A DNA stretch of 64,000 bases, taken from contig JARYMB010000004.1 of assembly GCA_029907345.1 (NCBI GenBank), positions 1 to 64,000 on the forward strand, given 5' to 3'. A program made the position numbers and the translations under genes. This DNA comes from Methanolinea sp. (GTDB lineage Archaea > Halobacteriota > Methanomicrobia > Methanomicrobiales > Methanospirillaceae). Below the pieces are notes generated by a model that was not told where the DNA came from, searched no databases, and saw only the letters and a list, made by a program, of their open reading frames with translations. The first letter of the stretch is position 1. Each line of letters begins with the position of its first letter. Below are positions 1-64,000 of this stretch, one piece after another.

Positions 1-800
1 GGCGGGTTCTGGACGATGAGACACTTGGGGTGCCTCTGCATAACAGGTCTTCCCCGCACCGGATCCTGTTCCCGGTAGTGGAGGGCAAATGCCCGTGCAT
101 ACGCTTCCTTGTCCTCCCTTACCTCGGAATAGGAGGGTATCTCGAGCAGCCCGGGATATCGACCCGGCTCAAAACCCGGGGGGGAGACCTTCTCGACGGT
201 CCCGGGGATGGGCGGGGTTTCCCCCATCTCTTTTCCGGAGGCCAGCCTGCGTGCGATTTCCCGCAACTGCTGCTCCCCCATGCCAAAGACGAGGAGCTGC
301 GCCGGGGAATCGGCAAGGACTGACTGGCGGACCCTGTCGGACCAGTAGTCGTAGTGGGCAAAGCGCCGGAGCGATGCCTCGATCCCGCCGAGAACGATGG
401 GTATTTCCGGGAAGAGTGCATGCAGCCTGTCGGAGTAAACGAGTGCCGCCCGGTCAGGGCGGCGGAGTTTCCCGCCCGGGGAGTAAACGTCTTCTGACCG
501 CCTCTTCCGTGCCGGGGTGTAATTGTTCACCATGGAATCGCAGGTCCCGGGTGCCACCGCGAAGAAGAGGCGGGGGGCACCGAGTGCGAGGAAATCGTCT
601 TTGCCCTTCCAGTCCGGCTGGGCGATGATCCCGACGGAGTACCCTTCTTCCCACAGGACGCGGCCGAGGAGGGCTGTGGGAAACGCGGGGTGGTCGACGT
701 AGGCATCCCCGCTCACGATGATGATGTCGAACTGGTCGATGCGGAGCCTTGCTGCCTCCTCCCTGCTCATCGGGAGGACCCGCGGCTGTCTCTTCCTCAT
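1..800 (-). CDS. YgiQ/UPF0313-family radical SAM protein (N-terminal part; C-terminus runs off the window)
   Basis: Open minus-strand frame from the ATG at 798-800, manually read as MRKRQPRVLPMSREEAARLRIDQFDIIIVSGDAYVDHPAFPTALLGRVLWEEGYSVGIIAQPDW...VLGGIEASLRRFAHYDYWSDRVR...RHPKCLIVQNPP, typical YgiQ motifs. Not in the ORF list because it is open at the window edge. Confidence 0.88.
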   Translation of the reverse strand, partial: MRKRQPRVLPMSREEAARLRIDQFDIIIVSGDAYVDHPAFPTALLGRVLWEEGYSVGIIAQPDWKGKDDFLALGAPRLFFAVAPGTCDSMVNNYTPARKRRSEDVYSPGGKLRRPDRAALVYSDRLHALFPEIPIVLGGIEASLRRFAHYDYWSDRVRQSVLADSPAQLLVFGMGEQQLREIARRLASGKEMGETPPIPGTVEKVSPPGFEPGRYPGLLEIPSYSEVREDKEAYARAFALHYREQDPVRGRPVMQRHPKCLIVQNP

Positions 801-804
801 CCTT

Positions 805-1251
805 CTAGTCCAGGGAGACGTGGCCGGGGAGGGAGAGACCCGTGAGCGGGTCCGGGAACCTCCCGGTCTCTATCCCCCTGACCTCGAAGATGATTGCTTC
901 GACAACGATGTACACGTCGGCGGCGTCCCTCATGCACCCTGTCAACGCACGGACCCCCCGCCCGGTCGCTGTATGGAGGTGGACATGGGGTTTTCCGTCG
1001 TTCCACGAGATTGTCCCGATCCCAATGATTTCCCACCCGTCCCGGACGTCCTCGCGGTGCGGGACCGGGGGGAGGACCGGTTCCTCCGGCCCGGTGACCA
1101 GGTGTGCCGACCTGACTGCACCGAGTACCTGGATGAAACCGGATCGGATTTTCTTTTCCGCAACGCAGGTCTCGAGTGCCCGGATGAGGTCTTCCCCGTG
1201 GTCGATTCGGAGGACAAAGATCCGGCCGGGACGTCCTTCAATGCACTGCAC
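805..1251 (-). CDS. PPC/DUF296-domain DNA-binding-like protein
   Basis: 148 aa ORF: FVLRIDHGEDLIRALETCVAEKKIRSGFIQVLGAVRSAHL...HVHLHTATGRGVRALTGCM; typical PPC domain. Confidence 0.85.
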   Translation of the reverse strand: MQCIEGRPGRIFVLRIDHGEDLIRALETCVAEKKIRSGFIQVLGAVRSAHLVTGPEEPVLPPVPHREDVRDGWEIIGIGTISWNDGKPHVHLHTATGRGVRALTGCMRDAADVYIVVEAIIFEVRGIETGRFPDPLTGLSLPGHVSLD

Positions 1252-1284
1252 GTGACACCCTCCCGGGAGAGGTGCAAAGTTGCA

Positions 1285-3108
1285 TCATCTTCCCCCCACC
1301 CCACCACCGCCGAAACCGCCGCCGCCTCCGAAAGACCCCCCGCCGAAACCGCCGCCGCCTCCTCCCCGGGACGGGGGTGTGAAGGCAAGTACCGGGATAA
1401 AGGCGGCGTTCAGGCCGCTTGCAAGCGGGACGCCTGCTTCCGGCAGGGAGACGTTTAAGTCCCTCATCGCTTTCTCGACCCTGTCCCCGACACCAAGGGC
1501 CGTTCCATACACCAGCCATTCGCCCCACATGGAGATATCTGCCGGCGCATACTGCCGGATGAGGGCAAGATCCGAGAGGAAACGGGCGAACGCATCCCAT
1601 TCCAGTTTCTCCCGGTAACGGTCGTCCTTCCAGTGGCCAAAGAGGGTGGACGGGAAGGCAAGGGCAATTCCTGACTGGACGATCATCGCTCCGAAGAGGA
1701 GAGCTGCAGGCGCGAGGAGGGACGAGAGCTGCGGTGTGACAATCAGGGCCATGACCGAGACGGCACAGAGCGCGATGGCCACGAAGAGGAGGGGAAAGAT
1801 ATGGTCCCTGCCGTCCACGACGTAGCGGGCAACCAGGCGCGGATCGGATTTCCGGGTCACGGAAAGCAGGTCTCTCTGGTACTTCAGGATCATCCGCTCG
1901 GCTGTTGCGTCTCTCCGGGCAAGTGCAACGGTATTCTGGAGAGATTCTGAGTCAACGGTCCCGCCTTCCCCGATTTCCTGGAGGAAATCAAGGACTCTCT
2001 GCTCGTACGGGTCCGTCGCTGTCTTCTGGTTCACCGTGATCCTGACCCCCTTTCCATCGGGCTTTTCCTGGATCGTGATTGCCTTTTTCCGGTGGAGGTC
2101 AAGCAGGGTTGCAAAGTACCCGTCCTGGTCAAATGTCATGGGGTCTCCCTTGAAGAGGAGGTTGACTGCCCATGGTTTCATCGTCGGGTCAGGCGTAAAG
2201 CTCAGGTACTCCGGGACCGTAAATTCTCTCTCCGTCCCGTATTTCCTGTACAAAAAGACGAGGAAGAGTGGCGAAAGGACGATTATCGCAAAGCCGAGGC
2301 CGTACAGCACCCGGGCAAAATAAAGGGGAAAAATATCATAGAAGGGGTTTGCAGCCAGAGTTTTCGCCCTGACACCGTCTACGGGCACCGGGAACCCGGG
2401 CAGGCCATCCTTCTCTGGAGGTGCAAAGAGTGTCTCGATCCCGAGAACCTCGTCTGTTGCAAGGTTCCCTGATATGCTGACCCACTCCCCTTCCCGCGTC
2501 ACGGAAAGCCCGGGGGGATGGGGGAAGACTTCTCCGGCATACCGCGACGGGATGCGAATCTCGAGGTGCCTGTAGGGGATGTGGCGGTCGACGAGGCGGA
2601 GGTTGAGGTGCGCGTCTTTTGCGTCATATTCGATGGGGGGATGGAGGATATACGTGAAGGAGACGGTGTAGGTTCCGGCTGGGAAATACCCGGGGTTGTA
2701 GATACCGACCTCGTTCCTCTCGGCCCTGTCCTCGATGAATCTTACGTACGCAGGGTTGTCGTCCCGGTAGAGGGTCACTTTCCCGGACGATTCCCGGATG
2801 TACCCCACTGTTCCCGGCGGGATTTCCATGTCCACGATCTGGATGAAAGGTGACTGCAATGGTTGCGCGGAGAGGGGGTCCTGCCAGTAGCGGTAGAGCA
2901 TCCTGTAGGTGCCGCTGCTCCTGACCTCGTAGGTATACACCTCCTCGAACGTGCCGTTCTCATGGAGAGTTGCCCTGTAGTCCGCGATGACAAGGTCCCC
3001 CTCGAGGAGGGCCGGGACAAAAAATGCGATGACTATTGCCACTGCCCCGATGGCAAGGGCAACTGCAACGAGGAGGAGGAGGTCCCTTCTCTCGCCGGTA
3101 AGTGCCAT
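1285..3108 (-). CDS. DUF2207 membrane protein with glycine-rich C-terminus
   Basis: 607 aa ORF with N-terminal TM, DUF2207-like extracellular region, TM segments and GGGGGGFGGGSFGGGGGFGGGG tail; next to LemA. Confidence 0.85.
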   Translation of the reverse strand: MALTGERRDLLLLVAVALAIGAVAIVIAFFVPALLEGDLVIADYRATLHENGTFEEVYTYEVRSSGTYRMLYRYWQDPLSAQPLQSPFIQIVDMEIPPGTVGYIRESSGKVTLYRDDNPAYVRFIEDRAERNEVGIYNPGYFPAGTYTVSFTYILHPPIEYDAKDAHLNLRLVDRHIPYRHLEIRIPSRYAGEVFPHPPGLSVTREGEWVSISGNLATDEVLGIETLFAPPEKDGLPGFPVPVDGVRAKTLAANPFYDIFPLYFARVLYGLGFAIIVLSPLFLVFLYRKYGTEREFTVPEYLSFTPDPTMKPWAVNLLFKGDPMTFDQDGYFATLLDLHRKKAITIQEKPDGKGVRITVNQKTATDPYEQRVLDFLQEIGEGGTVDSESLQNTVALARRDATAERMILKYQRDLLSVTRKSDPRLVARYVVDGRDHIFPLLFVAIALCAVSVMALIVTPQLSSLLAPAALLFGAMIVQSGIALAFPSTLFGHWKDDRYREKLEWDAFARFLSDLALIRQYAPADISMWGEWLVYGTALGVGDRVEKAMRDLNVSLPEAGVPLASGLNAAFIPVLAFTPPSRGGGGGGFGGGSFGGGGGFGGGGVGGR

Positions 3109-3110
3109 GG

Positions 3111-3683
3111 TCAGAACGCAATCCTGGGTGGTGTCTGGATTGCCTCTTCGAACTCAAGGTACTGGAGCTTGGAAAGGCCGAGGATCCTGGCGATGATATT
3201 TGACGGGATCACGTCGCAGAGAGTGTTGTATTGCTGGGAGATGTTGTTATAGGTATACCTCTGGCGGGCAATCTCGTCCTCGACTCCCCTGACCGAGTCC
3301 ATCAGGGTCATGACGGTGCTGTTGGTCTTGAGGTCCGGGTAGTTTTCTGCCACGGCAAAGAGCCGGCCGAGAAGAGAACGGGACTCCCTCTCGATCTGGT
3401 TGAGGTCTCCTGGTCCGGCCGAGCCGACGCTTGCCCGCATCGCCGTCACCTTTTCGAATGTCTCGCGCTCGAACGCGGCATAGCTCTTGACTGCCCCGAG
3501 GAGCTGCTCGATCATGTCGAGGCGTTTCTTCATCGCGACACGGATCTGGCCAAGTGTCGCTTCGGAGGAGTTCTTGAGGCTGAAGAACCGGTTATAGATA
3601 CCCACGAAGTAGAGCACCAGTCCCACCGCGATGATGATGAGGATACCGATGATTATCCAGGGTACGAGGTCACCAAGTGCCAT
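3111..3683 (-). CDS. LemA family protein
   Basis: 190 aa: IYNRFFSLKNSSEATLGQIRVAMKKRLDMIEQLLGAVKSYAAFERETFEKVTAMRAS...AENYPDLKTNSTVMTLMD; classic LemA. Confidence 0.95.
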   Translation of the reverse strand: MALGDLVPWIIIGILIIIAVGLVLYFVGIYNRFFSLKNSSEATLGQIRVAMKKRLDMIEQLLGAVKSYAAFERETFEKVTAMRASVGSAGPGDLNQIERESRSLLGRLFAVAENYPDLKTNSTVMTLMDSVRGVEDEIARQRYTYNNISQQYNTLCDVIPSNIIARILGLSKLQYLEFEEAIQTPPRIAF

Positions 3684-3852
3684 ATCTCATCTATTATCCC
3701 GGGGTATCATTAAGTTCCCCACGATCGCAGCCGCCCGGTATCTTTCTGGATGCAGAGAGAATGCTCACGCAGGGAAAGAAGATGGCAATATGCAGGTATT
3801 ATACCAAAAAAAGGCCTCCCTGCTGATGGATATCAAAACGGATGGAAGAGAA

Positions 3853-4815
3853 TTACGAGGGTACGATCCTCCCGACGACCCGGAGCTTTCCCCCTTCGAG
3901 ATGGTGGATGAGGACTGCCGCACCCGGGGGATACACGAGGTCTCTTTCCGACCGGAAAGTCACCTCAGGTTTCCTCCAGTCCCCGCTGTTGTTCACGTAG
4001 GCGACCCTTGCCGGGATAAACTGCATCCAGTGACCCAAATAGACGACCATCTGTTCCCTGAGCGGCCCCGGCCAGTAACGGACGAGTTCTGCCCGCCCGT
4101 TCAGGATGCCGGAAACGGTGAGGGAGGGATTGCTGGAGAGGACAAAACCCCGGTCGATATCCCCGGCTTCCACTCCCTTGAGGGCAAGGCCCACCCTGTC
4201 CCCTGCGGTCGCTTCTGCCACGTCCTCGTCATGCTTCTGGATCGAGCGGACGTGGGCAACCCTGCTCGTCGGAAAGACCCGGAGTTCGTCGTGGACCCTG
4301 ACCGTACCTTCGGCTACTCCCCCGAGGACGACAGTCCCGACACCCTTGACGGGGAAGTGGTGGTCGACAGGGACCGAACCGTACTTGAGGCCTTTCCCGC
4401 GGGCCGGCTGCTCCCCTGCATGGTCAAGGAACATCTCCCGGAGGTGGTTGTGGTCGTCGGGCTCAAGCGTGTAGTTCTCAACGACCGTCCCCTTCACGAG
4501 CGGGAGAACCTGGTCGGGGGAGAGGTAATTCCGGAGCACAAGGACCCCTTTCTCCACCCCCGCTGCATCGAGCATGAGGACACACTCCCCGAATGCCGGG
4601 TTTATCTCGTCAACGACCAGGAGGGCCATATCAGCCATGGACACGGCGAAAAAGAGAGAGGAAATCTTCTCTGGGTACCGGCCCGGCTCGATATAGGTGA
4701 CAGTTGTCCGGTCCCTCTTCTGGTTATAGAAGGTGATGTCCGAGACGGTTCCCTTCTTTCCGAGGTGACCGGCATACCCTTCCGGGCCGATGACCGCGAC
4801 GGTGAGGTTGGGCAT
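3853..4815 (-). CDS. SelB/EF-Tu-like protein with degenerate GTP-binding motifs (translation-factor domain 2 protein)
   Basis: 320 aa; N-terminal Ras-like fold region with VIGPEGYAGHLGKKGTVSDITFYN in place of a canonical P-loop, then an EF-Tu domain 2-like segment (GVAEGTVRVHDELRVFPTSRVAHVRSIQKHDEDVAEATAGDRVGLALKGVEAGDIDRGFVLSS). Confidence 0.75.
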   Translation of the reverse strand: MPNLTVAVIGPEGYAGHLGKKGTVSDITFYNQKRDRTTVTYIEPGRYPEKISSLFFAVSMADMALLVVDEINPAFGECVLMLDAAGVEKGVLVLRNYLSPDQVLPLVKGTVVENYTLEPDDHNHLREMFLDHAGEQPARGKGLKYGSVPVDHHFPVKGVGTVVLGGVAEGTVRVHDELRVFPTSRVAHVRSIQKHDEDVAEATAGDRVGLALKGVEAGDIDRGFVLSSNPSLTVSGILNGRAELVRYWPGPLREQMVVYLGHWMQFIPARVAYVNNSGDWRKPEVTFRSERDLVYPPGAAVLIHHLEGGKLRVVGRIVPS

Positions 4816-4982
4816 GTGTGGTAGTGTAATGAGCGTTAAAACCTTTTAAGTTTGTATATCTCAATGAAAAAACTACATATATTCCCAGACATAATGAAAA
4901 ACGTGGCATAATAATTGAAGGGGAGAGAAGGATACCAGCGGATTTTAAGAAAATAATTCAGGTTTTTCTGTTTCTTTTCGGG

Positions 4983-5882
4983 TTGGTTATTTTATTCTAT
5001 TTGATTATTTCATCGGGGATTATAAACAACCTCGAGGTTTTTTTCATTTTGAATTTTGGTTATTTTTTTCTGGCGATTTTCTTTTCAATAACTAATATTA
5101 TACTAAAAATCTACAGGTGGTATTATCTATCGGAACTTTTTCAAAAATCAATCTCATGGCAGGATGCCTCCATTATAACCCTTTCAAGTTTTTTTTATGC
5201 GAATATTACCCCTGGGAAAATTGGCGATTTGTTCAAGGCATATTACATGAGGGCAAAATACGGCCTTAATCTCCTGAATGGTATATCAATGATCTTCTTT
5301 GAGAGACTATTTGAGATTATTATTCTTTTTTTCTGTGCCCTTCTGATTGTATCGAGAGAGATCGATAATTCCACAATTATTATACTTCAATTCACAGCCG
5401 TTCTGATCATACTACTGATTGTCTTTTATTATAAATCTGAGTGGATAGTAAACGTTTTATCAAAAATTCTTGTAAAAATTACAGATAATGATAGGTTTAA
5501 CATTTCATTCTCACTTCAGAAGATATCTCCTTGTCATGTTGCTATCGTATTTCTCATAACGTTCCTTTCCCTTATCTGTGAATTTGTCCGTCTATGGTTA
5601 GTGGTTGCTGCATTTGGTTTTATTATTAATCCATGGGACATTGCTATCATCTTCAGCATCTCAATAATATTTGGCCTTATCTCCCAAATTCCCCTCGGCA
5701 TCGGGGTCATGGAAGGCTCCCTGAGTTTTTTATTGGAACGATTAGGAATTCCGATTCAATATTCCGTTCCTATTGTATTAATCGACAGAATGATTTCTAT
5801 GTATCTTGTTCTTGTGGTGGGGTTCATTGTATCTCATTTATCATGGAATGAATTAAGAAAATTGAAACCGGAGTCCCCATGA
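4983..5882 (+). CDS. Lysylphosphatidylglycerol synthase TM region/UPF0104 flippase-like membrane protein (true start probably further upstream)
   Basis: 299 aa hydrophobic ORF; WQDASIITLSSFFYANITPGKIGDLFKAYYMR and IPLGIGVMEGSLSFLLERLGI motifs. The reading frame stays open upstream of 4983. Confidence 0.8.
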   Translation: MVILFYLIISSGIINNLEVFFILNFGYFFLAIFFSITNIILKIYRWYYLSELFQKSISWQDASIITLSSFFYANITPGKIGDLFKAYYMRAKYGLNLLNGISMIFFERLFEIIILFFCALLIVSREIDNSTIIILQFTAVLIILLIVFYYKSEWIVNVLSKILVKITDNDRFNISFSLQKISPCHVAIVFLITFLSLICEFVRLWLVVAAFGFIINPWDIAIIFSISIIFGLISQIPLGIGVMEGSLSFLLERLGIPIQYSVPIVLIDRMISMYLVLVVGFIVSHLSWNELRKLKPESP

Positions 5883-6610
5883 TCTCGTTGATAATCCCAC
5901 TTTTTAATGAGGAGGATAATATACATCTCTACCGGGAGGAATTGTTTCCCGTTGTAAAAAAAATTTCTGAAAAATACAATCTTGGATTTGAATACATATT
6001 CGTTGATGATGGGAGTTCTGATAATACACGGGGAATTCTGGAAAACGTTTCTTACGATTTGGAGCATTGGAAATTAATTTCCCATGACAGAAACAGGGGA
6101 TTGGGTGCAGCGATCAAGACAGGGATTGAAAATTCGAGTGGTGATTGCATCATCTGTTTGGATGCTGACCTTACTTTCCGACCGGAAAATATCGAAGATT
6201 TACTATTAAAATTTTTCAAAACGAATGCAGATTGTATATCGGGTTCACCCTACCTTGAAAAAGAGCATATCATGGATGTTGAACCCCACCGGCTTTTTTT
6301 AAGCAAGTCAATAAATCTCATTTATCGTATTCTCCTTGGAAAAAGGATTACCTCTATCAGCCCGATTTTTCGTCTTTATAAAAAATCCGTTTTCAGAGAT
6401 ATGGAATTAAAAAGTAACAATTTTGAGATTAATGCTGAAATTCTCTCAAAACTCATTATCAATGGAAAAACAGTTGAAGAAATTCCCGTTCCCCTTTATA
6501 AAAGGAGGTACGGCTACTCCAAAATAAATGTGAAAAAAGAGATTATCAACAATATCATTTTAATTGGTAAAATAGTGAAAGTGAAATATTTCCATGGGTC
6601 ATGGTCATAA
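5879..6610 (+). CDS. Glycosyltransferase family 2 (dolichyl-phosphate mannosyltransferase-like)
   Basis: 243 aa; MISLIIPLFNEEDNI...YIFVDDGSSDNT...HDRNRGLGAAIKTGIENSSGDCIICLDADLTFRPENI; ATGA overlap with the upstream ORF. Confidence 0.92.
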   Translation: MISLIIPLFNEEDNIHLYREELFPVVKKISEKYNLGFEYIFVDDGSSDNTRGILENVSYDLEHWKLISHDRNRGLGAAIKTGIENSSGDCIICLDADLTFRPENIEDLLLKFFKTNADCISGSPYLEKEHIMDVEPHRLFLSKSINLIYRILLGKRITSISPIFRLYKKSVFRDMELKSNNFEINAEILSKLIINGKTVEEIPVPLYKRRYGYSKINVKKEIINNIILIGKIVKVKYFHGSWS

Positions 6611-6618
6611 TCTTCCCT

Positions 6619-8130
6619 TTAACCTACCTGGAACAGGTATATCCCGGTGTATTCTCCTATGAAACGACTATTTTGTTCCAGCCATTCGATGCTCGCACCC
6701 GATGGTTCTGATGCAGAAATATCGCGGGTTAATATGAAATAAATTCTTTTTCCCTGATAATCCCGGACTGCTTCTTCCAATTCCCTGATATTGGACGCCC
6801 CGATTTGCGTTGTATTATCCATCAATGGATCGTAATAATAGTTAAATGGATAATGTAAATATGCAGGCATGAGGACCACTACATCTCCATCATTTGTGTA
6901 ATTTTCAAATTCATGTGAAAAATCCCGCCAATTTTCTTTTGTATAGACTGTGTAGGTGGTTACCAGGAGAGGGACATGTAATAAGGCTATTCCAATAATC
7001 AGAATGAGAACTACCATCCTCTTCTTAAAAATATGGCAGAAGATTCGTGTCGAATATGCAATTCCCAAAAACAGGAAAGGTATCATGATATAAAAAAATC
7101 TTAACTCAAAGGGCATCTTAAAAGAAATGAAATAACTCATGAGAAAGATAGTCACAATTCCAAACAGTAAGAAGATCCCTTTTTTCCTCTCTTCATAGAG
7201 GCACCAGATAATTCCGATAATGAAGAGTATTGACAGGATTCCAACAAGAAGGAGATCACCCCCCAATAACGCGGGTATGGCATAAATAAGGACTATAATC
7301 CCACTAAGTCCATAGGTTGGACTTACAGCAGTCCTCTTTAAAAATAAGTCGAATGTGACAATTATCAAGGGAAGTGTAATAACAATGAAAGAGACCAAAA
7401 AAATTCCCAAGTTTTTCATATATTCTTTCTTTTTCTCCTTATCGAATATGATGAAGAATGAGCCGAAGAAAAGGAGGATACCAGGGATTAGTGCCGTGTA
7501 AAAATGGGTCCATAATGCCAGTCCTGAAAAAACACCGCAGAGAACCCAATGAGACACCTGGTTACGTGTAAGTCCCATGAAAAAGAGGAGGATAGCAAGG
7601 GATGCAAATAAGAGGGCCAGCGTATATGCCCTTGCTTCCTGGGAGTAGTACAGTAAAAAGATTGAAAATGTTGCCAGTGTGGCACATATTATACCTGAAT
7701 TCTTATCCTTGAATTCTTTTCCCAACAGGAAAAAAACGGGTATCAGGAGAGTCCCGGCAAGCGCAGGGATGGTTCTCAGGATTGCCTCTGAATTCCCGAA
7801 GTGGAGCATGAGAGACTCGATGAGATAGAAAAGGGGAGGATTGAACTCAGCCCCTGTTTCAAGAGACCCCCAAAGTTCAGAATAGGGGAGAGAGGCAAAG
7901 TGGTAAGTCATTGCTTCATCAAGCCAGAGGGAATTGAAACTAATATTATAGAATCTCAATAAAAAACCGGTAAATGTAAGAATAACTATGATTTGAACGT
8001 ATCTGTCTTTTAACAGGGAGGAGACGATGCTCTGAGTGGACCATGCGAAAGAATCCAACGAGGATGTATTCAAATCGCATGGATCTCTTGTCTTTTTTTC
8101 AAATCCTGAACTTTCCCTTCTTTTTGCCAT
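6619..8130 (-). CDS. Multi-pass ArnT/GT39-like glycosyltransferase
   Basis: 503 aa, many TMs; FNSLWLDEAMTYHFA... FNPPLFYLIESLMLHFGNSEAILRTIPALAGTLLIPVFFLLGKEF...YYSQEARAYTLALLFA. Confidence 0.88.
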   Translation of the reverse strand: MAKRRESSGFEKKTRDPCDLNTSSLDSFAWSTQSIVSSLLKDRYVQIIVILTFTGFLLRFYNISFNSLWLDEAMTYHFASLPYSELWGSLETGAEFNPPLFYLIESLMLHFGNSEAILRTIPALAGTLLIPVFFLLGKEFKDKNSGIICATLATFSIFLLYYSQEARAYTLALLFASLAILLFFMGLTRNQVSHWVLCGVFSGLALWTHFYTALIPGILLFFGSFFIIFDKEKKKEYMKNLGIFLVSFIVITLPLIIVTFDLFLKRTAVSPTYGLSGIIVLIYAIPALLGGDLLLVGILSILFIIGIIWCLYEERKKGIFLLFGIVTIFLMSYFISFKMPFELRFFYIMIPFLFLGIAYSTRIFCHIFKKRMVVLILIIGIALLHVPLLVTTYTVYTKENWRDFSHEFENYTNDGDVVVLMPAYLHYPFNYYYDPLMDNTTQIGASNIRELEEAVRDYQGKRIYFILTRDISASEPSGASIEWLEQNSRFIGEYTGIYLFQVG

Positions 8131-8244
8131 TACATGCTATAATGAATCGGATTCTATAAAGATATCCAATTTTTTATTCTCCCTGCAACTTGGAGGGACA
8201 ATCTTTGGAGGCCGCATAGACTTGGTTAAACAGGATAATTTTTT

Positions 8245-8468
8245 GGCTCTTCGCTAATCTGAGTGGGTAATGAGAACCCAATGTGGGGGCTGGTCGCCCC
8301 CACACCCCCACATGAGGATGGTTCCGCCGCCCCCGAAGGGCGCCCCGGCGGCGGTTTCACGAAGGGTTTCATAGAAAGTCTATGTTTCTTCTTTGAATAA
8401 ACCAATTCAAAACGAAGAAAGAATGTCATGCACTCATGCAACTTACCCACTTAAAATGACGAAGAGGG
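8245..8468 (+). mobile_element. MITE-like interspersed repeat, copy 1
   Basis: Shares nearly all of its ~224 bp with 21935-22159. Termini GGCTCTTCGCTAATCTGAGTGGGTAA / TTACCCACTTAAAATGACGAAGAGGG form a 26-bp imperfect inverted repeat (19/26). Flanked by AATTTTTT at 8237-8244 and 8469-8476. Confidence 0.75.
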
Positions 8469-8500
8469 AATTTTTTTCATTTCACCGCCAGTTTTCCTTC

Positions 8501-9346
8501 TCATAACACAGATGGCGCCTTGAGCACCTGCAGCAGTTCCTCCTCGTTCCGGACGACCCGCGATGACTTCTCGAGCATCAGGTTGACATGTTCATGCATC
8601 CCTGCCCGCCGGAAATCCGTCCTCAACGCGACAACAGGAATCCCCCGGGCATAAGCGTATCCCATCTCCCACGACGTCCCTGAGTCTGCATCCGCCCCGT
8701 CGATGACGGCAACGACAATGTCGCTCCTGGCTATCTCCCCGCAGCACCGGGAAAAAATTCTTCGCTGCGATTCTTCATCCCGGTGGCTGCTGTCATCGCC
8801 TGCCTCCTGGGGGAGGAAGACCGAGAAGAAGTGTGCAGCGAGGAGATCCCGGAGGTGGACATTGTAACGCCTTTCTGCAGCAGAAAAGAGGGGGGCGGCA
8901 AGGTAGATGCGGTACCGGGAAAAGTCAGTAACATCGATTGCCGGAATGGCGGAAAATCTTGCCAGGAAGACGCCTCTTCCTGCCCGGCGGGCAGGGCCCT
9001 TCCCGTCATCGCCATAGTATGTTGTATCCACCCCGCAGGTTGGGGAAGAGTTGACACCCACGATGCAGAGCGGCGGGCCCCGGGCTCTGATGATCTCTTC
9101 CACATCCCTTTCGAGCCGGTCAAGGAGATGGAAAAAATCATCCGTGTTGAGTCGTTCGAGGAACGTCCCCGGCTCCCGGTCCCTCCCCAGAAAAAGCATC
9201 TCCGGACAGGGAAGGAGGACAACATCTATTCCACAATCCCTGCAGCGGCAGAGGGCCTTCTCGAAAGCCCGGAGGTCGGATTCCCGCGTTATCCCCCTGG
9301 CCCTCAACCCCGGGTCCCTGATACAGGGACACGCCAGAACGTACAT
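8501..9346 (-). CDS. TudS/DUF523-related N-terminal domain fused to a nucleoside 2-deoxyribosyltransferase-like domain
   Basis: ORF track gives 8501..9601, but the natural start is likely the ATG at 9344-9346 (MYVLACPCIRDPGLR). N-terminal CPC, LLPCPEMLFLGRDREPG and VNSSPTCGVDTTYYG motifs. C-terminal RIYLAAPLFSAAERRYNVHLRDLL...ARSDIVVAVIDGADADSGTSWEMGYAYARGIPVVALRTDFR is nucleoside deoxyribosyltransferase. Confidence 0.85.
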   Translation of the reverse strand: MYVLACPCIRDPGLRARGITRESDLRAFEKALCRCRDCGIDVVLLPCPEMLFLGRDREPGTFLERLNTDDFFHLLDRLERDVEEIIRARGPPLCIVGVNSSPTCGVDTTYYGDDGKGPARRAGRGVFLARFSAIPAIDVTDFSRYRIYLAAPLFSAAERRYNVHLRDLLAAHFFSVFLPQEAGDDSSHRDEESQRRIFSRCCGEIARSDIVVAVIDGADADSGTSWEMGYAYARGIPVVALRTDFRRAGMHEHVNLMLEKSSRVVRNEEELLQVLKAPSVL

Positions 9347-9377
9347 TGATAGAAAATGGAAAGGAAAGAATACATAG

Positions 9378-9869
9378 ATGATCCCCCTGTTTGCCTTCCG
9401 GGACAACAGCTGCGATCCCCGCAAGTGCACCGTCCGGAGGCTCGAGAGGGCCGGGCTCATCCGGGTCTTTTCAAAAGTATCCCGGATTCCGAGAAATACT
9501 CTCCTCCTTGACCCTACCGCAGAACGGGCCCTCTCTCCTGCCGACAGGAGCCCCCGTTCACTCTCCGTCCTCGACTGTTCCTGGGAGGTTCTCGAAGACA
9601 TCCCCCTCGGCTCCTGGCGTCACCGGAGGGCCCTCCCCTTCCTGGTTGCGGCCAACCCCGTCAATTTCGGGAGGCCCTGGCGCTTATCCTCTGTCGAAGC
9701 TCTTGCCGCAGCACTTTTCATCATCGGGGAGAGAGAACAGGCAGGGGAAATCCTTGGCACAGTCCCCTGGGGTACTCGTTTCCTCGAATTAAACGAAGAA
9801 CCCCTCGACCTCTATTCAAAGGCGCGGGACAGCCGGGAAGTCCTCGAGGTGCAGAAACTCTACTATTGA
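9378..9869 (+). CDS. tsr3: Tsr3-like rRNA aminocarboxypropyltransferase (DUF367)
   Basis: 163 aa; DPRKCTVRRLERAGLIR...VLDCSWE...RRALPFLVAANPVNFGRPWRLSSVEALAAALFIIG; diagnostic Tsr3 motifs. Confidence 0.93.
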   Translation: MIPLFAFRDNSCDPRKCTVRRLERAGLIRVFSKVSRIPRNTLLLDPTAERALSPADRSPRSLSVLDCSWEVLEDIPLGSWRHRRALPFLVAANPVNFGRPWRLSSVEALAAALFIIGEREQAGEILGTVPWGTRFLELNEEPLDLYSKARDSREVLEVQKLYY

Positions 9870-9969
9870 CCTTTTCCCGGTGAATGCTGTACCCGATACA
9901 CCTGTCCCCGCTGCCTCCGGCACTCTCCCTCCCGATACCCGGAAAACACCTGTTCCCGGCCGGTATCCC

Positions 9970-12159
9970 CTACTGCATCGACCCCGGAACCGGGAGAAAT
10001 TCCCGTGCCTTTTTCCATTCTGAAATGTCCCTGAACGACTCAATTGCCCCGATGATATTTCCTTCCCCGTCAAAGAGGGGTGTCGCCTTGGCCCAGAGGA
10101 GCCTCTCTTTCCTGTCATTGTTCGCAGGAATGGTCGCTTCGGCATAGATGCTGTCACCGAACTTCCTGATCGAAGGCCAGGATTTCGCAAGTTCGTGTGC
10201 GGGGAGGTCAAGGATATCGACGAGGACGGGCATCTTTCCCTGCAGGAATGCCAGAGCGTCTCCATACCTGTCAGAACCGAGCATCTCGTTACTCCTGACT
10301 CCTGTCAGGACCTCCATGGCCCTGTTCCAGGCAATGACCTTCCCTTCCCTCCCGATGATGAATGTCGGGTCAGGCATGAACTCCACGGCTTCCTGGAGTT
10401 TCTCGTAGGTCGTCTTGAGGGCCTTTTCAATGACCTTCTGGGCGGAGGTTTCCATCATGACACCGATAATGCAGAGGGGATGCCCCCCGTCATCCCTGAC
10501 GAGAGTCATGGAGGCCTGGAAAAACCGGGAAGATTTCTGCCCTGTCTGAACGCGGATCTCGCCGTTCCATACCCCTGCCCGCATGATTTCTCTCTTGATT
10601 TCGTCGATGGGCGGGAAGAAGTCCCGCGTCACAGTCCAGAAGTCTTCCATGCGGTTCTCCTGCATGTCGCGGAGGTTCTTTGCCCCGAACAGGGATAAGA
10701 AGACCCGGTTTGCATAGATCAGGTTTTCGCCCGTATCAAAGATCATGATGGCATTCGTTGCTGACTCGACGGCAACATTTTTGATGCGGATTTCCCTTTC
10801 CGCCTCGATCCTGTCGGTTATATCAATGAACGATGCCATTGTTGCGATAGGGTTCCCGGAAGAGTCCCTGACCAGGTTTGACGTGTGATGGGTATAGACG
10901 CGGCTTCCGTCTTTCCGGTGGATTACTATCTCGCCGTTCCACTCTCCTTTTTCATGGAGTCCCCTCATTGCCTCCCTTATCCCGACTTCGGGCGTACGTG
11001 ACGAGGCAAGGGATTCGATGGGCTGCCCGATGATGTCCCCGGGACGGGGAATTCCAAACATCCTGAGAAATGCTGCATTTACATACGTTATGCGACCGTC
11101 AAGGGTGGCAATGCCAATGCCATTGATGGAGGAAGACACAGCCATATCCAGGATCCGGAGTCTCTCCTCGGCAAGTCTCCTCTCGGTGATATCCCTTCCG
11201 ACTCCCTGGTACTCGACGATCTTCCCGGTAGCATCAATGATTGCCCGGTTCGTCCACTGGTGCCACCTTGTTTCCCCCGACGGGTCAATAACCCTCTGTT
11301 CATGGGTCATCACCTCGTGACCAGGCGCAAGGGAGAGGAGGTTTTGCCTTACCCTGTCCCTGTCTTCGGGGTGGACAAACGAAAGCATGTTTTTCCCAAG
11401 GATCTCGTCGGCGGGTTTTCCGAGGAACTTGCTCACAGCACCATTGACAAACGTGAGGGAGAAACCCGGATCGAACCGGCAGATAAACTCTGTCTGGTCC
11501 TCGACGATTGCCCGGTACCTCTCCTCGCTCATCCTCAGTTTCTTCTCGAAGTCGCGGGAAAGGGTCACGTCCTCGAAAATGAGGGTATATCCCCTGCTCC
11601 CGTCGTCGAAGACGGTGGGGACAACCTTGTATGCCAGAGTGTAGTCTTTCCCGGAAACGGACAGGTTTACCTCATGCCTGCTTTCCGCCGGGAAAGCGTC
11701 TTCCCCGGGGATCGTCCCTGAGAAGATCGCCCTGATTCCCGGGATGGCAGAGGTTCTGATATCGCTTCCCATCAGGTCATCCTTCTTTAACGAGAAGAAA
11801 GTGAGGAAGTTATCGTTGACATCGATTATCCGGAAATCCGAATCGAGTATGAGGATCAGTTCCGTTGCGAACTTGAGGATCGAAGATATAGGTACCCGCT
11901 GGGCAAGGGAATAGACCTTGGCGTTACCATAGAGCCGAACCTCGACCTCTCCCGTGATGAGAAGGATCTCCAGGTATTTTGCGACAGAATTCCTGTTTAA
12001 CTTCAGGGCATGGGAAATATCCGATATTGTGAGTCCCCTGGGCCTGCTCTTCAGCAGTTTTTTTATCCTTATGATTTTTTCCTGGTCCAGAATCATGACT
12101 GATGTGTGATCTCGTCCATCCTGCCATAAAGATATGCCAATCAGTTGGCTCACCTTCAT
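9970..12159 (-). CDS. Multi-PAS sensory protein with N-terminal HTH domain and no recognisable histidine kinase domain
   Basis: 729 aa; N-terminal ILDQEKIIRIKKLLKSRPRGLTISDISHALKLNRNSVAKYLEILLITGEVEVRLYGNAKVY (HTH), then repeated PAS/PAC modules; ends after the last PAC (SFRDISEWKKAREF). Confidence 0.88.
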   Translation of the reverse strand: MKVSQLIGISLWQDGRDHTSVMILDQEKIIRIKKLLKSRPRGLTISDISHALKLNRNSVAKYLEILLITGEVEVRLYGNAKVYSLAQRVPISSILKFATELILILDSDFRIIDVNDNFLTFFSLKKDDLMGSDIRTSAIPGIRAIFSGTIPGEDAFPAESRHEVNLSVSGKDYTLAYKVVPTVFDDGSRGYTLIFEDVTLSRDFEKKLRMSEERYRAIVEDQTEFICRFDPGFSLTFVNGAVSKFLGKPADEILGKNMLSFVHPEDRDRVRQNLLSLAPGHEVMTHEQRVIDPSGETRWHQWTNRAIIDATGKIVEYQGVGRDITERRLAEERLRILDMAVSSSINGIGIATLDGRITYVNAAFLRMFGIPRPGDIIGQPIESLASSRTPEVGIREAMRGLHEKGEWNGEIVIHRKDGSRVYTHHTSNLVRDSSGNPIATMASFIDITDRIEAEREIRIKNVAVESATNAIMIFDTGENLIYANRVFLSLFGAKNLRDMQENRMEDFWTVTRDFFPPIDEIKREIMRAGVWNGEIRVQTGQKSSRFFQASMTLVRDDGGHPLCIIGVMMETSAQKVIEKALKTTYEKLQEAVEFMPDPTFIIGREGKVIAWNRAMEVLTGVRSNEMLGSDRYGDALAFLQGKMPVLVDILDLPAHELAKSWPSIRKFGDSIYAEATIPANNDRKERLLWAKATPLFDGEGNIIGAIESFRDISEWKKAREFLPVPGSMQ

Positions 12160-12285
12160 GACGCACGTGTCCTCGTCGAAAGTGCAATACTTTTCAGGAA
12201 AAATCCTTTCCCCGGGAGTGGCACCTTCGGAGAGCCCCCTTGGGACACAAAAAAATATTTCATTACCTGTGGTTCATGCTTATCA

Positions 12286-12747
12286 ATGGAGCCCCCGGGA
12301 AAGAGTGCTGAGATTCTTCTTGTCGAGGACAATCCCAATGATGTCGAGCTTATCCTCCATGTCTTCCAGTGGTGTAACCTTTCTGAAAGGGTCCATGTTG
12401 CATGGAACGGTGAAGAGGCCCTCGACTACGTGTTTGGCACAGGTCCCTACAGGGAGAGAGACATCAATACTCAGCCGAACGTCATCCTCCTCGATCTCAA
12501 ACTCCCCAAGATCGATGGCATCGAGGTCCTCAAACGCCTGAAAGGTGACCCGAAGACCCGTACCATTCCCGTTGTGGTACTGACCTCCTCGCGGGAAGAG
12601 CGGGATATCGTGGAGACCTATGGCCTCGGGGTGAACAGCTACATCGTAAAACCGGTGAAATTCGATGATTTTGCGAATGTCATCCGGGAACTTGGACTCT
12701 ACTGGAGGATGATCAACCAGCCGCCCATCAGGGAAGACGGTGAGTAG
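12286..12747 (+). CDS. Response regulator (stand-alone REC domain, Rcp1-like)
   Basis: EILLVEDNPNDVELILHVFQWCNLSERVHVAWNGEEALDYV...NVILLDLKLPKIDGIEVLKRLKGDPKTRTIPVVVLTSSREERDI...NSYIVKPVKFDDF; likely start ATG 12286. Confidence 0.95.
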   Translation: MEPPGKSAEILLVEDNPNDVELILHVFQWCNLSERVHVAWNGEEALDYVFGTGPYRERDINTQPNVILLDLKLPKIDGIEVLKRLKGDPKTRTIPVVVLTSSREERDIVETYGLGVNSYIVKPVKFDDFANVIRELGLYWRMINQPPIREDGE

Positions 12748-12750
12748 GTC

Positions 12751-13059
12751 TTACTCTTTCCCTTCTTCGTTCATGTACTGTTCTATCTTTTTCTCCTCCC
12801 ATTCCCTTGTCAGAATTTTTCCCCTGCCAAAGACATGTGCGGCATGGAAAAGAAGTGCGACTCCCCATGCCAGTGTTACCCAGTAAAACCACCAGTATCC
12901 GGGCGAGCTTACATAGTTAATGATTACCAGGAGCAGGTTGATGAGCAGGAAGACTGACAGGTGGGAATAGAACCCCTTGAGTTCTCCAACCCGTTGCACC
13001 GCCCGCTCCCTTCTCTCATCGGTCATCGTTTTTTCCGTCCCTGGTACACTGTAGATCAA
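12751..13059 (-). CDS. 2TM domain-containing protein
   Basis: 102 aa; ERAVQRVGELKGFYSHLSVFLLINLLLVIINYVSSPGYWWFYWVTLAWGVALLFHAAHVFG; typical 2TM domain. Confidence 0.85.
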   Translation of the reverse strand: MIYSVPGTEKTMTDERRERAVQRVGELKGFYSHLSVFLLINLLLVIINYVSSPGYWWFYWVTLAWGVALLFHAAHVFGRGKILTREWEEKKIEQYMNEEGKE

Positions 13060-13369
13060 TCCATGATTATATATTTATCCAATTAACCTGGGACCGGATA
13101 TTGCCTGTGGGGGGGAAAGATGAACATTTTGCCTGCCATTTGCCACCCGTTAAAGTGGTGCGAGTCTCATATCGTCCTTCCATAGTCCTGCTGCCCCATG
13201 AGGAGGAGTGCCTGGTATGTCCCGTGGAGAAAAGCCAGCCATGCCCTCCCCGGGGTGCTTTTTGTATCGGGGGTCAGGACGGGCGACCTTGCCGCTGAAG
13301 TTCCCCTCCATCTTCCGGAAGTCCCGCGGTGAATATGCAAGGATTATGCAGGATACTTCCCGTCCGCGG

Positions 13370-14350
13370 TCATCTCGGGTGCGATGTTCTTTTCCTCACT
13401 TGCTGGTCGGCGACAAGGAGGTAGTATGCTGCAAGCCCCTTCCATTCTCCCCACTGCCGGGAGATCTCTCGTGCCCGTGCCGGGCTGATTTCCTCCCCGG
13501 GGCAGTAGAAATGGCCAATCGCACGCCTTATCCCGAGGTCGTCTGCAGGGAACATGTCCAGGCGATGGAGCCCCCGGAGCAGCACGAACTCTGCTGTCCA
13601 CCGTCCAATCCCCCTGATCCGGCATAAATCCCGTATCAGAGAGTCTGAATCGCCTGTGCGTCCCAGGGATTCAAGGTCAAGTGCCCCGTCCCTCACCATG
13701 CGTGCAACAGATTTTATATTGTCGCCCTTCCGTGCAGAGAGTCCGCATTCCCGGATTTCAGCCGGATCGGCGTCCGCGAGATCCTCCGGCCGGGGATATG
13801 CATAGTACGTCCTTTTGGCCGCCCTTACTTCCTCCCCGAACCGCTTCACCAGTCGCGATTCTATCTTCCGTGCAACCGGTGTCGCAATCTGCTGCTCGAT
13901 GATCGATATCACGAGTGCCTCAAAGACCGTCTCTGACGAGGGCATCTTCAGGCCGGACAGGTCTGAATTGATACGGGTGAGAACAGGGTCTTCCTCCGTG
14001 GCCCGGTAATACCTGTTTAAGTCATCGTCAAGGCCGAGCAGGTGGGAGATGCATCTTCTCACGTCTCCTGCGCAATACTCACTCTCTTCTTCCCCGGCAA
14101 GGGCATCGACGGCAAGGACCGTGTCGCCGTCCTCTCCTACATCCCTGATGCGGATGACAAACGGATCGCCCCCGACCCGGATGACCTGCGAAAAGATCCC
14201 ATTCTGAAATGTCCTGAATGCCGGGTCTCCACCGGAAAAGACCCTGCAACTGAGGGAGAAGTCATACGGGGCGACCGGGCGGATGAGGAACGACATTCCG
14301 GGTGATCCAATGGGCGGGACAGGAGAAAAGACTGGTGATATTCCTCTCAC
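13370..14350 (-). CDS. AlkA/OGG-type DNA glycosylase (HhH-GPD)
   Basis: 326 aa; VFEALVISIIEQQIATPVARKIESRLVKRFG...LCRIRGIGRWTAEFVLLRGLHRLDMFPADDLGIRRA; HhH-GPD with catalytic D. Confidence 0.93.
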   Translation of the reverse strand: MRGISPVFSPVPPIGSPGMSFLIRPVAPYDFSLSCRVFSGGDPAFRTFQNGIFSQVIRVGGDPFVIRIRDVGEDGDTVLAVDALAGEEESEYCAGDVRRCISHLLGLDDDLNRYYRATEEDPVLTRINSDLSGLKMPSSETVFEALVISIIEQQIATPVARKIESRLVKRFGEEVRAAKRTYYAYPRPEDLADADPAEIRECGLSARKGDNIKSVARMVRDGALDLESLGRTGDSDSLIRDLCRIRGIGRWTAEFVLLRGLHRLDMFPADDLGIRRAIGHFYCPGEEISPARAREISRQWGEWKGLAAYYLLVADQQVRKRTSHPR

Positions 14351-14404
14351 CTTTTCCCCACATTTGACAACCTTTAATGCTCCTCATTCCCACTCCCTCA
14401 CCAT

Positions 14405-15427
14405 ATGATCAAAGTTGCCATCAACGGGTACGGGACGATTGGAAAGCGTGTTGCCGATGCAGTGGCTGCCCAGCCTGACATGAAAGTGGTGGGGGTATCC
14501 AAGACGAGACCGAGCCACGAAGCCTTCGTGGCAAAGTCGAGGGGTTACCCGCTCTACATTGCCGATCTCTCGAAAAAGGATGCCTTCGAGAGGGCCGGTC
14601 TGCCTGTCGCGGGGAGCGTCGAGGACATGCTGAAAGCCGCCGACATCGTGGTGGATGCAACGCCGGGCGGCATCGGGGAGAAGAACCGGCCTCTCTACGA
14701 GAGAGCCGGTGTGAAGGCTGTCTGGCAGGGCGGAGAGGAGCACGAGGTCGCCGGGTTCTCCTTTAATTCCGACTGCAATTATACCGAGGCCATCGGGAGG
14801 CAGTTTGCACGTGTCGTCTCCTGCAACACCACGGGACTGTGCCGTATCATCAACGCCATGGACAAAAATTTTGGCGTCGAAAAAGTCCGGGCGGTGATGG
14901 TCCGCCGGGGCGGGGACCCTGCCGACATCAAGCGGGGGCCGATCGATGCCATCGTGCTGAATCCCGTCCACATCCCGAGTCACCACGGGCCGGACGTCCA
15001 GAGCGTCCTGCCCCACATCAACATCGTGACGCTCGCGATGATCGTCCCCGTGACGATGATGCACATGCACGTTGTCCAGATGGACCTGAAAAAAGCGGCA
15101 ACCCGTGAGGAAGTCATCAGGATCATCGAGAAAAATCCCCGCATGGGGCTTGTCCGGAAGGCCACCGGGATCACGAGCACGGCCGAGCTGAAGGAATACG
15201 CCATGGACATGGGAAGGCCCCGCTCGGACCTCTGGGAGAACGGTATCTTCGAGGACTCCATCTCCTGCACCGGGAAAGAACTCTACCTTTTCCAGGCGAT
15301 CCACCAGGAGGCCGACGTCGTCGTCGAGAACATCGACTGCATCCGGGCGATGACGGGAATCGAGAAAGACCCTGCAAAATCCATCGCAATGACAAACCAC
15401 GCATTGAATTTTGTTGCAATCAGGTAA
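14405..15427 (+). CDS. gap: Archaeal (type II) glyceraldehyde-3-phosphate dehydrogenase
   Basis: 340 aa; MIKVAINGYGTIGKRVADAV...VVSCNTTGLCRIINAMD...NIDCIRAM. Confidence 0.96.
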   Translation: MIKVAINGYGTIGKRVADAVAAQPDMKVVGVSKTRPSHEAFVAKSRGYPLYIADLSKKDAFERAGLPVAGSVEDMLKAADIVVDATPGGIGEKNRPLYERAGVKAVWQGGEEHEVAGFSFNSDCNYTEAIGRQFARVVSCNTTGLCRIINAMDKNFGVEKVRAVMVRRGGDPADIKRGPIDAIVLNPVHIPSHHGPDVQSVLPHINIVTLAMIVPVTMMHMHVVQMDLKKAATREEVIRIIEKNPRMGLVRKATGITSTAELKEYAMDMGRPRSDLWENGIFEDSISCTGKELYLFQAIHQEADVVVENIDCIRAMTGIEKDPAKSIAMTNHALNFVAIR

Positions 15428-15594
15428 ACCCCCTTTTTTCTTCGTCATTTCAGGTCGTTTGCGGGATCCACCAATGACGCGGACGAGGGATGTACCAATC
15501 GCCTGAGATCTTCCGGATATGCATTCAACCTGTTTTTTCCCGGGGTCAGGCATCCACACAAGCATTAACACCCTGCATTTCCCATTTTGTACGA

Positions 15595-16536
15595 ATGGAT
15601 GCGTATGCTCTTGCGACGAGGAACACGGTTGAAGTCGTCACGACCGACGAACTCCGCGAACTCCTCAAAAGGGATAAAAAGAGGGTATATGCCGGGTATG
15701 AACCGAGCGGCGAGATCCATCTCGGTCACCTCGTGACAGTCAACAAGCTCATCGACCTCCAGGCGGCCGGGTTCGAGGTTGTCGTCCTGCTCGCTGACCT
15801 CCATGCATTCCTGAACAGGAAAGGGACGATGGAAGAAGTCCGGGAACTGGCCGATTACAACAGGCGGTGTTTCGAGGGACTCGGCCTTTCCGGTGTCAGG
15901 TACGTGCTCGGGTCTGACCTGCAGCTTGACAGGGACTACGAACTGATGGTGCTCCGGCTCTCGCAGCAGATCACGCTGAACAGGGCCACGCGGAGCATGG
16001 ACGAGGTGGGGAGGCAGATGGACAATCCCACCGTATCCCAGATGATTTACCCGATCATGCAGATGGTGGACATCGCACGGCTCGGTGTCGATGCTGCCGT
16101 CGGGGGCATAGACCAGAGGAAGATCCACATGCTCGCAAGGGAACACCTCCCCTCCGTCGGGTACCCGGCGCCCGTCTGCATCCACACGCCGATACTCAAC
16201 GGCCTCGACGGCAGGAAGATGTCCTCCTCGAGCCACAATTACATATCCGTTGCAGACAGCATTGAGAATATCGAGAAGAAGTGCCAGAAGGCGTTCTGTC
16301 CGCCGGAGTGCGAGAACAATCCAATCCTCCAGATCCTCCAGTACCATGTCTTCCCCCGCATCCCCCACGTCGTGGTGCGCCGGCCCGAAAAGTTCGGCGG
16401 CGACCGCGAGTTCGCCAGCTACGCCGAGCTCGAGGACGCATACCGGAAAGGGGAGATACACCCCCTCGACCTCAAGAAGACGACCGCCCGGTACCTGGCG
16501 GAGATCCTCGCAGGTGTCAGGGACCACGTTTCATGA
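15595..16536 (+). CDS. tyrS: Tyrosyl-tRNA synthetase
   Basis: VYAGYEPSGEIHLGHLVTVNKLIDLQAAGFEVVVLLADLHAFLNRKG...DGRKMSSSSHNYISV; start chosen at ATG 15595 (MDAYALATRNTVEVV). Confidence 0.95.
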   Translation: MDAYALATRNTVEVVTTDELRELLKRDKKRVYAGYEPSGEIHLGHLVTVNKLIDLQAAGFEVVVLLADLHAFLNRKGTMEEVRELADYNRRCFEGLGLSGVRYVLGSDLQLDRDYELMVLRLSQQITLNRATRSMDEVGRQMDNPTVSQMIYPIMQMVDIARLGVDAAVGGIDQRKIHMLAREHLPSVGYPAPVCIHTPILNGLDGRKMSSSSHNYISVADSIENIEKKCQKAFCPPECENNPILQILQYHVFPRIPHVVVRRPEKFGGDREFASYAELEDAYRKGEIHPLDLKKTTARYLAEILAGVRDHVS

Positions 16537-16551
16537 ACGGGTGAGAGTCAC

Positions 16552-17358
16552 GTGAGCATCGACCGCATCGAGAACAGGTTTGACCGGAAGATTGCGGAAC
16601 TCGGGGTCCGCGTCCGGGACATGGACCAGCTCAAGGTGCGGGAAGACGTCTTTGACGAGATCACACTCCTTTCCCTCTACCGCCTCGTCCACAAGGGCTG
16701 GATCACCGCAATCGGGGGGTCGATCTCGACGGGGAAGGAAGCGAACGTTTTTTTCGGTGAACGGGACGAGATGGACCTTGCCATCAAGATCTACCGGATC
16801 CGGACGGCAAACTTCAATGCCATGAGCGAGTACATCATCGGTGACCGGAGGTTTGCAGGGATCCGGAGGACCCGCAAGGATATCGTCTTTGCATGGACCA
16901 GGAAGGAGTATTCAAACCTCCTGCGTGCCCACGAGGCGGGTCTTCCTGTCCCAAAACCTCTCGTCTGGGACAGGAACATCCTCATCATGGAGTTCCTCGG
17001 GGAGGATGAACGCCCCTATCCCCAGCTCCGTGTCGCTGAAATGGAAAACCCGGTCCGAACGTACCGCGAAATCCTCGATTATATCAGGGTGCTCTACCAG
17101 AAGGCCGGCCTCATCCATGCCGACCTTTCCGAGTACAACATCCTCGCAGGTGACCGCCTCTATCTGATCGACATGGGGCAGGCGGTCATGCAGGATCATC
17201 CCCGGGCACTCCACTTCCTCGCCCGGGACATCGCCAACATCAACAGGTTTTTCCGGTCAAAGTGCCCTCTCCGTGATGAAAGGGAATTCTTTTCAGAAGT
17301 GACCGGAATCCCGCTCCACGGGAAGGCCCCTGGTGAAGGGGGGAATGAGAAGACATGA
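16552..17358 (+). CDS. rio1: Rio1-family serine/threonine kinase
   Basis: 268 aa; GGSISTGKEANVFFGERDEMDLAIKIYRI...GLIHADLSEYNILAGDRLYLIDMGQAV. Confidence 0.95.
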   Translation: MSIDRIENRFDRKIAELGVRVRDMDQLKVREDVFDEITLLSLYRLVHKGWITAIGGSISTGKEANVFFGERDEMDLAIKIYRIRTANFNAMSEYIIGDRRFAGIRRTRKDIVFAWTRKEYSNLLRAHEAGLPVPKPLVWDRNILIMEFLGEDERPYPQLRVAEMENPVRTYREILDYIRVLYQKAGLIHADLSEYNILAGDRLYLIDMGQAVMQDHPRALHFLARDIANINRFFRSKCPLRDEREFFSEVTGIPLHGKAPGEGGNEKT

Positions 17359-17894
17359 TGCAGGAACTGAAAGTGGCCCAGAACCGACTGGGTGTCCTGA
17401 TTGGGAAGGGCGGCCAGGTAAAAAAGGACCTGGAAGAGAAGACAGGAACCAGCATAAGTATCGACAGCCAGGAAGGGATGGTCAGGGTCGAGGGAGAGTC
17501 CGCTGTCCCCTTCCTCAGGGCAGTCGAGGTCATCAATGCCATCAACCGGGGTTTTTCACCCGAAAGGGCGTTTTCCCTTCTTGATGACGAGGACCTCCTC
17601 CTCGAAGTGATTGACCTTTCGGGGATTGCTGACACGCCGCGACAGCTGGACCGGCTCAGGGGGAGGATCATCGGCCGGGATGGCAGGGCACGGGAGCAGA
17701 TCGAGCACATGACAAACACCCGGATCTCCGTTCTGGGAAAGACAATCGCTCTCATCGGCCTGCCTGAACAACTCAAAATCGCCCGGACCGCCATTGACAT
17801 GCTCATCGAGGGCGCCCCCCACGAGGCTGTCTTTTCCTACCTCGAGAAGAAAAGACTGGAATCACGCCAGAACATGGTCGATTATTACTACTGA
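17355..17894 (+). CDS. KH-domain RNA-processing protein (archaeal Dim2/Krr1-like)
   Basis: 179 aa; two KH-like GxxG regions (VLIGKGGQVKKDLEEKTG; RIIGRDGRAREQIEHMTN) and C-terminal ESRQNMVDYYY. Confidence 0.92.
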   Translation: MMQELKVAQNRLGVLIGKGGQVKKDLEEKTGTSISIDSQEGMVRVEGESAVPFLRAVEVINAINRGFSPERAFSLLDDEDLLLEVIDLSGIADTPRQLDRLRGRIIGRDGRAREQIEHMTNTRISVLGKTIALIGLPEQLKIARTAIDMLIEGAPHEAVFSYLEKKRLESRQNMVDYYY

Positions 17895-18018
17895 ACCATG
17901 CAAGGGCAAAAGTGGCTACCCGCATGACGTACAAAAGCCTGCGAGGCATTATTTCCAGTGCAGGTGAATACCGGAAAATAGCTTGCTTTTTATTGGAATC
18001 GGATTATAATGAGCTCTG

Positions 18019-18040
18019 TCGAGTGGAAATAAAGGGGTTA
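18019..18040 (+). promoter_or_regulatory. Outlying ORB-like box upstream of hel308
   Basis: TCGAGTGGAAATAAAGGGGTTA matches the ORB-like core of the 22.4-22.8 kb boxes (CCAGTGGAAATRAAGGGGTT) except at 1 core position. Confidence 0.5.
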
Positions 18041-18043
18041 TAA

Positions 18044-20221
18044 ATGAGGGTGAGAGATCTCCCGCTTCCCGGCTACCTGCTGGACATCTATGCCAGCCTC
18101 GGCATCAACGATCTCTACCCCCCGCAGGCAGAGTGCGTCCGGAAGGGTCTCTTCGAAGGAAAGAACATCCTCCTCGCAGTCCCCACTGCAAGCGGAAAGA
18201 CGCTGGTCGCCGAGATGGCCATGCACCACCATATCTCCCGGGGAGGAAAGTGCCTGTACATCGTCCCCCTCAAGGCCCTGGCAAGCGAGAAGTACGAGGA
18301 CTTTGCCCGTAAAAAGGTCCGGGTAGGTATTTCGACCGGTGACTTCGACCGCCGGGATGAAAATCTCGGGCGGAATGATATCATCGTGGCCACGAGCGAG
18401 AAGGTTGACTCGCTGATACGCAACCGGGCACACTGGATACCGTCAATCACGCTCCTCGTCGTGGACGAGGTGCACCTCATCGACGATCCCCACCGGGGCC
18501 CGACTCTCGAGATGGTCATCACGAAGATGCGGGCAAGAAACGGGAATCTCCAGGTTATTGCCCTCTCCGCAACGATAGGAAACCCGGGCGCACTCGCCGG
18601 CTGGCTCGATGCCGAGGTGGTGACAGGGTCGTGGCGCCCGGTCGATCTCCGCCAGGGCGTCTATTGCAACGGCAAGATCTGTTTCGGCAAAGAAACCCGG
18701 AAAGTGCCTCCTGTGTCGAAGAACGAGGATATCAATCTCCTCCTCGACACGGTGGCGGAGGGCGGGCAGTGCCTCGTCTTCGTCGCGTCGCGCAGGAATG
18801 CCGAGGCATATGCGCGGAGGGCGGCAGCAGCACTTAAATGCACGGATCCGGCTCTGGACGAGTACGCTGCCCGCTTGAAGAAGGCTGCCCTGACCGGCAA
18901 CGAGGAGTCCCTTGCCTCCTGCGTCGCCCTGGGTGCGGCGTTTCACCATGCCGGGCTCTCCCGGGAGTCCCGGGCAATCGTGGAGGAGGGGTTCAGGAAA
19001 GGGCTGGTCCGGTGCATCGCATCCACCCCGACCCTCGCTGCCGGGTTGAACCTCCCTGCCCGGCGGGTCATTGTCCGCGATTTCCGCCGGTTCGAGGCCG
19101 GGCAGGGGATGGTCCCCATCCCGGCCCGCGAATATCACCAGATGGCAGGCCGGGCAGGGCGGCCGGGTCTTGACCCCTACGGGGAGGCTGTACTCATCGC
19201 GCGGGACGCGGATGAGGCCCGGGAACTTGAAGAATTCTACATCAATGCCTCTCCCGAGGATGTGCACTCCCGGTGCGCGGACGAGTCCGCGCTGATAACA
19301 CACATCCTGTCACTGATCGCATCCGGTTTTGCCCGAACGCACGATGACCTGGTTCAGTTCCTGCGGAGGACGTTTTACCATTACCAGCACAAAAAGAGCA
19401 GCATCATGGAGGCTGTCACGAATAAATCCCTGGATTTTCTCGAGAGGGCCGGGATGATCACGAACCTCTCCGATCACCTGGCCGCAACAGAGTACGGAAA
19501 CCTGGTCTCCCTCCTCTACATCGATCCGCGGGGTGCAGAGACAATCGTCTCGGGAATCGCCTCAGCAGAGAACTACTCGGATATGGGCCTCCTCCACCTC
19601 ATCTGCAGCACGCCGGACATGTTCTGCCTGTATGCCAGCAACAGGGACCTCCCCGTCCTGGAGAGGTACCTTCTCGAGAACGAGGATGAACTCTGGCTGA
19701 CACTGGGCTTTGGCGAGGAGGAGACCTTCTTCCGTGCCCTCAAGACCGCCCTTGTCCTCCGGGACTGGGCTGGCGAGGTCCCCATCGAGACCATATGCGA
19801 AAGGTACTCCATAGGCCCGGGAGATGTCCATGCCCTCGTCGAGAGCTGCAACTGGCTCCTCCATGCCTCGGGCCGCCTTTCCTCGTTATATGCGCCCCGC
19901 TTCACCCGGGCAATCCGCGAGTTCGAGATCTGCATGAAGCATGGTGTCAGGCGGGAACTCCTGCCGCTCGTCAGGCTCCGCAATATCGGCCGGGTACGGG
20001 CGCGGAGCCTCTATTCCAACGGGATAACGTCTCCGGACGCCATTCGTGCCGCGGATCCGAGGGTGCTTGCGTCCATCCTCGGCCGCGGGATTGCCCAGTC
20101 TGTCCTGCAGCAGCTGGACCTGGAGAGTGCCAGTGGCCCCGGCAATCGCACAGGGGACGAAGAGGGAGAAAATGGCCTTCACGACCAGTCCCGTCTTGAC
20201 GCCTTCAACGGGGTGATCTGA
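18044..20221 (+). CDS. hel308: Hel308-family Ski2-type DNA helicase
   Basis: 725 aa; [13 protein letters not shown]...[17 protein letters not shown]...ALSATIGNP...[22 protein letters not shown]...[26 protein letters not shown]. Confidence 0.95.
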
Positions 20222-20734
20222 ATGGAGACATTTTCCATTCGGAAGGTGAGGGTCACAATCGATGACCTGGAGGGGTTTCTCCAAAAGATTAACGGTATCG
20301 CAGCCCGGGCAGGGACTCATATCATCCTCTTCGATGCAGGCAGTATGGCAGGATCTGCCCATGCCATGTCTGCCCTCCGCCACGCCTTCCGGGCACTGGA
20401 AAACGGCACGATGATCTCGGCGAGAGTGGAAGTGGAGGCCCTCCTCTATGCAGCAGGGTCACGACAGATCGTGGAGGGAACACGGTTCGGTGTCCACGCG
20501 GGGGAAAACCAGGCATACCTCTGCATCTGCCCGGAGAACGATGCGGCATGGAGGGAACTTGCACCCCTGTTTAGTCCTGCCGACGACGAGGACTGGGAGA
20601 CCATTACTCCGGAAAAGGCAGCCCTTCTCTGTTCGCTCTTCTCCATCACCCCCCGTGAGCTCGAAGTCTGCGGGATCGAGAGGGTGGCGGATCTTGTCCT
20701 GGAGAGGGTGGCACTCCTCGAAGTATACCGGTAG
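20222..20734 (+). CDS. cgi121: KEOPS complex subunit Cgi121
   Basis: 170 aa; LFDAGSMAGSAHAMSALRHAFRALENGTMISARVEVEALLYAAGSRQIVEGTRFGVHAGEN...; typical archaeal Cgi121. Confidence 0.92.
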   Translation: METFSIRKVRVTIDDLEGFLQKINGIAARAGTHIILFDAGSMAGSAHAMSALRHAFRALENGTMISARVEVEALLYAAGSRQIVEGTRFGVHAGENQAYLCICPENDAAWRELAPLFSPADDEDWETITPEKAALLCSLFSITPRELEVCGIERVADLVLERVALLEVYR

Positions 20735-20980
20735 AGGGTGCCCTGGCCGGGGGTACATTTACCGGTCTTTTTTACCTGTCTGCCATGTTTTCCCGCAGTT
20801 TTCCTGGCTGATTCAAGGCCATGGGAAACGGTATCCGGAACGAATCCATATGAGCGCAGTTTTTCCCGTTATTGCGGGTATTGGGGGTGATGCCTGAAGA
20901 GGGATAATCGTGACCGGATAAAAGATTTTCAGAAATACAGAGACGTGATCCAGAAATGGCGATCCCAGGCCACCGTGAAA

Positions 20981-21478
20981 TCAATGATCTCTCTTCCTTG
21001 CATGCGATACGATGTGACGCAATTCCGGAAGAATGATCTCCTTCATGGCAAGTGTCACCGCCGGTGTCGATCCCGGGAGACAGAAAACGATTCTCTCTCC
21101 ACACGTCCCTGCAACAGCTCTCGATAAAATTGCTGCCGTGCCGATATCTGCATAACTTTTCTGCCTGAATATCTCTCCGAATCCATCGATTACCTTGTCC
21201 AGAAGAGGGACCACCGCTTCAATGGTACAGTCATCGGGCGAGATGCCCGTTCCCCCGTTGAGGATGATGCAATTGCAGCCATCGAGGACCGCATGGAGCT
21301 CTCTCCGGATCATCATGATATCATCTTTGACGAGAGAATAGTGGAGAACTGGGATGTTTGCTCCTTCCAGGAGGGAAAGGATCGCTTTTCCGCTTTCGTC
21401 TGTGTCCCTGGTCCGCGAGGTGGATACGGTGATTATTGCCGCACTGATGTCAACGGATTTTTCATGTTCCTTTTTCAT
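20981..21478 (-). CDS. moaB: MoaB/Mog-type molybdopterin biosynthesis protein
   Basis: 165 aa; AAIITVSTSRTRDTDESGKAI...CIILNGGTGISPDDCTIEAV...FCLPGSTPAVTLAM. Confidence 0.92.
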   Translation of the reverse strand: MKKEHEKSVDISAAIITVSTSRTRDTDESGKAILSLLEGANIPVLHYSLVKDDIMMIRRELHAVLDGCNCIILNGGTGISPDDCTIEAVVPLLDKVIDGFGEIFRQKSYADIGTAAILSRAVAGTCGERIVFCLPGSTPAVTLAMKEIILPELRHIVSHARKRDH

Positions 21479-21562
21479 TGGTACCTGATTCGTTTCTTCG
21501 AAAGATTAAACAATTTTCCTTTGTGCTGAACAATTTTTTGACCATGAGTGAGGATGGGAACC

Positions 21563-21584
21563 GACCCTTTTATTTCCACTGGAA
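21563..21584 (-). promoter_or_regulatory. ORB-like box (outer, minus orientation)
   Basis: GACCCTTTTATTTCCACTGGAA, reverse complement TTCCAGTGGAAATAAAAGGGTC. Confidence 0.6.
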
Positions 21585-21631
21585 ATGGGAGGGTTCCAGG
21601 AATGTTTTCTAAAGGGAGATGGCAGGTTTCC

Positions 21632-21875
21632 AACCTGCACATGCAGGAAAGCCAGGAAGGGGAGGCGTTCATTCTGTTACGTGCTCTCCCCAAATCTGCA
21701 CACGCAGGAAAGCCGATAAAGGGAGGCGTTCGTCCTGTTACGTGCACTCCCCCAATCTGCACATGCAGGAAAGCCGATAAAGGGAGGCGTTCGTCCTGTT
21801 ACGTGCACTCCCCCAATCTGCACATGCAGAAGAGTCAGGAAGGGGAGGAGTATGTCCTGTTACGAGCTCTTCCTT
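21632..21875. repeat. 61-bp tandem repeat, 4 units
   Basis: CTGCACAYGCAG cores start at 21635, 21696, 21757 and 21818, exactly 61 bp apart. Unit aatctgcacatgcaggaaagccgataaagggaggcgttcgtcctgttacgtgcactccccc. Units 2 and 3 differ at a single position; units 1 and 4 are more diverged. Confidence 0.95.
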
Positions 21876-21934
21876 CTAAAATGTGCTTATTTGGATGATT
21901 GTTCCGAAGCAAATCATTTTTCCGAGGCATTTTT

Positions 21935-22159
21935 GGCTCTTCGCCAATCTGAGCGGGTAATGAGAACCCAATGTGGGGGCCGGTCGCCCCCACACCCCCC
22001 ACGGGGATGGTCCCGCCGCCCCTAAAAAATGCGCCCCGGCGGCGGTTTCACGAAGGGTTTCATAGAAAGTCTGTGTTTCTTCTTTGAACAAACCAATTCA
22101 AAACGAAGAAAGAATGTCATGCACTCATGCAACTTACCCACCCAAAATGATGAAGAGGC
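21935..22159 (+). mobile_element. MITE-like interspersed repeat, copy 2
   Basis: Same element as 8245-8468, same orientation. Termini GGCTCTTCGCCAATCTGAGCGGGTAA / TTACCCACCCAAAATGATGAAGAGGC (19/26 inverted-repeat match). Flanks GCATTTTT (21927-21934) / ACATTTTT (22160-22167). Confidence 0.75.
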
Positions 22160-22416
22160 ACATTTTTTTACAACACCTCTTTCATCAGGACCTCAATAGG
22201 TCAATCAGCCAATATGGAGCTGATTCATTGTTCCATTTTCATGTGGACTCCAGGGGGATTAATCAGGTGTCAGTTCACGGGGCGTGTGGATAAGCAAAAG
22301 GATCAGGGGTTGCATTTCTATATTTTCACGTTGTATCTCTATTCCGGAACGTCATCCTCTGATATTTATTGAGGTTTTGGGGACTTGTAAAATCCGTCCC
22401 TCATCTATTTCCGGGG

Positions 22417-22438
22417 AACCCCTTTATTTCCACTGGAG
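22417..22438 (-). promoter_or_regulatory. ORB-like box
   Basis: AACCCCTTTATTTCCACTGGAG; reverse complement CTCCAGTGGAAATAAAGGGGTT. Confidence 0.85.
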
Positions 22439-22624
22439 AAGGGGGTGCAGATCTCTTTTTTTCATTGTCTTTTCCATCACATTACTATAGAGTCCCGGGT
22501 TATGGAATGTATATCCCAATTGAGGTCTGGAACATTTCAGTAAGATTTTATAAAAGAAAAGGAAAATAAAAAATGAATTGTTCCTGTTCTAACTAAACTT
22601 CATAATGTGAAGTTCATTCCAATT

Positions 22625-22647
22625 TTCCAGTCGAAATCATGGGGTCC
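22625..22647 (+). promoter_or_regulatory. Degenerate ORB-like box
   Basis: TTCCAGTCGAAATCATGGGGTCC; about 3 differences from the CCAGTGGAAATGAAGGGGT core. Confidence 0.55.
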
Positions 22648-22759
22648 CCCCCCTCGAAAAGAATGTTTTTGGCAGTCCTATGGAAATAAACGTTTTTCAC
22701 ATCAGCCAGAATCCTCATAAAAATTGGATTCTCCTTCCAATAGACTCACACCAGACTTT

Positions 22760-22782
22760 CTCCAGTGGAAATGAAGGGGTTT
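22760..22782 (+). promoter_or_regulatory. ORB-like box
   Basis: CTCCAGTGGAAATGAAGGGGTTT, ~70 bp upstream of the orc1/cdc6 start. Confidence 0.85.
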
Positions 22783-22850
22783 ATATCAGGTTCAAACAGC
22801 TGACTTTTTGAGTGTTGGCAGGGATATGATCATCTCCCAGGGGGTCAGGG

Positions 22851-24134
22851 ATGTCAGACGACCAGAGTGCAGCAGTCGGGCTTTTCAAAAAATATCTGGA
22901 GACAAACAGGATATTTAAGAACAGGGAGGTCCTGCGCCATTCCTACAGGCCCCATATCCTTCCCCACAGGCGGCCACAGATAGACCAGGTCGCAGCAATC
23001 CTTGCACCTTCACTCCGGAACGAGACCCCCTCGAATATCCTCATCTATGGCAAGACCGGAACAGGGAAAACAGCGGTTGTACGCTACGTCGGGTCGGAAC
23101 TCGAGACTGCAGGGAGCCACATGGGAACAGTCTGCAGGGTCGTCCACCTCAACTGCGAGGTGATTGACACCCAGTACCGTGTGCTCGCACAGATATCAAA
23201 GACACTCCTTGGCGAGGACGAAACGGCAAGCGACAAGGCCCGGACCCACATCCCCATGACAGGTTGGCCGACTGACCAGGTCTATGCCGAACTCAAGAAC
23301 CAGCTCGAGGGCATGGGGGGAGTCCTCATCATCGTTCTCGACGAGATTGACAAACTCGTCAAGAAGAGCGGCGACGAAACCCTCTACAACCTCTCCCGAA
23401 TCAACTCCGACCTGAAAAAATCCAAAGTGAGTATGATCGGGATCTCGAATGACCTCTCCTTCAAGGATTTCCTCGATCCAAGGGTCCTGTCCTCTCTCTC
23501 CGAAGAGGAACTCGTCTTCCCGCCCTACAATGCCCCCCAGCTCTGCGACATCCTGAAGCAGCGCGCAGAGATAGCATTCCTCGAGGGGGTCCTCGACGAG
23601 GGGGTAATACCGCTCTGCGCGGCTCTCGCGGCCCAGGAACACGGGGATGCGCGCCGGGCCCTCGACCTTCTCCGCGTATCGGGAGAGATTGCCGACAGGG
23701 AAGAGGCCAGCCGCGTCACGGAGGCTCACGTGAAGATGGCCCAGGCAAAGATCGAGACGGACTCGATGATCGAGTGTATCGCGACACTGCCCACCCAGAG
23801 CAAGGTCGTCCTCTACGCCATGCTCCTCCTCGACCAGATGGGCCAGACCATCTTCACGAGCGGGGAGGTGAGCAGGATCTACAAGGAGATTGCACCCTCT
23901 CTTGACCTTGATATCCTCACGCACCGGAGGATCACGGACCTCATTTCCGAGCTGAACATGCTCGGGGTCATCAACACCCGCGTGGTGAGCCGGGGTCGCT
24001 ACGGCAGGACAAAAGAGATGTGGTTTGATACGAATACACGTAAGATATGGGATGTGATCACCTCGGATGCCCGCTTAAGTGCCCAGGGTATCGCCGAGAG
24101 GGACGTCCAGTGGTGCAGATCCCTTTTCAGGTGA
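22851..24134 (+). CDS. cdc6: ORC1-type DNA replication protein (Orc1/Cdc6)
   Basis: 427 aa; Walker A IYGKTGTGKTAVV, Walker B ILIIVLDEIDKL, sensor GISNDLSFKDFLDPRVLSSL, C-terminal winged helix. Confidence 0.97.
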   Translation: MSDDQSAAVGLFKKYLETNRIFKNREVLRHSYRPHILPHRRPQIDQVAAILAPSLRNETPSNILIYGKTGTGKTAVVRYVGSELETAGSHMGTVCRVVHLNCEVIDTQYRVLAQISKTLLGEDETASDKARTHIPMTGWPTDQVYAELKNQLEGMGGVLIIVLDEIDKLVKKSGDETLYNLSRINSDLKKSKVSMIGISNDLSFKDFLDPRVLSSLSEEELVFPPYNAPQLCDILKQRAEIAFLEGVLDEGVIPLCAALAAQEHGDARRALDLLRVSGEIADREEASRVTEAHVKMAQAKIETDSMIECIATLPTQSKVVLYAMLLLDQMGQTIFTSGEVSRIYKEIAPSLDLDILTHRRITDLISELNMLGVINTRVVSRGRYGRTKEMWFDTNTRKIWDVITSDARLSAQGIAERDVQWCRSLFR

Positions 24135-24141
24135 AACAGTC

Positions 24142-24633
24142 ATGGATGAAAGAGACCTTCTCCTGCTCCAGCTCCTCGAGGAGAACAGCCGCCTGACCAC
24201 GCAGGACCTGGCAGTCATGACAGAGATGACGCCGGAAGAGGTTTCAGCACGGGTGGCGGCACTGGAAGCCTCAGGCGTGATCCGAAGCTATACTGCAGTT
24301 ATCGACTGGGAGAAGGCAGGAAACGGCGAGGTGTCTGCAATCATCGAGCTGAAGGTGAACCCTGAGCGGGACTATGGATACGACCGGATCGCCGAGAGGA
24401 TAGCCAGGTTCCGCCAGGTCAGGTCCCTCCGGCTCATCACGGGAACGTACGACCTCCAGCTCACCGTCACAGGCAGGAACATGCAGGAAGTTGCACGCTT
24501 CGTGTCCGAGTACATCGCCCCGATGGACCGGATACGGGAGACTGCAACGCACATCATCATGAAGACCTACAAGGAAAACGGTCGCACCTTCTGCGAAAAG
24601 GAAGAGGGCGAACGTATCCCGTACTCGCTGTGA
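24142..24633 (+). CDS. Lrp/AsnC-family transcriptional regulator
   Basis: MDERDLLLLQLLEENSRLTTQDLAVMTEMTPEEVSARVAALEASGVIRSYTAVIDWEKAG plus RAM-like C-terminus; start ATG 24142. Confidence 0.93.
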   Translation: MDERDLLLLQLLEENSRLTTQDLAVMTEMTPEEVSARVAALEASGVIRSYTAVIDWEKAGNGEVSAIIELKVNPERDYGYDRIAERIARFRQVRSLRLITGTYDLQLTVTGRNMQEVARFVSEYIAPMDRIRETATHIIMKTYKENGRTFCEKEEGERIPYSL

Positions 24634-24640
24634 GGTCACG

Positions 24641-25840
24641 ATGAGGGATTTCGTCTCCCGGAAGGCAAGGGAAATTCCCCCTTCCGGCATCCGCAGGTTC
24701 TTTGACCTTGCCCTGACGATGGACGAGGTCATCTCCCTCGGCGTGGGCGAACCGGACTTTTCAACACCCTGGAACATCTGCGAGGCAAGTATTTACTTCA
24801 TCGAACAGGGAGGAACCTCCTACACGCCGAACCGGGGAATCAAACCTCTCCGGGAGGCACTGTCCCGCTGGCTCCGCGACCATTACGGGCTCTCCTATGA
24901 TCCGGAAACCGAGATGATCATCACCACAGGTGTATCCGAGGGCTTGGACATTGCGATACGCGCAATTGTCGATCCGGGGGACGAGGTGCTCGTTGCAGAG
25001 CCCTGCTATGTCTCCTATTCTCCATGCGTGACACTGGCGGGAGGAAGACCGGTCCCGGTCCCCTGTGTCGAGAAGGACAGGTTCAGGCTCAATCCCGACC
25101 GGCTGATGGAGAAGATCTCGAAAAAGAGCAAGGCTCTCGTCATGAACTTCCCGAACAACCCGACGGGGGCGGTCATGGGGAAGGAGGATCTCAGGGCGAT
25201 AGCCGACATCGTCTGTGACCATGACCTCGTGCTGGTGAGCGACGAGGTATACTCGGAACTGACCTACAGCGGGAGCCACGTCGCGGCAGCAACCGTGGGC
25301 GACCTTGCGCACCGCACGATAACCCTGAACGGTTTTTCGAAGGCGTATGCAATGACGGGGTGGCGGATCGGGTATCTCTGCGCACCGCAGGAGATCTGCG
25401 ATGCAGCCCTCAAGATCCACCAGTATGTGATGCTCTGTGCCCCGGTCATGGGACAGGTCGCGGCCCTCGAAGGGATACGGAGGGGAGAGGAGGAAAAGGA
25501 CAGGATGGTCAGGGAATACCGCGTGCGCCGGAACCTTTTCGTCGAGGGCCTGAACCGTATCGGGCTTTCCTGTCACCGACCCGAGGGCGCCTTCTATGCG
25601 TTCCCCTCCGTTGCAGAAACAGGGCTCTCTGACCAGGAATTTGCAGAGGGGCTTCTCCTCGAGGAACACGTGGCCGTTGTCCCAGGCAACGTCTTTGGGA
25701 GCGGTGGGGAAGGGCATGTCCGGTGCGCATACGCCGTTTCGCGGGAGGATCTCGCGCGGGCTCTCCAGAGGATGGAAGAGTTCGTCTCGAAGTGTAAAAA
25801 GAAGGCCATCCCGCTGGTTCGGTCCGGTAATCATTCCTAG
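24641..25840 (+). CDS. Class I/II PLP-dependent aminotransferase
   Basis: 399 aa; LGVGEPDFSTPWNI...NFPNNPTGAVM...LNGFSKAYAMTGWRIGYLCAP. Confidence 0.95.
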   Translation: MRDFVSRKAREIPPSGIRRFFDLALTMDEVISLGVGEPDFSTPWNICEASIYFIEQGGTSYTPNRGIKPLREALSRWLRDHYGLSYDPETEMIITTGVSEGLDIAIRAIVDPGDEVLVAEPCYVSYSPCVTLAGGRPVPVPCVEKDRFRLNPDRLMEKISKKSKALVMNFPNNPTGAVMGKEDLRAIADIVCDHDLVLVSDEVYSELTYSGSHVAAATVGDLAHRTITLNGFSKAYAMTGWRIGYLCAPQEICDAALKIHQYVMLCAPVMGQVAALEGIRRGEEEKDRMVREYRVRRNLFVEGLNRIGLSCHRPEGAFYAFPSVAETGLSDQEFAEGLLLEEHVAVVPGNVFGSGGEGHVRCAYAVSREDLARALQRMEEFVSKCKKKAIPLVRSGNHS

Positions 25841-26059
25841 AAGCAGCAGGCCTCCTTTCCCATCCATTCCCCCCGGGCCTCATCCCCCGGTTCGCGAAGG
25901 AATGCGGGAAGAGTGGCGGAAAGGAAATTTTGGAGGTATCCCTGCCTGTCCGTCGGATAGCCGGAAAACCGCCCTGCACTCCACCCCTGCCAGGGCATCG
26001 GCAAGGCCCCCACGATAGGCTTTTATCCGGTATCCGGTTGTATAGTATATGGTTGTACC

Positions 26060-27070
26060 ATGAGTTGCACCATAGTCGTGGGCGGTTTTTTTGGTGATGA
26101 AGGGAAGGGCAAGATCGTTGCACACCTTGCCTACCAGGACCACCCCTCCATCATCTCCCGGGGAGGGGTCGGTCCGAATGCCGGCCACACGGTAAAGATG
26201 GGAGAGAAGGAGTACGGTGTGCGCATGGTCCCATCGGGGTTCGTATATCCCCATGCCCGCCTCATGATTGGAACCGGTGTCCTGGTGGACCCGAGGGTCT
26301 TTGGCCGGGAAGTCGAGATGCTCGGGGTCGGGGGAAGGATATTCGTCGACTACCGGTGTGCCATCATCGATGAAGGTCACATCGAGAGGGACAAGTCAAG
26401 TTCCCACCTTGCAAAGACGATAGGAAGCACGGGCAGCGGGTGCGGACCTGCAAACGCAGACCGCGTCCTCCGCGTGGCCAGGCTGGCGCGGGACATTCCC
26501 GAGCTTGGTCCCTACGTTGCAGATGTTCCCCTCGAGATCAATTCAGCCCTCGACCGGGGCGAAAACATCCTCCTTGAAGGGACACAGGGATTCGGGATAT
26601 CGCTCTACTATGGGACCTACCCGTATGTGACGAGCAAGGATACATCGGCGTCCCAGATAGCGGCCGATAACGGGGTGGGACCGACACGCATCGATGATGT
26701 CGTGGTCGTCTTCAAGGCTTACCCGACAAGGGTGGGCGAGGGACCGTTCTCGACCGAGATGGAAAGGGAGGTATCCGACCGCATGGGTATTCAGGAGTTC
26801 GGGACCGTGACACACAGGCAGAGGAGAATAGGCCAGTGGGACGGAAAGATGGCGCGGTATTCCGCCATGGTGAACGGCTGTACCCAGGCCGCGATCACGG
26901 GGATCGACCGGGTTGACAGGGACTGTTTTGGAATAACGGAGTATGATCGGCTGACGAAAAAAGCCCGTGACTTCCTCGAGCAGGCAGAAGAGGATATTGG
27001 ATGTCCCATCACCCTCATCTCGACCGGGCCGGACGTCTCCCAGATCATCGATATCAGGGGCGAGATATGA
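26060..27070 (+). CDS. purA: Adenylosuccinate synthetase (short archaeal type)
   Basis: 336 aa; [19 protein letters not shown]...[10 protein letters not shown]...[43 protein letters not shown]. Confidence 0.96.
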
Positions 27071-27246
27071 AACGCTCCCTCCTGCCCATCCTCTGCTGCC
27101 CGGTCTGCAAGGGGGACCTCACCCTTCGTGTGACACTCGAGGACGAAAAGGAGATACTCGAGGGAGTACTCCGGTGCCCGGTCTGCGATGTCGATTACCC
27201 GATCGAGGATGGTATCCCCGACCTGCTCCCCCGCGAAAAAAAGTAA
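27067..27246 (+). CDS. Trm112-like zinc-ribbon protein
   Basis: [59 protein letters not shown]; the ATG overlaps the purA stop. Confidence 0.9.
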
Positions 27247-27362
27247 AAAACCTGGCGCAGGAAGGCCTGGAAAGATAAAACGGAAAAACCCGCGCCGGGC
27301 TGACGCAACGTGCCCGGCGCACCTGCCTCCACCCCGGTTGTAACCCTGCCTGCCTACCACCC

Positions 27363-28286
27363 ATGCTCATCATACGCCTTGCAGTCATTCCCCTCTCCCT
27401 CCTCGTTGACAGGGTGACGGGAGATCCCCATTCCCGTTTTCATCCTGTCGCACTCCTGGGGCGGTTCATCGCATTCTGGGGAGATCCGCGGAAATTCCGG
27501 CCGTCACTGCAACGGGCTGCCGGCGTGGTCATGTGGTTTGCAACCGTGGCCATCTTCTCGGTTCCCTTCCTCCTCGCCGAGGTCTTCCTGCCATGGTATG
27601 CCCTCCTGGTCGCCGCCCCCGCCCTCCTCAAGGTATGCCTTGCCTGGCGTTCCCTCGAGGAACACGTGGATGCGGTGGAAAAGGCCCTCTCTGCCGGCCT
27701 CCCGGAGGGAAGGGAAAAGGTCAGGTTCATGGTGAGCAGGGATCCGCGGGAACTCTCCGAAGACCAGGTGCGTTCAGCCGCGTACGAATCGCTCTCCGAG
27801 AACCTCGTGGACAGCATCGTTGCACCCCTCTTCTACTATGCCCTGTTCGGCCTTGCCGGTGCCGCAGTCTACCGCGCGGCAAACACGATGGATGCAATGC
27901 TCGGGTACCGTGACGAGAGGGAACGAATCGGGTGGTTCCCGGCCCGGGCTGACGATGTCCTGAACTATGTCCCGGCACGCCTGGCAACCGGAATCCTCCT
28001 CCTCTACTTTGCAGCCCGGGGACGGTATGCACCTGCGATCCGGTGCCTCCGGCAGGATGCAAAGAAACGCCCGGGGTATAACGGCGGGCTCTCCATGGCC
28101 GTGATTGCAGGCGGGACCGGGGTCCAGTTCGAGAAACCCGGTTCCTACACGATCGGCTCCCGTGAGAAGGCTCTTCGGGACGCCGGCCCGGATATCATCG
28201 CTGCCGTCCGGGCCTGCACCCTCGCAAGTTCCGCCCTCTTTATGCTGATACCAATATTTTTGGCCCTCCTCGTCCAATTCATATAA
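27363..28286 (+). CDS. cbiB: Adenosylcobinamide-phosphate synthase
   Basis: 307 aa; [16 protein letters not shown]...[40 protein letters not shown]...[26 protein letters not shown]. Confidence 0.95.
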
Positions 28287-28290
28287 ACAT

Positions 28291-29187
28291 ATGAAACTCG
28301 AGGAACTGAGATTTGGCACCGAACTCCTGAAACGCGGCTTTGCATCCATGCAGAAGGGAGGGGTGATCATGGATGTGGTCAACGCAGAGCAGGCGCGGAT
28401 CGCGGAAGATGCTGGTGCCGTCGCGGTCATGGCGCTGGAACGCGTCCCCGCGGATATCAGGAAGGCAGGTGGCGTGGCGAGGATGGCCGACCCTGCCATC
28501 ATCCTCGAGATCATGGACGCCGTCTCGATCCCCGTGATGGCAAAAGTCCGCATCGGGCACTTTGTCGAGGCCCAGATCCTCGAATCCCTCGGCGTGGACA
28601 TGATCGACGAGAGCGAGGTGCTCACCCCCGCCGACGAGGAGTACCACATCGACAAGAAGGCATTTTCGGTCCCCTTCGTGTGCGGCGCACGCGACCTCGG
28701 CGAGGCACTCCGCCGTATCCACGAGGGCGCGGCGATGATCCGGACGAAGGGGGAGGCAGGGACCGGAAACGTGGTGGAGGCGGTCCGCCACATGCGCAAC
28801 ATCATGGGAGAGATCAGGGCCCTCCAGGGGAAGACACCGCAGGAAATCACGAGCCGGGCGCGGGAACTCGAGGCACCGCCCGATCTGCTCCTCGAGACGG
28901 TGAAGATGGGCCGTCTCCCGGTCGTCAACTTCTCTGCCGGCGGGATTGCCACACCCGCAGATGCCGCCCTGATGATGCAGATGGGGGCAGACGGTGTCTT
29001 CGTGGGGTCGGGGATATTCCACTCGGGTAACCCGGAGAAGATGGCCCGTGCCATCGTCGAGGCCGTAAACCACTACGACGATCCGAAAGTGATCGCCGAG
29101 GTGAGCAAGGGACTCGGCCAGCCCATGAAGGGTATCGACGTCCATACCCTCCGCGAGGACGAGGTGCTCCAGTACCGTGGGCGTTAG
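28291..29187 (+). CDS. pdxS: Pyridoxal 5'-phosphate synthase lyase subunit
   Basis: 298 aa; [56 protein letters not shown]; unmistakable PdxS. Confidence 0.98.
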
Positions 29188-29767
29188 GCTCGGGGTGCTG
29201 GCTCTCCAGGGAGACGTGAGCGAGCACATTCAGGGTTTTGAACGGGCGCTCCGGGTCATGGGGGAGGCCGATGGGGCTGTCATCCCCGTCCGGAAGCCCC
29301 GGGACCTCGAAGGACTCCACGGCCTTGCCATCCCGGGTGGCGAGTCCACCACCATCTCCCGCCTGATCGGGAAGAATGGGTTATTCGAACCCATCGCCGG
29401 ATTCGACGGCGGCATCTTTGCCACGTGCGCGGGAATGGTGCTCGTGGCAGACCGCGTGGACGACCCCCGCGTGAGGACTCTCGGCCTCATTGACATGGCT
29501 GTGCAGAGGAACGCGTTTGGGCGCCAGAGGGAGTCTTTCGAGGCTGACATCGAGGTCAGGGGGCTCGAGCGGCCATACCATGCGTATTTCATCCGGGCCC
29601 CGGTTGCGCGGGAGGTCGGCAATAGCGTGGAGGTCCTGGCAGAGATCCCTGCGGGTATCGTTGCGGTCAGGAAAGGCCAGCACATGGCCCTCTCCTTTCA
29701 CCCTGAGCTCGGCGGCGATCCGAGGATCCACGTGATGTTTCTGGAACACCTTTTCACAGGAAAATGA
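29177..29767 (+). CDS. pdxT: Pyridoxal 5'-phosphate synthase glutaminase subunit
   Basis: 196 aa; [14 protein letters not shown]...[13 protein letters not shown]...[11 protein letters not shown]...[12 protein letters not shown]; overlaps the pdxS end. Confidence 0.97.
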
Positions 29768-29835
29768 GGGCTGCCCTGTCCATTCGGGAATAATCGTTCC
29801 AAGAGTGTTTTTAAAAAGAAAAAGTTTCCGGGATA

Positions 29836-31902
29836 CTATACAAGGAACAGCGGAGCAAAGACCACCGAGACGATGGCCATCAGCTTGAGGAGGATGTTGA
29901 GGGCCGGTCCCGCAGTGTCCTTGAAGGGGTCCCCGACCGTGTCACCCGTGACCGCTGCCTTGTGCGCAGAAGATCCCTTTCCTCCCAGGTGGCCCTGCTC
30001 GATGTACTTCTTGGCGTTGTCCCAGGCACCACCCGTGTTGGCCATCATGACGGCCACGATGAACCCTGAGGCTATCGATCCGACGAGGAGACCGGCGAGT
30101 GCATGGGTGCCAAGGGTGAGGCCGACGACAAGGGGTGCGGCAATGGCCAGCACGCCCGGTGCAATCATCTGCCTGAGAGCTGCATTCGTGGAGATGGTGA
30201 TGCAGGCGCCGTAATCGGGGTCGGTCTTGCCCTCCATGAGGCCCGGGATCTCCTTGAACTGGCGCCGGACCTCCTGGACGATGTAGCCTGCAGCCTTCCC
30301 GACCGCGGTCATGGCAAAGGAGCAGAAGAGGAAGGGGAGCATGGCACCGATGAGCACGCCGACGAAGACGACCGGCTCGAGCATGTTCACGATCTCGAGA
30401 CGGACCGCCTGGGAATACGCTGCAAAGAGACCGAGTGCGGTAAGTGCAGCGCCGCCGATAGCAAAGCCCTTCCCGATGGCGGCAGTCGTGTTCCCCACGG
30501 CGTCGAGGGTGTCTGTGATACCCCTGACCTCCTTGGGCTGGTGGGACATCTCGGCGATACCACCGGCATTGTCCGCCACCGGCCCGTACGCGTCCACCGA
30601 GAGGGTGATCCCGAGCGTCGCGAGCATCCCGACACCCGCGATGGCAACGCCGTAGAGGCCGGCCTGCTGCGCAGCGATCAGGATGGCAACGACAACGATC
30701 AGGACGGGGAAGAGGGTGGACTCGAACCCGACGGCAAGGCCGGTGATGATGTTCGTGGCAGCACCCGTCTCGCTCGCCCTTGCAATCTTCTGGGTCGGTG
30801 ACCGCTCGTAGGATGTGTAGAACTCGGTCACGATCCCGATCAGGAAACCTGCGACGAGGCCGGCGACGGTCGCGACGAAGACGCCGAGATACTGGGGTCC
30901 AAGGAGCGTTGTCACGAGGTAGTACACGGCCGCCACCGTAAGGAGGAGGCTCACGAAAGTACCTGTGTTGAACGCCTTGTGGATGGCACCGCTCTCGTTC
31001 TTCGAGCTCCGGACAAAGAAACTCCCGATGATGGACGCGATGATGCCGAGACCTGCGATCAGCATCGGGAGGAGGACGAGGTTCATTGTGGAGACTCCCG
31101 CGAACTTTGCAGCGGCAAGGACGGAGACTCCCATGAGCATCGTTGCGACGATGGAACCGACGTACGACTCGTAGAGGTCTGCTCCCATCCCGGCGATGTC
31201 CCCGACATTGTCCCCGACGTTATCGGCAATGACTGCAGGGTTCCTCGGGTCGTCTTCCGGAATCCCGGCCTCGACCTTGCCGACCAGGTCAGCACCGACA
31301 TCAGCGGCCTTGGTGAAAATACCGCCGCCCACACGGGCAAAGAGCGCAATGGAACTTGCACCGAGTGAGAAGCCGGAAAGGATGTTGATGATCTCGGAAA
31401 GCCCGAGCGTTGTGAGGGAGTTCAACCCGAGGAAGAGGAGGGAGAGCCCCATGAGCCCGAGACCGACGACGGTCAGCCCCATCACGGTCCCGGACGCGTA
31501 TGACACCCGGAAAGCCCGGGCCATCCCCTCGCGGGCGGCATTCGTCGTCCGCACGTTTGCCATCGTTGCCGCCGACATCCCGATGAACCCGGCCGTTGCG
31601 GAGAGGGCAGCACCGACCAGGAACGCGACGGATGTCAGGGGGTGAATGCCGGGAATGAGGTAGAGCACGATGGCAAGAACGACCACGAAGACCGCGATTG
31701 CCTTGTACTGGCTCCTCAAATAGACCATCGAACCAAGCCGGATGGCACCGGCGATTTTCTGCATCAATTCAGTCCCTGTACCCTCCCTCTTCATGACGGT
31801 GAAGGAGTACCCGGCAAACACAAGGCCGAGCAGGGCACAGACAGGAACAATGAGGAACATATCCATAGCACAGAACCTCCGGAGAACCCAACCGGTCTCC
31901 AC
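29836..31902 (-). CDS. hppA: Membrane-bound ion-translocating pyrophosphatase
   Basis: 688 aa, multi-[55 protein letters not shown]...[16 protein letters not shown]...[21 protein letters not shown]. Confidence 0.97.
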
Positions 31903-31958
31903 GCATACCTGTTGCGTCTGAGATCAATTGATCCCCGTGCATAAAAAGGCGGCTGATA

Positions 31959-33356
31959 TCAGTTGAAGTCGAGGACACTGTAACCCAGTGTCTGGAGGTC
32001 GAGGAGAACCGCACGGCCTGGTGTCGGGGTGATGTTCATCTGCTTCTGGAATGCTGTCTGTGACTGCCAGGTACCCGAGTTGACGCAGAGAACACCCCTG
32101 TAGTCAGAAACACCCATGATGTGGATATGCCCGGTGTGGAGAACCTCCGGGATGGGGTCGATGATCAGGGGGTCTTCCTTCCCGGCTGCAATCGGGGTCC
32201 TCTTTCCATAGGTGGGTGCGAGGTGACGCCGCTGCAGCATACCGGCCATCACGGGGGCAGAGTTGTCGTAGCTGGCACCCGGTATCAGGCTGATGAAGTC
32301 ATCGAGTGACCTCCCGTGGTACATCAGGACCCGTACCCCCTGCAGGCTCACCAGCGCCGGGTTCTCGACAAGGATGCAGTTTTTGGGGAAATTCGCGGAG
32401 AATCCGGGGGGTATGGCGGGTTGGGGCTCGGCCTGCCTCACCACGTCGTGGTTGCCGGGGGAGATGATGATCTTCATCCGGGAGGGAAGATCCCGGAGCA
32501 TCGACCCGAACACCTCGTACTGCTCGTAGATGTTCTTTATGGTCAGTTCCTGGTCCTGGTTCGGGTAGACGCCGATACCGTCGACAAGGTCGCCTGCTAT
32601 GAGCAGGTAGGAGACATCCGAGCCGGAGAGCCAGTCGGCAAACCGGTTCCACGTCTCCTCGAGGAACGTATTGCTCCCGACATGGACATCGGAGATGAGG
32701 ACTGCCTTCCCGGGCTTTTCGCTCCGGAAAGGTGCATGGGAGAGCGGGATGTCGGGCCGGAACATCTGTTCGGCAAAAAAGAGCCTCCCGTCGCCTGACA
32801 GCGTCCCCCGGACGCCGACCACCTCGTCGGGGACGAGCGTCTCGGCTTCCGCGAACTGGGGCCGGTCCTTGTGGAAGAGGACCTGGATAGAGGAGGTGGG
32901 ATCTTCCACTTCCACCATGCGGTGACCATTCGCCGTGGTCCTGTTCTCCACGACGAGTCCCATGATCGAGCATGCCTCCTGGCGGTAGCGTGAGCCCTTC
33001 TTCAGTGCCTCGATTGGCATCGGGGCTGCCCGTGACCGGATGCACTCGCCCAGGCGCTGGTACCTGTCCCGGAAATAGGCGGAATAATCTGCAACGCTCG
33101 CGGTGGACCGGGAGGAACCGGCTGCTCCCCGGATCACCTCGCACTCGGGATCGGTCAGGAACCGGCTCCCGTCACGGTCAGGGTGCAGGCCGGGGATGTG
33201 CCTGACCGAGACCACCACGGCGTCGCCGGGCACGTTCGCGATGATGCGGTCGATAAGACCCGGGTCGTCCTTTTCGGCGATGTACCGGACGACCTCCGGG
33301 TGCACCTGGAGTTTCGTCTCGAGGAAACGCTGGACGATGGTTGCCGCATCGAGCAT
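31959..33356 (-). CDS. DNA polymerase II (PolD) small subunit DP1
   Basis: 465 aa; AVLISDVHVGSNTFLEETWNRFADWL...YLLIAGDLVDGIGVYPNQDQEL...IISPGNHDVVRQAEPQPAI...VLHTGHIHIMGV; calcineurin-like exonuclease motifs. Confidence 0.96.
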   Translation of the reverse strand: MLDAATIVQRFLETKLQVHPEVVRYIAEKDDPGLIDRIIANVPGDAVVVSVRHIPGLHPDRDGSRFLTDPECEVIRGAAGSSRSTASVADYSAYFRDRYQRLGECIRSRAAPMPIEALKKGSRYRQEACSIMGLVVENRTTANGHRMVEVEDPTSSIQVLFHKDRPQFAEAETLVPDEVVGVRGTLSGDGRLFFAEQMFRPDIPLSHAPFRSEKPGKAVLISDVHVGSNTFLEETWNRFADWLSGSDVSYLLIAGDLVDGIGVYPNQDQELTIKNIYEQYEVFGSMLRDLPSRMKIIISPGNHDVVRQAEPQPAIPPGFSANFPKNCILVENPALVSLQGVRVLMYHGRSLDDFISLIPGASYDNSAPVMAGMLQRRHLAPTYGKRTPIAAGKEDPLIIDPIPEVLHTGHIHIMGVSDYRGVLCVNSGTWQSQTAFQKQMNITPTPGRAVLLDLQTLGYSVLDFN

Positions 33357-33528
33357 CGATCATATATGGACAGTGCCCGATATAGGGTTTTCACTCCTGT
33401 CCCGGAGGACCCCGGAAACACTCCCGATTCGCTCTCCCGCAGGGTGAACGGGAGGACCCCGGCCCAAACACACGGGCCCGGGTGCGATTCCTTATCATGC
33501 CTGGAAAAAAATAGATCAGGGTCCAGGA

Positions 33529-34383
33529 ATGTCGCACGAAGAAAAAAATGACAAAGAAAAGGGACTCCTGCAGAGATTTCTCTCAAGCAGCAACCCCTGG
33601 GTCTCACTTGCCCGCGAGCTTGCCTGGGTGGCCGCGGTGGTGGGAGGAATAGCCCTTGCGCTGTTCCTCGTCTCGGGTACGTGGCCCGCGGTCGTGACGA
33701 TAGAATCGGAGAGCATGGTTCCGCACATGAACGTCGGCGACCTGGTCTTCGTGGTCAGCGCCGACCGGTTCGGCGAACTCCAGACGTGGACGACCGGGAA
33801 GGAGACCGGGTACCAGAAGTTCGGCGACTACGGCGACATCCTCATCTACCGGCCCAACGATGCACCCAATCCCCCCGTATCCATCCCGTTCATCACGGGG
33901 GGTGTCCACCCCATCATCCACAGGGCGATGGATAAAATCGGGGAGGGCGAGACCATCCCCAAGTACTACAATGTCTACCGTGGGCAGGCAACACCTGCCC
34001 GGTACGTCCCGGCGACCATCCGGAACAACAGCCTCGTTCTCATGGACGGGACCGTCGTAACACCACAGAATGCCGACCCGCTGGTCGGATACGTGGTGCA
34101 GACAGCAATAAAGAGCCCGCATGCCGGGTACATCACCAAGGGAGACAACAACCTCGTCAGTGACCAGGGGGGGTATCTCTCCTCCGTGTCCGGGCAGGTC
34201 ATCATGCCCGTCCGGGAGGACTGGGTGGTTGGCAAAGCCCTGTTCACAATACCGCTCCTGGGATACCTGCCCCTCAACATCGTCCCGGTGGCAGTCATCC
34301 TCATCGCGTTCATGATAGTGTGGGAATACCACTCGAAGAAGAAGGAACGCAGCGTTACGAAGAAAGGGAAGAAGAAGAGGTGA
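33529..34383 (+). CDS. S26-family signal peptidase (archaeal type I)
   Basis: 284 aa; TIESESMVPHMNVGDLVFVV...GDILIYRPN...HRAMDKI...GYITKGDNNLVSDQ; C-terminal TM. Confidence 0.92.
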   Translation: MSHEEKNDKEKGLLQRFLSSSNPWVSLARELAWVAAVVGGIALALFLVSGTWPAVVTIESESMVPHMNVGDLVFVVSADRFGELQTWTTGKETGYQKFGDYGDILIYRPNDAPNPPVSIPFITGGVHPIIHRAMDKIGEGETIPKYYNVYRGQATPARYVPATIRNNSLVLMDGTVVTPQNADPLVGYVVQTAIKSPHAGYITKGDNNLVSDQGGYLSSVSGQVIMPVREDWVVGKALFTIPLLGYLPLNIVPVAVILIAFMIVWEYHSKKKERSVTKKGKKKR

Positions 34384-34393
34384 AGGGACGGGA

Positions 34394-35479
34394 GTGCGGT
34401 CCATAAAGGAGATACTTGCCGGTGCCCGTGCAGGCGACCGGATGACTGAAGGAGAGGCCCTCGCCCTCCTCTCGGCGAAGGGCCGTGACATATTCGATAT
34501 TTGCAGGACAGCGGACGAAGTGCGCGAGGAGAAGGTCGGATCAACCGTCACTTACGTCCGCAACCAGAACATCCACCTTACGAACATCTGCAAGAACCTC
34601 TGCGGTTTCTGCGCATTCGGCCGGCGGGCAACAGACGAGGGGGCATTCTGCGACGATCCCGAGACCCTCCAAAGCAAGGTCCGCCAGGCTCAGAATAACA
34701 GGGTCACCGAGATCTGCCTCCTCTCCGGGGTGCATCCGGACTTTGATGCCAACCGGTATGCCGGGATCCTCGCCTGTATCAGGGAGACTGCACCGGGTGT
34801 CCACATCCATGCTTTCTCTCCCGACGAGGTGAACCATGCCGCGGTACGATCGGGACTTACGACCCGTGAAGTTCTCAAAATGCTGAAAGATGCAGGACTT
34901 GGCTCCCTCCAGGGAACGGCCGCCGAGATTCTCGTGGACAGCGTGAGGGACGTCATCTGCCCCTCCAAGGTTTCCACAGCGGAGTGGGAGAGGATCATCC
35001 GGGAGGCGCACTCCCTTGGCATCTCCTCGACAGCAACGATCATGTACGGGTCGTGCGAGACCCCTGCCGACCGGGTCACGCACCTTTCCATCCTGCGGGA
35101 TATCCAGGATGAAACGGGCGGGTTTTCAGAGCTCGTCCCCCTCTCCTTTCTCCACCAGAACACGAGACTCTACCGGGAAGGGCTAGCCCCTGCGGGAGCG
35201 ACGGGAAGGGAAGATCTCCTCCTGGTCGCTGTTGCCCGGCTGTTCCTCGATAATTTCCGGAACATCCAGGTCCCGTGGGGGAAGATTGGGCTCAAGCTGG
35301 GCCAGCTTGCGCTCCTGTCGGGTGCAAACGACCTTGCAGGCACAATGTTTTCAGATGACGTTTCGGAGAGCGCGGGGGCAAGCGGGGCAGATTACCTTGA
35401 CCCGGCGGAGATGGAACGCATCTGCCATGATATCGGCCGGGAACTCCGGCAACGGCTTACGGATTATACCCTGGTCTGA
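34394..35479 (+). CDS. cofH: CofH-type radical SAM 5-amino-6-ribitylaminouracil-tyrosine 4-hydroxyphenyl transferase (F420 biosynthesis), paralog 1
   Basis: 361 aa; VTYVRNQNIHLTNICKNLCGFCAFGRR...LLSGVHPDF...HIHAFSPDEV...GLGSLQGTAAEILVDSVR. Confidence 0.9.
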   Translation: MRSIKEILAGARAGDRMTEGEALALLSAKGRDIFDICRTADEVREEKVGSTVTYVRNQNIHLTNICKNLCGFCAFGRRATDEGAFCDDPETLQSKVRQAQNNRVTEICLLSGVHPDFDANRYAGILACIRETAPGVHIHAFSPDEVNHAAVRSGLTTREVLKMLKDAGLGSLQGTAAEILVDSVRDVICPSKVSTAEWERIIREAHSLGISSTATIMYGSCETPADRVTHLSILRDIQDETGGFSELVPLSFLHQNTRLYREGLAPAGATGREDLLLVAVARLFLDNFRNIQVPWGKIGLKLGQLALLSGANDLAGTMFSDDVSESAGASGADYLDPAEMERICHDIGRELRQRLTDYTLV

Positions 35480-35482
35480 ACG

Positions 35483-36424
35483 TCAGTCTCCGGACCAGCA
35501 GTAGAAGGTCCCCCTTGCTTCCCGGCGTGTTTTCAGGTGGGGATCGGCGGAAAGTGCACGGAGAAGCTTGATCACTTCCTGGCGGTGCAGCCCCGTCTGG
35601 GCTACGAGGTCTTCGAGGGTGGCCGGCCGCCTCCTGATTGCCTCGATGACGACGGATTGTGCATCCCCCGGGGGACGACCCTGTACCTCCCCATACCGGA
35701 GCGGGAGAAATGCCTCCTCTTCCCCGATACCAAGGATCCGGGCTGCCCTTTGCAGTTCACCGGTGCCTGCCGCGCGGACCCAGGGTTCTGGTCCCGGACG
35801 GTCGAGGGTGTTCAGCTGCACCCTGTCCGGCCGTATCCTCCCGATCGCCTCCCTCAGGGCACGCAGGGCATCGTCTCCCGTGTTGAGGCCGGGAACGAGG
35901 AAAACCTCGAGCCAGATCTCCCCGGGATACGTCTCCCGGAACCGGCACAATCCCTCGATGATGGCGCGGACAGAGACGCCCGCCGCAGGCCTGTGGATCT
36001 TCTGGAACGTCTCCTCGTCGACGGTCGAAAGCGTGGGTAAAACCACGTCAGCCGGGCGCAGCGCATCCTGGATGTCGCCGTTCCCAAGGAGGCTCCCATT
36101 CGTGAGAACTGCAACCCTGTAACCCGGAAAGGTGTCCTTGATGAAACGAATCACCCTCCCGATGGAGAGGGACAGCGTCGGCTCGCCCGATCCCGAGAAG
36201 GTGATGAAATCAAGGTCCGGCCGTGAGGAAAGGAACATGAAAAGCTCACGCTCGACCTCTTCCGGCGGGAAGAACTCCTGCCGGGTGGTAGTCTTCAGGG
36301 TTGTCCGGCCGACTTCGCAGTACACGCAATCGAAGGAACAGACCTTGTGGGGGACAAGGTCAACGCCAAGGGAGCGGCCGAGGCGCCGGGACGCAACAGG
36401 GCCAAAAATGTGCATGTACTTCAT
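35483..36424 (-). CDS. Radical SAM protein (Fe-S oxidoreductase)
   Basis: 313 aa; SLGVDLVPHKVCSFDCVYCEVGRT...FITFSGSGEPTLS... with C-terminal HTH-like tail. Confidence 0.9.
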   Translation of the reverse strand: MKYMHIFGPVASRRLGRSLGVDLVPHKVCSFDCVYCEVGRTTLKTTTRQEFFPPEEVERELFMFLSSRPDLDFITFSGSGEPTLSLSIGRVIRFIKDTFPGYRVAVLTNGSLLGNGDIQDALRPADVVLPTLSTVDEETFQKIHRPAAGVSVRAIIEGLCRFRETYPGEIWLEVFLVPGLNTGDDALRALREAIGRIRPDRVQLNTLDRPGPEPWVRAAGTGELQRAARILGIGEEEAFLPLRYGEVQGRPPGDAQSVVIEAIRRRPATLEDLVAQTGLHRQEVIKLLRALSADPHLKTRREARGTFYCWSGD

Positions 36425-36587
36425 GGTAATCGTGGGATGGACCGGTTTTGCGGGTGATACTCATCACAATCAACGAGATGAGATGTACCTGAGCATGGTC
36501 TCTTTTCAAGTGGTTCTGTTCCGGGGTGTACCGGTGGGAATGTACCATCTCTATCTATTTATGCTCATATGAGTAAAATAACTCATC

Positions 36588-36923
36588 ATGATTATCTGCA
36601 TCACGTCCAAAGGTCCGAAGTCCTCGGACCCTGTGGAAGAGCGGTTTGGAAGATCACCCTATTTCCTCTTTTATGACACGGGAAAAGGCATCTTTGATCC
36701 TGTCGCAAACAAGTTCGCCGATGCAGCCGGCGGTGTCGGCCCGCGTGCGGCGCAGGTCCTGATCGATCGCGGGACAAAGGTGTTGATAACCGGGAACGTT
36801 GGAGGAAATGCCCTTTCGGTGATACAGGCCGCCGGAATCGGGGTGTTCCGGTACAGGGACGGCGGGTCGGTCGAAGACGCATTCCAGAAGTACCAGAAGG
36901 GACTCCTCGAGAAGATGGCGTAG
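36588..36923 (+). CDS. NifX/NifB-like dinitrogenase iron-molybdenum cofactor domain protein
   Basis: 111 aa; DPVEERFGRSPYFLFYDT...NKFADAAGGVGPRAAQVLIDRGTKVLITGNVGGNALSVIQAAGIGVFRY. Confidence 0.93.
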   Translation: MIICITSKGPKSSDPVEERFGRSPYFLFYDTGKGIFDPVANKFADAAGGVGPRAAQVLIDRGTKVLITGNVGGNALSVIQAAGIGVFRYRDGGSVEDAFQKYQKGLLEKMA

Positions 36924-36932
36924 GAGTGCCGG

Positions 36933-37784
36933 ATGCGGGTCGTGGTTGCCAGCGGGAAAGGGGGAACGGGAAAGACCCTCGTCGCAGCGAACCTGGCGGC
37001 CGTGGTTGCCGGTTCACGCGACGTCGTCCTCGTCGACTGTGACGTCGAAGAGCCGAACCTGCACCTGTTTTTCCCTTCGGAAAAAAAGGTGCTGCCCGTA
37101 CTGGCAGACGTCCCGGTCTTCGACCCGGTCCGGTGCGACCACTGCGGGGAATGTGCGCGGACCTGCCAGTACGGGGCCATCGTCGTCCTGTCGCAAAAGA
37201 ACCTTTTTTTCCCCGAGATGTGTCACGGGTGCGGGGGCTGCGAGATAGTCTGTCCGCAGGGGGCCATCACGATGGGAAAGAGGGAAGTGGGGAGGATAGA
37301 ATTCTCCATGCCCCGGTCCGGTATCACCCTCGTCTCCGGCGTTCTGAACGAAAGGGAGGTCGCAGCACCCCGCGTTATCCGCGAGGCACTGCGCTATGCG
37401 GCAGGCCACCCCCTCGTCATCTGCGATGCACCGCCGGGAACGGCATGCCCGCTCGTCGAGACCCTTGAGGGAGCGGATTTCTGCATCCTCGTCACGGAAC
37501 CGACGCCCTTTGGCCTCCACGATCTCTCCCTTGCTGCAGGGGTGACCGACGTTCTCGGTGTCCCGGCAGGGGTCGTCATCAACCGGAGCATGGGGGAGGA
37601 CGGGATGATACGGGAGTTCTGCCGTTCGAAAAACATCCCGGTACTCTGGACGATTCCCTTTGACAGGCGGACAGCAGAACTTGCAAACGACGGGAGGGTT
37701 CTGACGGACGAGGTTCCGGAGATGAAGGAACTTTTCCTTGAGCTGTTTGCAGAAGTTCGTGGCCGGGGGGAGGAGGGGGCATGA
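36933..37784 (+). CDS. MinD/ParA-like ATPase with inserted 2x[4Fe-4S] ferredoxin domain
   Basis: 283 aa; VVASGKGGTGKTLVAANLAAV...CDHCGECARTCQYGAIVV...CHGCGGCEIVCPQGAITMG. Confidence 0.94.
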   Translation: MRVVVASGKGGTGKTLVAANLAAVVAGSRDVVLVDCDVEEPNLHLFFPSEKKVLPVLADVPVFDPVRCDHCGECARTCQYGAIVVLSQKNLFFPEMCHGCGGCEIVCPQGAITMGKREVGRIEFSMPRSGITLVSGVLNEREVAAPRVIREALRYAAGHPLVICDAPPGTACPLVETLEGADFCILVTEPTPFGLHDLSLAAGVTDVLGVPAGVVINRSMGEDGMIREFCRSKNIPVLWTIPFDRRTAELANDGRVLTDEVPEMKELFLELFAEVRGRGEEGA

Positions 37785-38683
37785 TACAGATCGCAGTCCT
37801 CTCCGGGAAAGGTGGAACGGGCAAGACCGTTGTGACAGGCGCCCTTGCAGAGCTCCTGCCTGGAAAGAAGGTATTTGCTGATTGTGACGTGGAGGCCGCG
37901 AATCTTGCCCTCCTCCTCTCGCCACGAGAGAGGTCCCGTATCCCCTTTTTCGGTATGAAAAAAGCCATGATTGAGAAGGAATCGTGTGTTGCCTGCGGGC
38001 TCTGCGCGCATGCATGTCGGTTCGGCGCAATCAGGGCCGGGACCAATGGTCTGTTTTCCGTCGATCCGGTCCGGTGCGAGGGGTGCGGGGTGTGTGCGGG
38101 CGTCTGCCCGGAGAGGGCAATTGTCCTCCGGGAGAACCAGGACGGGGAGATCATCCTTGCAGACACGGACCTTGGGCCCCTCGTATACGCGGAACTGAAG
38201 CCTGGTTCGGGCAACTCCGGCCTCCTGGTCCACGAGGTGAAAAAGGCGGCACACAGGGAAGTCCGGGGTCAGGACCTCGTCCTGATCGATGGACCCCCCG
38301 GTATCGGGTGCCCGGTCATCTCCACGATGAGCGGGATACACATCGCTGTCATCGTCACGGAACCGGGTATCGCAGCGATGCATGACCTCAAAAGACTCGT
38401 TACGGTCTCGCGCGGTTTTTCTCTCTCCCTGTGTGCAATCATCAACAGGGCTGACCTCCACGAGGGGTATGCACAAGCGATCGGGAGGTTCTGTGCAGAC
38501 GAAGAAATACCCCTCCTCGGAAAGGTCCCCTTCGACCCAACAGTCCAGGCCGCAGTCAGGAAGGGGGTGCCTGTAACGCGTTTTGGATGTCCTGCAACGG
38601 CCGCACTCCGCGACATAGCAGCGAATCTTGCAGAAATTCTCGGAGAAAAGGCTTCGGATCGTTTGAAAGGCCGGAATGAATGA
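37781..38683 (+). CDS. MinD/ParA-like ATPase with inserted ferredoxin domain (second copy)
   Basis: 300 aa; VLSGKGGTGKTVVTGALAEL...CVACGLCAHACRFGAI...CEGCGVCAGVCPERAIVL; ATGA overlap. Confidence 0.94.
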   Translation: MIQIAVLSGKGGTGKTVVTGALAELLPGKKVFADCDVEAANLALLLSPRERSRIPFFGMKKAMIEKESCVACGLCAHACRFGAIRAGTNGLFSVDPVRCEGCGVCAGVCPERAIVLRENQDGEIILADTDLGPLVYAELKPGSGNSGLLVHEVKKAAHREVRGQDLVLIDGPPGIGCPVISTMSGIHIAVIVTEPGIAAMHDLKRLVTVSRGFSLSLCAIINRADLHEGYAQAIGRFCADEEIPLLGKVPFDPTVQAAVRKGVPVTRFGCPATAALRDIAANLAEILGEKASDRLKGRNE

Positions 38684-38882
38684 ACGGGGGTTGCCGGAAG
38701 AGTCCCGCGTCTCCTGATCCCCGGGCCGCTTCACCCGCCCGGGAAAAATCAACCATTCCGGACGATTCCAGCGCGAAAATGTCCCCCCGGAACAGAAGGG
38801 ATGAAAAGACAGGGAAACGTTAAAAACAGGTGAGGAAACGCCTCCTGTCCGGGTCCAGTAATGCGTGCTGGAGAAGAGATCT

Positions 38883-39221
38883 TTACGAGAGGAGGTCGAG
38901 TGCTTCCCTGCCGGTCATCCCCTCGCGGACTCCGAGTCCCTGCGCACTGCTGTTCGCTTCCTTAACAATTCCGGCCAGCAAATCCTCGATGGTTGCAATC
39001 GACGGGCCGGTGGACGGCCTGACACGGGCAGCAGGGTAGCCGAACTTCTCCAGGGCAGCAACATCGACAGCCCCGCACCCGACCATCCCCTTCCTTGCCA
39101 CGACCCCGACGAGGTTCACCGGCCCGAGGGGGACGACGAACCCCTCACCGGCCGAGTTCCGGAGAAAAACACGTTCTGTCTGCATGTTCAGATAAAGGAG
39201 GGGCAGGGCCAAAAATGTCAT
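38883..39221 (-). CDS. DUF1805 (YunC-like) protein
   Basis: 112 aa; VVPLGPVNLVGVVARKGMVGCGAVDVAALEKFGYPAARVRPSTGPSIATIEDLLAGIVKEAN; start may be an internal Met. Confidence 0.85.
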   Translation of the reverse strand: MTFLALPLLYLNMQTERVFLRNSAGEGFVVPLGPVNLVGVVARKGMVGCGAVDVAALEKFGYPAARVRPSTGPSIATIEDLLAGIVKEANSSAQGLGVREGMTGREALDLLS

Positions 39222-39268
39222 GGAAGCGGGTTTTATATAGTGAGTCCTCCCAGTCTGTCAGATGACGC

Positions 39269-40402
39269 ATGTCAACGGATAGCATGGCCCTTTCAGCGAC
39301 ACTCTCCGGCAAGGAGCTCTTTACACTCCTCGACGACGTGCTCGCAGGGCACCGTCTCACCGTCGGGGAGGCGGCAGGCCTCTTCAGGGTGAAGGGGAGG
39401 GATATCTGGCGCGTCGCGGAGGCTGCTGACGAACAAAGGGCCCGTATCGTGGGTGACACGGTCACATACGTCCGGAACCAGAATATCAATGTCACGAACC
39501 TCTGTATCAATTCCTGCGGATTCTGCGGTTTCTCCCGGAAACCCGGGGACCCCGATGCCTACCACCATTCTGCTGACATCGTGCGGAAAAAGGCTGCAGA
39601 GGCACTTGCACGGAAGGTGACCGAGATATGCACCGTATCAGGCCTGCATCCCGACTTCGACGCAGAGTCCTACCTCCGAATCCTTTCAAGTATCCGCGAG
39701 GGGGCTCCCGGTGTTCACATCCATGCAAGCAACCCTATGGAAGTTGCGTACGGGGCGAAGAAGAGTGGTATTTCCACGCGCGAGATGCTGTCCCGGATGA
39801 AAGACGCGGGGCTCGGGTCGCTCTGCGGGACGGCTGCCGAGATCCTTTCCGATGACGTGCGGAAGGTCATCTGCCCGGGAAAGATCTCGAGTGCGGAATG
39901 GGAGAGGATCATCAGGGAAGCACACGCCCTCGGCATACGGACTACGGCCACGATCATGTACGGGCACTGCGAGACCGCGGAAGACCGGGCCCGCCACCTC
40001 GGTATCCTGCGCAGAATCCAGGACGATACGGCGGGGTTCACCGAGTTCGTCCCGCTCAGTTTCATCCATTACCAGACTCCCCTCTACCGGAAAGGTATCG
40101 CACGGGCAGGGGCGACGGGGAGGGAAGACCTCCTCATGGTTGCCGTCTCCCGCCTCTTCCTTGATAATATCCCCCACATCCAGGTATCCTGGGTCAAGCT
40201 CGGGCTCAAGATGGCCCAGATGGGACTCCTTGCAGGCGGGGATGACCTTGGGGGCACCATGTTCGAGGAGAGCATCTCCAAGGGTGCAGGGGCGACCGGC
40301 ACCGATTACCTCGACCCGGCAGAGATGAAACGGATCGTCGAGGACGCCGGACGCATCTTACGCCAGCGAACGACGCTTTACAGGATCCTGCCCGGTACAT
40401 GA
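39269..40402 (+). CDS. cofH: CofH-type radical SAM enzyme, paralog 2
   Basis: 377 aa; VTYVRNQNINVTNLCINSCGFCGFSRKPGDPDAY...TVSGLHPDF...GLGSLCGTAAEILSDDVRKVICPGK. Confidence 0.92.
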   Translation: MSTDSMALSATLSGKELFTLLDDVLAGHRLTVGEAAGLFRVKGRDIWRVAEAADEQRARIVGDTVTYVRNQNINVTNLCINSCGFCGFSRKPGDPDAYHHSADIVRKKAAEALARKVTEICTVSGLHPDFDAESYLRILSSIREGAPGVHIHASNPMEVAYGAKKSGISTREMLSRMKDAGLGSLCGTAAEILSDDVRKVICPGKISSAEWERIIREAHALGIRTTATIMYGHCETAEDRARHLGILRRIQDDTAGFTEFVPLSFIHYQTPLYRKGIARAGATGREDLLMVAVSRLFLDNIPHIQVSWVKLGLKMAQMGLLAGGDDLGGTMFEESISKGAGATGTDYLDPAEMKRIVEDAGRILRQRTTLYRILPGT

Positions 40403-40444
40403 GACGGGAAAGATTCTCCGGTAAAAAAGGAGGAAAGGAAAAAA

Positions 40445-40460
40445 GGCAGGAACCCCTGCC
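40445..40460. terminator. Putative bidirectional terminator hairpin between convergent genes
   Basis: GGCAGG-AACC-CCTGCC flanked by aaaaaa / aggagaaaaa, between the cofH stop (40402) and the convergent flavoprotein stop (40482). Confidence 0.4.
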
Positions 40461-40481
40461 AGGAGAAAAAGAGGATGATAA

Positions 40482-41033
40482 TCAATCGGAGGGCTTGAGA
40501 AGCTGGACGATCTTGTCCCCGAGTTCCTGTGCACGTTTCAGGCCGCGTTTGTCCTTCTCGATGTCCCCTTCGAGGTAGCCCTTGCCCCTGACCCACCCAA
40601 GATACGCGAACTCGTGCGAGTTCAGGAATCCTTCGAGCGTCTCGATGGTCCGGGCACCCCCCTTGTTGGCACAGACCGCGACGGCAACCGCTTTCCTCCC
40701 CGCAAGTTGTCTCCTGTGGTACAGGGAATAACTCCTGTCGATGAAGTTCTTGAGGTGACCGCAGACATCGTAGTAGTACGTGGGTGACCCGATGACGAGA
40801 ACCTCGCATTCGAGGACCTTCTCCATGACGGCGCTCCAGTCATCGTTCCTGATGACGCACCAGTCGTTCTCCTTGCATTTCTCGCAGCCCAAACAGGGTT
40901 TTATCTCTTTTCCTGCCAGCGAGATGAACTCGGTCTTAATACCGGCACTCTCGCAGCGCTCGAGAACTGCCCTGACCAGGCGGGACGTGTTCCCGTTCTT
41001 CCGCATGCTTCCGGAGATTCCCAGCACACTCAT
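40482..41033 (-). CDS. NADPH-dependent FMN reductase/iron-sulfur flavoprotein family
   Basis: 183 aa; VLGISGSMRKNGNTSRLVRAV...CLGCEKCKENDWCVIRNDDWSAVMEKVLECEVLVIGSPTYYYDVCGHLKNFIDR. Confidence 0.93.
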   Translation of the reverse strand: MSVLGISGSMRKNGNTSRLVRAVLERCESAGIKTEFISLAGKEIKPCLGCEKCKENDWCVIRNDDWSAVMEKVLECEVLVIGSPTYYYDVCGHLKNFIDRSYSLYHRRQLAGRKAVAVAVCANKGGARTIETLEGFLNSHEFAYLGWVRGKGYLEGDIEKDKRGLKRAQELGDKIVQLLKPSD

Positions 41034-41048
41034 GGAGTAACACTCACC

Positions 41049-41486
41049 TTAGGGGTTTTTGATAGTTTTGCTATGGACAGAAAGCGAGAGAATTGCAGCG
41101 GCTTCTTCTATCTGCGCGGCAGGATGGGTTGAATAGAAAAAGAGGTGCGAGAGGCACCTGCAATCGCTGCAGCCGAAGCGGGGGACGGGAATGCCTGATA
41201 AGAGAGATGCCAGGCGGCATTCGGCACGGTTTCCGTCCGGGAAACAATACACGGTCTCCAGGGAAAACGACGGGCTGCAGAGGAGGTAGTCGATGTGCCA
41301 GCGTGGCCGCGATCCGGGGCTCTTCCAGAGCCGGATGTGGCGGGTGACCCGTGAAAGTCCCCCCGGTCCCAGTGCCGACCCGACGTACACGTAATATCCG
41401 CAGGGAAACTCGAGCTCCCCGAGTGCCCCCACGCGCACCCTGCACGATTCGCAAGAAAGGACGAGGCAGTAAGTGCCCTTAATCAT
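41049..41486 (-). CDS. GIY-YIG nuclease family protein (DUF123)
   Basis: 145 aa; GTYCLVLSCESCRVRVGALGELEFPCGYYVYVGSALGPGGLSRVTRHIRLWKSPGSRPRWHIDYLL. Confidence 0.92.
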   Translation of the reverse strand: MIKGTYCLVLSCESCRVRVGALGELEFPCGYYVYVGSALGPGGLSRVTRHIRLWKSPGSRPRWHIDYLLCSPSFSLETVYCFPDGNRAECRLASLLSGIPVPRFGCSDCRCLSHLFFYSTHPAAQIEEAAAILSLSVHSKTIKNP

Positions 41487-42081
41487 AGGTCATGCGGAGG
41501 AGTTCCCGTGCGGCGTGGATATGCCGGATCCCGCCCCGCTCCACGGGTGAGCCGTGCCCCGGGTAGAGACCCTCGATGGAGAGTTCCGCGAGCCGCTCGA
41601 GGGACTGTTGGAGGGCGGTTCGGCTCCCGCCCGGGAAATCGAACCTCCCGAAACCGCCGTCTGAAAAGACGGTATCTCCCGAGATGAGGGCACGATCCGC
41701 CTCGTGCAGGAGGCAGATGCTTCCCGGCGTGTGACCCGGCGTGTGGATGACAAGGAGGTCCCCGATGCGGTCCCCGTCGGCGAGGATCCTGTCCGGCGGG
41801 CGCATCGGGGCACGTGCACCGAAATGAAGCGAAAGGGATTCTGCATCGCTCGAGAGACCGGGAGCGTCCTTTCCGTGGATGCTGACACGGGCGTTGCACA
41901 TCCGGGCGATCTCGTTGAGGTGGGCGACATGGTCGAAATGGCAATGGGTAAGGACGATCTCTTTGATCGTGTCCCTGTATCTCTCCAGGGCAGTAGGAAG
42001 AACCCCTGCATCCACAAGGACGTTACCGACGATGTAGGAGTTGCCGAAGAAGCCGCTGCCTGGAATCCACCGGACCGGCAT
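41479..42081 (-). CDS. Metallo-beta-lactamase fold hydrolase
   Basis: THCHFDHVAHLNEIA...VIHTPGHTPGSICLLHEADRALISGDTVFSDGGFGRFDFPGG...LYPGHGSPV; start chosen at the ATG ending at 42081. Confidence 0.93.
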   Translation of the reverse strand: MPVRWIPGSGFFGNSYIVGNVLVDAGVLPTALERYRDTIKEIVLTHCHFDHVAHLNEIARMCNARVSIHGKDAPGLSSDAESLSLHFGARAPMRPPDRILADGDRIGDLLVIHTPGHTPGSICLLHEADRALISGDTVFSDGGFGRFDFPGGSRTALQQSLERLAELSIEGLYPGHGSPVERGGIRHIHAARELLRMTYD

Positions 42082-42108
42082 GGTAGAATAATTAGGTTCT
42101 CCCACCCA

Positions 42109-43389
42109 ATGTCTGTTATGCCCAGCCTCATCCATGAATGCCTCTCCGGTCTGCCAGAACTGGTGGAGGATGTGGCAAGAAAGGAGGGGATCAGCCCGAG
42201 GGCTGCCGCCCGGTCCGTTGTAAGGGGAAGGCTGGTGATCCCTGCAAACCCCAACAGGAACCACCGCACCTGCGGTATCGGCGAAGGGTGCCGTGTCAAG
42301 GTCAACGTCAACGTGGGGACGTCGGGGCCCCTCTGCGACGTCGCGCTCGAGGAGGCAAAGGCACGTGCCGCCCTCGAGAACGGTGCGGACACCCTGATGG
42401 ACCTTTCCACGGGCGGGGATCTCCGGGCGATCCGCAGGATGCTCCTCTCGCTCGATGTCCCGGTCGGCACGGTCCCTGTCTACGAGGCTGTCCGCCGCGC
42501 GGGCAGTGCGGCCGACGTCGATGCCGACCTCCTCTTCTCTGTGATCAGGGAACACTGCCGGGACGGCGTCGATTTCCTCACCCTCCACTGCGGGGTCAAC
42601 CGGGACGTCCTTTCCAGCCTTCGGTCCGATCCCCGGATCATGCCCGTCGTGTCGAGGGGCGGCGCGTTCCACGTGGCCATGATGGTCCAGCGGGACGAGG
42701 AAAACCCGCTCTACGAAGAGTTTGACTACCTCCTCGAGATCCTCTCGGAGTACGGGGTCGTGGCAAGCCTCGGGGACGGTATGCGCCCCGGATGCCTCCA
42801 GGACGCCGAGAGGCATGCAAAGACAGTCGAGTACCTGACTCTCGGGAAGCTGGCCGGCCGGGCCCTCGAGGCCGGCGTCCAGAGGATGATCGAGGGCCCG
42901 GGCCACGTGCCCCTCCCGCAGGTCCCCTGCAACGTCCAGGCGATCAAGGAGCTCTCCAACGATGCACCTCTCTACCTGCTCGGGCCCATTGTCACCGACC
43001 TTGCCCCGGGGTACGACCACGTCGTTTCTGCAATCGGGGGAGCAGTCGCCGCGATGCACGGGGCAGACTTCCTCTGCATGGTCTCTCCCAGCGAACACCT
43101 CGCTTTGCCGAACGTTGATGACATCGTAGAAGGGACGAGGGTTGCCCGTATTGCAGCCCATATCGGGGACATCTCCCGCCACCGGGAGGGATACAAGGCT
43201 GCCCGGGAGCTCCAGATGGCAGAGGCACGCCAGAATCTTGACTGGAAATCCATGTTCTCCCTTGCCCTGTTTGGCGACCATGCCCGCAGGATCCACGAGC
43301 GTGACGGGGAGTCCGAGACATGCTCGATGTGCGGAGATCTCTGCGCCGTCAGACTCGTCCGGGAGATATTCAGGAGAAAAGGAGAGTAA
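42109..43389 (+). CDS. thiC: Phosphomethylpyrimidine synthase
   Basis: ANPNRNHRTCGIGEGCRVKVNVNVGTS...MDLSTGGDL...GPGHVPLPQVPCNV...C-terminal CSMCGDLCAVR. Likely start ATG 42109. Confidence 0.96.
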   Translation: MSVMPSLIHECLSGLPELVEDVARKEGISPRAAARSVVRGRLVIPANPNRNHRTCGIGEGCRVKVNVNVGTSGPLCDVALEEAKARAALENGADTLMDLSTGGDLRAIRRMLLSLDVPVGTVPVYEAVRRAGSAADVDADLLFSVIREHCRDGVDFLTLHCGVNRDVLSSLRSDPRIMPVVSRGGAFHVAMMVQRDEENPLYEEFDYLLEILSEYGVVASLGDGMRPGCLQDAERHAKTVEYLTLGKLAGRALEAGVQRMIEGPGHVPLPQVPCNVQAIKELSNDAPLYLLGPIVTDLAPGYDHVVSAIGGAVAAMHGADFLCMVSPSEHLALPNVDDIVEGTRVARIAAHIGDISRHREGYKAARELQMAEARQNLDWKSMFSLALFGDHARRIHERDGESETCSMCGDLCAVRLVREIFRRKGE

Positions 43390-43583
43390 ACCGCGGAGCA
43401 CCCCGCCTCTCTTTCCTTCCCTGCCGCAGAAAGGATAGATTCATTTTTCACAATCCGGGTCATCAGGGGGAAAAATGCACCCGTGACGTTGAAATCCGGA
43501 TGGATGTAGTCCGGAAGGGAGATGTGGGTGTTTATGGCAGGATCTGCCATTCATGAAGACCCATGCCGGCAATAAGCCGGAGG

Positions 43584-43997
43584 TCATTCCTTCAGGAGAG
43601 AGAGGATACGGATAGCGAGGAGAGCAGCGTTCTCGCCGTTGTCCACGCCTACGCACGCAACCGGGACACCCTTGGGCATCTGGACAATGGAAAGAAGTGC
43701 ATCGAGCCCGCCCATCAGTTTCCCGCTCACGGGGACCCCGATGACAGGGCGCGTTGTCCGGGAGGCCACGACTCCCGGGAGCGCTGCCGAGAGTCCTGCG
43801 ACTGCAATGAAAACCTTGCATTGACATTCGCGGATGTACGTATCGAGGACTTCCGGTTCCCTGTGGGCCGAGATTACCCGGGCCTCCCAGGAAACACCGT
43901 GTTCGTTCAGGACATCCGCGACTTTCTGGACGACGGATGCATCCGAGGCTGATCCGCTGAGAATCGACACGTCAACCATGGCATTCGCCATCCACAC
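43584..43997 (-). CDS. purE: 5-(carboxyamino)imidazole ribonucleotide mutase-like
   Basis: 137 aa; [46 protein letters not shown]...[51 protein letters not shown]. Confidence 0.95.
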
Positions 43998-44037
43998 TTA
44001 TATGCCGCGGTTGTGAAAATACTATGGGCTGGTTTTT

Positions 44038-45626
<1,589 letters not shown>

Positions 45627-45687
45627 CATGCCACGTACGGGATATGGTTATCATTCTGCAGAGTGGAGATAGTTAGGGGAGGAGAGA

Positions 45688-46095
45688 ATGGGAATCCGCC
45701 TGGGTTTTGTGGTCTCGGAGTTCAACCGGGATATCACCTACATGATGGAAGTGGAGGCACGCGAACACGCTGCTTTTCTCGGAGCTGAAGTGACAGAGTG
45801 CCGGTACGTTCCCGGGGCGTATGACATGCCCCTTGCAGTCAAGAGGATGCTCAAAGAGGGGAAGGTGGATGCCGTGGTCACCATCGGGTGCGTGATCGAG
45901 GGTGCAACGCAACACGACGAGATCGTTGTCCAGCACGCGGCACGAAAGATCATCGACCTTTCCCTCGAGTTCGAAAAGCCCGTGACCCTCGGGATATCCG
46001 GTCCCGGAATGACGCGGCTCGAGGCGACCGAGCGCATCGATTATGCCAGGAGAGCAGTCGAATCTGCAGTCAAGATGGTCCAGAGATTGCAATGA
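45688..46095 (+). CDS. ribH: 6,7-dimethyl-8-ribityllumazine synthase
   Basis: 135 aa; IRLGFVVSEFNRDITYMMEVEAREHAAFLGAEVTECRYVPGAYDMPLAVKRML...IGCVIEGATQHDEIVVQHAARKI. Confidence 0.96.
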   Translation: MGIRLGFVVSEFNRDITYMMEVEAREHAAFLGAEVTECRYVPGAYDMPLAVKRMLKEGKVDAVVTIGCVIEGATQHDEIVVQHAARKIIDLSLEFEKPVTLGISGPGMTRLEATERIDYARRAVESAVKMVQRLQ

Positions 46096-47225
46096 GGGAG
46101 CTCTCCCGCAAGCTTGCAGGTATTCCTGCCTCGGCCACGCTCGAGATCTCGAATCTTGCCCGGCAGATGGAGAAGCGGGGTATCCCGGTCATCTCGCTCT
46201 CCATCGGTGAGCCTGACTTTGATACCCCGCAGCACATAAAGGACGCCTGCATCAGGGCCCTTGAGGCGGGTGAAACCCACTATGCCCCGAGCAACGGAAT
46301 CCCGGAACTCCTCGACGCGATATCGTCCAAGATTTCCCGTGAGAACGGTTTTTCCTGCACTCCCGAACAGGTCATCGTCACCTGTGGCGCAAAGGATGCC
46401 ATCTACGACGCGATGGAGGCCGTGCTCAACCCCGGCGAGGAAGTGATCATCCTTGACCCTGCCTGGGTCTCGTACGAACCCTGCGTCATGATTGCCGGGG
46501 GAAGGCCTGTCCATCACCCCCTCAATACGCGGACGTTCCAGATTGATGACAGCATCCTCGAGAGGGTGACACCCCGGACCAAAATGGTGGTCATCAACTC
46601 GCCGTCCAATCCCTCGGGAGCGGTCCTCAACATGGAGTCCCTGCGGACCATTGCAGACATGTGCACGGATTTCGACATCATCGCTCTCTCGGACGAGATC
46701 TACGAGAAGCTGATCTACGGCAGGAAGCACGTCTCCCTCGCCTCGCTGGGCGACATGGCCGAGAGGACAATCACCATCAATGGTTTTTCCAAGGCGTATG
46801 CAATGACCGGGTGGAGACTCGGATACGCCGTTGCTCCCCTGCCGATCATCCGCCAGATGTCCAAGGTCCAGCAGCACTCCGTCAGCCACCCGACGACCTT
46901 TGCCATGTACGGGGGTATTGCTGCCCTCTCCTGCGACCAGTCCTGCGTCGAGGTCATGAGAACCGAGTTTCAGAGGAGGAGGGACTTCCTGGTCCAGGAG
47001 CTCCTCCTGATGGGGTACACGGTGGCTCCCGCCGACGGTGCGTTCTACGCCTACCTGAAAGTCGAGGGTGATGACATGGAAGTGGCACGGCGGTGGCTGG
47101 AAGACTGCCACGTTGCCGTGACTCCCGGGTCGGCATTCCATACCCCGGGATGGGAACGCATCTCCTATGCAACCTCGATGGAGAACCTCAAAGAAGCAGT
47201 CCGCCGGATACGCCGGGCGACCTGA
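46092..47225 (+). CDS. Class I/II PLP-dependent aminotransferase
   Basis: Frame of ORF 45888..47225, start ATG 46092 (ATGA overlap with ribH): MRELSRKLAGIPASATLEISNLARQMEKRGIPVISLSIGEPDFDTPQHI...INSPSNPSGAVL...INGFSKAYAMTGWRLGYAVAP. Confidence 0.95.
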   Translation: MRELSRKLAGIPASATLEISNLARQMEKRGIPVISLSIGEPDFDTPQHIKDACIRALEAGETHYAPSNGIPELLDAISSKISRENGFSCTPEQVIVTCGAKDAIYDAMEAVLNPGEEVIILDPAWVSYEPCVMIAGGRPVHHPLNTRTFQIDDSILERVTPRTKMVVINSPSNPSGAVLNMESLRTIADMCTDFDIIALSDEIYEKLIYGRKHVSLASLGDMAERTITINGFSKAYAMTGWRLGYAVAPLPIIRQMSKVQQHSVSHPTTFAMYGGIAALSCDQSCVEVMRTEFQRRRDFLVQELLLMGYTVAPADGAFYAYLKVEGDDMEVARRWLEDCHVAVTPGSAFHTPGWERISYATSMENLKEAVRRIRRAT

Positions 47226-47430
47226 TCAGCCTTATAAAAGGTTTAAAGGATCGTTTATCATACTCTCTCTTTTTTCCGGTGAAGGTGACCCACCCGCATC
47301 GATTCCGAAAAACCGCCGCCCCGGGTTCCTGCCAGGGGTAACAAGTTCTTTTTTCATTCCTGGTGCGCCTGCGATTTTTGGGGAAGAAGGATACGGTGCC
47401 TTTATCGACGGACCGTGCGCAAGTACCCCC

Positions 47431-47811
47431 ATGTTTCTGCGGCATGTTGCCGGGTGCAGGAGAGAGCGTGCGGGGGACGGATCGCTCCTCTGCGAAATCG
47501 TCCATCCGCACCGGGAAAGGGATACGATCCCGTTCCGGCCAAGCATCGCCCATGCCATCGTCCCTCCGGGAGAATCGACTCTCCCCCACAGGCTCCGGCA
47601 GTCGACAGAGGTTTATTGCATCGTCGCCGGTAAGGGCAGGATGCATATCGATGGCGAGAGCAGTGAAGTCGGAGAGGGCTGCGCGGTCCTGATCCCGCGG
47701 GGGGCTGTCCAGTGGGTGGAGAATACGGGAAATGTCCCCCTCGCGTTCTACGCAATCGTCGATCCGGCCTGGAGAAGGGAAGACGAGGAGGTCTTTTCCC
47801 CGGAATCCTGA
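47431..47811 (+). CDS. Cupin-domain protein (start uncertain)
   Basis: SIAHAIVPPGESTLPHRLRQSTEVYCIVAGKGRMHIDGESSEVGEGCAVLIPRGAVQWVENTGNVPLAFYAIVDPAW; the ORF is open back to 47167. Confidence 0.85.
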   Translation: MFLRHVAGCRRERAGDGSLLCEIVHPHRERDTIPFRPSIAHAIVPPGESTLPHRLRQSTEVYCIVAGKGRMHIDGESSEVGEGCAVLIPRGAVQWVENTGNVPLAFYAIVDPAWRREDEEVFSPES

Positions 47812-47858
47812 TGGGATTTGGGCATGGATGAAGGATCACGAAAACGGGGTATTGGGAA

Positions 47859-48287
47859 ATGCGCACGAGAGTCCTCTTTGTCTGTTCGCGCAACGCGGGA
47901 CGCTCCCAGATGGCAGAGGGGATAGCCAGAACACTTCTCCCCCACTGCGAGATCTTCAGCGCAGGCGAACGACCTTCTGTTATCAGCCCGGTTGCAATCA
48001 GCGTCATGGCGGAACGGGGTATCGATATCTCTTCCCAGTACTCGAAAGGGACAGGGGATCTTCCGCCCGGAGATTTCGACGTGCTCGTCATCCTGGGCCT
48101 CTGGGAGAACCCCGATCGCCTGCCCCGGGCGCGCAGGGTGATCCGGGAGATCCTGCCCGATCCCCGCGACCTTTCAGGCAGCACGGGAGGGGTAAAAGAG
48201 GGTTTCAGGATGTTGCGGGACCTCCTCTGGGAGAAGATCAGGGCGTGGGAGGAGGAGGGGGTCTTCCGCGTGGAGGGGAAAGGTTAG
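47859..48287 (+). CDS. Low-molecular-weight phosphatase/arsenate reductase-like
   Basis: 142 aa; RVLFVCSRNAGRSQMAEGIARTLLPHCEIFSAGERPSVISPVAISVMAERGIDIS. Confidence 0.88.
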   Translation: MRTRVLFVCSRNAGRSQMAEGIARTLLPHCEIFSAGERPSVISPVAISVMAERGIDISSQYSKGTGDLPPGDFDVLVILGLWENPDRLPRARRVIREILPDPRDLSGSTGGVKEGFRMLRDLLWEKIRAWEEEGVFRVEGKG

Positions 48288-48314
48288 TTCAGTTGCCGAC
48301 CCTTTCTGTCCTGT

Positions 48315-48635
48315 ATGGAACAGAATCCGATGGAGCTTTTTCTCCGGGAAGCGCCGGAGGTTGCACATGCATTCGACAACCTGGTCGAAGCCATCCGAAA
48401 GGGTGACTGGACGGACGCAAAGACCAAGCAGCTCCTCAATATCGCCATCCAGACCGCTCAAAGGAATCCCCGCGGGGTCTTTTTCCACGCCGGCATGGCC
48501 CGGGACGCGGGCGCACGCCGCGAGGAAGTCGTCGGCGCGGTGGTGATGAACCTCCATCTCTCCGGACTCGGCCCCGTCCTTGACTGCCTGCCTGCAGCGG
48601 TGCAGGGGTATGAACGGGAGAGTGGCGGGATTTGA
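48315..48635 (+). CDS. AhpD-like/carboxymuconolactone decarboxylase-fold protein
   Basis: 106 aa; AHAFDNLVEAIRKGDWTDAKTKQLLNIAIQTAQRNPRGVFFHAGMARDAGARREEVVGAVVMNLHLSGLGPVLDCLPAA. Confidence 0.8.
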   Translation: MEQNPMELFLREAPEVAHAFDNLVEAIRKGDWTDAKTKQLLNIAIQTAQRNPRGVFFHAGMARDAGARREEVVGAVVMNLHLSGLGPVLDCLPAAVQGYERESGGI

Positions 48636-49503
48636 CAGGAATGAATGCGACCGGCCGGAAAAGGAGTTGGCGGAAACAGGAGGGAGAAAAGTGAGTGACA
48701 GGTGGGATCACACCCTCGTTATCCTCTGCGTGTTCTGTGTCGCTGTCGCCGGTATAGCGGGGATATGGCTTGCATTTCCGGCTGGTGAAAGGGCAGACCG
48801 GGACGTTCTCTTCCAGGTCTCCACCATCGGGGCGCTCATGGAGGGGAACTACAGGGGGCTTTTTCCGTTCGGGGAGATCAGGAAACGCGGGGACTTGGGA
48901 ATCGGGACCTTCGATAGCCTTGACGGGGAAATGATCGCCGTCAATGGGGAGTATTTCCAGGTCACCGCTGACGGGTCCGTCCTGCCCGTTTCGGACAGGG
49001 CATTGACGCCATTTGCAACGGTCACTTTCTTTGAACCTGACATCTCGTTCTTCCTTGCCCGGGCGGACAATTTTTCTGATTTTTCCCGCCGGGTGGAGAG
49101 ATCCCTGCCATCAAAAGACCAGATCTATGCGATCAGGATCCCGGGGAAATTCCCGTATGTACGCGCCCGGAGCGTGCCACGGCAGGAGGAACCCTATCCG
49201 CGGCTCGTGGATGCGGTCAGGAACCAGTCGGTATTTGTATTTGAAGGAACCCGCGGGACGATAGCGGGGTTCTGGTTCCCTGCAGCATTCGATGGATTGA
49301 ACGTACCCGGCTTTCACCTGCACTATATCACCGATGACAGGAAGGCGGGAGGGCATGTCCTTGACTTCTCCCTCGAAAATGCAACCGTAGAAATCGACGT
49401 CACGCCACGCTTCCTCGTGGCACTCACCCCGGTTGGGGGGAATGCCGCCGGCCTCCCTGGTCCGAACAGCACGGAACTGGCAAGCGTGGAACAGGGTGGC
49501 TGA
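48610..49503 (+). CDS. Alpha-acetolactate decarboxylase-like protein with N-terminal membrane anchor (start uncertain, 48580/48610)
   Basis: LVILCVFCVAVAGIAGIWLAF anchor, then LFQVSTIGALMEGNYRGLFPFGEIRKRGDLGIGTFDSLDGEMIAVNGEYFQVTADGSVLPV...VPGFHLHYITDDRKAGGHVLDF; BudA motifs including HxH...H. Confidence 0.92.
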   Translation: MNGRVAGFDRNECDRPEKELAETGGRKVSDRWDHTLVILCVFCVAVAGIAGIWLAFPAGERADRDVLFQVSTIGALMEGNYRGLFPFGEIRKRGDLGIGTFDSLDGEMIAVNGEYFQVTADGSVLPVSDRALTPFATVTFFEPDISFFLARADNFSDFSRRVERSLPSKDQIYAIRIPGKFPYVRARSVPRQEEPYPRLVDAVRNQSVFVFEGTRGTIAGFWFPAAFDGLNVPGFHLHYITDDRKAGGHVLDFSLENATVEIDVTPRFLVALTPVGGNAAGLPGPNSTELASVEQGG

Positions 49504-49696
49504 TATTTCCCTGTTTTTCCTTTTTTATCCGTATTCCACGCGATGATCGAAAGATATTTTGTGCTTTGGAAGAAACGACCCAAAGGAGACATATCCGGGC
49601 AGTGGCACCGGCAGGAAGGCAGAAGGGGTTTTATCAACCCGGAAAACGGGATGGCAGGGATAATCTCCTGCGGCCCGGACATGGTGGTGCGGAGTC

Positions 49697-50629
49697 ATGC
49701 GGACGATATACCGTGGCACTCGGGATGGACTGGAACAGATTGAGACGTACGAGGGTGGTGCATGGATCAACCTGGTCAATCCCACGCCCGGTGAAATCGA
49801 GGAAGTCGTCTCCTGGTTCCAGTTTCCGTCCGATTTCCTGACAGACCCTCTCGATGTCGACGAGAGGGCCCGCGTCGAGCGGGAAGAGGGGAGCACCCTC
49901 ATCGTCCTGCGTATACCCCACCGGGAATCTCCCGGCGCAGATATCCCCTACACAACAATTCCCCTTGGGATCATTCTCACCCAGAACGTGACCATCACCG
50001 TCTGCCTGACAGCTGCCGATCTGATTGACGAATTTTTATCCGGAAAGGTGAAACATTTCTCGCCCGATAAGCAGAGCCGGTTCATCCTGCTCCTTTTTTA
50101 CCGCAATACCCTCCTCTACATGCGTTACCTGAGGGACATCAACCGGATGACGACGCAGGTCGAGCGATCGCTCTACCGTGCCCTCAAGAACGAGCAGCTG
50201 ATTCACCTGCTGAACCTGGAAAAGAGCCTCGTCTTTTTCGTCACATCGCTCCGCTCCAATGCCCTCATGATGGAAAAGTTTCATGCCACAGGGTGCGTCC
50301 GGATGAGCGAGGAAGACCGCGATCTCTTCGAGGACATGATCATCGAGAACAAGCAGGCCCTCGAGATGGCAAACATTTACAGCAACATCCTTTCCGATAT
50401 GATGGATGCGTTTGCATCGGTCATCTCGAATAACCTCAACGTTATCATGAAGCTCTTAACGACTATCACCATCATCCTCATGATACCGACCCTCGTCGCA
50501 AGCGTCTACGGCATGAATGTCGATTTGCCATTCCAGGACACACCTTATGCATTCGCCTTTACGATGGTTCTCTCGTTTGCCCTCTCGGCGATCGGGATAC
50601 TCATCTTCTGGAGGAAGGAACTCCTGTAA
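49697..50629 (+). CDS. corA: CorA-family magnesium/divalent cation transporter
   Basis: 310 aa; C-terminal TMs with YGMNVDLPF (GMN motif). Confidence 0.94.
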   Translation: MRTIYRGTRDGLEQIETYEGGAWINLVNPTPGEIEEVVSWFQFPSDFLTDPLDVDERARVEREEGSTLIVLRIPHRESPGADIPYTTIPLGIILTQNVTITVCLTAADLIDEFLSGKVKHFSPDKQSRFILLLFYRNTLLYMRYLRDINRMTTQVERSLYRALKNEQLIHLLNLEKSLVFFVTSLRSNALMMEKFHATGCVRMSEEDRDLFEDMIIENKQALEMANIYSNILSDMMDAFASVISNNLNVIMKLLTTITIILMIPTLVASVYGMNVDLPFQDTPYAFAFTMVLSFALSAIGILIFWRKELL

Positions 50630-50737
50630 TTTCCCCGTTCCAAAAGCCCGCCAGCCACTTACGGTGAACCAGTCCTCATCACCTGTGTATATCCCGCGCG
50701 AGAAAGTGCATATACAGGGGAGGAGAGATTTATTACC

Positions 50738-51427
50738 ATGAAACACGTCGCTGACCTCCTCTTTGCGCCTGCACGCTTTTTTTCAGCCATGGAAGGTAAA
50801 AAACCGGGTCTGGGAATCCCTGTCCTGATAGCAGTGATCGGAGCGGCTATCTCCGCTCTGGCGGCCTATGCAATGTCAGACCTGTATGCCGGGATGTTTG
50901 CCGCAGCTGGCACAGGGATGGACATGGGAATGTTCATGGGGCTGGTGGGGGCAGCCGGTGCGTTCATAGGTTTCATCGTGATCTGGTGGGTTGTCCTGGC
51001 CGGGGCATTTTACGTGGTGTCCATACCTTTCAGGGGAAAGGGGTCATTTTCAAGGACCCTGGCTGCCACGGGGTACGGGCTTGTGCCGACAGTCATCGGT
51101 AGTGCCCTGTCGGCAGTCTCGCTCCTCTCGTACCTGCCCAGGATTACGGTACCTGTCATCAGGAATATCCAGGACCCGGCCATCATCCAGGCTGCAATCA
51201 CGAAACTGATGCAGGACCCTGCCATGCAGGAATATACACTGGTTTCCACTGCATTCACCATCGTCTTCCTCGTCTGGAGTGCAAATATCTGGATTTTCGG
51301 CATGAAGTACGCCCGGGAACTGAATACCAGGAATGCATGCATCACCGTCCTTGTCCCGGTCGGGATCATTATCCTTTACCACCTCGTTACAATTCTTGCA
51401 AAAGGATTTTTCATGGGGGGTTCCTGA
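50738..51427 (+). CDS. Yip1-domain membrane protein
   Basis: 229 aa; multi-TM, VADLLFAPARFFSAMEGKKPGLGIPVLIAVIGAAISALAAY...PFRGKGSFSRTLAATGYGLVPTVIGSALSAVSLL. Confidence 0.8.
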   Translation: MKHVADLLFAPARFFSAMEGKKPGLGIPVLIAVIGAAISALAAYAMSDLYAGMFAAAGTGMDMGMFMGLVGAAGAFIGFIVIWWVVLAGAFYVVSIPFRGKGSFSRTLAATGYGLVPTVIGSALSAVSLLSYLPRITVPVIRNIQDPAIIQAAITKLMQDPAMQEYTLVSTAFTIVFLVWSANIWIFGMKYARELNTRNACITVLVPVGIIILYHLVTILAKGFFMGGS

Positions 51428-51431
51428 GAGC

Positions 51432-52583
51432 ATGACCGGTTACCGGGCCATTCCCTTCCTGCTTGCGCTGTTGTTACTCATCCTCCCCGCAGCCGCAGCC
51501 GAACAGAGCCAGATCGCAGCCGCGCAGGTGATGGTGACGAACGTCACCCTCAACCCCCAGGTTTTCATGGTCGGCGATTCCGGGACAATCACGGTTGAAA
51601 TCATCAACAACGGGGCACAGAGCGTGGCGATACGGAGGGCAACGCTCTACGATGAGAAGATACGGGTCGATTCGAGGGCGTACGAGACAACGATGTACCT
51701 GGGCGCGGGAAACCGGATGACATTCACGTTCACCGTCAGCGCACCGGTCCCTGAGGGGATTTACTACCCGGTATTCTCGCTTGATTTCCGCGATGCGGGT
51801 TACCTCCGGTACCCCGTGAAACTCCGCGTCCAGGACCAGCCCCTCACCGTTGCAGTCCTCTCAAGGCCTGATGTCTTCACAGGCGGGAAGAAAGAGAAGG
51901 TGGAGGTACTCGTGGGAAATCCAAGGGATAACGCTGTTTCGGGAGTTACGGTCTATCCTGTCGGGGAAGGGATCGATGCAACACCCACCCGGCACTTCAT
52001 CGGCCTCCTTGCCCCGGACAAGTCACAGAATGTCGCCTTCCAGATCACTCCCGGCAAGTCGGCGGTTCTTGAGTTCCATGTGGACTATTACAACGGGATC
52101 AATCCCCATACGGAGATAATCAGGGTCCCGATAGACGTGGGAAAGAGCAAGATCCAGGCAGAACCCATCCTCTCCAACCTCCGTGTCGAGTGGTCGGGGA
52201 CCTACTATACCCTGACGGGAGATGTCACCAACGCCGGACTTGAACCTGCAAACGCCGTCGTCATCACGATGGGGGAAGGTGCTGTGCCCCAGGATCCCTA
52301 CAGGCAGTATGCCATCGGGACACTGCAACCGGATGACTTTTCGGGGTTCGAGGTCACGTTCTCTGTCGATGGAGACAGGACATCGGTGCCCGTCGTCATC
52401 ACCCACAAGGACGCCGACGGAAACCTCTACACAACAACCTACCCTGTCGACATTCCTGCAAAAGGAACCCGGAAACCTGCAGCAGGCACGGAGGAGTCAC
52501 CCCTGCCGGTGATCGCAGGAGTGATTGTGGCCTGTGCCGCAGTCATCGGGGGAATAGTGTGGTATTCCTGGAGAAAGAGATGA
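51432..52583 (+). CDS. Secreted/anchored COG1361-type CARDB-like protein associated with ABC transporter
   Basis: Signal peptide MTGYRAIPFLLALLLLILPAAAAE; repeated beta-sandwich domains; C-terminal TM and WYSWRKR tail. Confidence 0.82.
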   Translation: MTGYRAIPFLLALLLLILPAAAAEQSQIAAAQVMVTNVTLNPQVFMVGDSGTITVEIINNGAQSVAIRRATLYDEKIRVDSRAYETTMYLGAGNRMTFTFTVSAPVPEGIYYPVFSLDFRDAGYLRYPVKLRVQDQPLTVAVLSRPDVFTGGKKEKVEVLVGNPRDNAVSGVTVYPVGEGIDATPTRHFIGLLAPDKSQNVAFQITPGKSAVLEFHVDYYNGINPHTEIIRVPIDVGKSKIQAEPILSNLRVEWSGTYYTLTGDVTNAGLEPANAVVITMGEGAVPQDPYRQYAIGTLQPDDFSGFEVTFSVDGDRTSVPVVITHKDADGNLYTTTYPVDIPAKGTRKPAAGTEESPLPVIAGVIVACAAVIGGIVWYSWRKR

Positions 52584-53269
52584 ACGGGTCCCCGGAGCAT
52601 GACCCCGTGATCGTGTTCCGGGACGTAATCAAGATTTACCCGCTGCCTGCCGGTGACGTCGTCGCGCTCGACCATGTCAGCATCACGGTTGAGCCGGGAG
52701 ACTTCATCGCCATCATGGGGCCGTCGGGCTCGGGCAAGTCGACGCTCCTCAACCTCATGGGCTGCCTGGACACTCCCACGTCGGGGTACCTCGAGATAAA
52801 GGACAGGGATGTCGGCTCCATGAACGATGATGAACTGACGATGCTGCGCAGGGACCATATCGGGTTCATCTTCCAGCAGTTCAACCTCATTCCCCTGCTC
52901 ACTGCGCTGGAGAACGTCCAGTACCCTCTCATCCTCAAGTCGGGGAGCAGGGATTGCACAGAACGCTGTATCGATATTCTCAGGGCAATGGATCTCGATC
53001 CCTCCCTGTATACCCATAAACCTGCCGAGCTCTCCGGAGGGCAGCAGCAGCGCGTGGCAATTGCCAGGGCTCTTGTCAACGATCCTGACATCCTCCTTGC
53101 AGACGAACCCACGGGAAACCTCGACACGAAGACAGGCTCGGCAATCATGGAGCTCCTCAGGGAACTGAACGAGAAGAGGAAAAAGACCATCATCATGGTG
53201 ACGCACGACCCGAACGTTGCCCGCTATGCCCACCGGACGATCAGGATCGTGGACGGGAGGATCACATGA
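52580..53269 (+). CDS. ABC transporter ATP-binding protein (MacB/LolD type)
   Basis: [25 protein letters not shown]...[36 protein letters not shown] overlap; start 52580. Confidence 0.96.
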
Positions 53270-53340
53270 GGGGCAGGCAGGAAGGGAAATCGTGTCAACG
53301 ACCCCGGTCTCTGCAGGGCGGGAGCAGGTGAAGGGGGACA

Positions 53341-54507
53341 ATGCAGACCACCCTGTTCTTTGAATTTGCAAAACGGAACGTGAGGCTTCACTGGCTCCGT
53401 TCGCTCCTTGCCATCATCGGGATCATCATCGGGGTGACGGCAATCGTCTCGATGGGTATCCTTGGAAACAGCCTTGTCCTGGCCATCTCGGACAGCCTGT
53501 CCACGGTGGGCGACAGCGTCATCGTGACGCCCCACGTCGGGGGCGGTACCTTTTCCATGGGCTCGGCGAGTGAACGCATTACGGAAAGGCAGCTTGAACA
53601 GATCAAGAGGGCCGTTGCCCCTGATATCACGATCCCGGTCTATTCCGGCAGCGCACGGATGAAGGTGGGGACAAAAGACACTGCCGGGGTGGTCTACGGC
53701 CTGCGTCCTGACGATATTCCTGTCCTGCTCGAAGTCGAACAGGGATCGTACCTCAGGGGAAGCTCGGGGGCAATGGCAGGTGCCCGGTTTGCAAAGGAAA
53801 ACGACCTCAGGGTCGGCTCGCGCATCACCATCAAGGACAAGGGCACACTCCGGGTGGTCGGTATCCTCAAGGAGAGGGGCATGGGTTTTGACATCAACCC
53901 TGACTACGGCATCGTCGTCGAGGACAAGTGGTACCAGCAGGCATACGGGCAGAAAGACTACGACATGGTCATCGTCAAGGTCAGGGACATCTCCCGGATC
54001 GGGGAGACCAAGGAGGTCATCGAGAAGCAGTTGAACCGCCGCGAGACCGTTGTCGACGTCATCGATACGAAGGCAATCCTCGAGACTATCCTGGACACAT
54101 TCGGGCGGATTTCCACATTCACCACGGCTATTGGCGGGATATCCCTGATAGTGGCCGGTGTGAGCATTCTCAACATCATGATGATGTCCGTGACCGAGAG
54201 GATCAGGGAGATAGGGGTGTTGCGGAGCATCGGGACACTCCGGAAAGAAGTGATGTCCATGTTCCTCTTCGAGGCCCTCATCCTCGGTATCATCGGGAGC
54301 CTGATCGGGGGCGTGCTGAGCATCATCGGTGGCTACGCGGTCAGCCTCCTGATGCTCCGGACATCGGAGTATCTCTTCGTCCCGTCGAGCATGGTCTACG
54401 TGTTTTACGGCGTCGCGTTTGGAATCGGAACAAGTCTCCTTTCCGGGCTGTATCCTGCCTGGAAAGCATCGAACCTCAACCCGATCGAAGCACTGCGGCA
54501 CGAGTGA
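53341..54507 (+). CDS. MacB-type ABC transporter permease
   Basis: 388 aa; N-terminal TM, MacB periplasmic core, C-terminal FtsX domain, SGLYPAWKASNLNPIEALRHE. Confidence 0.95.
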   Translation: MQTTLFFEFAKRNVRLHWLRSLLAIIGIIIGVTAIVSMGILGNSLVLAISDSLSTVGDSVIVTPHVGGGTFSMGSASERITERQLEQIKRAVAPDITIPVYSGSARMKVGTKDTAGVVYGLRPDDIPVLLEVEQGSYLRGSSGAMAGARFAKENDLRVGSRITIKDKGTLRVVGILKERGMGFDINPDYGIVVEDKWYQQAYGQKDYDMVIVKVRDISRIGETKEVIEKQLNRRETVVDVIDTKAILETILDTFGRISTFTTAIGGISLIVAGVSILNIMMMSVTERIREIGVLRSIGTLRKEVMSMFLFEALILGIIGSLIGGVLSIIGGYAVSLLMLRTSEYLFVPSSMVYVFYGVAFGIGTSLLSGLYPAWKASNLNPIEALRHE

Positions 54508-54523
54508 ACAACCACGGGGAAAA

Positions 54524-54808
54524 TCACCCCCGTTCTTCCGTTACGGTAACCCCCGGAAGGAAAGGCTGTGAACCCCGCGCCGGTCTGAATGCATCCCTGA
54601 TGAGCCGGGGTACATCCCTGTCCGCAATCGATGGATCCAGTCTATACACCAGGACCGTGTCATCTTCGAGCATCACGAGGGCGACAGGGGTCAAGCTCCC
54701 CGTGCACCCCGATTCCCATCGTGCCGCTGTTCGCCTGCTGACAAGGAAGAACGACCGGTCCCCGATACGCACGGCAGGGGCTGCCTGGTATGTGCAGGAA
54801 AAGGTCAC
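54524..54808 (-). CDS. Small protein with a short GerW/YtfJ-like segment
   Basis: 94 aa; GSLTPVALVMLEDDTVLVYRLD resembles GKIAPVALVLVYKDIRGPDGIQVLSL of the GerW-like protein at 55485-55868; ATGA-type overlap with DUF2953. Confidence 0.6.
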   Translation of the reverse strand: MTFSCTYQAAPAVRIGDRSFFLVSRRTAARWESGCTGSLTPVALVMLEDDTVLVYRLDPSIADRDVPRLIRDAFRPARGSQPFLPGVTVTEERG

Positions 54809-55464
54809 GATTCCCCCCTCCCTCCCCCGGAGGGACGGGAAAAAATTCCTAATTCTCCAAGTAGCCGCATCGCGTATACAGGGAGCGTGAGAGGGTACCG
54901 CACAAGGACGTCGGCATCGAGGCCTCCCTCGAACCGCTCCCGGGAAAAGTCAGGAGTCACCACAATGGAGACAGAGGGAGCATTAGCACAGATGATTGAC
55001 TTTGCCGCCCAGTAACAGCCGTAGAAAATTCCCGTTTCGGCAGGGCTTCCCAGGCCTATCTCCGCCCTGCAATGGAGGTGGCGGATGGAGAGCGAACGGA
55101 CGATGCGGCGAAAAAGGTCGATGGATTCCGGGAGATGGGAGAGCACTCCCGTAACAAGCCGGATCGGGGACGGGCCGCCCCCGGTCCCAAAGACCGGGCG
55201 CTTTATGGGGCGCCGCGTCACGAAACGCCCGAACGGTGTTCTGACAGGGATCCCGAGAACGACAGCAGAAAGATCCCCTTCCTGCAAAGGAAACCGGCTC
55301 CTGATCCCCATGCCCAGCCACGTGACAGAGAAAAACCCCCTGTTCCCGGAACTGCCGAACCCGACCAGTACCCTGATACGGAGGGGTACTGCACAGATGG
55401 CGGTCCCGAGGAGGGCGGTTGCGATGATTATGACCAGTCCGAGGAGGGCAGGAGAGGTCTCCAT
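54805..55464 (-). CDS. DUF2953 domain protein (YtfI-like)
   Basis: 219 aa; N-terminal TM, LRIRVLVGFGSSGNRGFFSVTWLGMGIRSRF...IRHLHCRAEIGLGSPAETGIFYGCYWAAKSII. Confidence 0.8.
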   Translation of the reverse strand: METSPALLGLVIIIATALLGTAICAVPLRIRVLVGFGSSGNRGFFSVTWLGMGIRSRFPLQEGDLSAVVLGIPVRTPFGRFVTRRPIKRPVFGTGGGPSPIRLVTGVLSHLPESIDLFRRIVRSLSIRHLHCRAEIGLGSPAETGIFYGCYWAAKSIICANAPSVSIVVTPDFSRERFEGGLDADVLVRYPLTLPVYAMRLLGELGIFSRPSGGGRGES

Positions 55465-55484
55465 GGGAAATTACCCGGCCCTTT

Positions 55485-55868
55485 TCACTCTTTTGGCTCC
55501 GGAACTTTCGATTCTGACATGGCTTTAATGGCCTTAATGACCTGGGGGGCCAGCGACTCGGAGAGTGCCGTGATGATCTGGGCCACCGGGTTATCGCGGT
55601 GCAGCGAGAGCACCTGGATGCCGTCGGGCCCCCTGATGTCCTTGTAAACCAGCACGAGTGCGACAGGAGCTATTTTTCCGCCGCCTCCGCTCCCTTCGCC
55701 CTCGCCCTCTTTTCCCTTTCCTCCCCCGGCACCAAAGCCAAAACCGAATTCTGTCACGGCGATGACGGCCTTGTCCCCGAGGTCAACGGTGTCCCCGATG
55801 ACATGGGCCGGTGAGAGGAGCCGGTCCAGCTCGTCAGCACACAATTTGAGCATCTGCTCGCCTGTCAT
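55485..55868 (-). CDS. GerW/YtfJ-family protein
   Basis: 127 aa; VIGDTVDLGDKAVIAVTEFGFGFGAGGGKGKEGEGEGSGGGGKIAPVALVLVYKDIRGPDGIQVLSL. Confidence 0.88.
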   Translation of the reverse strand: MTGEQMLKLCADELDRLLSPAHVIGDTVDLGDKAVIAVTEFGFGFGAGGGKGKEGEGEGSGGGGKIAPVALVLVYKDIRGPDGIQVLSLHRDNPVAQIITALSESLAPQVIKAIKAMSESKVPEPKE

Positions 55869-56042
55869 GGATCTGTAGTCACCTTGAACCAGTCATACGA
55901 CAGGCCCGGTTAAGTAGTCTCCCATGAGTTGCAGAAAAAGTGTCCGCGGATGTCTCGCAGGAACAGGTGTTCCGTGGTGCACGGGGAGGAAAACAGACAT
56001 GGCGGGAAAAAGAGTGAGACATCCGGAGTTTTTCCTCCCTTC

Positions 56043-57473
56043 CTACCGCCCAATATAGAGGGTCTTTGTCCTCGTGTAGGAGAGGAGGGCCTGCGATCCG
56101 TTCTCGCGGCCCAGTCCCGAGGCCTTGACACCTCCAAACGGTATCTCGGGCGGAAGGGTGAGGTGACGGTTCACCCAGACCACACCGGCATCCACGCGGG
56201 CAAAGACCTCGCGGGCGACAGAGATGTCCCTTGTCCAGATCGAAGCGCCGAGTCCGTACCTGGTCTCGTTTGCATGCCGGATAGCAGTATCCAGGTCATC
56301 AAAGCACATCACGGGAAGAACGGGGCCAAAGATCTCCTTCCTGAGGAGTGCAGACTCGGGGTGCACGTCTTTGACAACCGTCGGTGCAAAGAAAGAGCCC
56401 CTGTCATAGGCAGGACCGTGGAGCGGCTCTCCCCCCGCCAGGATGGTCCCCTCTCCCTTGCGTTTGAAATCCTCCATGAACCTCCTGATCTCATCGCGCT
56501 GCCCCGGACCGCAAAGGGGCCCCATATCGATCCCTTCGTCGAGGCCGTTTCCAACCCTGAGTCTTTCTACCCGCGCACACAGCTTTCGGAGGAATTCGCC
56601 AATTATTGCCTCATGGACAAAAAGGCGCTTGACGGCGGTACAGGTCTGCCCGGCGTTGTAGAAACGCCCTTTCACGGCTCCTGCGACTGCACTCTCGATA
56701 TCCGCGTCCTTCCAGACGATCATCGGGTCGGATCCTCCAAGCTCCAGTGTGAGATCCTTAAAAGAGCCTGCTCCAAGTTCCTGCACGCGCAGTCCTGTCT
56801 CCACGTTTCCGGTGAAGGAGACCCTGCTGATACGGGGGTGGCGCACGATACCTTCACCCACGACATCCCCTATCCCCGTCACGACGTTGAGGACGCCGGG
56901 GGGGAGCCCGGCCTCTTCGAGGGTGCGGGCCAGGACACAGTCTGTCAGGGGAGTCCTCGAGGCAGGTTTGAGGACGAGAGTGTTGCCGGCAAGGAGGGCG
57001 GGGGCGGTCTTCCATGCCATCAGGAGGGCCGGCATGTTCCAGGGGATGATCGCACCGCAGACGCCGAGGGGCTCCCGCGTGACGATGGCATCGCCAGCCG
57101 GGCCGAGCGAAATGTATTCCCCCTGAAACGTGCCCGCAATCCCTGCGTAATACTCGAGAACGTTGGCAAAACCCCGGACTTCGTCGGCAGATTCCCGGAG
57201 GGGTTTTCCCTGTTCCAGGGTCAGGAGGCGGGAAATGTCCCTGTACCGTTCCCGCACGAGCGATGCACCCCGGAGGAGGATGGAACCCCTCTCGCGTGCC
57301 GTCCGTGAAGCCCACGCGGGAAATGCATCCTCGGCTGCCCTGACGGCATCATCGACCTCGTAGAGAGTTCCCTCAGGGACACGATCGATCTCCTCGCCGG
57401 TGGCCGGGTTCACGACCGGCATCCACCGGTCGTCGGCGCCGGCTACATCCCTGCCGCCAATTCTCATGTGCAT
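56043..57473 (-). CDS. Aldehyde dehydrogenase family protein
   Basis: 476 aa; IPWNMPALLMAWKTAPALLAGNTLVLKPASRTPLT...LTLELGGSDPMIVWKDADIESAVAGAVKGRFYNAGQTCTAVKRLFV. Confidence 0.95.
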   Translation of the reverse strand: MHMRIGGRDVAGADDRWMPVVNPATGEEIDRVPEGTLYEVDDAVRAAEDAFPAWASRTARERGSILLRGASLVRERYRDISRLLTLEQGKPLRESADEVRGFANVLEYYAGIAGTFQGEYISLGPAGDAIVTREPLGVCGAIIPWNMPALLMAWKTAPALLAGNTLVLKPASRTPLTDCVLARTLEEAGLPPGVLNVVTGIGDVVGEGIVRHPRISRVSFTGNVETGLRVQELGAGSFKDLTLELGGSDPMIVWKDADIESAVAGAVKGRFYNAGQTCTAVKRLFVHEAIIGEFLRKLCARVERLRVGNGLDEGIDMGPLCGPGQRDEIRRFMEDFKRKGEGTILAGGEPLHGPAYDRGSFFAPTVVKDVHPESALLRKEIFGPVLPVMCFDDLDTAIRHANETRYGLGASIWTRDISVAREVFARVDAGVVWVNRHLTLPPEIPFGGVKASGLGRENGSQALLSYTRTKTLYIGR

Positions 57474-57583
57474 GAAGCAAGGATCGAGACCTGACCCCTC
57501 TTATAATTGATCCCGATCCCCCGGGGTCCGGGGGACCCTGCGGGTTCGGCTGTCCCGCCCGGGACAAGTCCCCGAACGCCGGA

Positions 57584-57949
57584 TCAGTCCTGGTCGAGCA
57601 GTTCCTTCAGCCTGGATGCCATCTGCCTTACCTGTGCGTAGGGATCGGAGAGCAACACGTCAAGGGTTCCATTTGCCCCTGCGGAGAGGATATCGCGTCC
57701 ATAACCAGCCTTTGCCAGCCACGTGAGGGTATGGAGGGCCGGGATGCGTATCTTTTCATCCGCGTCGCGTGTGGCGGCAAGGAGGAGAGGGATACCTCCG
57801 TGGGAGACGAAGGCCGGAGCGGCGGTATCTGTCGAAGAAAGAAAGACGACAAGACGGGAGAGAAGTTTTCGCCTCGAAACGCGGTCATCACCCTCGATTG
57901 CCCTCTCGAGACCGCAGACGAGATCCCGTCCCTCTTTATTTGCAGTCAT
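57584..57949 (-). CDS. HEAT/ARM-repeat protein
   Basis: 121 aa helical repeats: SHGGIPLLLAATRDADEKIRIPALHTLTWLAKAGYGRDILSAGANGTLDVLLSDPYAQVRQMASRLKELL. Confidence 0.7.
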   Translation of the reverse strand: MTANKEGRDLVCGLERAIEGDDRVSRRKLLSRLVVFLSSTDTAAPAFVSHGGIPLLLAATRDADEKIRIPALHTLTWLAKAGYGRDILSAGANGTLDVLLSDPYAQVRQMASRLKELLDQD

Positions 57950-58031
57950 CTCCCATCTGTTCCCTGCCTGGAGAAATAAGGTTTTTTAATACTTCCGGCG
58001 CCAGTCTGATGAAAGAGAAGAAGAGGGTGGT

Positions 58032-58529
58032 ATGAGGATCGGTATCATGGGGGACACGCATGACCATATCCCCCATATCAGGAAGGCCGTGGAGGCCCTC
58101 ACCCGCGAAGGAGTCGAAATCGTGCTCCATACAGGCGATTTCATCGCGCCGTTCGTCATCCCGGAGATAGCGAGGGTGGGAGTGCCTGTCGTGGGAGTAT
58201 TCGGAAACAACGATGGTGACTGCCCCCTGCTCCTTGCCCGCTGCCGGGAGCAGGGCAACATGGAGATCCGGGGTTACTTTGCGGAACTGGAGTTGGATGG
58301 CCAGAAAATCGCGCTCCTGCACGGCCACGACAGGGAGAGGCTCTCGGGGTGCATGGAATGCGGGCTCTACGACCTCGTGGTATACGGGCATACCCACAGG
58401 AGCGCAATGACCCGGGTGGGAAAGAGCCTCTGCATAAACCCGGGGGAAGTCTGCGGTTACCTGACGGGAGACCCGGGTATTGCCCTCTACGAGACCAAAG
58501 ACCGGAAAGCCCGTCTGATCCACCTCTGA
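58032..58529 (+). CDS. YfcE/MJ0936-family metallophosphodiesterase
   Basis: 165 aa; MRIGIMGDTHDHIPHIRKAV...LHTGDFIAPFV...GVFGNNDGD...LLHGHDRERL...VVYGHTHRSAM. Confidence 0.94.
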   Translation: MRIGIMGDTHDHIPHIRKAVEALTREGVEIVLHTGDFIAPFVIPEIARVGVPVVGVFGNNDGDCPLLLARCREQGNMEIRGYFAELELDGQKIALLHGHDRERLSGCMECGLYDLVVYGHTHRSAMTRVGKSLCINPGEVCGYLTGDPGIALYETKDRKARLIHL

Positions 58530-58587
58530 TGGCTCAGACGGTGAGAAAACCTCCGGTTCTGGAAAAGGTCCACTCTCCGTGAAACGT

Positions 58588-59895
58588 TCAGCCGGCCATG
58601 GTGCGGAGGGCCTCTTCCATGCCCTGGAGTACCCTTTCGACCACGGCTGCAGGAACGCTGTCGCTGCAGAACCCGGACGTGAGGGTAAGGGTCTCCCCAA
58701 AAGTGCTTGCAGCAACAGAGAAACCCGGGGGATAGTCCACAGGGGGTACCAGAAAAGCCGATACTGCTCTTGCATCACCAAAGTCCGTGCAATCAGGAGG
58801 TATGATGCCGGTATTGGAGAAGAACGGGTTCTTGGGGTAGCCTTGCGTTCTGCTGGCCCCCGCGAGGTCCTCGAGAGATCCGCGGACGCTGGAAAGACCT
58901 CGTTCAAACCGCTCGTGCAGGCGAATCGCGGCACCGAGACCCGCACGGTGCCTCTTCTTCTCTTCCATCGCGCGGTGTGTCTCCCGGGCATGGGAGAGCG
59001 GAGAAAGGGACCTGTCTGCAGGGAGCCGGATCTCGAAGGCAACCGAGAGGTTTGCAACAGCGGGTATCGGCACGCCGGGCACAAGGCGGCGAAGGTCGAC
59101 AGAGGTGAGTACAGGGTATGTCCTTTTGTCGCTGTGGGGGATCTCCCTGCTGACGCTCTGGAAGAATGCCGAGAGGAGGAGATCGTTGATTGTCATTCCC
59201 TCCGACCGGGATAGCGAACGAACCCTTCGGAACAGATCAGGGCCTATCTTTCTCCATGTGTAGCAAGGAGACCGGCATTGCCCGGGGATGCAGGGGATCC
59301 CCCATTCCGCAGATGAATCGCCGCAAGCCCTGCGGGCCTTCTCCCGGTCCCCGGGGGAAAATGCCGAGAAGATGGGTGCATAGGATCGGTCACCGGGAAG
59401 AGTGCAGGGCCAAAAAGGAGCATTCATTCCCCGGGACTCCCGGTAGGAGCGGGCGATGCGGGCTGCGGTTTCCCTGACGCCGCAGGCATCGGACGCAGTG
59501 TGGTTGACAGAAAGAACGATTATATCTTCCCCGCCGCGGATGAGGGTGAGCCGCGCCTGCGGGCCGATCCGGGGATCGATCCTCTGGAGAAGGACATGCC
59601 GGAGGGTTATTTCCGGATCATCCTCGTGGACCATTGAGAAGAACGCGGCGGTGGAAAGCGACGGGATCTCCTCCCAGCAGGGGACAGGAGAATCGAGGAA
59701 CCGGGAGCGGAGCACGGGCTCGGTCGCAAGGGCTGACTGCATTGCACGCACGAGCCTTCCCTCGTCCAGCCTGCCACCAACAGTGATCACGAGGTGAATC
59801 ATCTGGTTCCATGTAGTGGAAAGGAGGAAGTCCCACTGGTCGTTGACAGGAGCGGGGAACGTCCTTCCGTGAAAATTTCCGGTCTCTCCAGGCAT
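58588..59895 (-). CDS. Stand-alone condensation-domain-like/alcohol O-acetyltransferase-like acyltransferase
   Basis: 435 aa; GRLDEGRLVRAMQSALATEPVLRSRF...LSVNHTASDACGVRETAARIARSYRE (HxxxD-type motif)...GMTINDLLLSAFFQSV...VDLRRLVPGVPIPAVANLSVAF. Confidence 0.75.
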   Translation of the reverse strand: MPGETGNFHGRTFPAPVNDQWDFLLSTTWNQMIHLVITVGGRLDEGRLVRAMQSALATEPVLRSRFLDSPVPCWEEIPSLSTAAFFSMVHEDDPEITLRHVLLQRIDPRIGPQARLTLIRGGEDIIVLSVNHTASDACGVRETAARIARSYRESRGMNAPFWPCTLPGDRSYAPIFSAFSPGDREKARRACGDSSAEWGIPCIPGQCRSPCYTWRKIGPDLFRRVRSLSRSEGMTINDLLLSAFFQSVSREIPHSDKRTYPVLTSVDLRRLVPGVPIPAVANLSVAFEIRLPADRSLSPLSHARETHRAMEEKKRHRAGLGAAIRLHERFERGLSSVRGSLEDLAGASRTQGYPKNPFFSNTGIIPPDCTDFGDARAVSAFLVPPVDYPPGFSVAASTFGETLTLTSGFCSDSVPAAVVERVLQGMEEALRTMAG

Positions 59896-60163
59896 TCTCC
59901 TCCATGTGCAGAGAGGAAAGGGATCCGAAAAGCTCCCTGCACGCTGCAGGCGGTAATTATCGAAGGGAAACGAGAAAAGATTTTGTGAACCCCGGCTTTT
60001 ATTTCCGGTTTTTTACCATTCCTTTTTGCCATGGTCCGGCAGGCCGGACGGGTGCTTTGGGTAATTCCGGGTGTATCATCCGCAATGATTCCGTACCATA
60101 ATATCCAGTAATAGACTTAGATATACAACAATGTATTTATTTATACAAAATCCATTCTTCATT

Positions 60164-61528
60164 ATGAAGACGAAGATCCTCCTTGACGAAGACCAGATGC
60201 CACGGCAGTGGTACAACATTCTCCCTGACCTGCCTTCGCCACTCGATCCCCCCCTGCACCCGGGGACCGGAAAACCGCTCGTCCCTGATGACCTCAAGCC
60301 CATCTTCCCGATGGAGCTCATCCGGCAGGAGATGAGCGATCGGAAATTCATCGGGATTCCTTCCGAGGTCAGGGATATACTCCTTCTCTGGAGACCGACC
60401 CCCCTTTTCCGGGCGCACCGGCTCGAAAAACACCTTGGAACTCCGGCACATATTTATTACAAGTACGAAGGGGTGAGCCCTCCCGGAAGCCACAAGCCAA
60501 ACACCGCTGTTGCCCAGGCGTACTACAACATGAAGGAGGGCATCCAGCGGATAGCGACCGAGACCGGTGCGGGCCAGTGGGGGTCGGCACTTGCATTCGC
60601 GACCCAGCTGTTCGGTCTTGCCTGCACGATCTACATGGTCCGTTCCAGTTATGCCCAGAAACCCTACCGCAAATCCATGATGCAGGTCTGGGGGGCCGAA
60701 TGCATCCCGAGCCCGAGCACCAGGACAAAGGCGGGTCAGGCGGTGCTCGAGAGGGATCCGCAGACGACAGGGAGCCTTGGTATTGCAATCTCCGAGGCCG
60801 TCGAGGATGCAGCGACACATCCCGACACCAACTATTCCCTGGGATCTGTCCTGAACCACGTCTGCCTCCACCAGACCGTAATCGGCCAGGAATGCAGGGA
60901 ACAGCTTGCCTCCGTTGATGAATACCCCGACGTTGTGATCGGGTGCGTGGGAGGAGGATCGAACTTTGCGGGTATTTCTTTCCCGTTTGCGGGTGACAAG
61001 CTGAAGGGAAAGAGAAAGGACCTGGACATCATCGCCGTGGAACCGGCGTCGTGCCCGACTCTCACGAAGGGGCTCTACACGTATGACTATGGGGACGTGG
61101 CGGGTCTCACTCCCCTCCTCAAGATGTTCACGCTCGGTCATGACTTTGTCCCTCCATCCATCCATGCGGGCGGACTCCGGTACCACGGAGACTCCCCCAT
61201 CGTCTCGCGCCTGGTGCACGACGGCGTCATGAGGGCAGTCTCGTACCACCAGAGCGAGGTCTTTGATGCAGCCCAGACCTTTGCCCGCACGGAGGGAATC
61301 ATCGTCGCGCCCGAGACATCGCATGCCGTGAAGGCTGCAATCGACGAGGCGCTCGCATGCAGGAGGAATGGCCAGACAAAGACGATCCTCTTCAACTGCT
61401 CGGGACACGGGAACTTCGATATGTCCGCGTACGATGCGTATTATGCGGGGCAGCTCGTGGATTACGAGTATCCCGACAAGCTTATCCGGGAGGCACTCTC
61501 CCGTATCCCCAGGGTCCCCGGGACATGA
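60164..61528 (+). CDS. TrpB-like pyridoxal-phosphate enzyme (TrpB2 type)
   Basis: Start ATG 60164 ([26 protein letters not shown]); [43 protein letters not shown]...; C-terminal [19 protein letters not shown]. Confidence 0.93.
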
Positions 61529-61556
61529 AAAGAGAGGAGCGAAGCATCCGGGCGGC

Positions 61557-62723
61557 ATGAACGAATCCAATCTTTTTCATCCCGGGGAAAACCGGATCTT
61601 GCAAATAGGTTTTGTTGTCAATCCCATTGCCGGCATGGGAGGGACGGTCGGGCTGAAGGGAACAGACGGGCTGGTCGAGGAGGCAGTCTCCCGCGGGGCC
61701 GTTCCCCGTGCACCCCGGCGGGCGGAGGAGGCAGTACGACTCCTCGCGGGTCTTCCCATCCGGTTCCTCACCTGCGGGGGCGCGATGGGGGAGGAATCGC
61801 TGGCCCGCGCCGGGATTACAGGCTACGAGATCGTTTCCAACCCTCCCGGAGGGAAGACGGGTCCGGACGACACGGTTGAGGCGTGCAGGAGATTTGCCCG
61901 GAGAGGGGTTGACCTCATCCTCTTCTGCGGTGGTGACGGGACAGCCCGTGACATTTTTTCCGTCGTCGGGGACACCATTCCCATCCTGGGCATCCCCGCG
62001 GGAGTGAAGATGTACTCATCGGTCTTTGCAATCACGCCGGAGGCCGCAGCAACGATCATCAGGGAAGGACTCGAACAGGGTGGGAGGTTCCACGTCCGGG
62101 ATGCAGAGGTGGTCGATGTTGACGAGGAGGCATACCGGCGGGGCGAACTTGCCACCAGCCTCTTTGGCGTTGCACGATCACCGTACAGGCCCGGTCTTTC
62201 GCAGATGGCAAAGCAGGTCTATGAAGATTCTGACGAGGAGAGGTCGAAGGCAGAGATCGCACGGTTCATCAGGGAGGTCATCGAAGGGACACCTGATATT
62301 CTCTATATCCTTGGGCCCGGCGGGACAACAGCTGCTGTTGCCCGGGAACTGGGCGTCAGTAAGACACTCCTCGGTTTCGATGCCGTGAAAGCAGGAGCAC
62401 TCGTTGCACCGGACCTGGACGAGCAGGGGATCTGCAGCCTCCTTGCCCGGAATCCCCGTGCAAGGCTCGTCGTGAGCATCATCGGGGCCCAGGGGGCAAT
62501 CCTCGGGAGGGGGACCCAGCAGGTAACACCACGCGTCATCAGGGCGATTGGAAAGGAGAACATCATTGTCATTGCAACCCCGCACAAGCTCCTGCAGACC
62601 CCGCACCTCTTTGTTGACACGGGTGACAGTACCCTCGACGGCGAGCTGGGCGACTCGATCCAGGTCGTATCCGGTTACAGGGTGGCCCGCAGGGTAAGGA
62701 TAAAAAGAAACCTGCCGGCATGA
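61557..62723 (+). CDS. ATP-NAD kinase family protein
   Basis: Start ATG 61557; IGFVVNPIAGMGGTVGLKGTDG...DLILFCGGDGTARDIFSVVGDTIPILGIPAGVKMYSSVFA. Confidence 0.9.
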   Translation: MNESNLFHPGENRILQIGFVVNPIAGMGGTVGLKGTDGLVEEAVSRGAVPRAPRRAEEAVRLLAGLPIRFLTCGGAMGEESLARAGITGYEIVSNPPGGKTGPDDTVEACRRFARRGVDLILFCGGDGTARDIFSVVGDTIPILGIPAGVKMYSSVFAITPEAAATIIREGLEQGGRFHVRDAEVVDVDEEAYRRGELATSLFGVARSPYRPGLSQMAKQVYEDSDEERSKAEIARFIREVIEGTPDILYILGPGGTTAAVARELGVSKTLLGFDAVKAGALVAPDLDEQGICSLLARNPRARLVVSIIGAQGAILGRGTQQVTPRVIRAIGKENIIVIATPHKLLQTPHLFVDTGDSTLDGELGDSIQVVSGYRVARRVRIKRNLPA

Positions 62724-62823
62724 GCCTTGGGGAATCACAGCTATCGATCTTCGATCCCTCCCGGTAAAGTATTTGACCCGGCAGAACCTTTGTCTCCAGT
62801 GGGATAGCCTGCAGGAAACAAAA

Positions 62824-63888
62824 ATGGAACACCGGGGAGAACGGAGAGAGACAGGGGCGTACCTGGACAATCCGGCAAGGGAGATCGAGCCCGGCGACCA
62901 TGTTGCGATCATCTTCAGGGAGACCAGCGAGCTTGCGGAAGTCACGGAGATGATCCGCGAAAGGTGCGTGAAAAAGGGGTGGTCTCTCCTCTACATTGCC
63001 CGCTTCATGGAAAAGAACCCTGCAGTTGAAGGAGAACGGGCGATGACGGGGAAGGAGGGGTGCACATGGGTCCTCTCGCACGATGATCCCGATTTCCACC
63101 GGAATTTTGCAACCGCTGAAAGTGCATACGCATACATCAGGAAGAAATCAGAAGAGGCTGAAAAAAGCGGATATTCGGCACTCTGCATCATGCGCGAAGT
63201 CCCACCGCTCTCGACCCGCCGGTCTGACCAGCACCTTGTGAGCGACCTTGCCGAGCTCGAATCCCTCTTCCAGGAAGAGAATATTATCCTTGTCTGTGCA
63301 TACAGCCTCGCGGACTCTCCGCCAACTGTGCTCCAGAACGTCCTCAGGACACATCCGCTCGTCGTTCTGGACAAAAAGGTCCTCGAGAACTTTTTCTTCA
63401 TCCCGGCATCCGATGCAAAACGATATAACCTTCCCTCTCTCGAACTGCAGCACTGGCTGGATACGCTGCGGGAGATCTCCCGGAGGACCGAGGCCCTCCG
63501 CGAGAACGAGGCACGTTACCGCGATCTTCTCGAAAATGCAAGCGATCTCATCCAGAGCGTCGATGCAGAGGGGAGGTTCCTGTTCGTGAACAGGACGTGG
63601 AGGGAGACTCTGGGGTATACACACGAGGATCTCTGGCACATGACCCTCTTTGATGTCATCGACCCTGTTTCCCTCGATCACTGCAGGGAGCTGTTCCAGC
63701 GGGTGACGTCCGGGGAGGATGTCGGAAGGTTCGAGGCCGTGTTCAGGGCGAAGTCGGGAAAGAAGGTGTACCTCGAGGGGAGATCAAACTGCCTCATCCT
63801 TGAGGGGAAGCCCCGGTATACGCGCGGAATTTTCAGGGATATCACGAATAAAAGAACAGGGCAGGGGTCTATGCACCCCAAAAGATGA
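62824..63888 (+). CDS. MEDS-PAS sensory protein without kinase domain
   Basis: Start ATG 62824; N-terminal HVAIIFRETSELAEVTEMIRERCVKKGWSLLYIA (MEDS-like), then PAS ENEARYRDLLENASDLIQSVDAEGRFLFVNRTWRETLGYT; stop after the PAC (FRDITNKRTGQGSMHPKR). Confidence 0.85.
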   Translation: MEHRGERRETGAYLDNPAREIEPGDHVAIIFRETSELAEVTEMIRERCVKKGWSLLYIARFMEKNPAVEGERAMTGKEGCTWVLSHDDPDFHRNFATAESAYAYIRKKSEEAEKSGYSALCIMREVPPLSTRRSDQHLVSDLAELESLFQEENIILVCAYSLADSPPTVLQNVLRTHPLVVLDKKVLENFFFIPASDAKRYNLPSLELQHWLDTLREISRRTEALRENEARYRDLLENASDLIQSVDAEGRFLFVNRTWRETLGYTHEDLWHMTLFDVIDPVSLDHCRELFQRVTSGEDVGRFEAVFRAKSGKKVYLEGRSNCLILEGKPRYTRGIFRDITNKRTGQGSMHPKR

Positions 63889-64000
63889 TACCCGCGGTTT
63901 TCATTCCGGAGAAAAAACCCAGGCCGGGCCGGTTGTTCTTTGTGGCCATCATTTTACACAGACAGCTTTGAAAAAAGTGTAACAGAAGACACCTTCGGGC

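Follow-up and report, generated by a model that had tools for sequence, protein, structure and literature searches.

What kind of sequence lies between two minus-strand genes of the window (the whole stretch of 64,000 nucleotides that was analysed), one encoding a PMT_2 membrane protein (6619-8130) and the other being nucleoside 2-deoxyribosyltransferase-like (8501-9601), and how did it get there? From the sequence we delineated a 224-bp element at 8245-8468, bracketed by two exact copies of AATTTTTT, the second of which is followed by T (Table 1). The terminal 26-mers of the element are identical at 19 positions out of 26, and a repeat search of the window paired inverted arms at 8247-8270 and 8443-8466 (79%); in these structural features the preliminary description was accurate. 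We counted four occurrences of the terminal pattern in the window where 0.43 would be expected, and in none of 100 shuffled sequences was the number of four reached. The four matches are both ends of this element and both ends of a second copy located at 21935-22158.

It had also been claimed that the element has no capacity to code for a transposase. Indeed, the list of ORFs of the window contains no transposase ORF inside the 224 bp, nor any plausible gene. A 74-aa minus-strand ORF at 8226-8450 was considered as a gene and rejected as a mechanical ORF only. Directly upstream of the second copy, at 21740-21860, a ∼50-bp segment (gataaagggaggcgttcgtcctgttacgtgcactcccccaatctgcacatgcag) is tandemly repeated, with a third diverged copy present.

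Table 1. Features of the 224-bp element and of its second copy (window coordinates)
Feature	Position	Strand	Basis
Left copy of the 8-bp target duplication, AATTTTTT	8237-8244	.	Sequence; single copy at empty site
Left terminal inverted repeat, GGCTCTTCGCTAATCTGAGTGGGTAA	8245-8270	+	Identical to IS left end on contig C2
MITE nt 1-110, homologous to left 109-110 nt of ISL3 IS (97%)	8245-8354	+	BLASTN of MITE versus IS left part
G-run with two alternative C-run partners (ATGTGGGGGC / GCCCCCAC / CCCCCACAT)	8281-8313	+	Inverted repeats; kept in relatives
31-nt hairpin CCGCCGCCCCCGAAGGGCGCCCCGGCGGCGG, common to unrelated elements of one archaeal family	8324-8354	+	
81-nt core with predicted hairpin (z about -3.9)	8355-8435	+	No match to IS; fold
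MITE nt 192-224, homologous to right 33 nt of ISL3 IS (97%)	8436-8468	+	BLASTN
Right terminal inverted repeat, CCCTCTTCGTCATTTTAAGTGGGTAA on minus strand	8443-8468	-	Sequence, repeat search
Right copy of the 8-bp target duplication, AATTTTTT	8469-8476	.	Sequence
Second MITE copy (92%), flanks GCATTTTT / ACATTTTT (7/8)	21935-22158	+	

Such a structure had been interpreted as a non-autonomous MITE, and the distribution of its copies supports this interpretation. We observed 42 matches to the element in the genome (1.86 Mb, 61 contigs). Five copies are 99.5-100% identical over full or almost full length, the identity of the remaining full-length copies goes from 96% down to 74%, and the other matches are fragments or are cut at contig ends; this gradation of identity suggests that the MITE has spread in several waves. 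Both ends are present in 15 copies, situated in differing gene contexts rather than in a constant one. Exact 8-bp repeats flank eight of the 15, all eight being different: AAAAAAAA, AGATTGAA, AATTTTTT, GAAGATTT, GTTAATTT, GCTTTGAT, AGTTTTTT and AAAAAAGA. If agreement at seven or more of the eight positions is counted, the number rises to 11 of 15 (three of them at 7/8). By comparison, in 20,000 re-pairings of the left and right flanks among copies no exact pair appeared, and the mean was 0.5 for agreement at ≥7/8. The AT content of the flanking 8-mers is 81%.

The site as it would look prior to insertion is seen in the sister genome G003, where at the locus corresponding to that of the window the flanks are present, the element is absent and the target exists in one copy. 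The joined flanks with one copy of the target, GGATAATTTTTTTCATTTCACC, align ungapped to GGATACTTTCCTTCATTTCACC of G003; therefore, the window genome has in addition exactly the element and one target copy. Thus, the empty site proposed as a check was found, and the comparison reveals duplication of the target rather than an empty site without it. For the empty-site search we used the first four of 11 joined-flank loci (three whole and the fourth partial), and the clean outcome came from the window locus.

Observations of a different kind were made at several other loci. The near-identical MITE copy L005 (C22:112523) starts with TGCCCTTC rather than GGCTCTTC, and TGCCCTTC is also read in the flank past the right duplication; target sequence thus appears to have taken the place of the left end of this copy. 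Contig C39 (4505 bp; L073) has a terminal redundancy of exactly 1252 bp (period 3253), with the MITE at the join; the contig may be a small circular element, or a segment between MITE copies may have been duplicated in tandem. It carries short ORFs with apparent resemblance to toxin-antitoxin pairs. At L002, on contig C59, the right flank of the MITE includes a 115-bp stretch that has counterparts of 98-99% identity in three further species of the genus and once more on C59. As this level of identity is far above usual, the stretch is probably another mobile repeat.

Which element could have moved the MITE? An ISL3-like IS residing elsewhere had been suggested as the mobiliser, and an ISL3 IS with matching termini is present in the same genome, divided between contigs. 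The sole match to PF01610 (ISL3 DDE transposase) is situated at the start of contig C59 (E=4.5e-34), and the sole match to PF14690 (ISL3 zinc ribbon) at the start of contig C2 (E=4.6e-12). For both transposase pieces the best NCBIfam match was NF033550, ‘ISL3 family transposase’, with scores below the full-length cut-off, each piece being partial. On contig C2 the IS starts with GGCTCTTCGCTAATCTGAGTGGGTAA; its first 110 nt have 97% identity to positions 1-110 of the MITE, after which the transposase starts (MGPEFQNQIFSQALNIQKPWY). Contig C59 carries the transposase terminus, ...GKLEFNLPT-stop, and the IS there closes with 33 nt that are 97% identical to MITE positions 192-224. Among named relatives, those closest to the transposase come from ‘Euryarchaeota archaeon’ (82%) and ‘Methanomicrobiales archaeon’ (60%), which would place the host in Methanomicrobiales.

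Contigs C36 and C14 start with the same right end of the IS; C22, C16, C7 and C20 carry the left end at one of their termini. The flanking 8-mers pair across contig ends, C22 with C14 (TAAAAAAA) and C16 with C36 (AATTTTTT), and both pairs of contigs can thereby be joined around a collapsed copy of the element (contig ends L060, L061, L062 and L074). Such matching flanks indicate that at least two full insertions are hidden in assembly gaps; that these would be insertions of the IS rather than of the MITE is suggested by the IS sequence at the C14 and C36 sides. Many contig breaks of the assembly fall within the MITE or the IS.

The middle of the IS is absent from the assembly, and no intact transposase frame was seen among the assembled pieces. 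A full-length decayed relative of the IS (1388 bp), with ∼91-92% identity in the compared parts, was found in G219 (L132 / L083) and at the corresponding locus L104. In comparison with G219, the transposase piece on C59 has a 52-bp deletion and a shifted frame; for this reason the C59 copy is not functional. The 81-nt core of the MITE has no match in the available parts of the IS (C2, C59) or in the full IS of G219.

We conclude that the element is almost certainly a non-autonomous MITE that arose from an ISL3-family IS by internal loss and replacement, and was presumably moved in trans by an ISL3 transposase into A/T-rich 8-bp targets. In this process the transposase gene would have been lost, with 110 nt of the IS retained on the left, 33 nt on the right and both terminal inverted repeats kept; the IS-derived part of the MITE is thus lopsided. 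The ISL3 transposase, with its zinc ribbon and DDE domain, would recognise the shared ends and act in trans, and the A/T-rich 8-bp targets would be duplicated upon insertion. It is likely that the very IS of the window's genome mobilised the MITE, and the five copies with at least 99.5% identity point to mobilisation in recent time. That the MITE is active now we infer only, the sole sequenced C-terminal copy of the transposase being frameshifted.

Intact ISL3 ISs of the same order (L075, L076 and L078) have ends GGCTCTTCG...GTGGGT, like those of the MITE, with GGTTCTTCG at one end of L075; the terminal inverted repeats of the MITE and its IS are of the GGCTCTT type, as in these intact members. 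The three ISs, with ends such as GGCTCTTCGTCGTTTCAAGTGGGT, are flanked by exact 8-bp duplications (aagaaata, tccagatt and agataatc); they are 1286-1292 bp long and have a transposase frame of 407-415 aa, whereas the MITE has no transposase frame.

Few genomes of the order (20 of 232) carry an ISL3 transposase, and within the genus PF01610 was detected only in the window's genome. Still, MITEs with the same ends are common in the genus, several of them with 8-bp duplications. The 190-bp ISL3-type MITEs of sister genomes (L036, L056, L130, L131 and L137) and the 221-bp MITE of G010 (L031 and L053) have GGCTCTTCGC left ends; they share with the window MITE the 8-bp duplications (exact or 7/8) and the GC-rich left module, while in the 190-bp group the core and the right half differ from those of the window MITE. 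The PF01610 search found no ISL3 transposase in the genus members with these 190-bp and 221-bp MITEs. Such a pattern would be expected if the genus had lost its autonomous element repeatedly, although draft genomes can hide an IS at contig ends, as happened in the window's genome. It also counts against our explanation that most relatives in the genus have related MITEs yet no PF01610 match; in these relatives the transposase may have been lost, may have been missed or may act from elsewhere.

The sister genomes with MITEs and without PF01610 are in agreement with another scenario, in which the MITE was spread by a different, now lost ISL3 element and the local IS shares with it the ends only. 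The 81-nt core without match to the IS and the frameshift in the only C-terminal transposase copy observed would fit this scenario too. Nevertheless, the 97% identity to the local IS over 110 nt at the left and 33 nt at the right end of the MITE, the 8-bp duplications at insertions with IS right ends and the fact that several MITE copies are still identical make it unlikely. Further alternatives concern the nature of the element itself. A vertically inherited RNA gene or regulatory element located by chance between A/T runs could account for the hairpins, one of them strong in comparison with shuffled sequences, and for the high conservation of the 31-nt core; however, the dispersal of copies over many contexts with different exact 8-bp duplications and the empty orthologous locus of G003 refute it, the Rfam search of the window gave no match, and we see practically no chance that it is correct. 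An equally negligible chance is left to a REP-type palindromic repeat or an IS200/IS605 derivative, which GC-rich hairpins and intergenic dispersal might bring to mind, but which is disfavoured by 8-bp target duplications and terminal inverted repeats of this kind, features that REP and IS200/605 elements are not known to have.

New archaeal MITEs from nine IS families have been described, and it was noted that MITEs often have little beyond the ends in common with the partner (Kamoun et al. 2013, PMC3852290). One of them, an ISL3-related (ISMac21-related) MITE of Methanosarcina acetivorans, is 179 bp long and has 6 copies, IR 22 and DR 7 (PMC3852290, Table 4). Judged by the published description, it resembles the window MITE in having an archaeal methanogen host, in belonging to the ISL3 family, in similar size and in the presence of several copies; it differs in host order, in the length of DR (7 versus 8) and in copy number, as the window MITE family has ∼15 both-ended copies and many fragments in comparison with 6 copies. 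The preliminary description called the element undescribed. This holds for the window MITE family and does not hold for ISL3-derived archaeal MITEs as a kind: since the ISL3 MITE of M. acetivorans was already reported, only the family is new. A literature search, thin on subscription journals, returned no article describing ISL3 MITEs for either Methanoregula or Methanospirillum. Useful for annotation, the window MITE forms a clean archaeal pair with an IS of its own genome, documented by duplications and an empty site.

The best-kept part of the elements across relatives is not the ends but positions 38-112 of the MITE. Of 231 genomes of the order, 27 contain the 31-mer CCGCCGCCCCCGAAGGRCGCCCCGGCGGCGG (with no more than one mismatch), with up to 20 occurrences per genome; each of the 27 belongs to the window's own family. 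The reversed control pattern had no match in the 231 genomes, and in the phylum sample the 31-mer itself was absent from the other families. An exact-match search of IMG/VR viral contigs returned nothing, so a viral origin of this module is not supported. Besides the window copy, the near-invariant 31-nt hairpin was observed at L117, L114, L127 and L150-L169. Its location depends on the carrier: the left end in ISL3 ISs and MITEs; in G011, the stretch of an IS256/Mutator element that follows the stop codon of its transposase (PF00872, E=2e-105) and precedes the apparent right inverted repeat; and, in G024 and G008, dispersed repeats without ISL3 ends.

The G-run at 8281-8313, with its C-run partners (GTGGGGGC / GCCCCCAC / ACCCCCAC), adjoins the 31-nt hairpin and is kept in relatives; it could be a switch between two pairings. 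As for the hairpin, the GC-rich sequence at 8320-8380 folds no better than shuffled sequence (z 0.15). The 31-nt core hardly varies between copies and is therefore too constant for covariation to test the hairpin.

The shared 31-mer could have originated either by common descent of a captured module or by recruitment for a shared function. Tentatively, and with more doubt than confidence, we suggest that the 31-nt hairpin, with its weakly conserved GAT...TCA flanks, may be a portable family-specific signal with a host-linked purpose, taken up separately by unrelated mobile elements. Such a signal would be placed upstream of the transposase in ISL3 ISs and MITEs, downstream of it in the IS256/Mutator IS, and also in at least two other dispersed repeats. 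If this is true, the hairpin would serve a common host-linked purpose, e.g. read-through control or binding of a host protein; the question raised is why the same near-invariant 31-nt sequence resides in unrelated transposons of one methanogen family.

Follow-up and report, generated by a model that had tools for sequence, protein, structure and literature searches.

Features of a probable Orc1-dependent replication origin in a Methanolinea-like archaeon and of an ORB-like box conserved at hel308

Archaeal origins and the locus under study

In Pyrococcus oriC, Sulfolobus oriC1, haloarchaeal oriC1 and the Methanomicrobia class of DoriC/Ori-Finder 2, origin recognition boxes (ORBs) carrying a G-string are arranged in inverted orientation around an A+T block (PMC4164010, PMC4010727). 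For the Methanomicrobia, Ori-Finder 2 gives the box as TCCA[GC]T[GT]GAAA[CT][AG]A[AT]GGGGT (PMC4164010). Orc1 occupies the ORB with a fixed polarity, in which the winged helix meets the dyad and the ISM the G-string, with recruitment of MCM (PMC7776575, PMC9738581); arginine pairs of the winged helix make the ORB contacts in initiators (PMC9738581).

ORBs and proteins of the Orc1 family also have regulatory roles. The ORB cluster downstream of Haloarcula hispanica oriC2 exerts a negative regulation on the origin (PMC4010727), and Saccharolobus Orc1-2 is an Orc1-family regulator of transcription upon DNA damage, which binds promoters and controls damage-response genes (PMC9738581). Bacterial DnaA is likewise an initiator that acts at its own and at other promoters (PMC8203912).

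The stretch of DNA analysed here (the window) covers positions 1 to 64,000 of contig C44 (123,658 bp) of a Methanolinea-like metagenome-assembled genome (MAG) of the Methanomicrobiales. This host MAG (1.86 Mb in 61 contigs, 88% complete) defines the scope of our genome-wide box counts. Methanolinea MAGs are the closest of its named relatives, with an orc1 identity of 99% to the nearest and of 90-94% to most congeners.

The intergenic region upstream of orc1/cdc6 shares with the origins listed above the G-string ORBs inverted around an A+T block, and with orc1/cdc6-adjacent archaeal origins in general the position beside that gene and the nearness to a skew extreme (PMC4164010, PMC4010727). It differs in no respect of kind from known archaeal oriCs and, as an origin, is ordinary and one more of a known type; what is local to it are a half-box near 22675 and, at 21563-21595, a head-to-head double box. 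As a well-supported archaeal oriC, together with the map of boxes in its relatives, it is useful for marker-frequency work in Methanomicrobiales.

Anatomy of the region upstream of orc1

Boxes were scored with a position weight matrix (PWM) trained on 126 boxes found upstream of orc1 in relatives together with the window's own boxes. The features of the region are as follows.

21563..21584, minus strand: outer ORB (PWM 36.6); an outer minus box lies at -630 to -1300 in relatives
21574..21595, plus strand: weak box (PWM 25.1), head-to-head with 21563-21584 and sharing its dyad
22417..22438, minus strand: exact ORB match and inverted partner on the other side of the A+T block; most congeners have a counterpart at about -460
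22545..22604, no strand: A+T-rich block (80% A+T), candidate duplex unwinding element; TTTTAT..AAA core kept in 11 loci
22625..22647, plus strand: degenerate ORB (PWM 30.0, fourth best in the contig)
22675..22699, plus strand: conserved half-box TCCTATGGAAATAAACGTTTTTCAC, without G-string; its GGAAA and TTTCA columns are invariant among 11 aligned Methanolinea loci
22760..22782, plus strand: proximal ORB at -91 from the orc1 ATG, matching the Methanomicrobia ORB of Ori-Finder 2 exactly
22851..24134, plus strand: orc1/cdc6 initiator gene, 427 aa; NCBIfam NF001625 (ORC1-type DNA replication protein), E=2e-180

A preliminary description of this DNA had named the boxes at 22417, 22625 and 22760, and all three are present and correct to the base. 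Its view that they fit the archaeal ORB theme holds as well, since the boxes at 22417 and 22760 are both exact instances of the Ori-Finder 2 Methanomicrobia expression and the motif of the window equals that ORB. The inventory was otherwise incomplete, as it lacked the double box 21563(-)/21574(+), the half-box near 22675 and a further box at 18018 that is treated below. The opposed layout around the A+T block, also part of that description, stands with one correction: the inner pair is formed by 22417(-) and 22625(+), and 22760(+), which had been set against 22417, is the outer plus box.

Two plus boxes (22625 and 22760) lie on the orc1 side of the A+T block, and the minus box at 22417 and the double box 21563(-)/21574(+) lie on the far side. 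As read from the sequence, the dyads point toward the block and the G-strings outward, with the weak 21574(+) box as the exception. The conspicuous A+T-rich stretch noted earlier is real, and its 60 bp at 22545-22604 are the least stable of the intergenic region; the same block ranks only about ninth in the contig, however, so that a high A+T content does not by itself set it apart.

When 11 Methanolinea loci are aligned, most invariant columns of the intergenic region belong to the boxes, the half-box, the A+T core or the 30 bp that precede the ATG. In most Methanolinea genomes the proximal ORB lies at -89/-91, and all 11 loci share GGGGTTTAT unchanged; the counterpart of the 22625 ORB, often reading TTCCAGTGGAAACAAAGGGGTC, lies at -222 in relatives and is intact in most congeners. 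Conservation extends to the half-box near 22675, TCCTATGGAAA. Next to the outer ORB at 21563, within the intergenic region on the origin side, a 61-bp unit (CCAATCTGCACATGCAGG...) is tandemly repeated in 3.9 copies over 21630-21864.

The open reading frame that had been placed at 22851 is confirmed by its profile match. The best solved relatives of its product are Saccharolobus Orc1-1 (2qby_A) and Aeropyrum Orc1 (2v1u_A), both of them DNA-bound initiators, and both winged-helix arginine pairs (HRR and RGR) are retained. The gene is therefore an initiator-type orc1, and it adjoins the box region as in other archaeal oriCs. At the aligned positions of the Orc paralogue on contig C2, both pairs are missing. 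Orc1 paralogues or fragments that belong to another Orc subfamily (NF001624/NF001626) lie in the host genome at C2:43148, C61:6111 and C42:2298. A second origin at these paralogues was considered and rejected, as no ORB lies nearby and the best PWM scores are all negative (maximum -5.0).

Evidence for an origin of replication

The PWM scan that had been suggested for ORBs, run on the 123.7-kb contig, places its six best sites at 18018-22760 with scores of 25-40, the next best site scoring 10.1. Since the window's boxes sit in the training set of the matrix, counts of the 22-mer provide an independent test of uniqueness: at up to three mismatches, the window holds four matches against none in 100 dinucleotide shuffles of it, and the whole 1.86-Mb genome holds only the sites at 18018, 21563, 22417 and 22760, all of them in the window. 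The equally good boxes throughout the genome that would have spoken against an origin are thus not found, strict boxes being present only near orc1 and hel308. Shuffles, genome-wide counts and conservation together rule out a chance occurrence, and the confinement of the boxes to these two genes rules out a repeat family or mobile element.

Position and orientation of the origin boxes are conserved through Methanolinea and also in other families, and a stricter pattern finds matches in 22 of 22 genomes scanned, most of which cluster no more than a few kb from orc1. In Methanoculleus and some other relatives an additional inverted ORB pair lies downstream of orc1, which thus has boxes on both sides; in the Methanoculleus-type loci (L094, L096, L099, L108 and L114) the two boxes of this pair are about 220 bp apart, at about +3.05 and +3.27 kb relative to the start of orc1. 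At the sensitivity used, such a downstream pair is absent from the window. Several genomes of genus g21 carry a perfect ORB, TCCAGTGGAAATCAAGGGGT, about 0.55 Mb from orc1 (G061:C1:632896, G070:C1:944365, G093:C1:633406 and G113:C1:764379). The remote exact boxes of G016 (221057) and G034 (151165) have unrelated neighbours (htpX-like and grpE-like by eye) that share no theme.

A skew inflection had been predicted at about 22.5 kb of the window. As the host MAG is in 61 contigs, the skew was followed at the level of the contig and in a relative, and both are in keeping with the prediction. Cumulative GC skew of the contig reaches its minimum at 23,979, with a slope of -0.003 to the left and +0.015 to the right, a turn with a block permutation p of 0.014. 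In G024, a member of the same family with a complete chromosome of 2.38 Mb, the minimum (1,372,428) and orc1 (1,415,666) are 43 kb or 1.8% apart, the maximum lies about 1 Mb away, and in a half-chromosome contrast the origin takes rank 16 among 477 positions. This distance and this rank make the skew supportive of an origin without fixing its position precisely.

Box sequence, orientation and spacing, the A+T block, the initiator-type orc1, uniqueness, conservation, motif identity and skew all fit an origin, in support of the earlier interpretation as an archaeal oriC. In our judgement, 22417-22850, or more fully about 21560-22850, is very probably an Orc1-dependent chromosomal replication origin. 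By analogy with known archaeal origins, Orc1 would bind the boxes with a fixed polarity on both sides of the A+T block, the block would then melt, and the MCM helicase would be loaded there.

The proximal box could also serve the orc1 gene. A TATA-like element, TTTATATC, lies directly 3' of the ORB at 22760-22782, and since the box abuts this probable orc1 promoter element, Orc1 probably limits its own transcription. This contact and the fixed distance of the box from the orc1 ATG would also be expected if the boxes were operators for autoregulation only and replication started elsewhere. Such a reading is, however, extremely improbable: at least four boxes, reaching up to 1.3 kb upstream and inverted around an A+T block, exceed the needs of an operator, the genome is devoid of any other box cluster, and the GC skew turns at the orc1 locus.

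The ORB-like box at the start of hel308

Two further features lie upstream of the origin region.

18018..18039, plus strand: ORB-like box, 26 bp upstream of the hel308 ATG at 18044 and ending 4 bp before it
18044..20221, plus strand: hel308 helicase gene, 725 aa; NF002654, E=0; Hel308 model NF040935, E=3e-161

In 42 of 50 relatives, the 90 bp upstream of hel308 contain an ORB-like site on the plus strand, which in most cases begins at -25/-26. The remaining eight, including G016, G018, G023, G033 and G034, are without the box, which is therefore not indispensable. In its dyad, the TCC of the ORB reads TCG in the window and usually TGG in Methanolinea congeners, and some other families have a full ORB at hel308 (in family f6 at -34 to -44, with scores of 35-38). 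A strict pattern anchored on the start codon, TGGAAWNNANGGGGTN{1,6}ATG, was searched in 99 Methanomicrobiales genomes and gave 71 matches, 43 of them at the hel308 start (39 with the identical ATG), 17 near orc1 and 11 elsewhere; the reversed control gave one match. In other orders of the phylum, 16 genomes have matches to this spelling of the pattern, none of them at hel308. No earlier report of the hel308 box was found in the literature searched, which misses most subscription journals.

The AAGGGG some 8 bp ahead of the hel308 start codon raises the idea that the box is a translation signal, a G-run for ribosome binding that resembles an ORB by chance. The 5' half of the box, TGGAAA, is conserved too, however; the pattern followed by ATG occurs at only 11 sites other than the origin and hel308 in the 99 genomes; and in several families, f6 among them, full-score ORBs lie further from the start codon. 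We therefore consider a translation signal very unlikely.

It might also be asked whether the box, rather than controlling hel308, belongs to the same origin as one of its outlying elements. The box is usually found 3.7-6 kb from orc1 and on the same strand, and outlying origin boxes do exist, as in the inverted pair 3 kb downstream of orc1 in Methanoculleus relatives. The box nevertheless keeps a constant distance from the hel308 ATG, whereas orc1 lies anywhere between 3.7 and 10.8 kb away, with 10.8 kb in G039 and G044. Where hel308 has moved, the box has travelled with it, to 22.7 kb from orc1 and the opposite strand in G098 and to a contig other than that of orc1 in G079, G089 and G109; an origin element would be expected to stay behind. 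The hel308 box is, moreover, single and has no inverted partner. Taken together, these observations leave the outlying element as an unlikely explanation.

A box that is constant relative to the gene and independent of its distance from the origin is what would be expected of a gene under Orc1 control. In line with this notion, Orc1 may control hel308 through the ORB-like box, a function distinct from that at the origin, although we regard the matter as evenly balanced. Two candidate TATA elements lie upstream of hel308, TTTTTATT near -55 and TTATAATG near -38, and from their positions the transcription start would fall at or just upstream of the box, so that a protein bound there would stand in the way of transcription. 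In its simplest form, the control would thus be a repression by Orc1 occupying promoter-proximal or leader DNA. The altered Methanolinea dyad could be expected to weaken binding and, speculatively, hel308 would then respond only at high Orc1.

Extended to the order, the proposal is that across Methanomicrobiales Orc1 directly controls a fork-restart helicase through the box at the hel308 start, coupling the level or activity of the initiator to the rescue of stalled forks; conservation of the box suggests such a coupling, to which we give even weight for and against. Here, as in Haloarcula hispanica oriC2, a regulatory role is given to ORBs away from the unwinding region, but the element lies 4.8 kb upstream of orc1 and is a single box at the hel308 start codon, in place of a downstream cluster. 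Saccharolobus Orc1-2 offers a precedent for gene control by the Orc1 family; that protein, however, is a non-initiator that lacks the four winged-helix arginines and binds ANTTTC, whereas the hel308 element is the initiator's own ORB. If the proposal is true, an archaeal replication initiator would use its own origin box to control a fork-repair gene, an idea comparable to bacterial DnaA, although an unrelated binding site and another domain of life make this an analogy only. The conserved box at hel308, a precise 22-bp element for mutation, is the part worth following, with moderate confidence.

Elsewhere in the window, a low-GC island at 4900-8200 (35-45% GC versus about 58%) holds reading frames that, by the look of their sequence, encode a flippase-like membrane protein, a glycosyltransferase-like protein and a large membrane glycosyltransferase-like protein.
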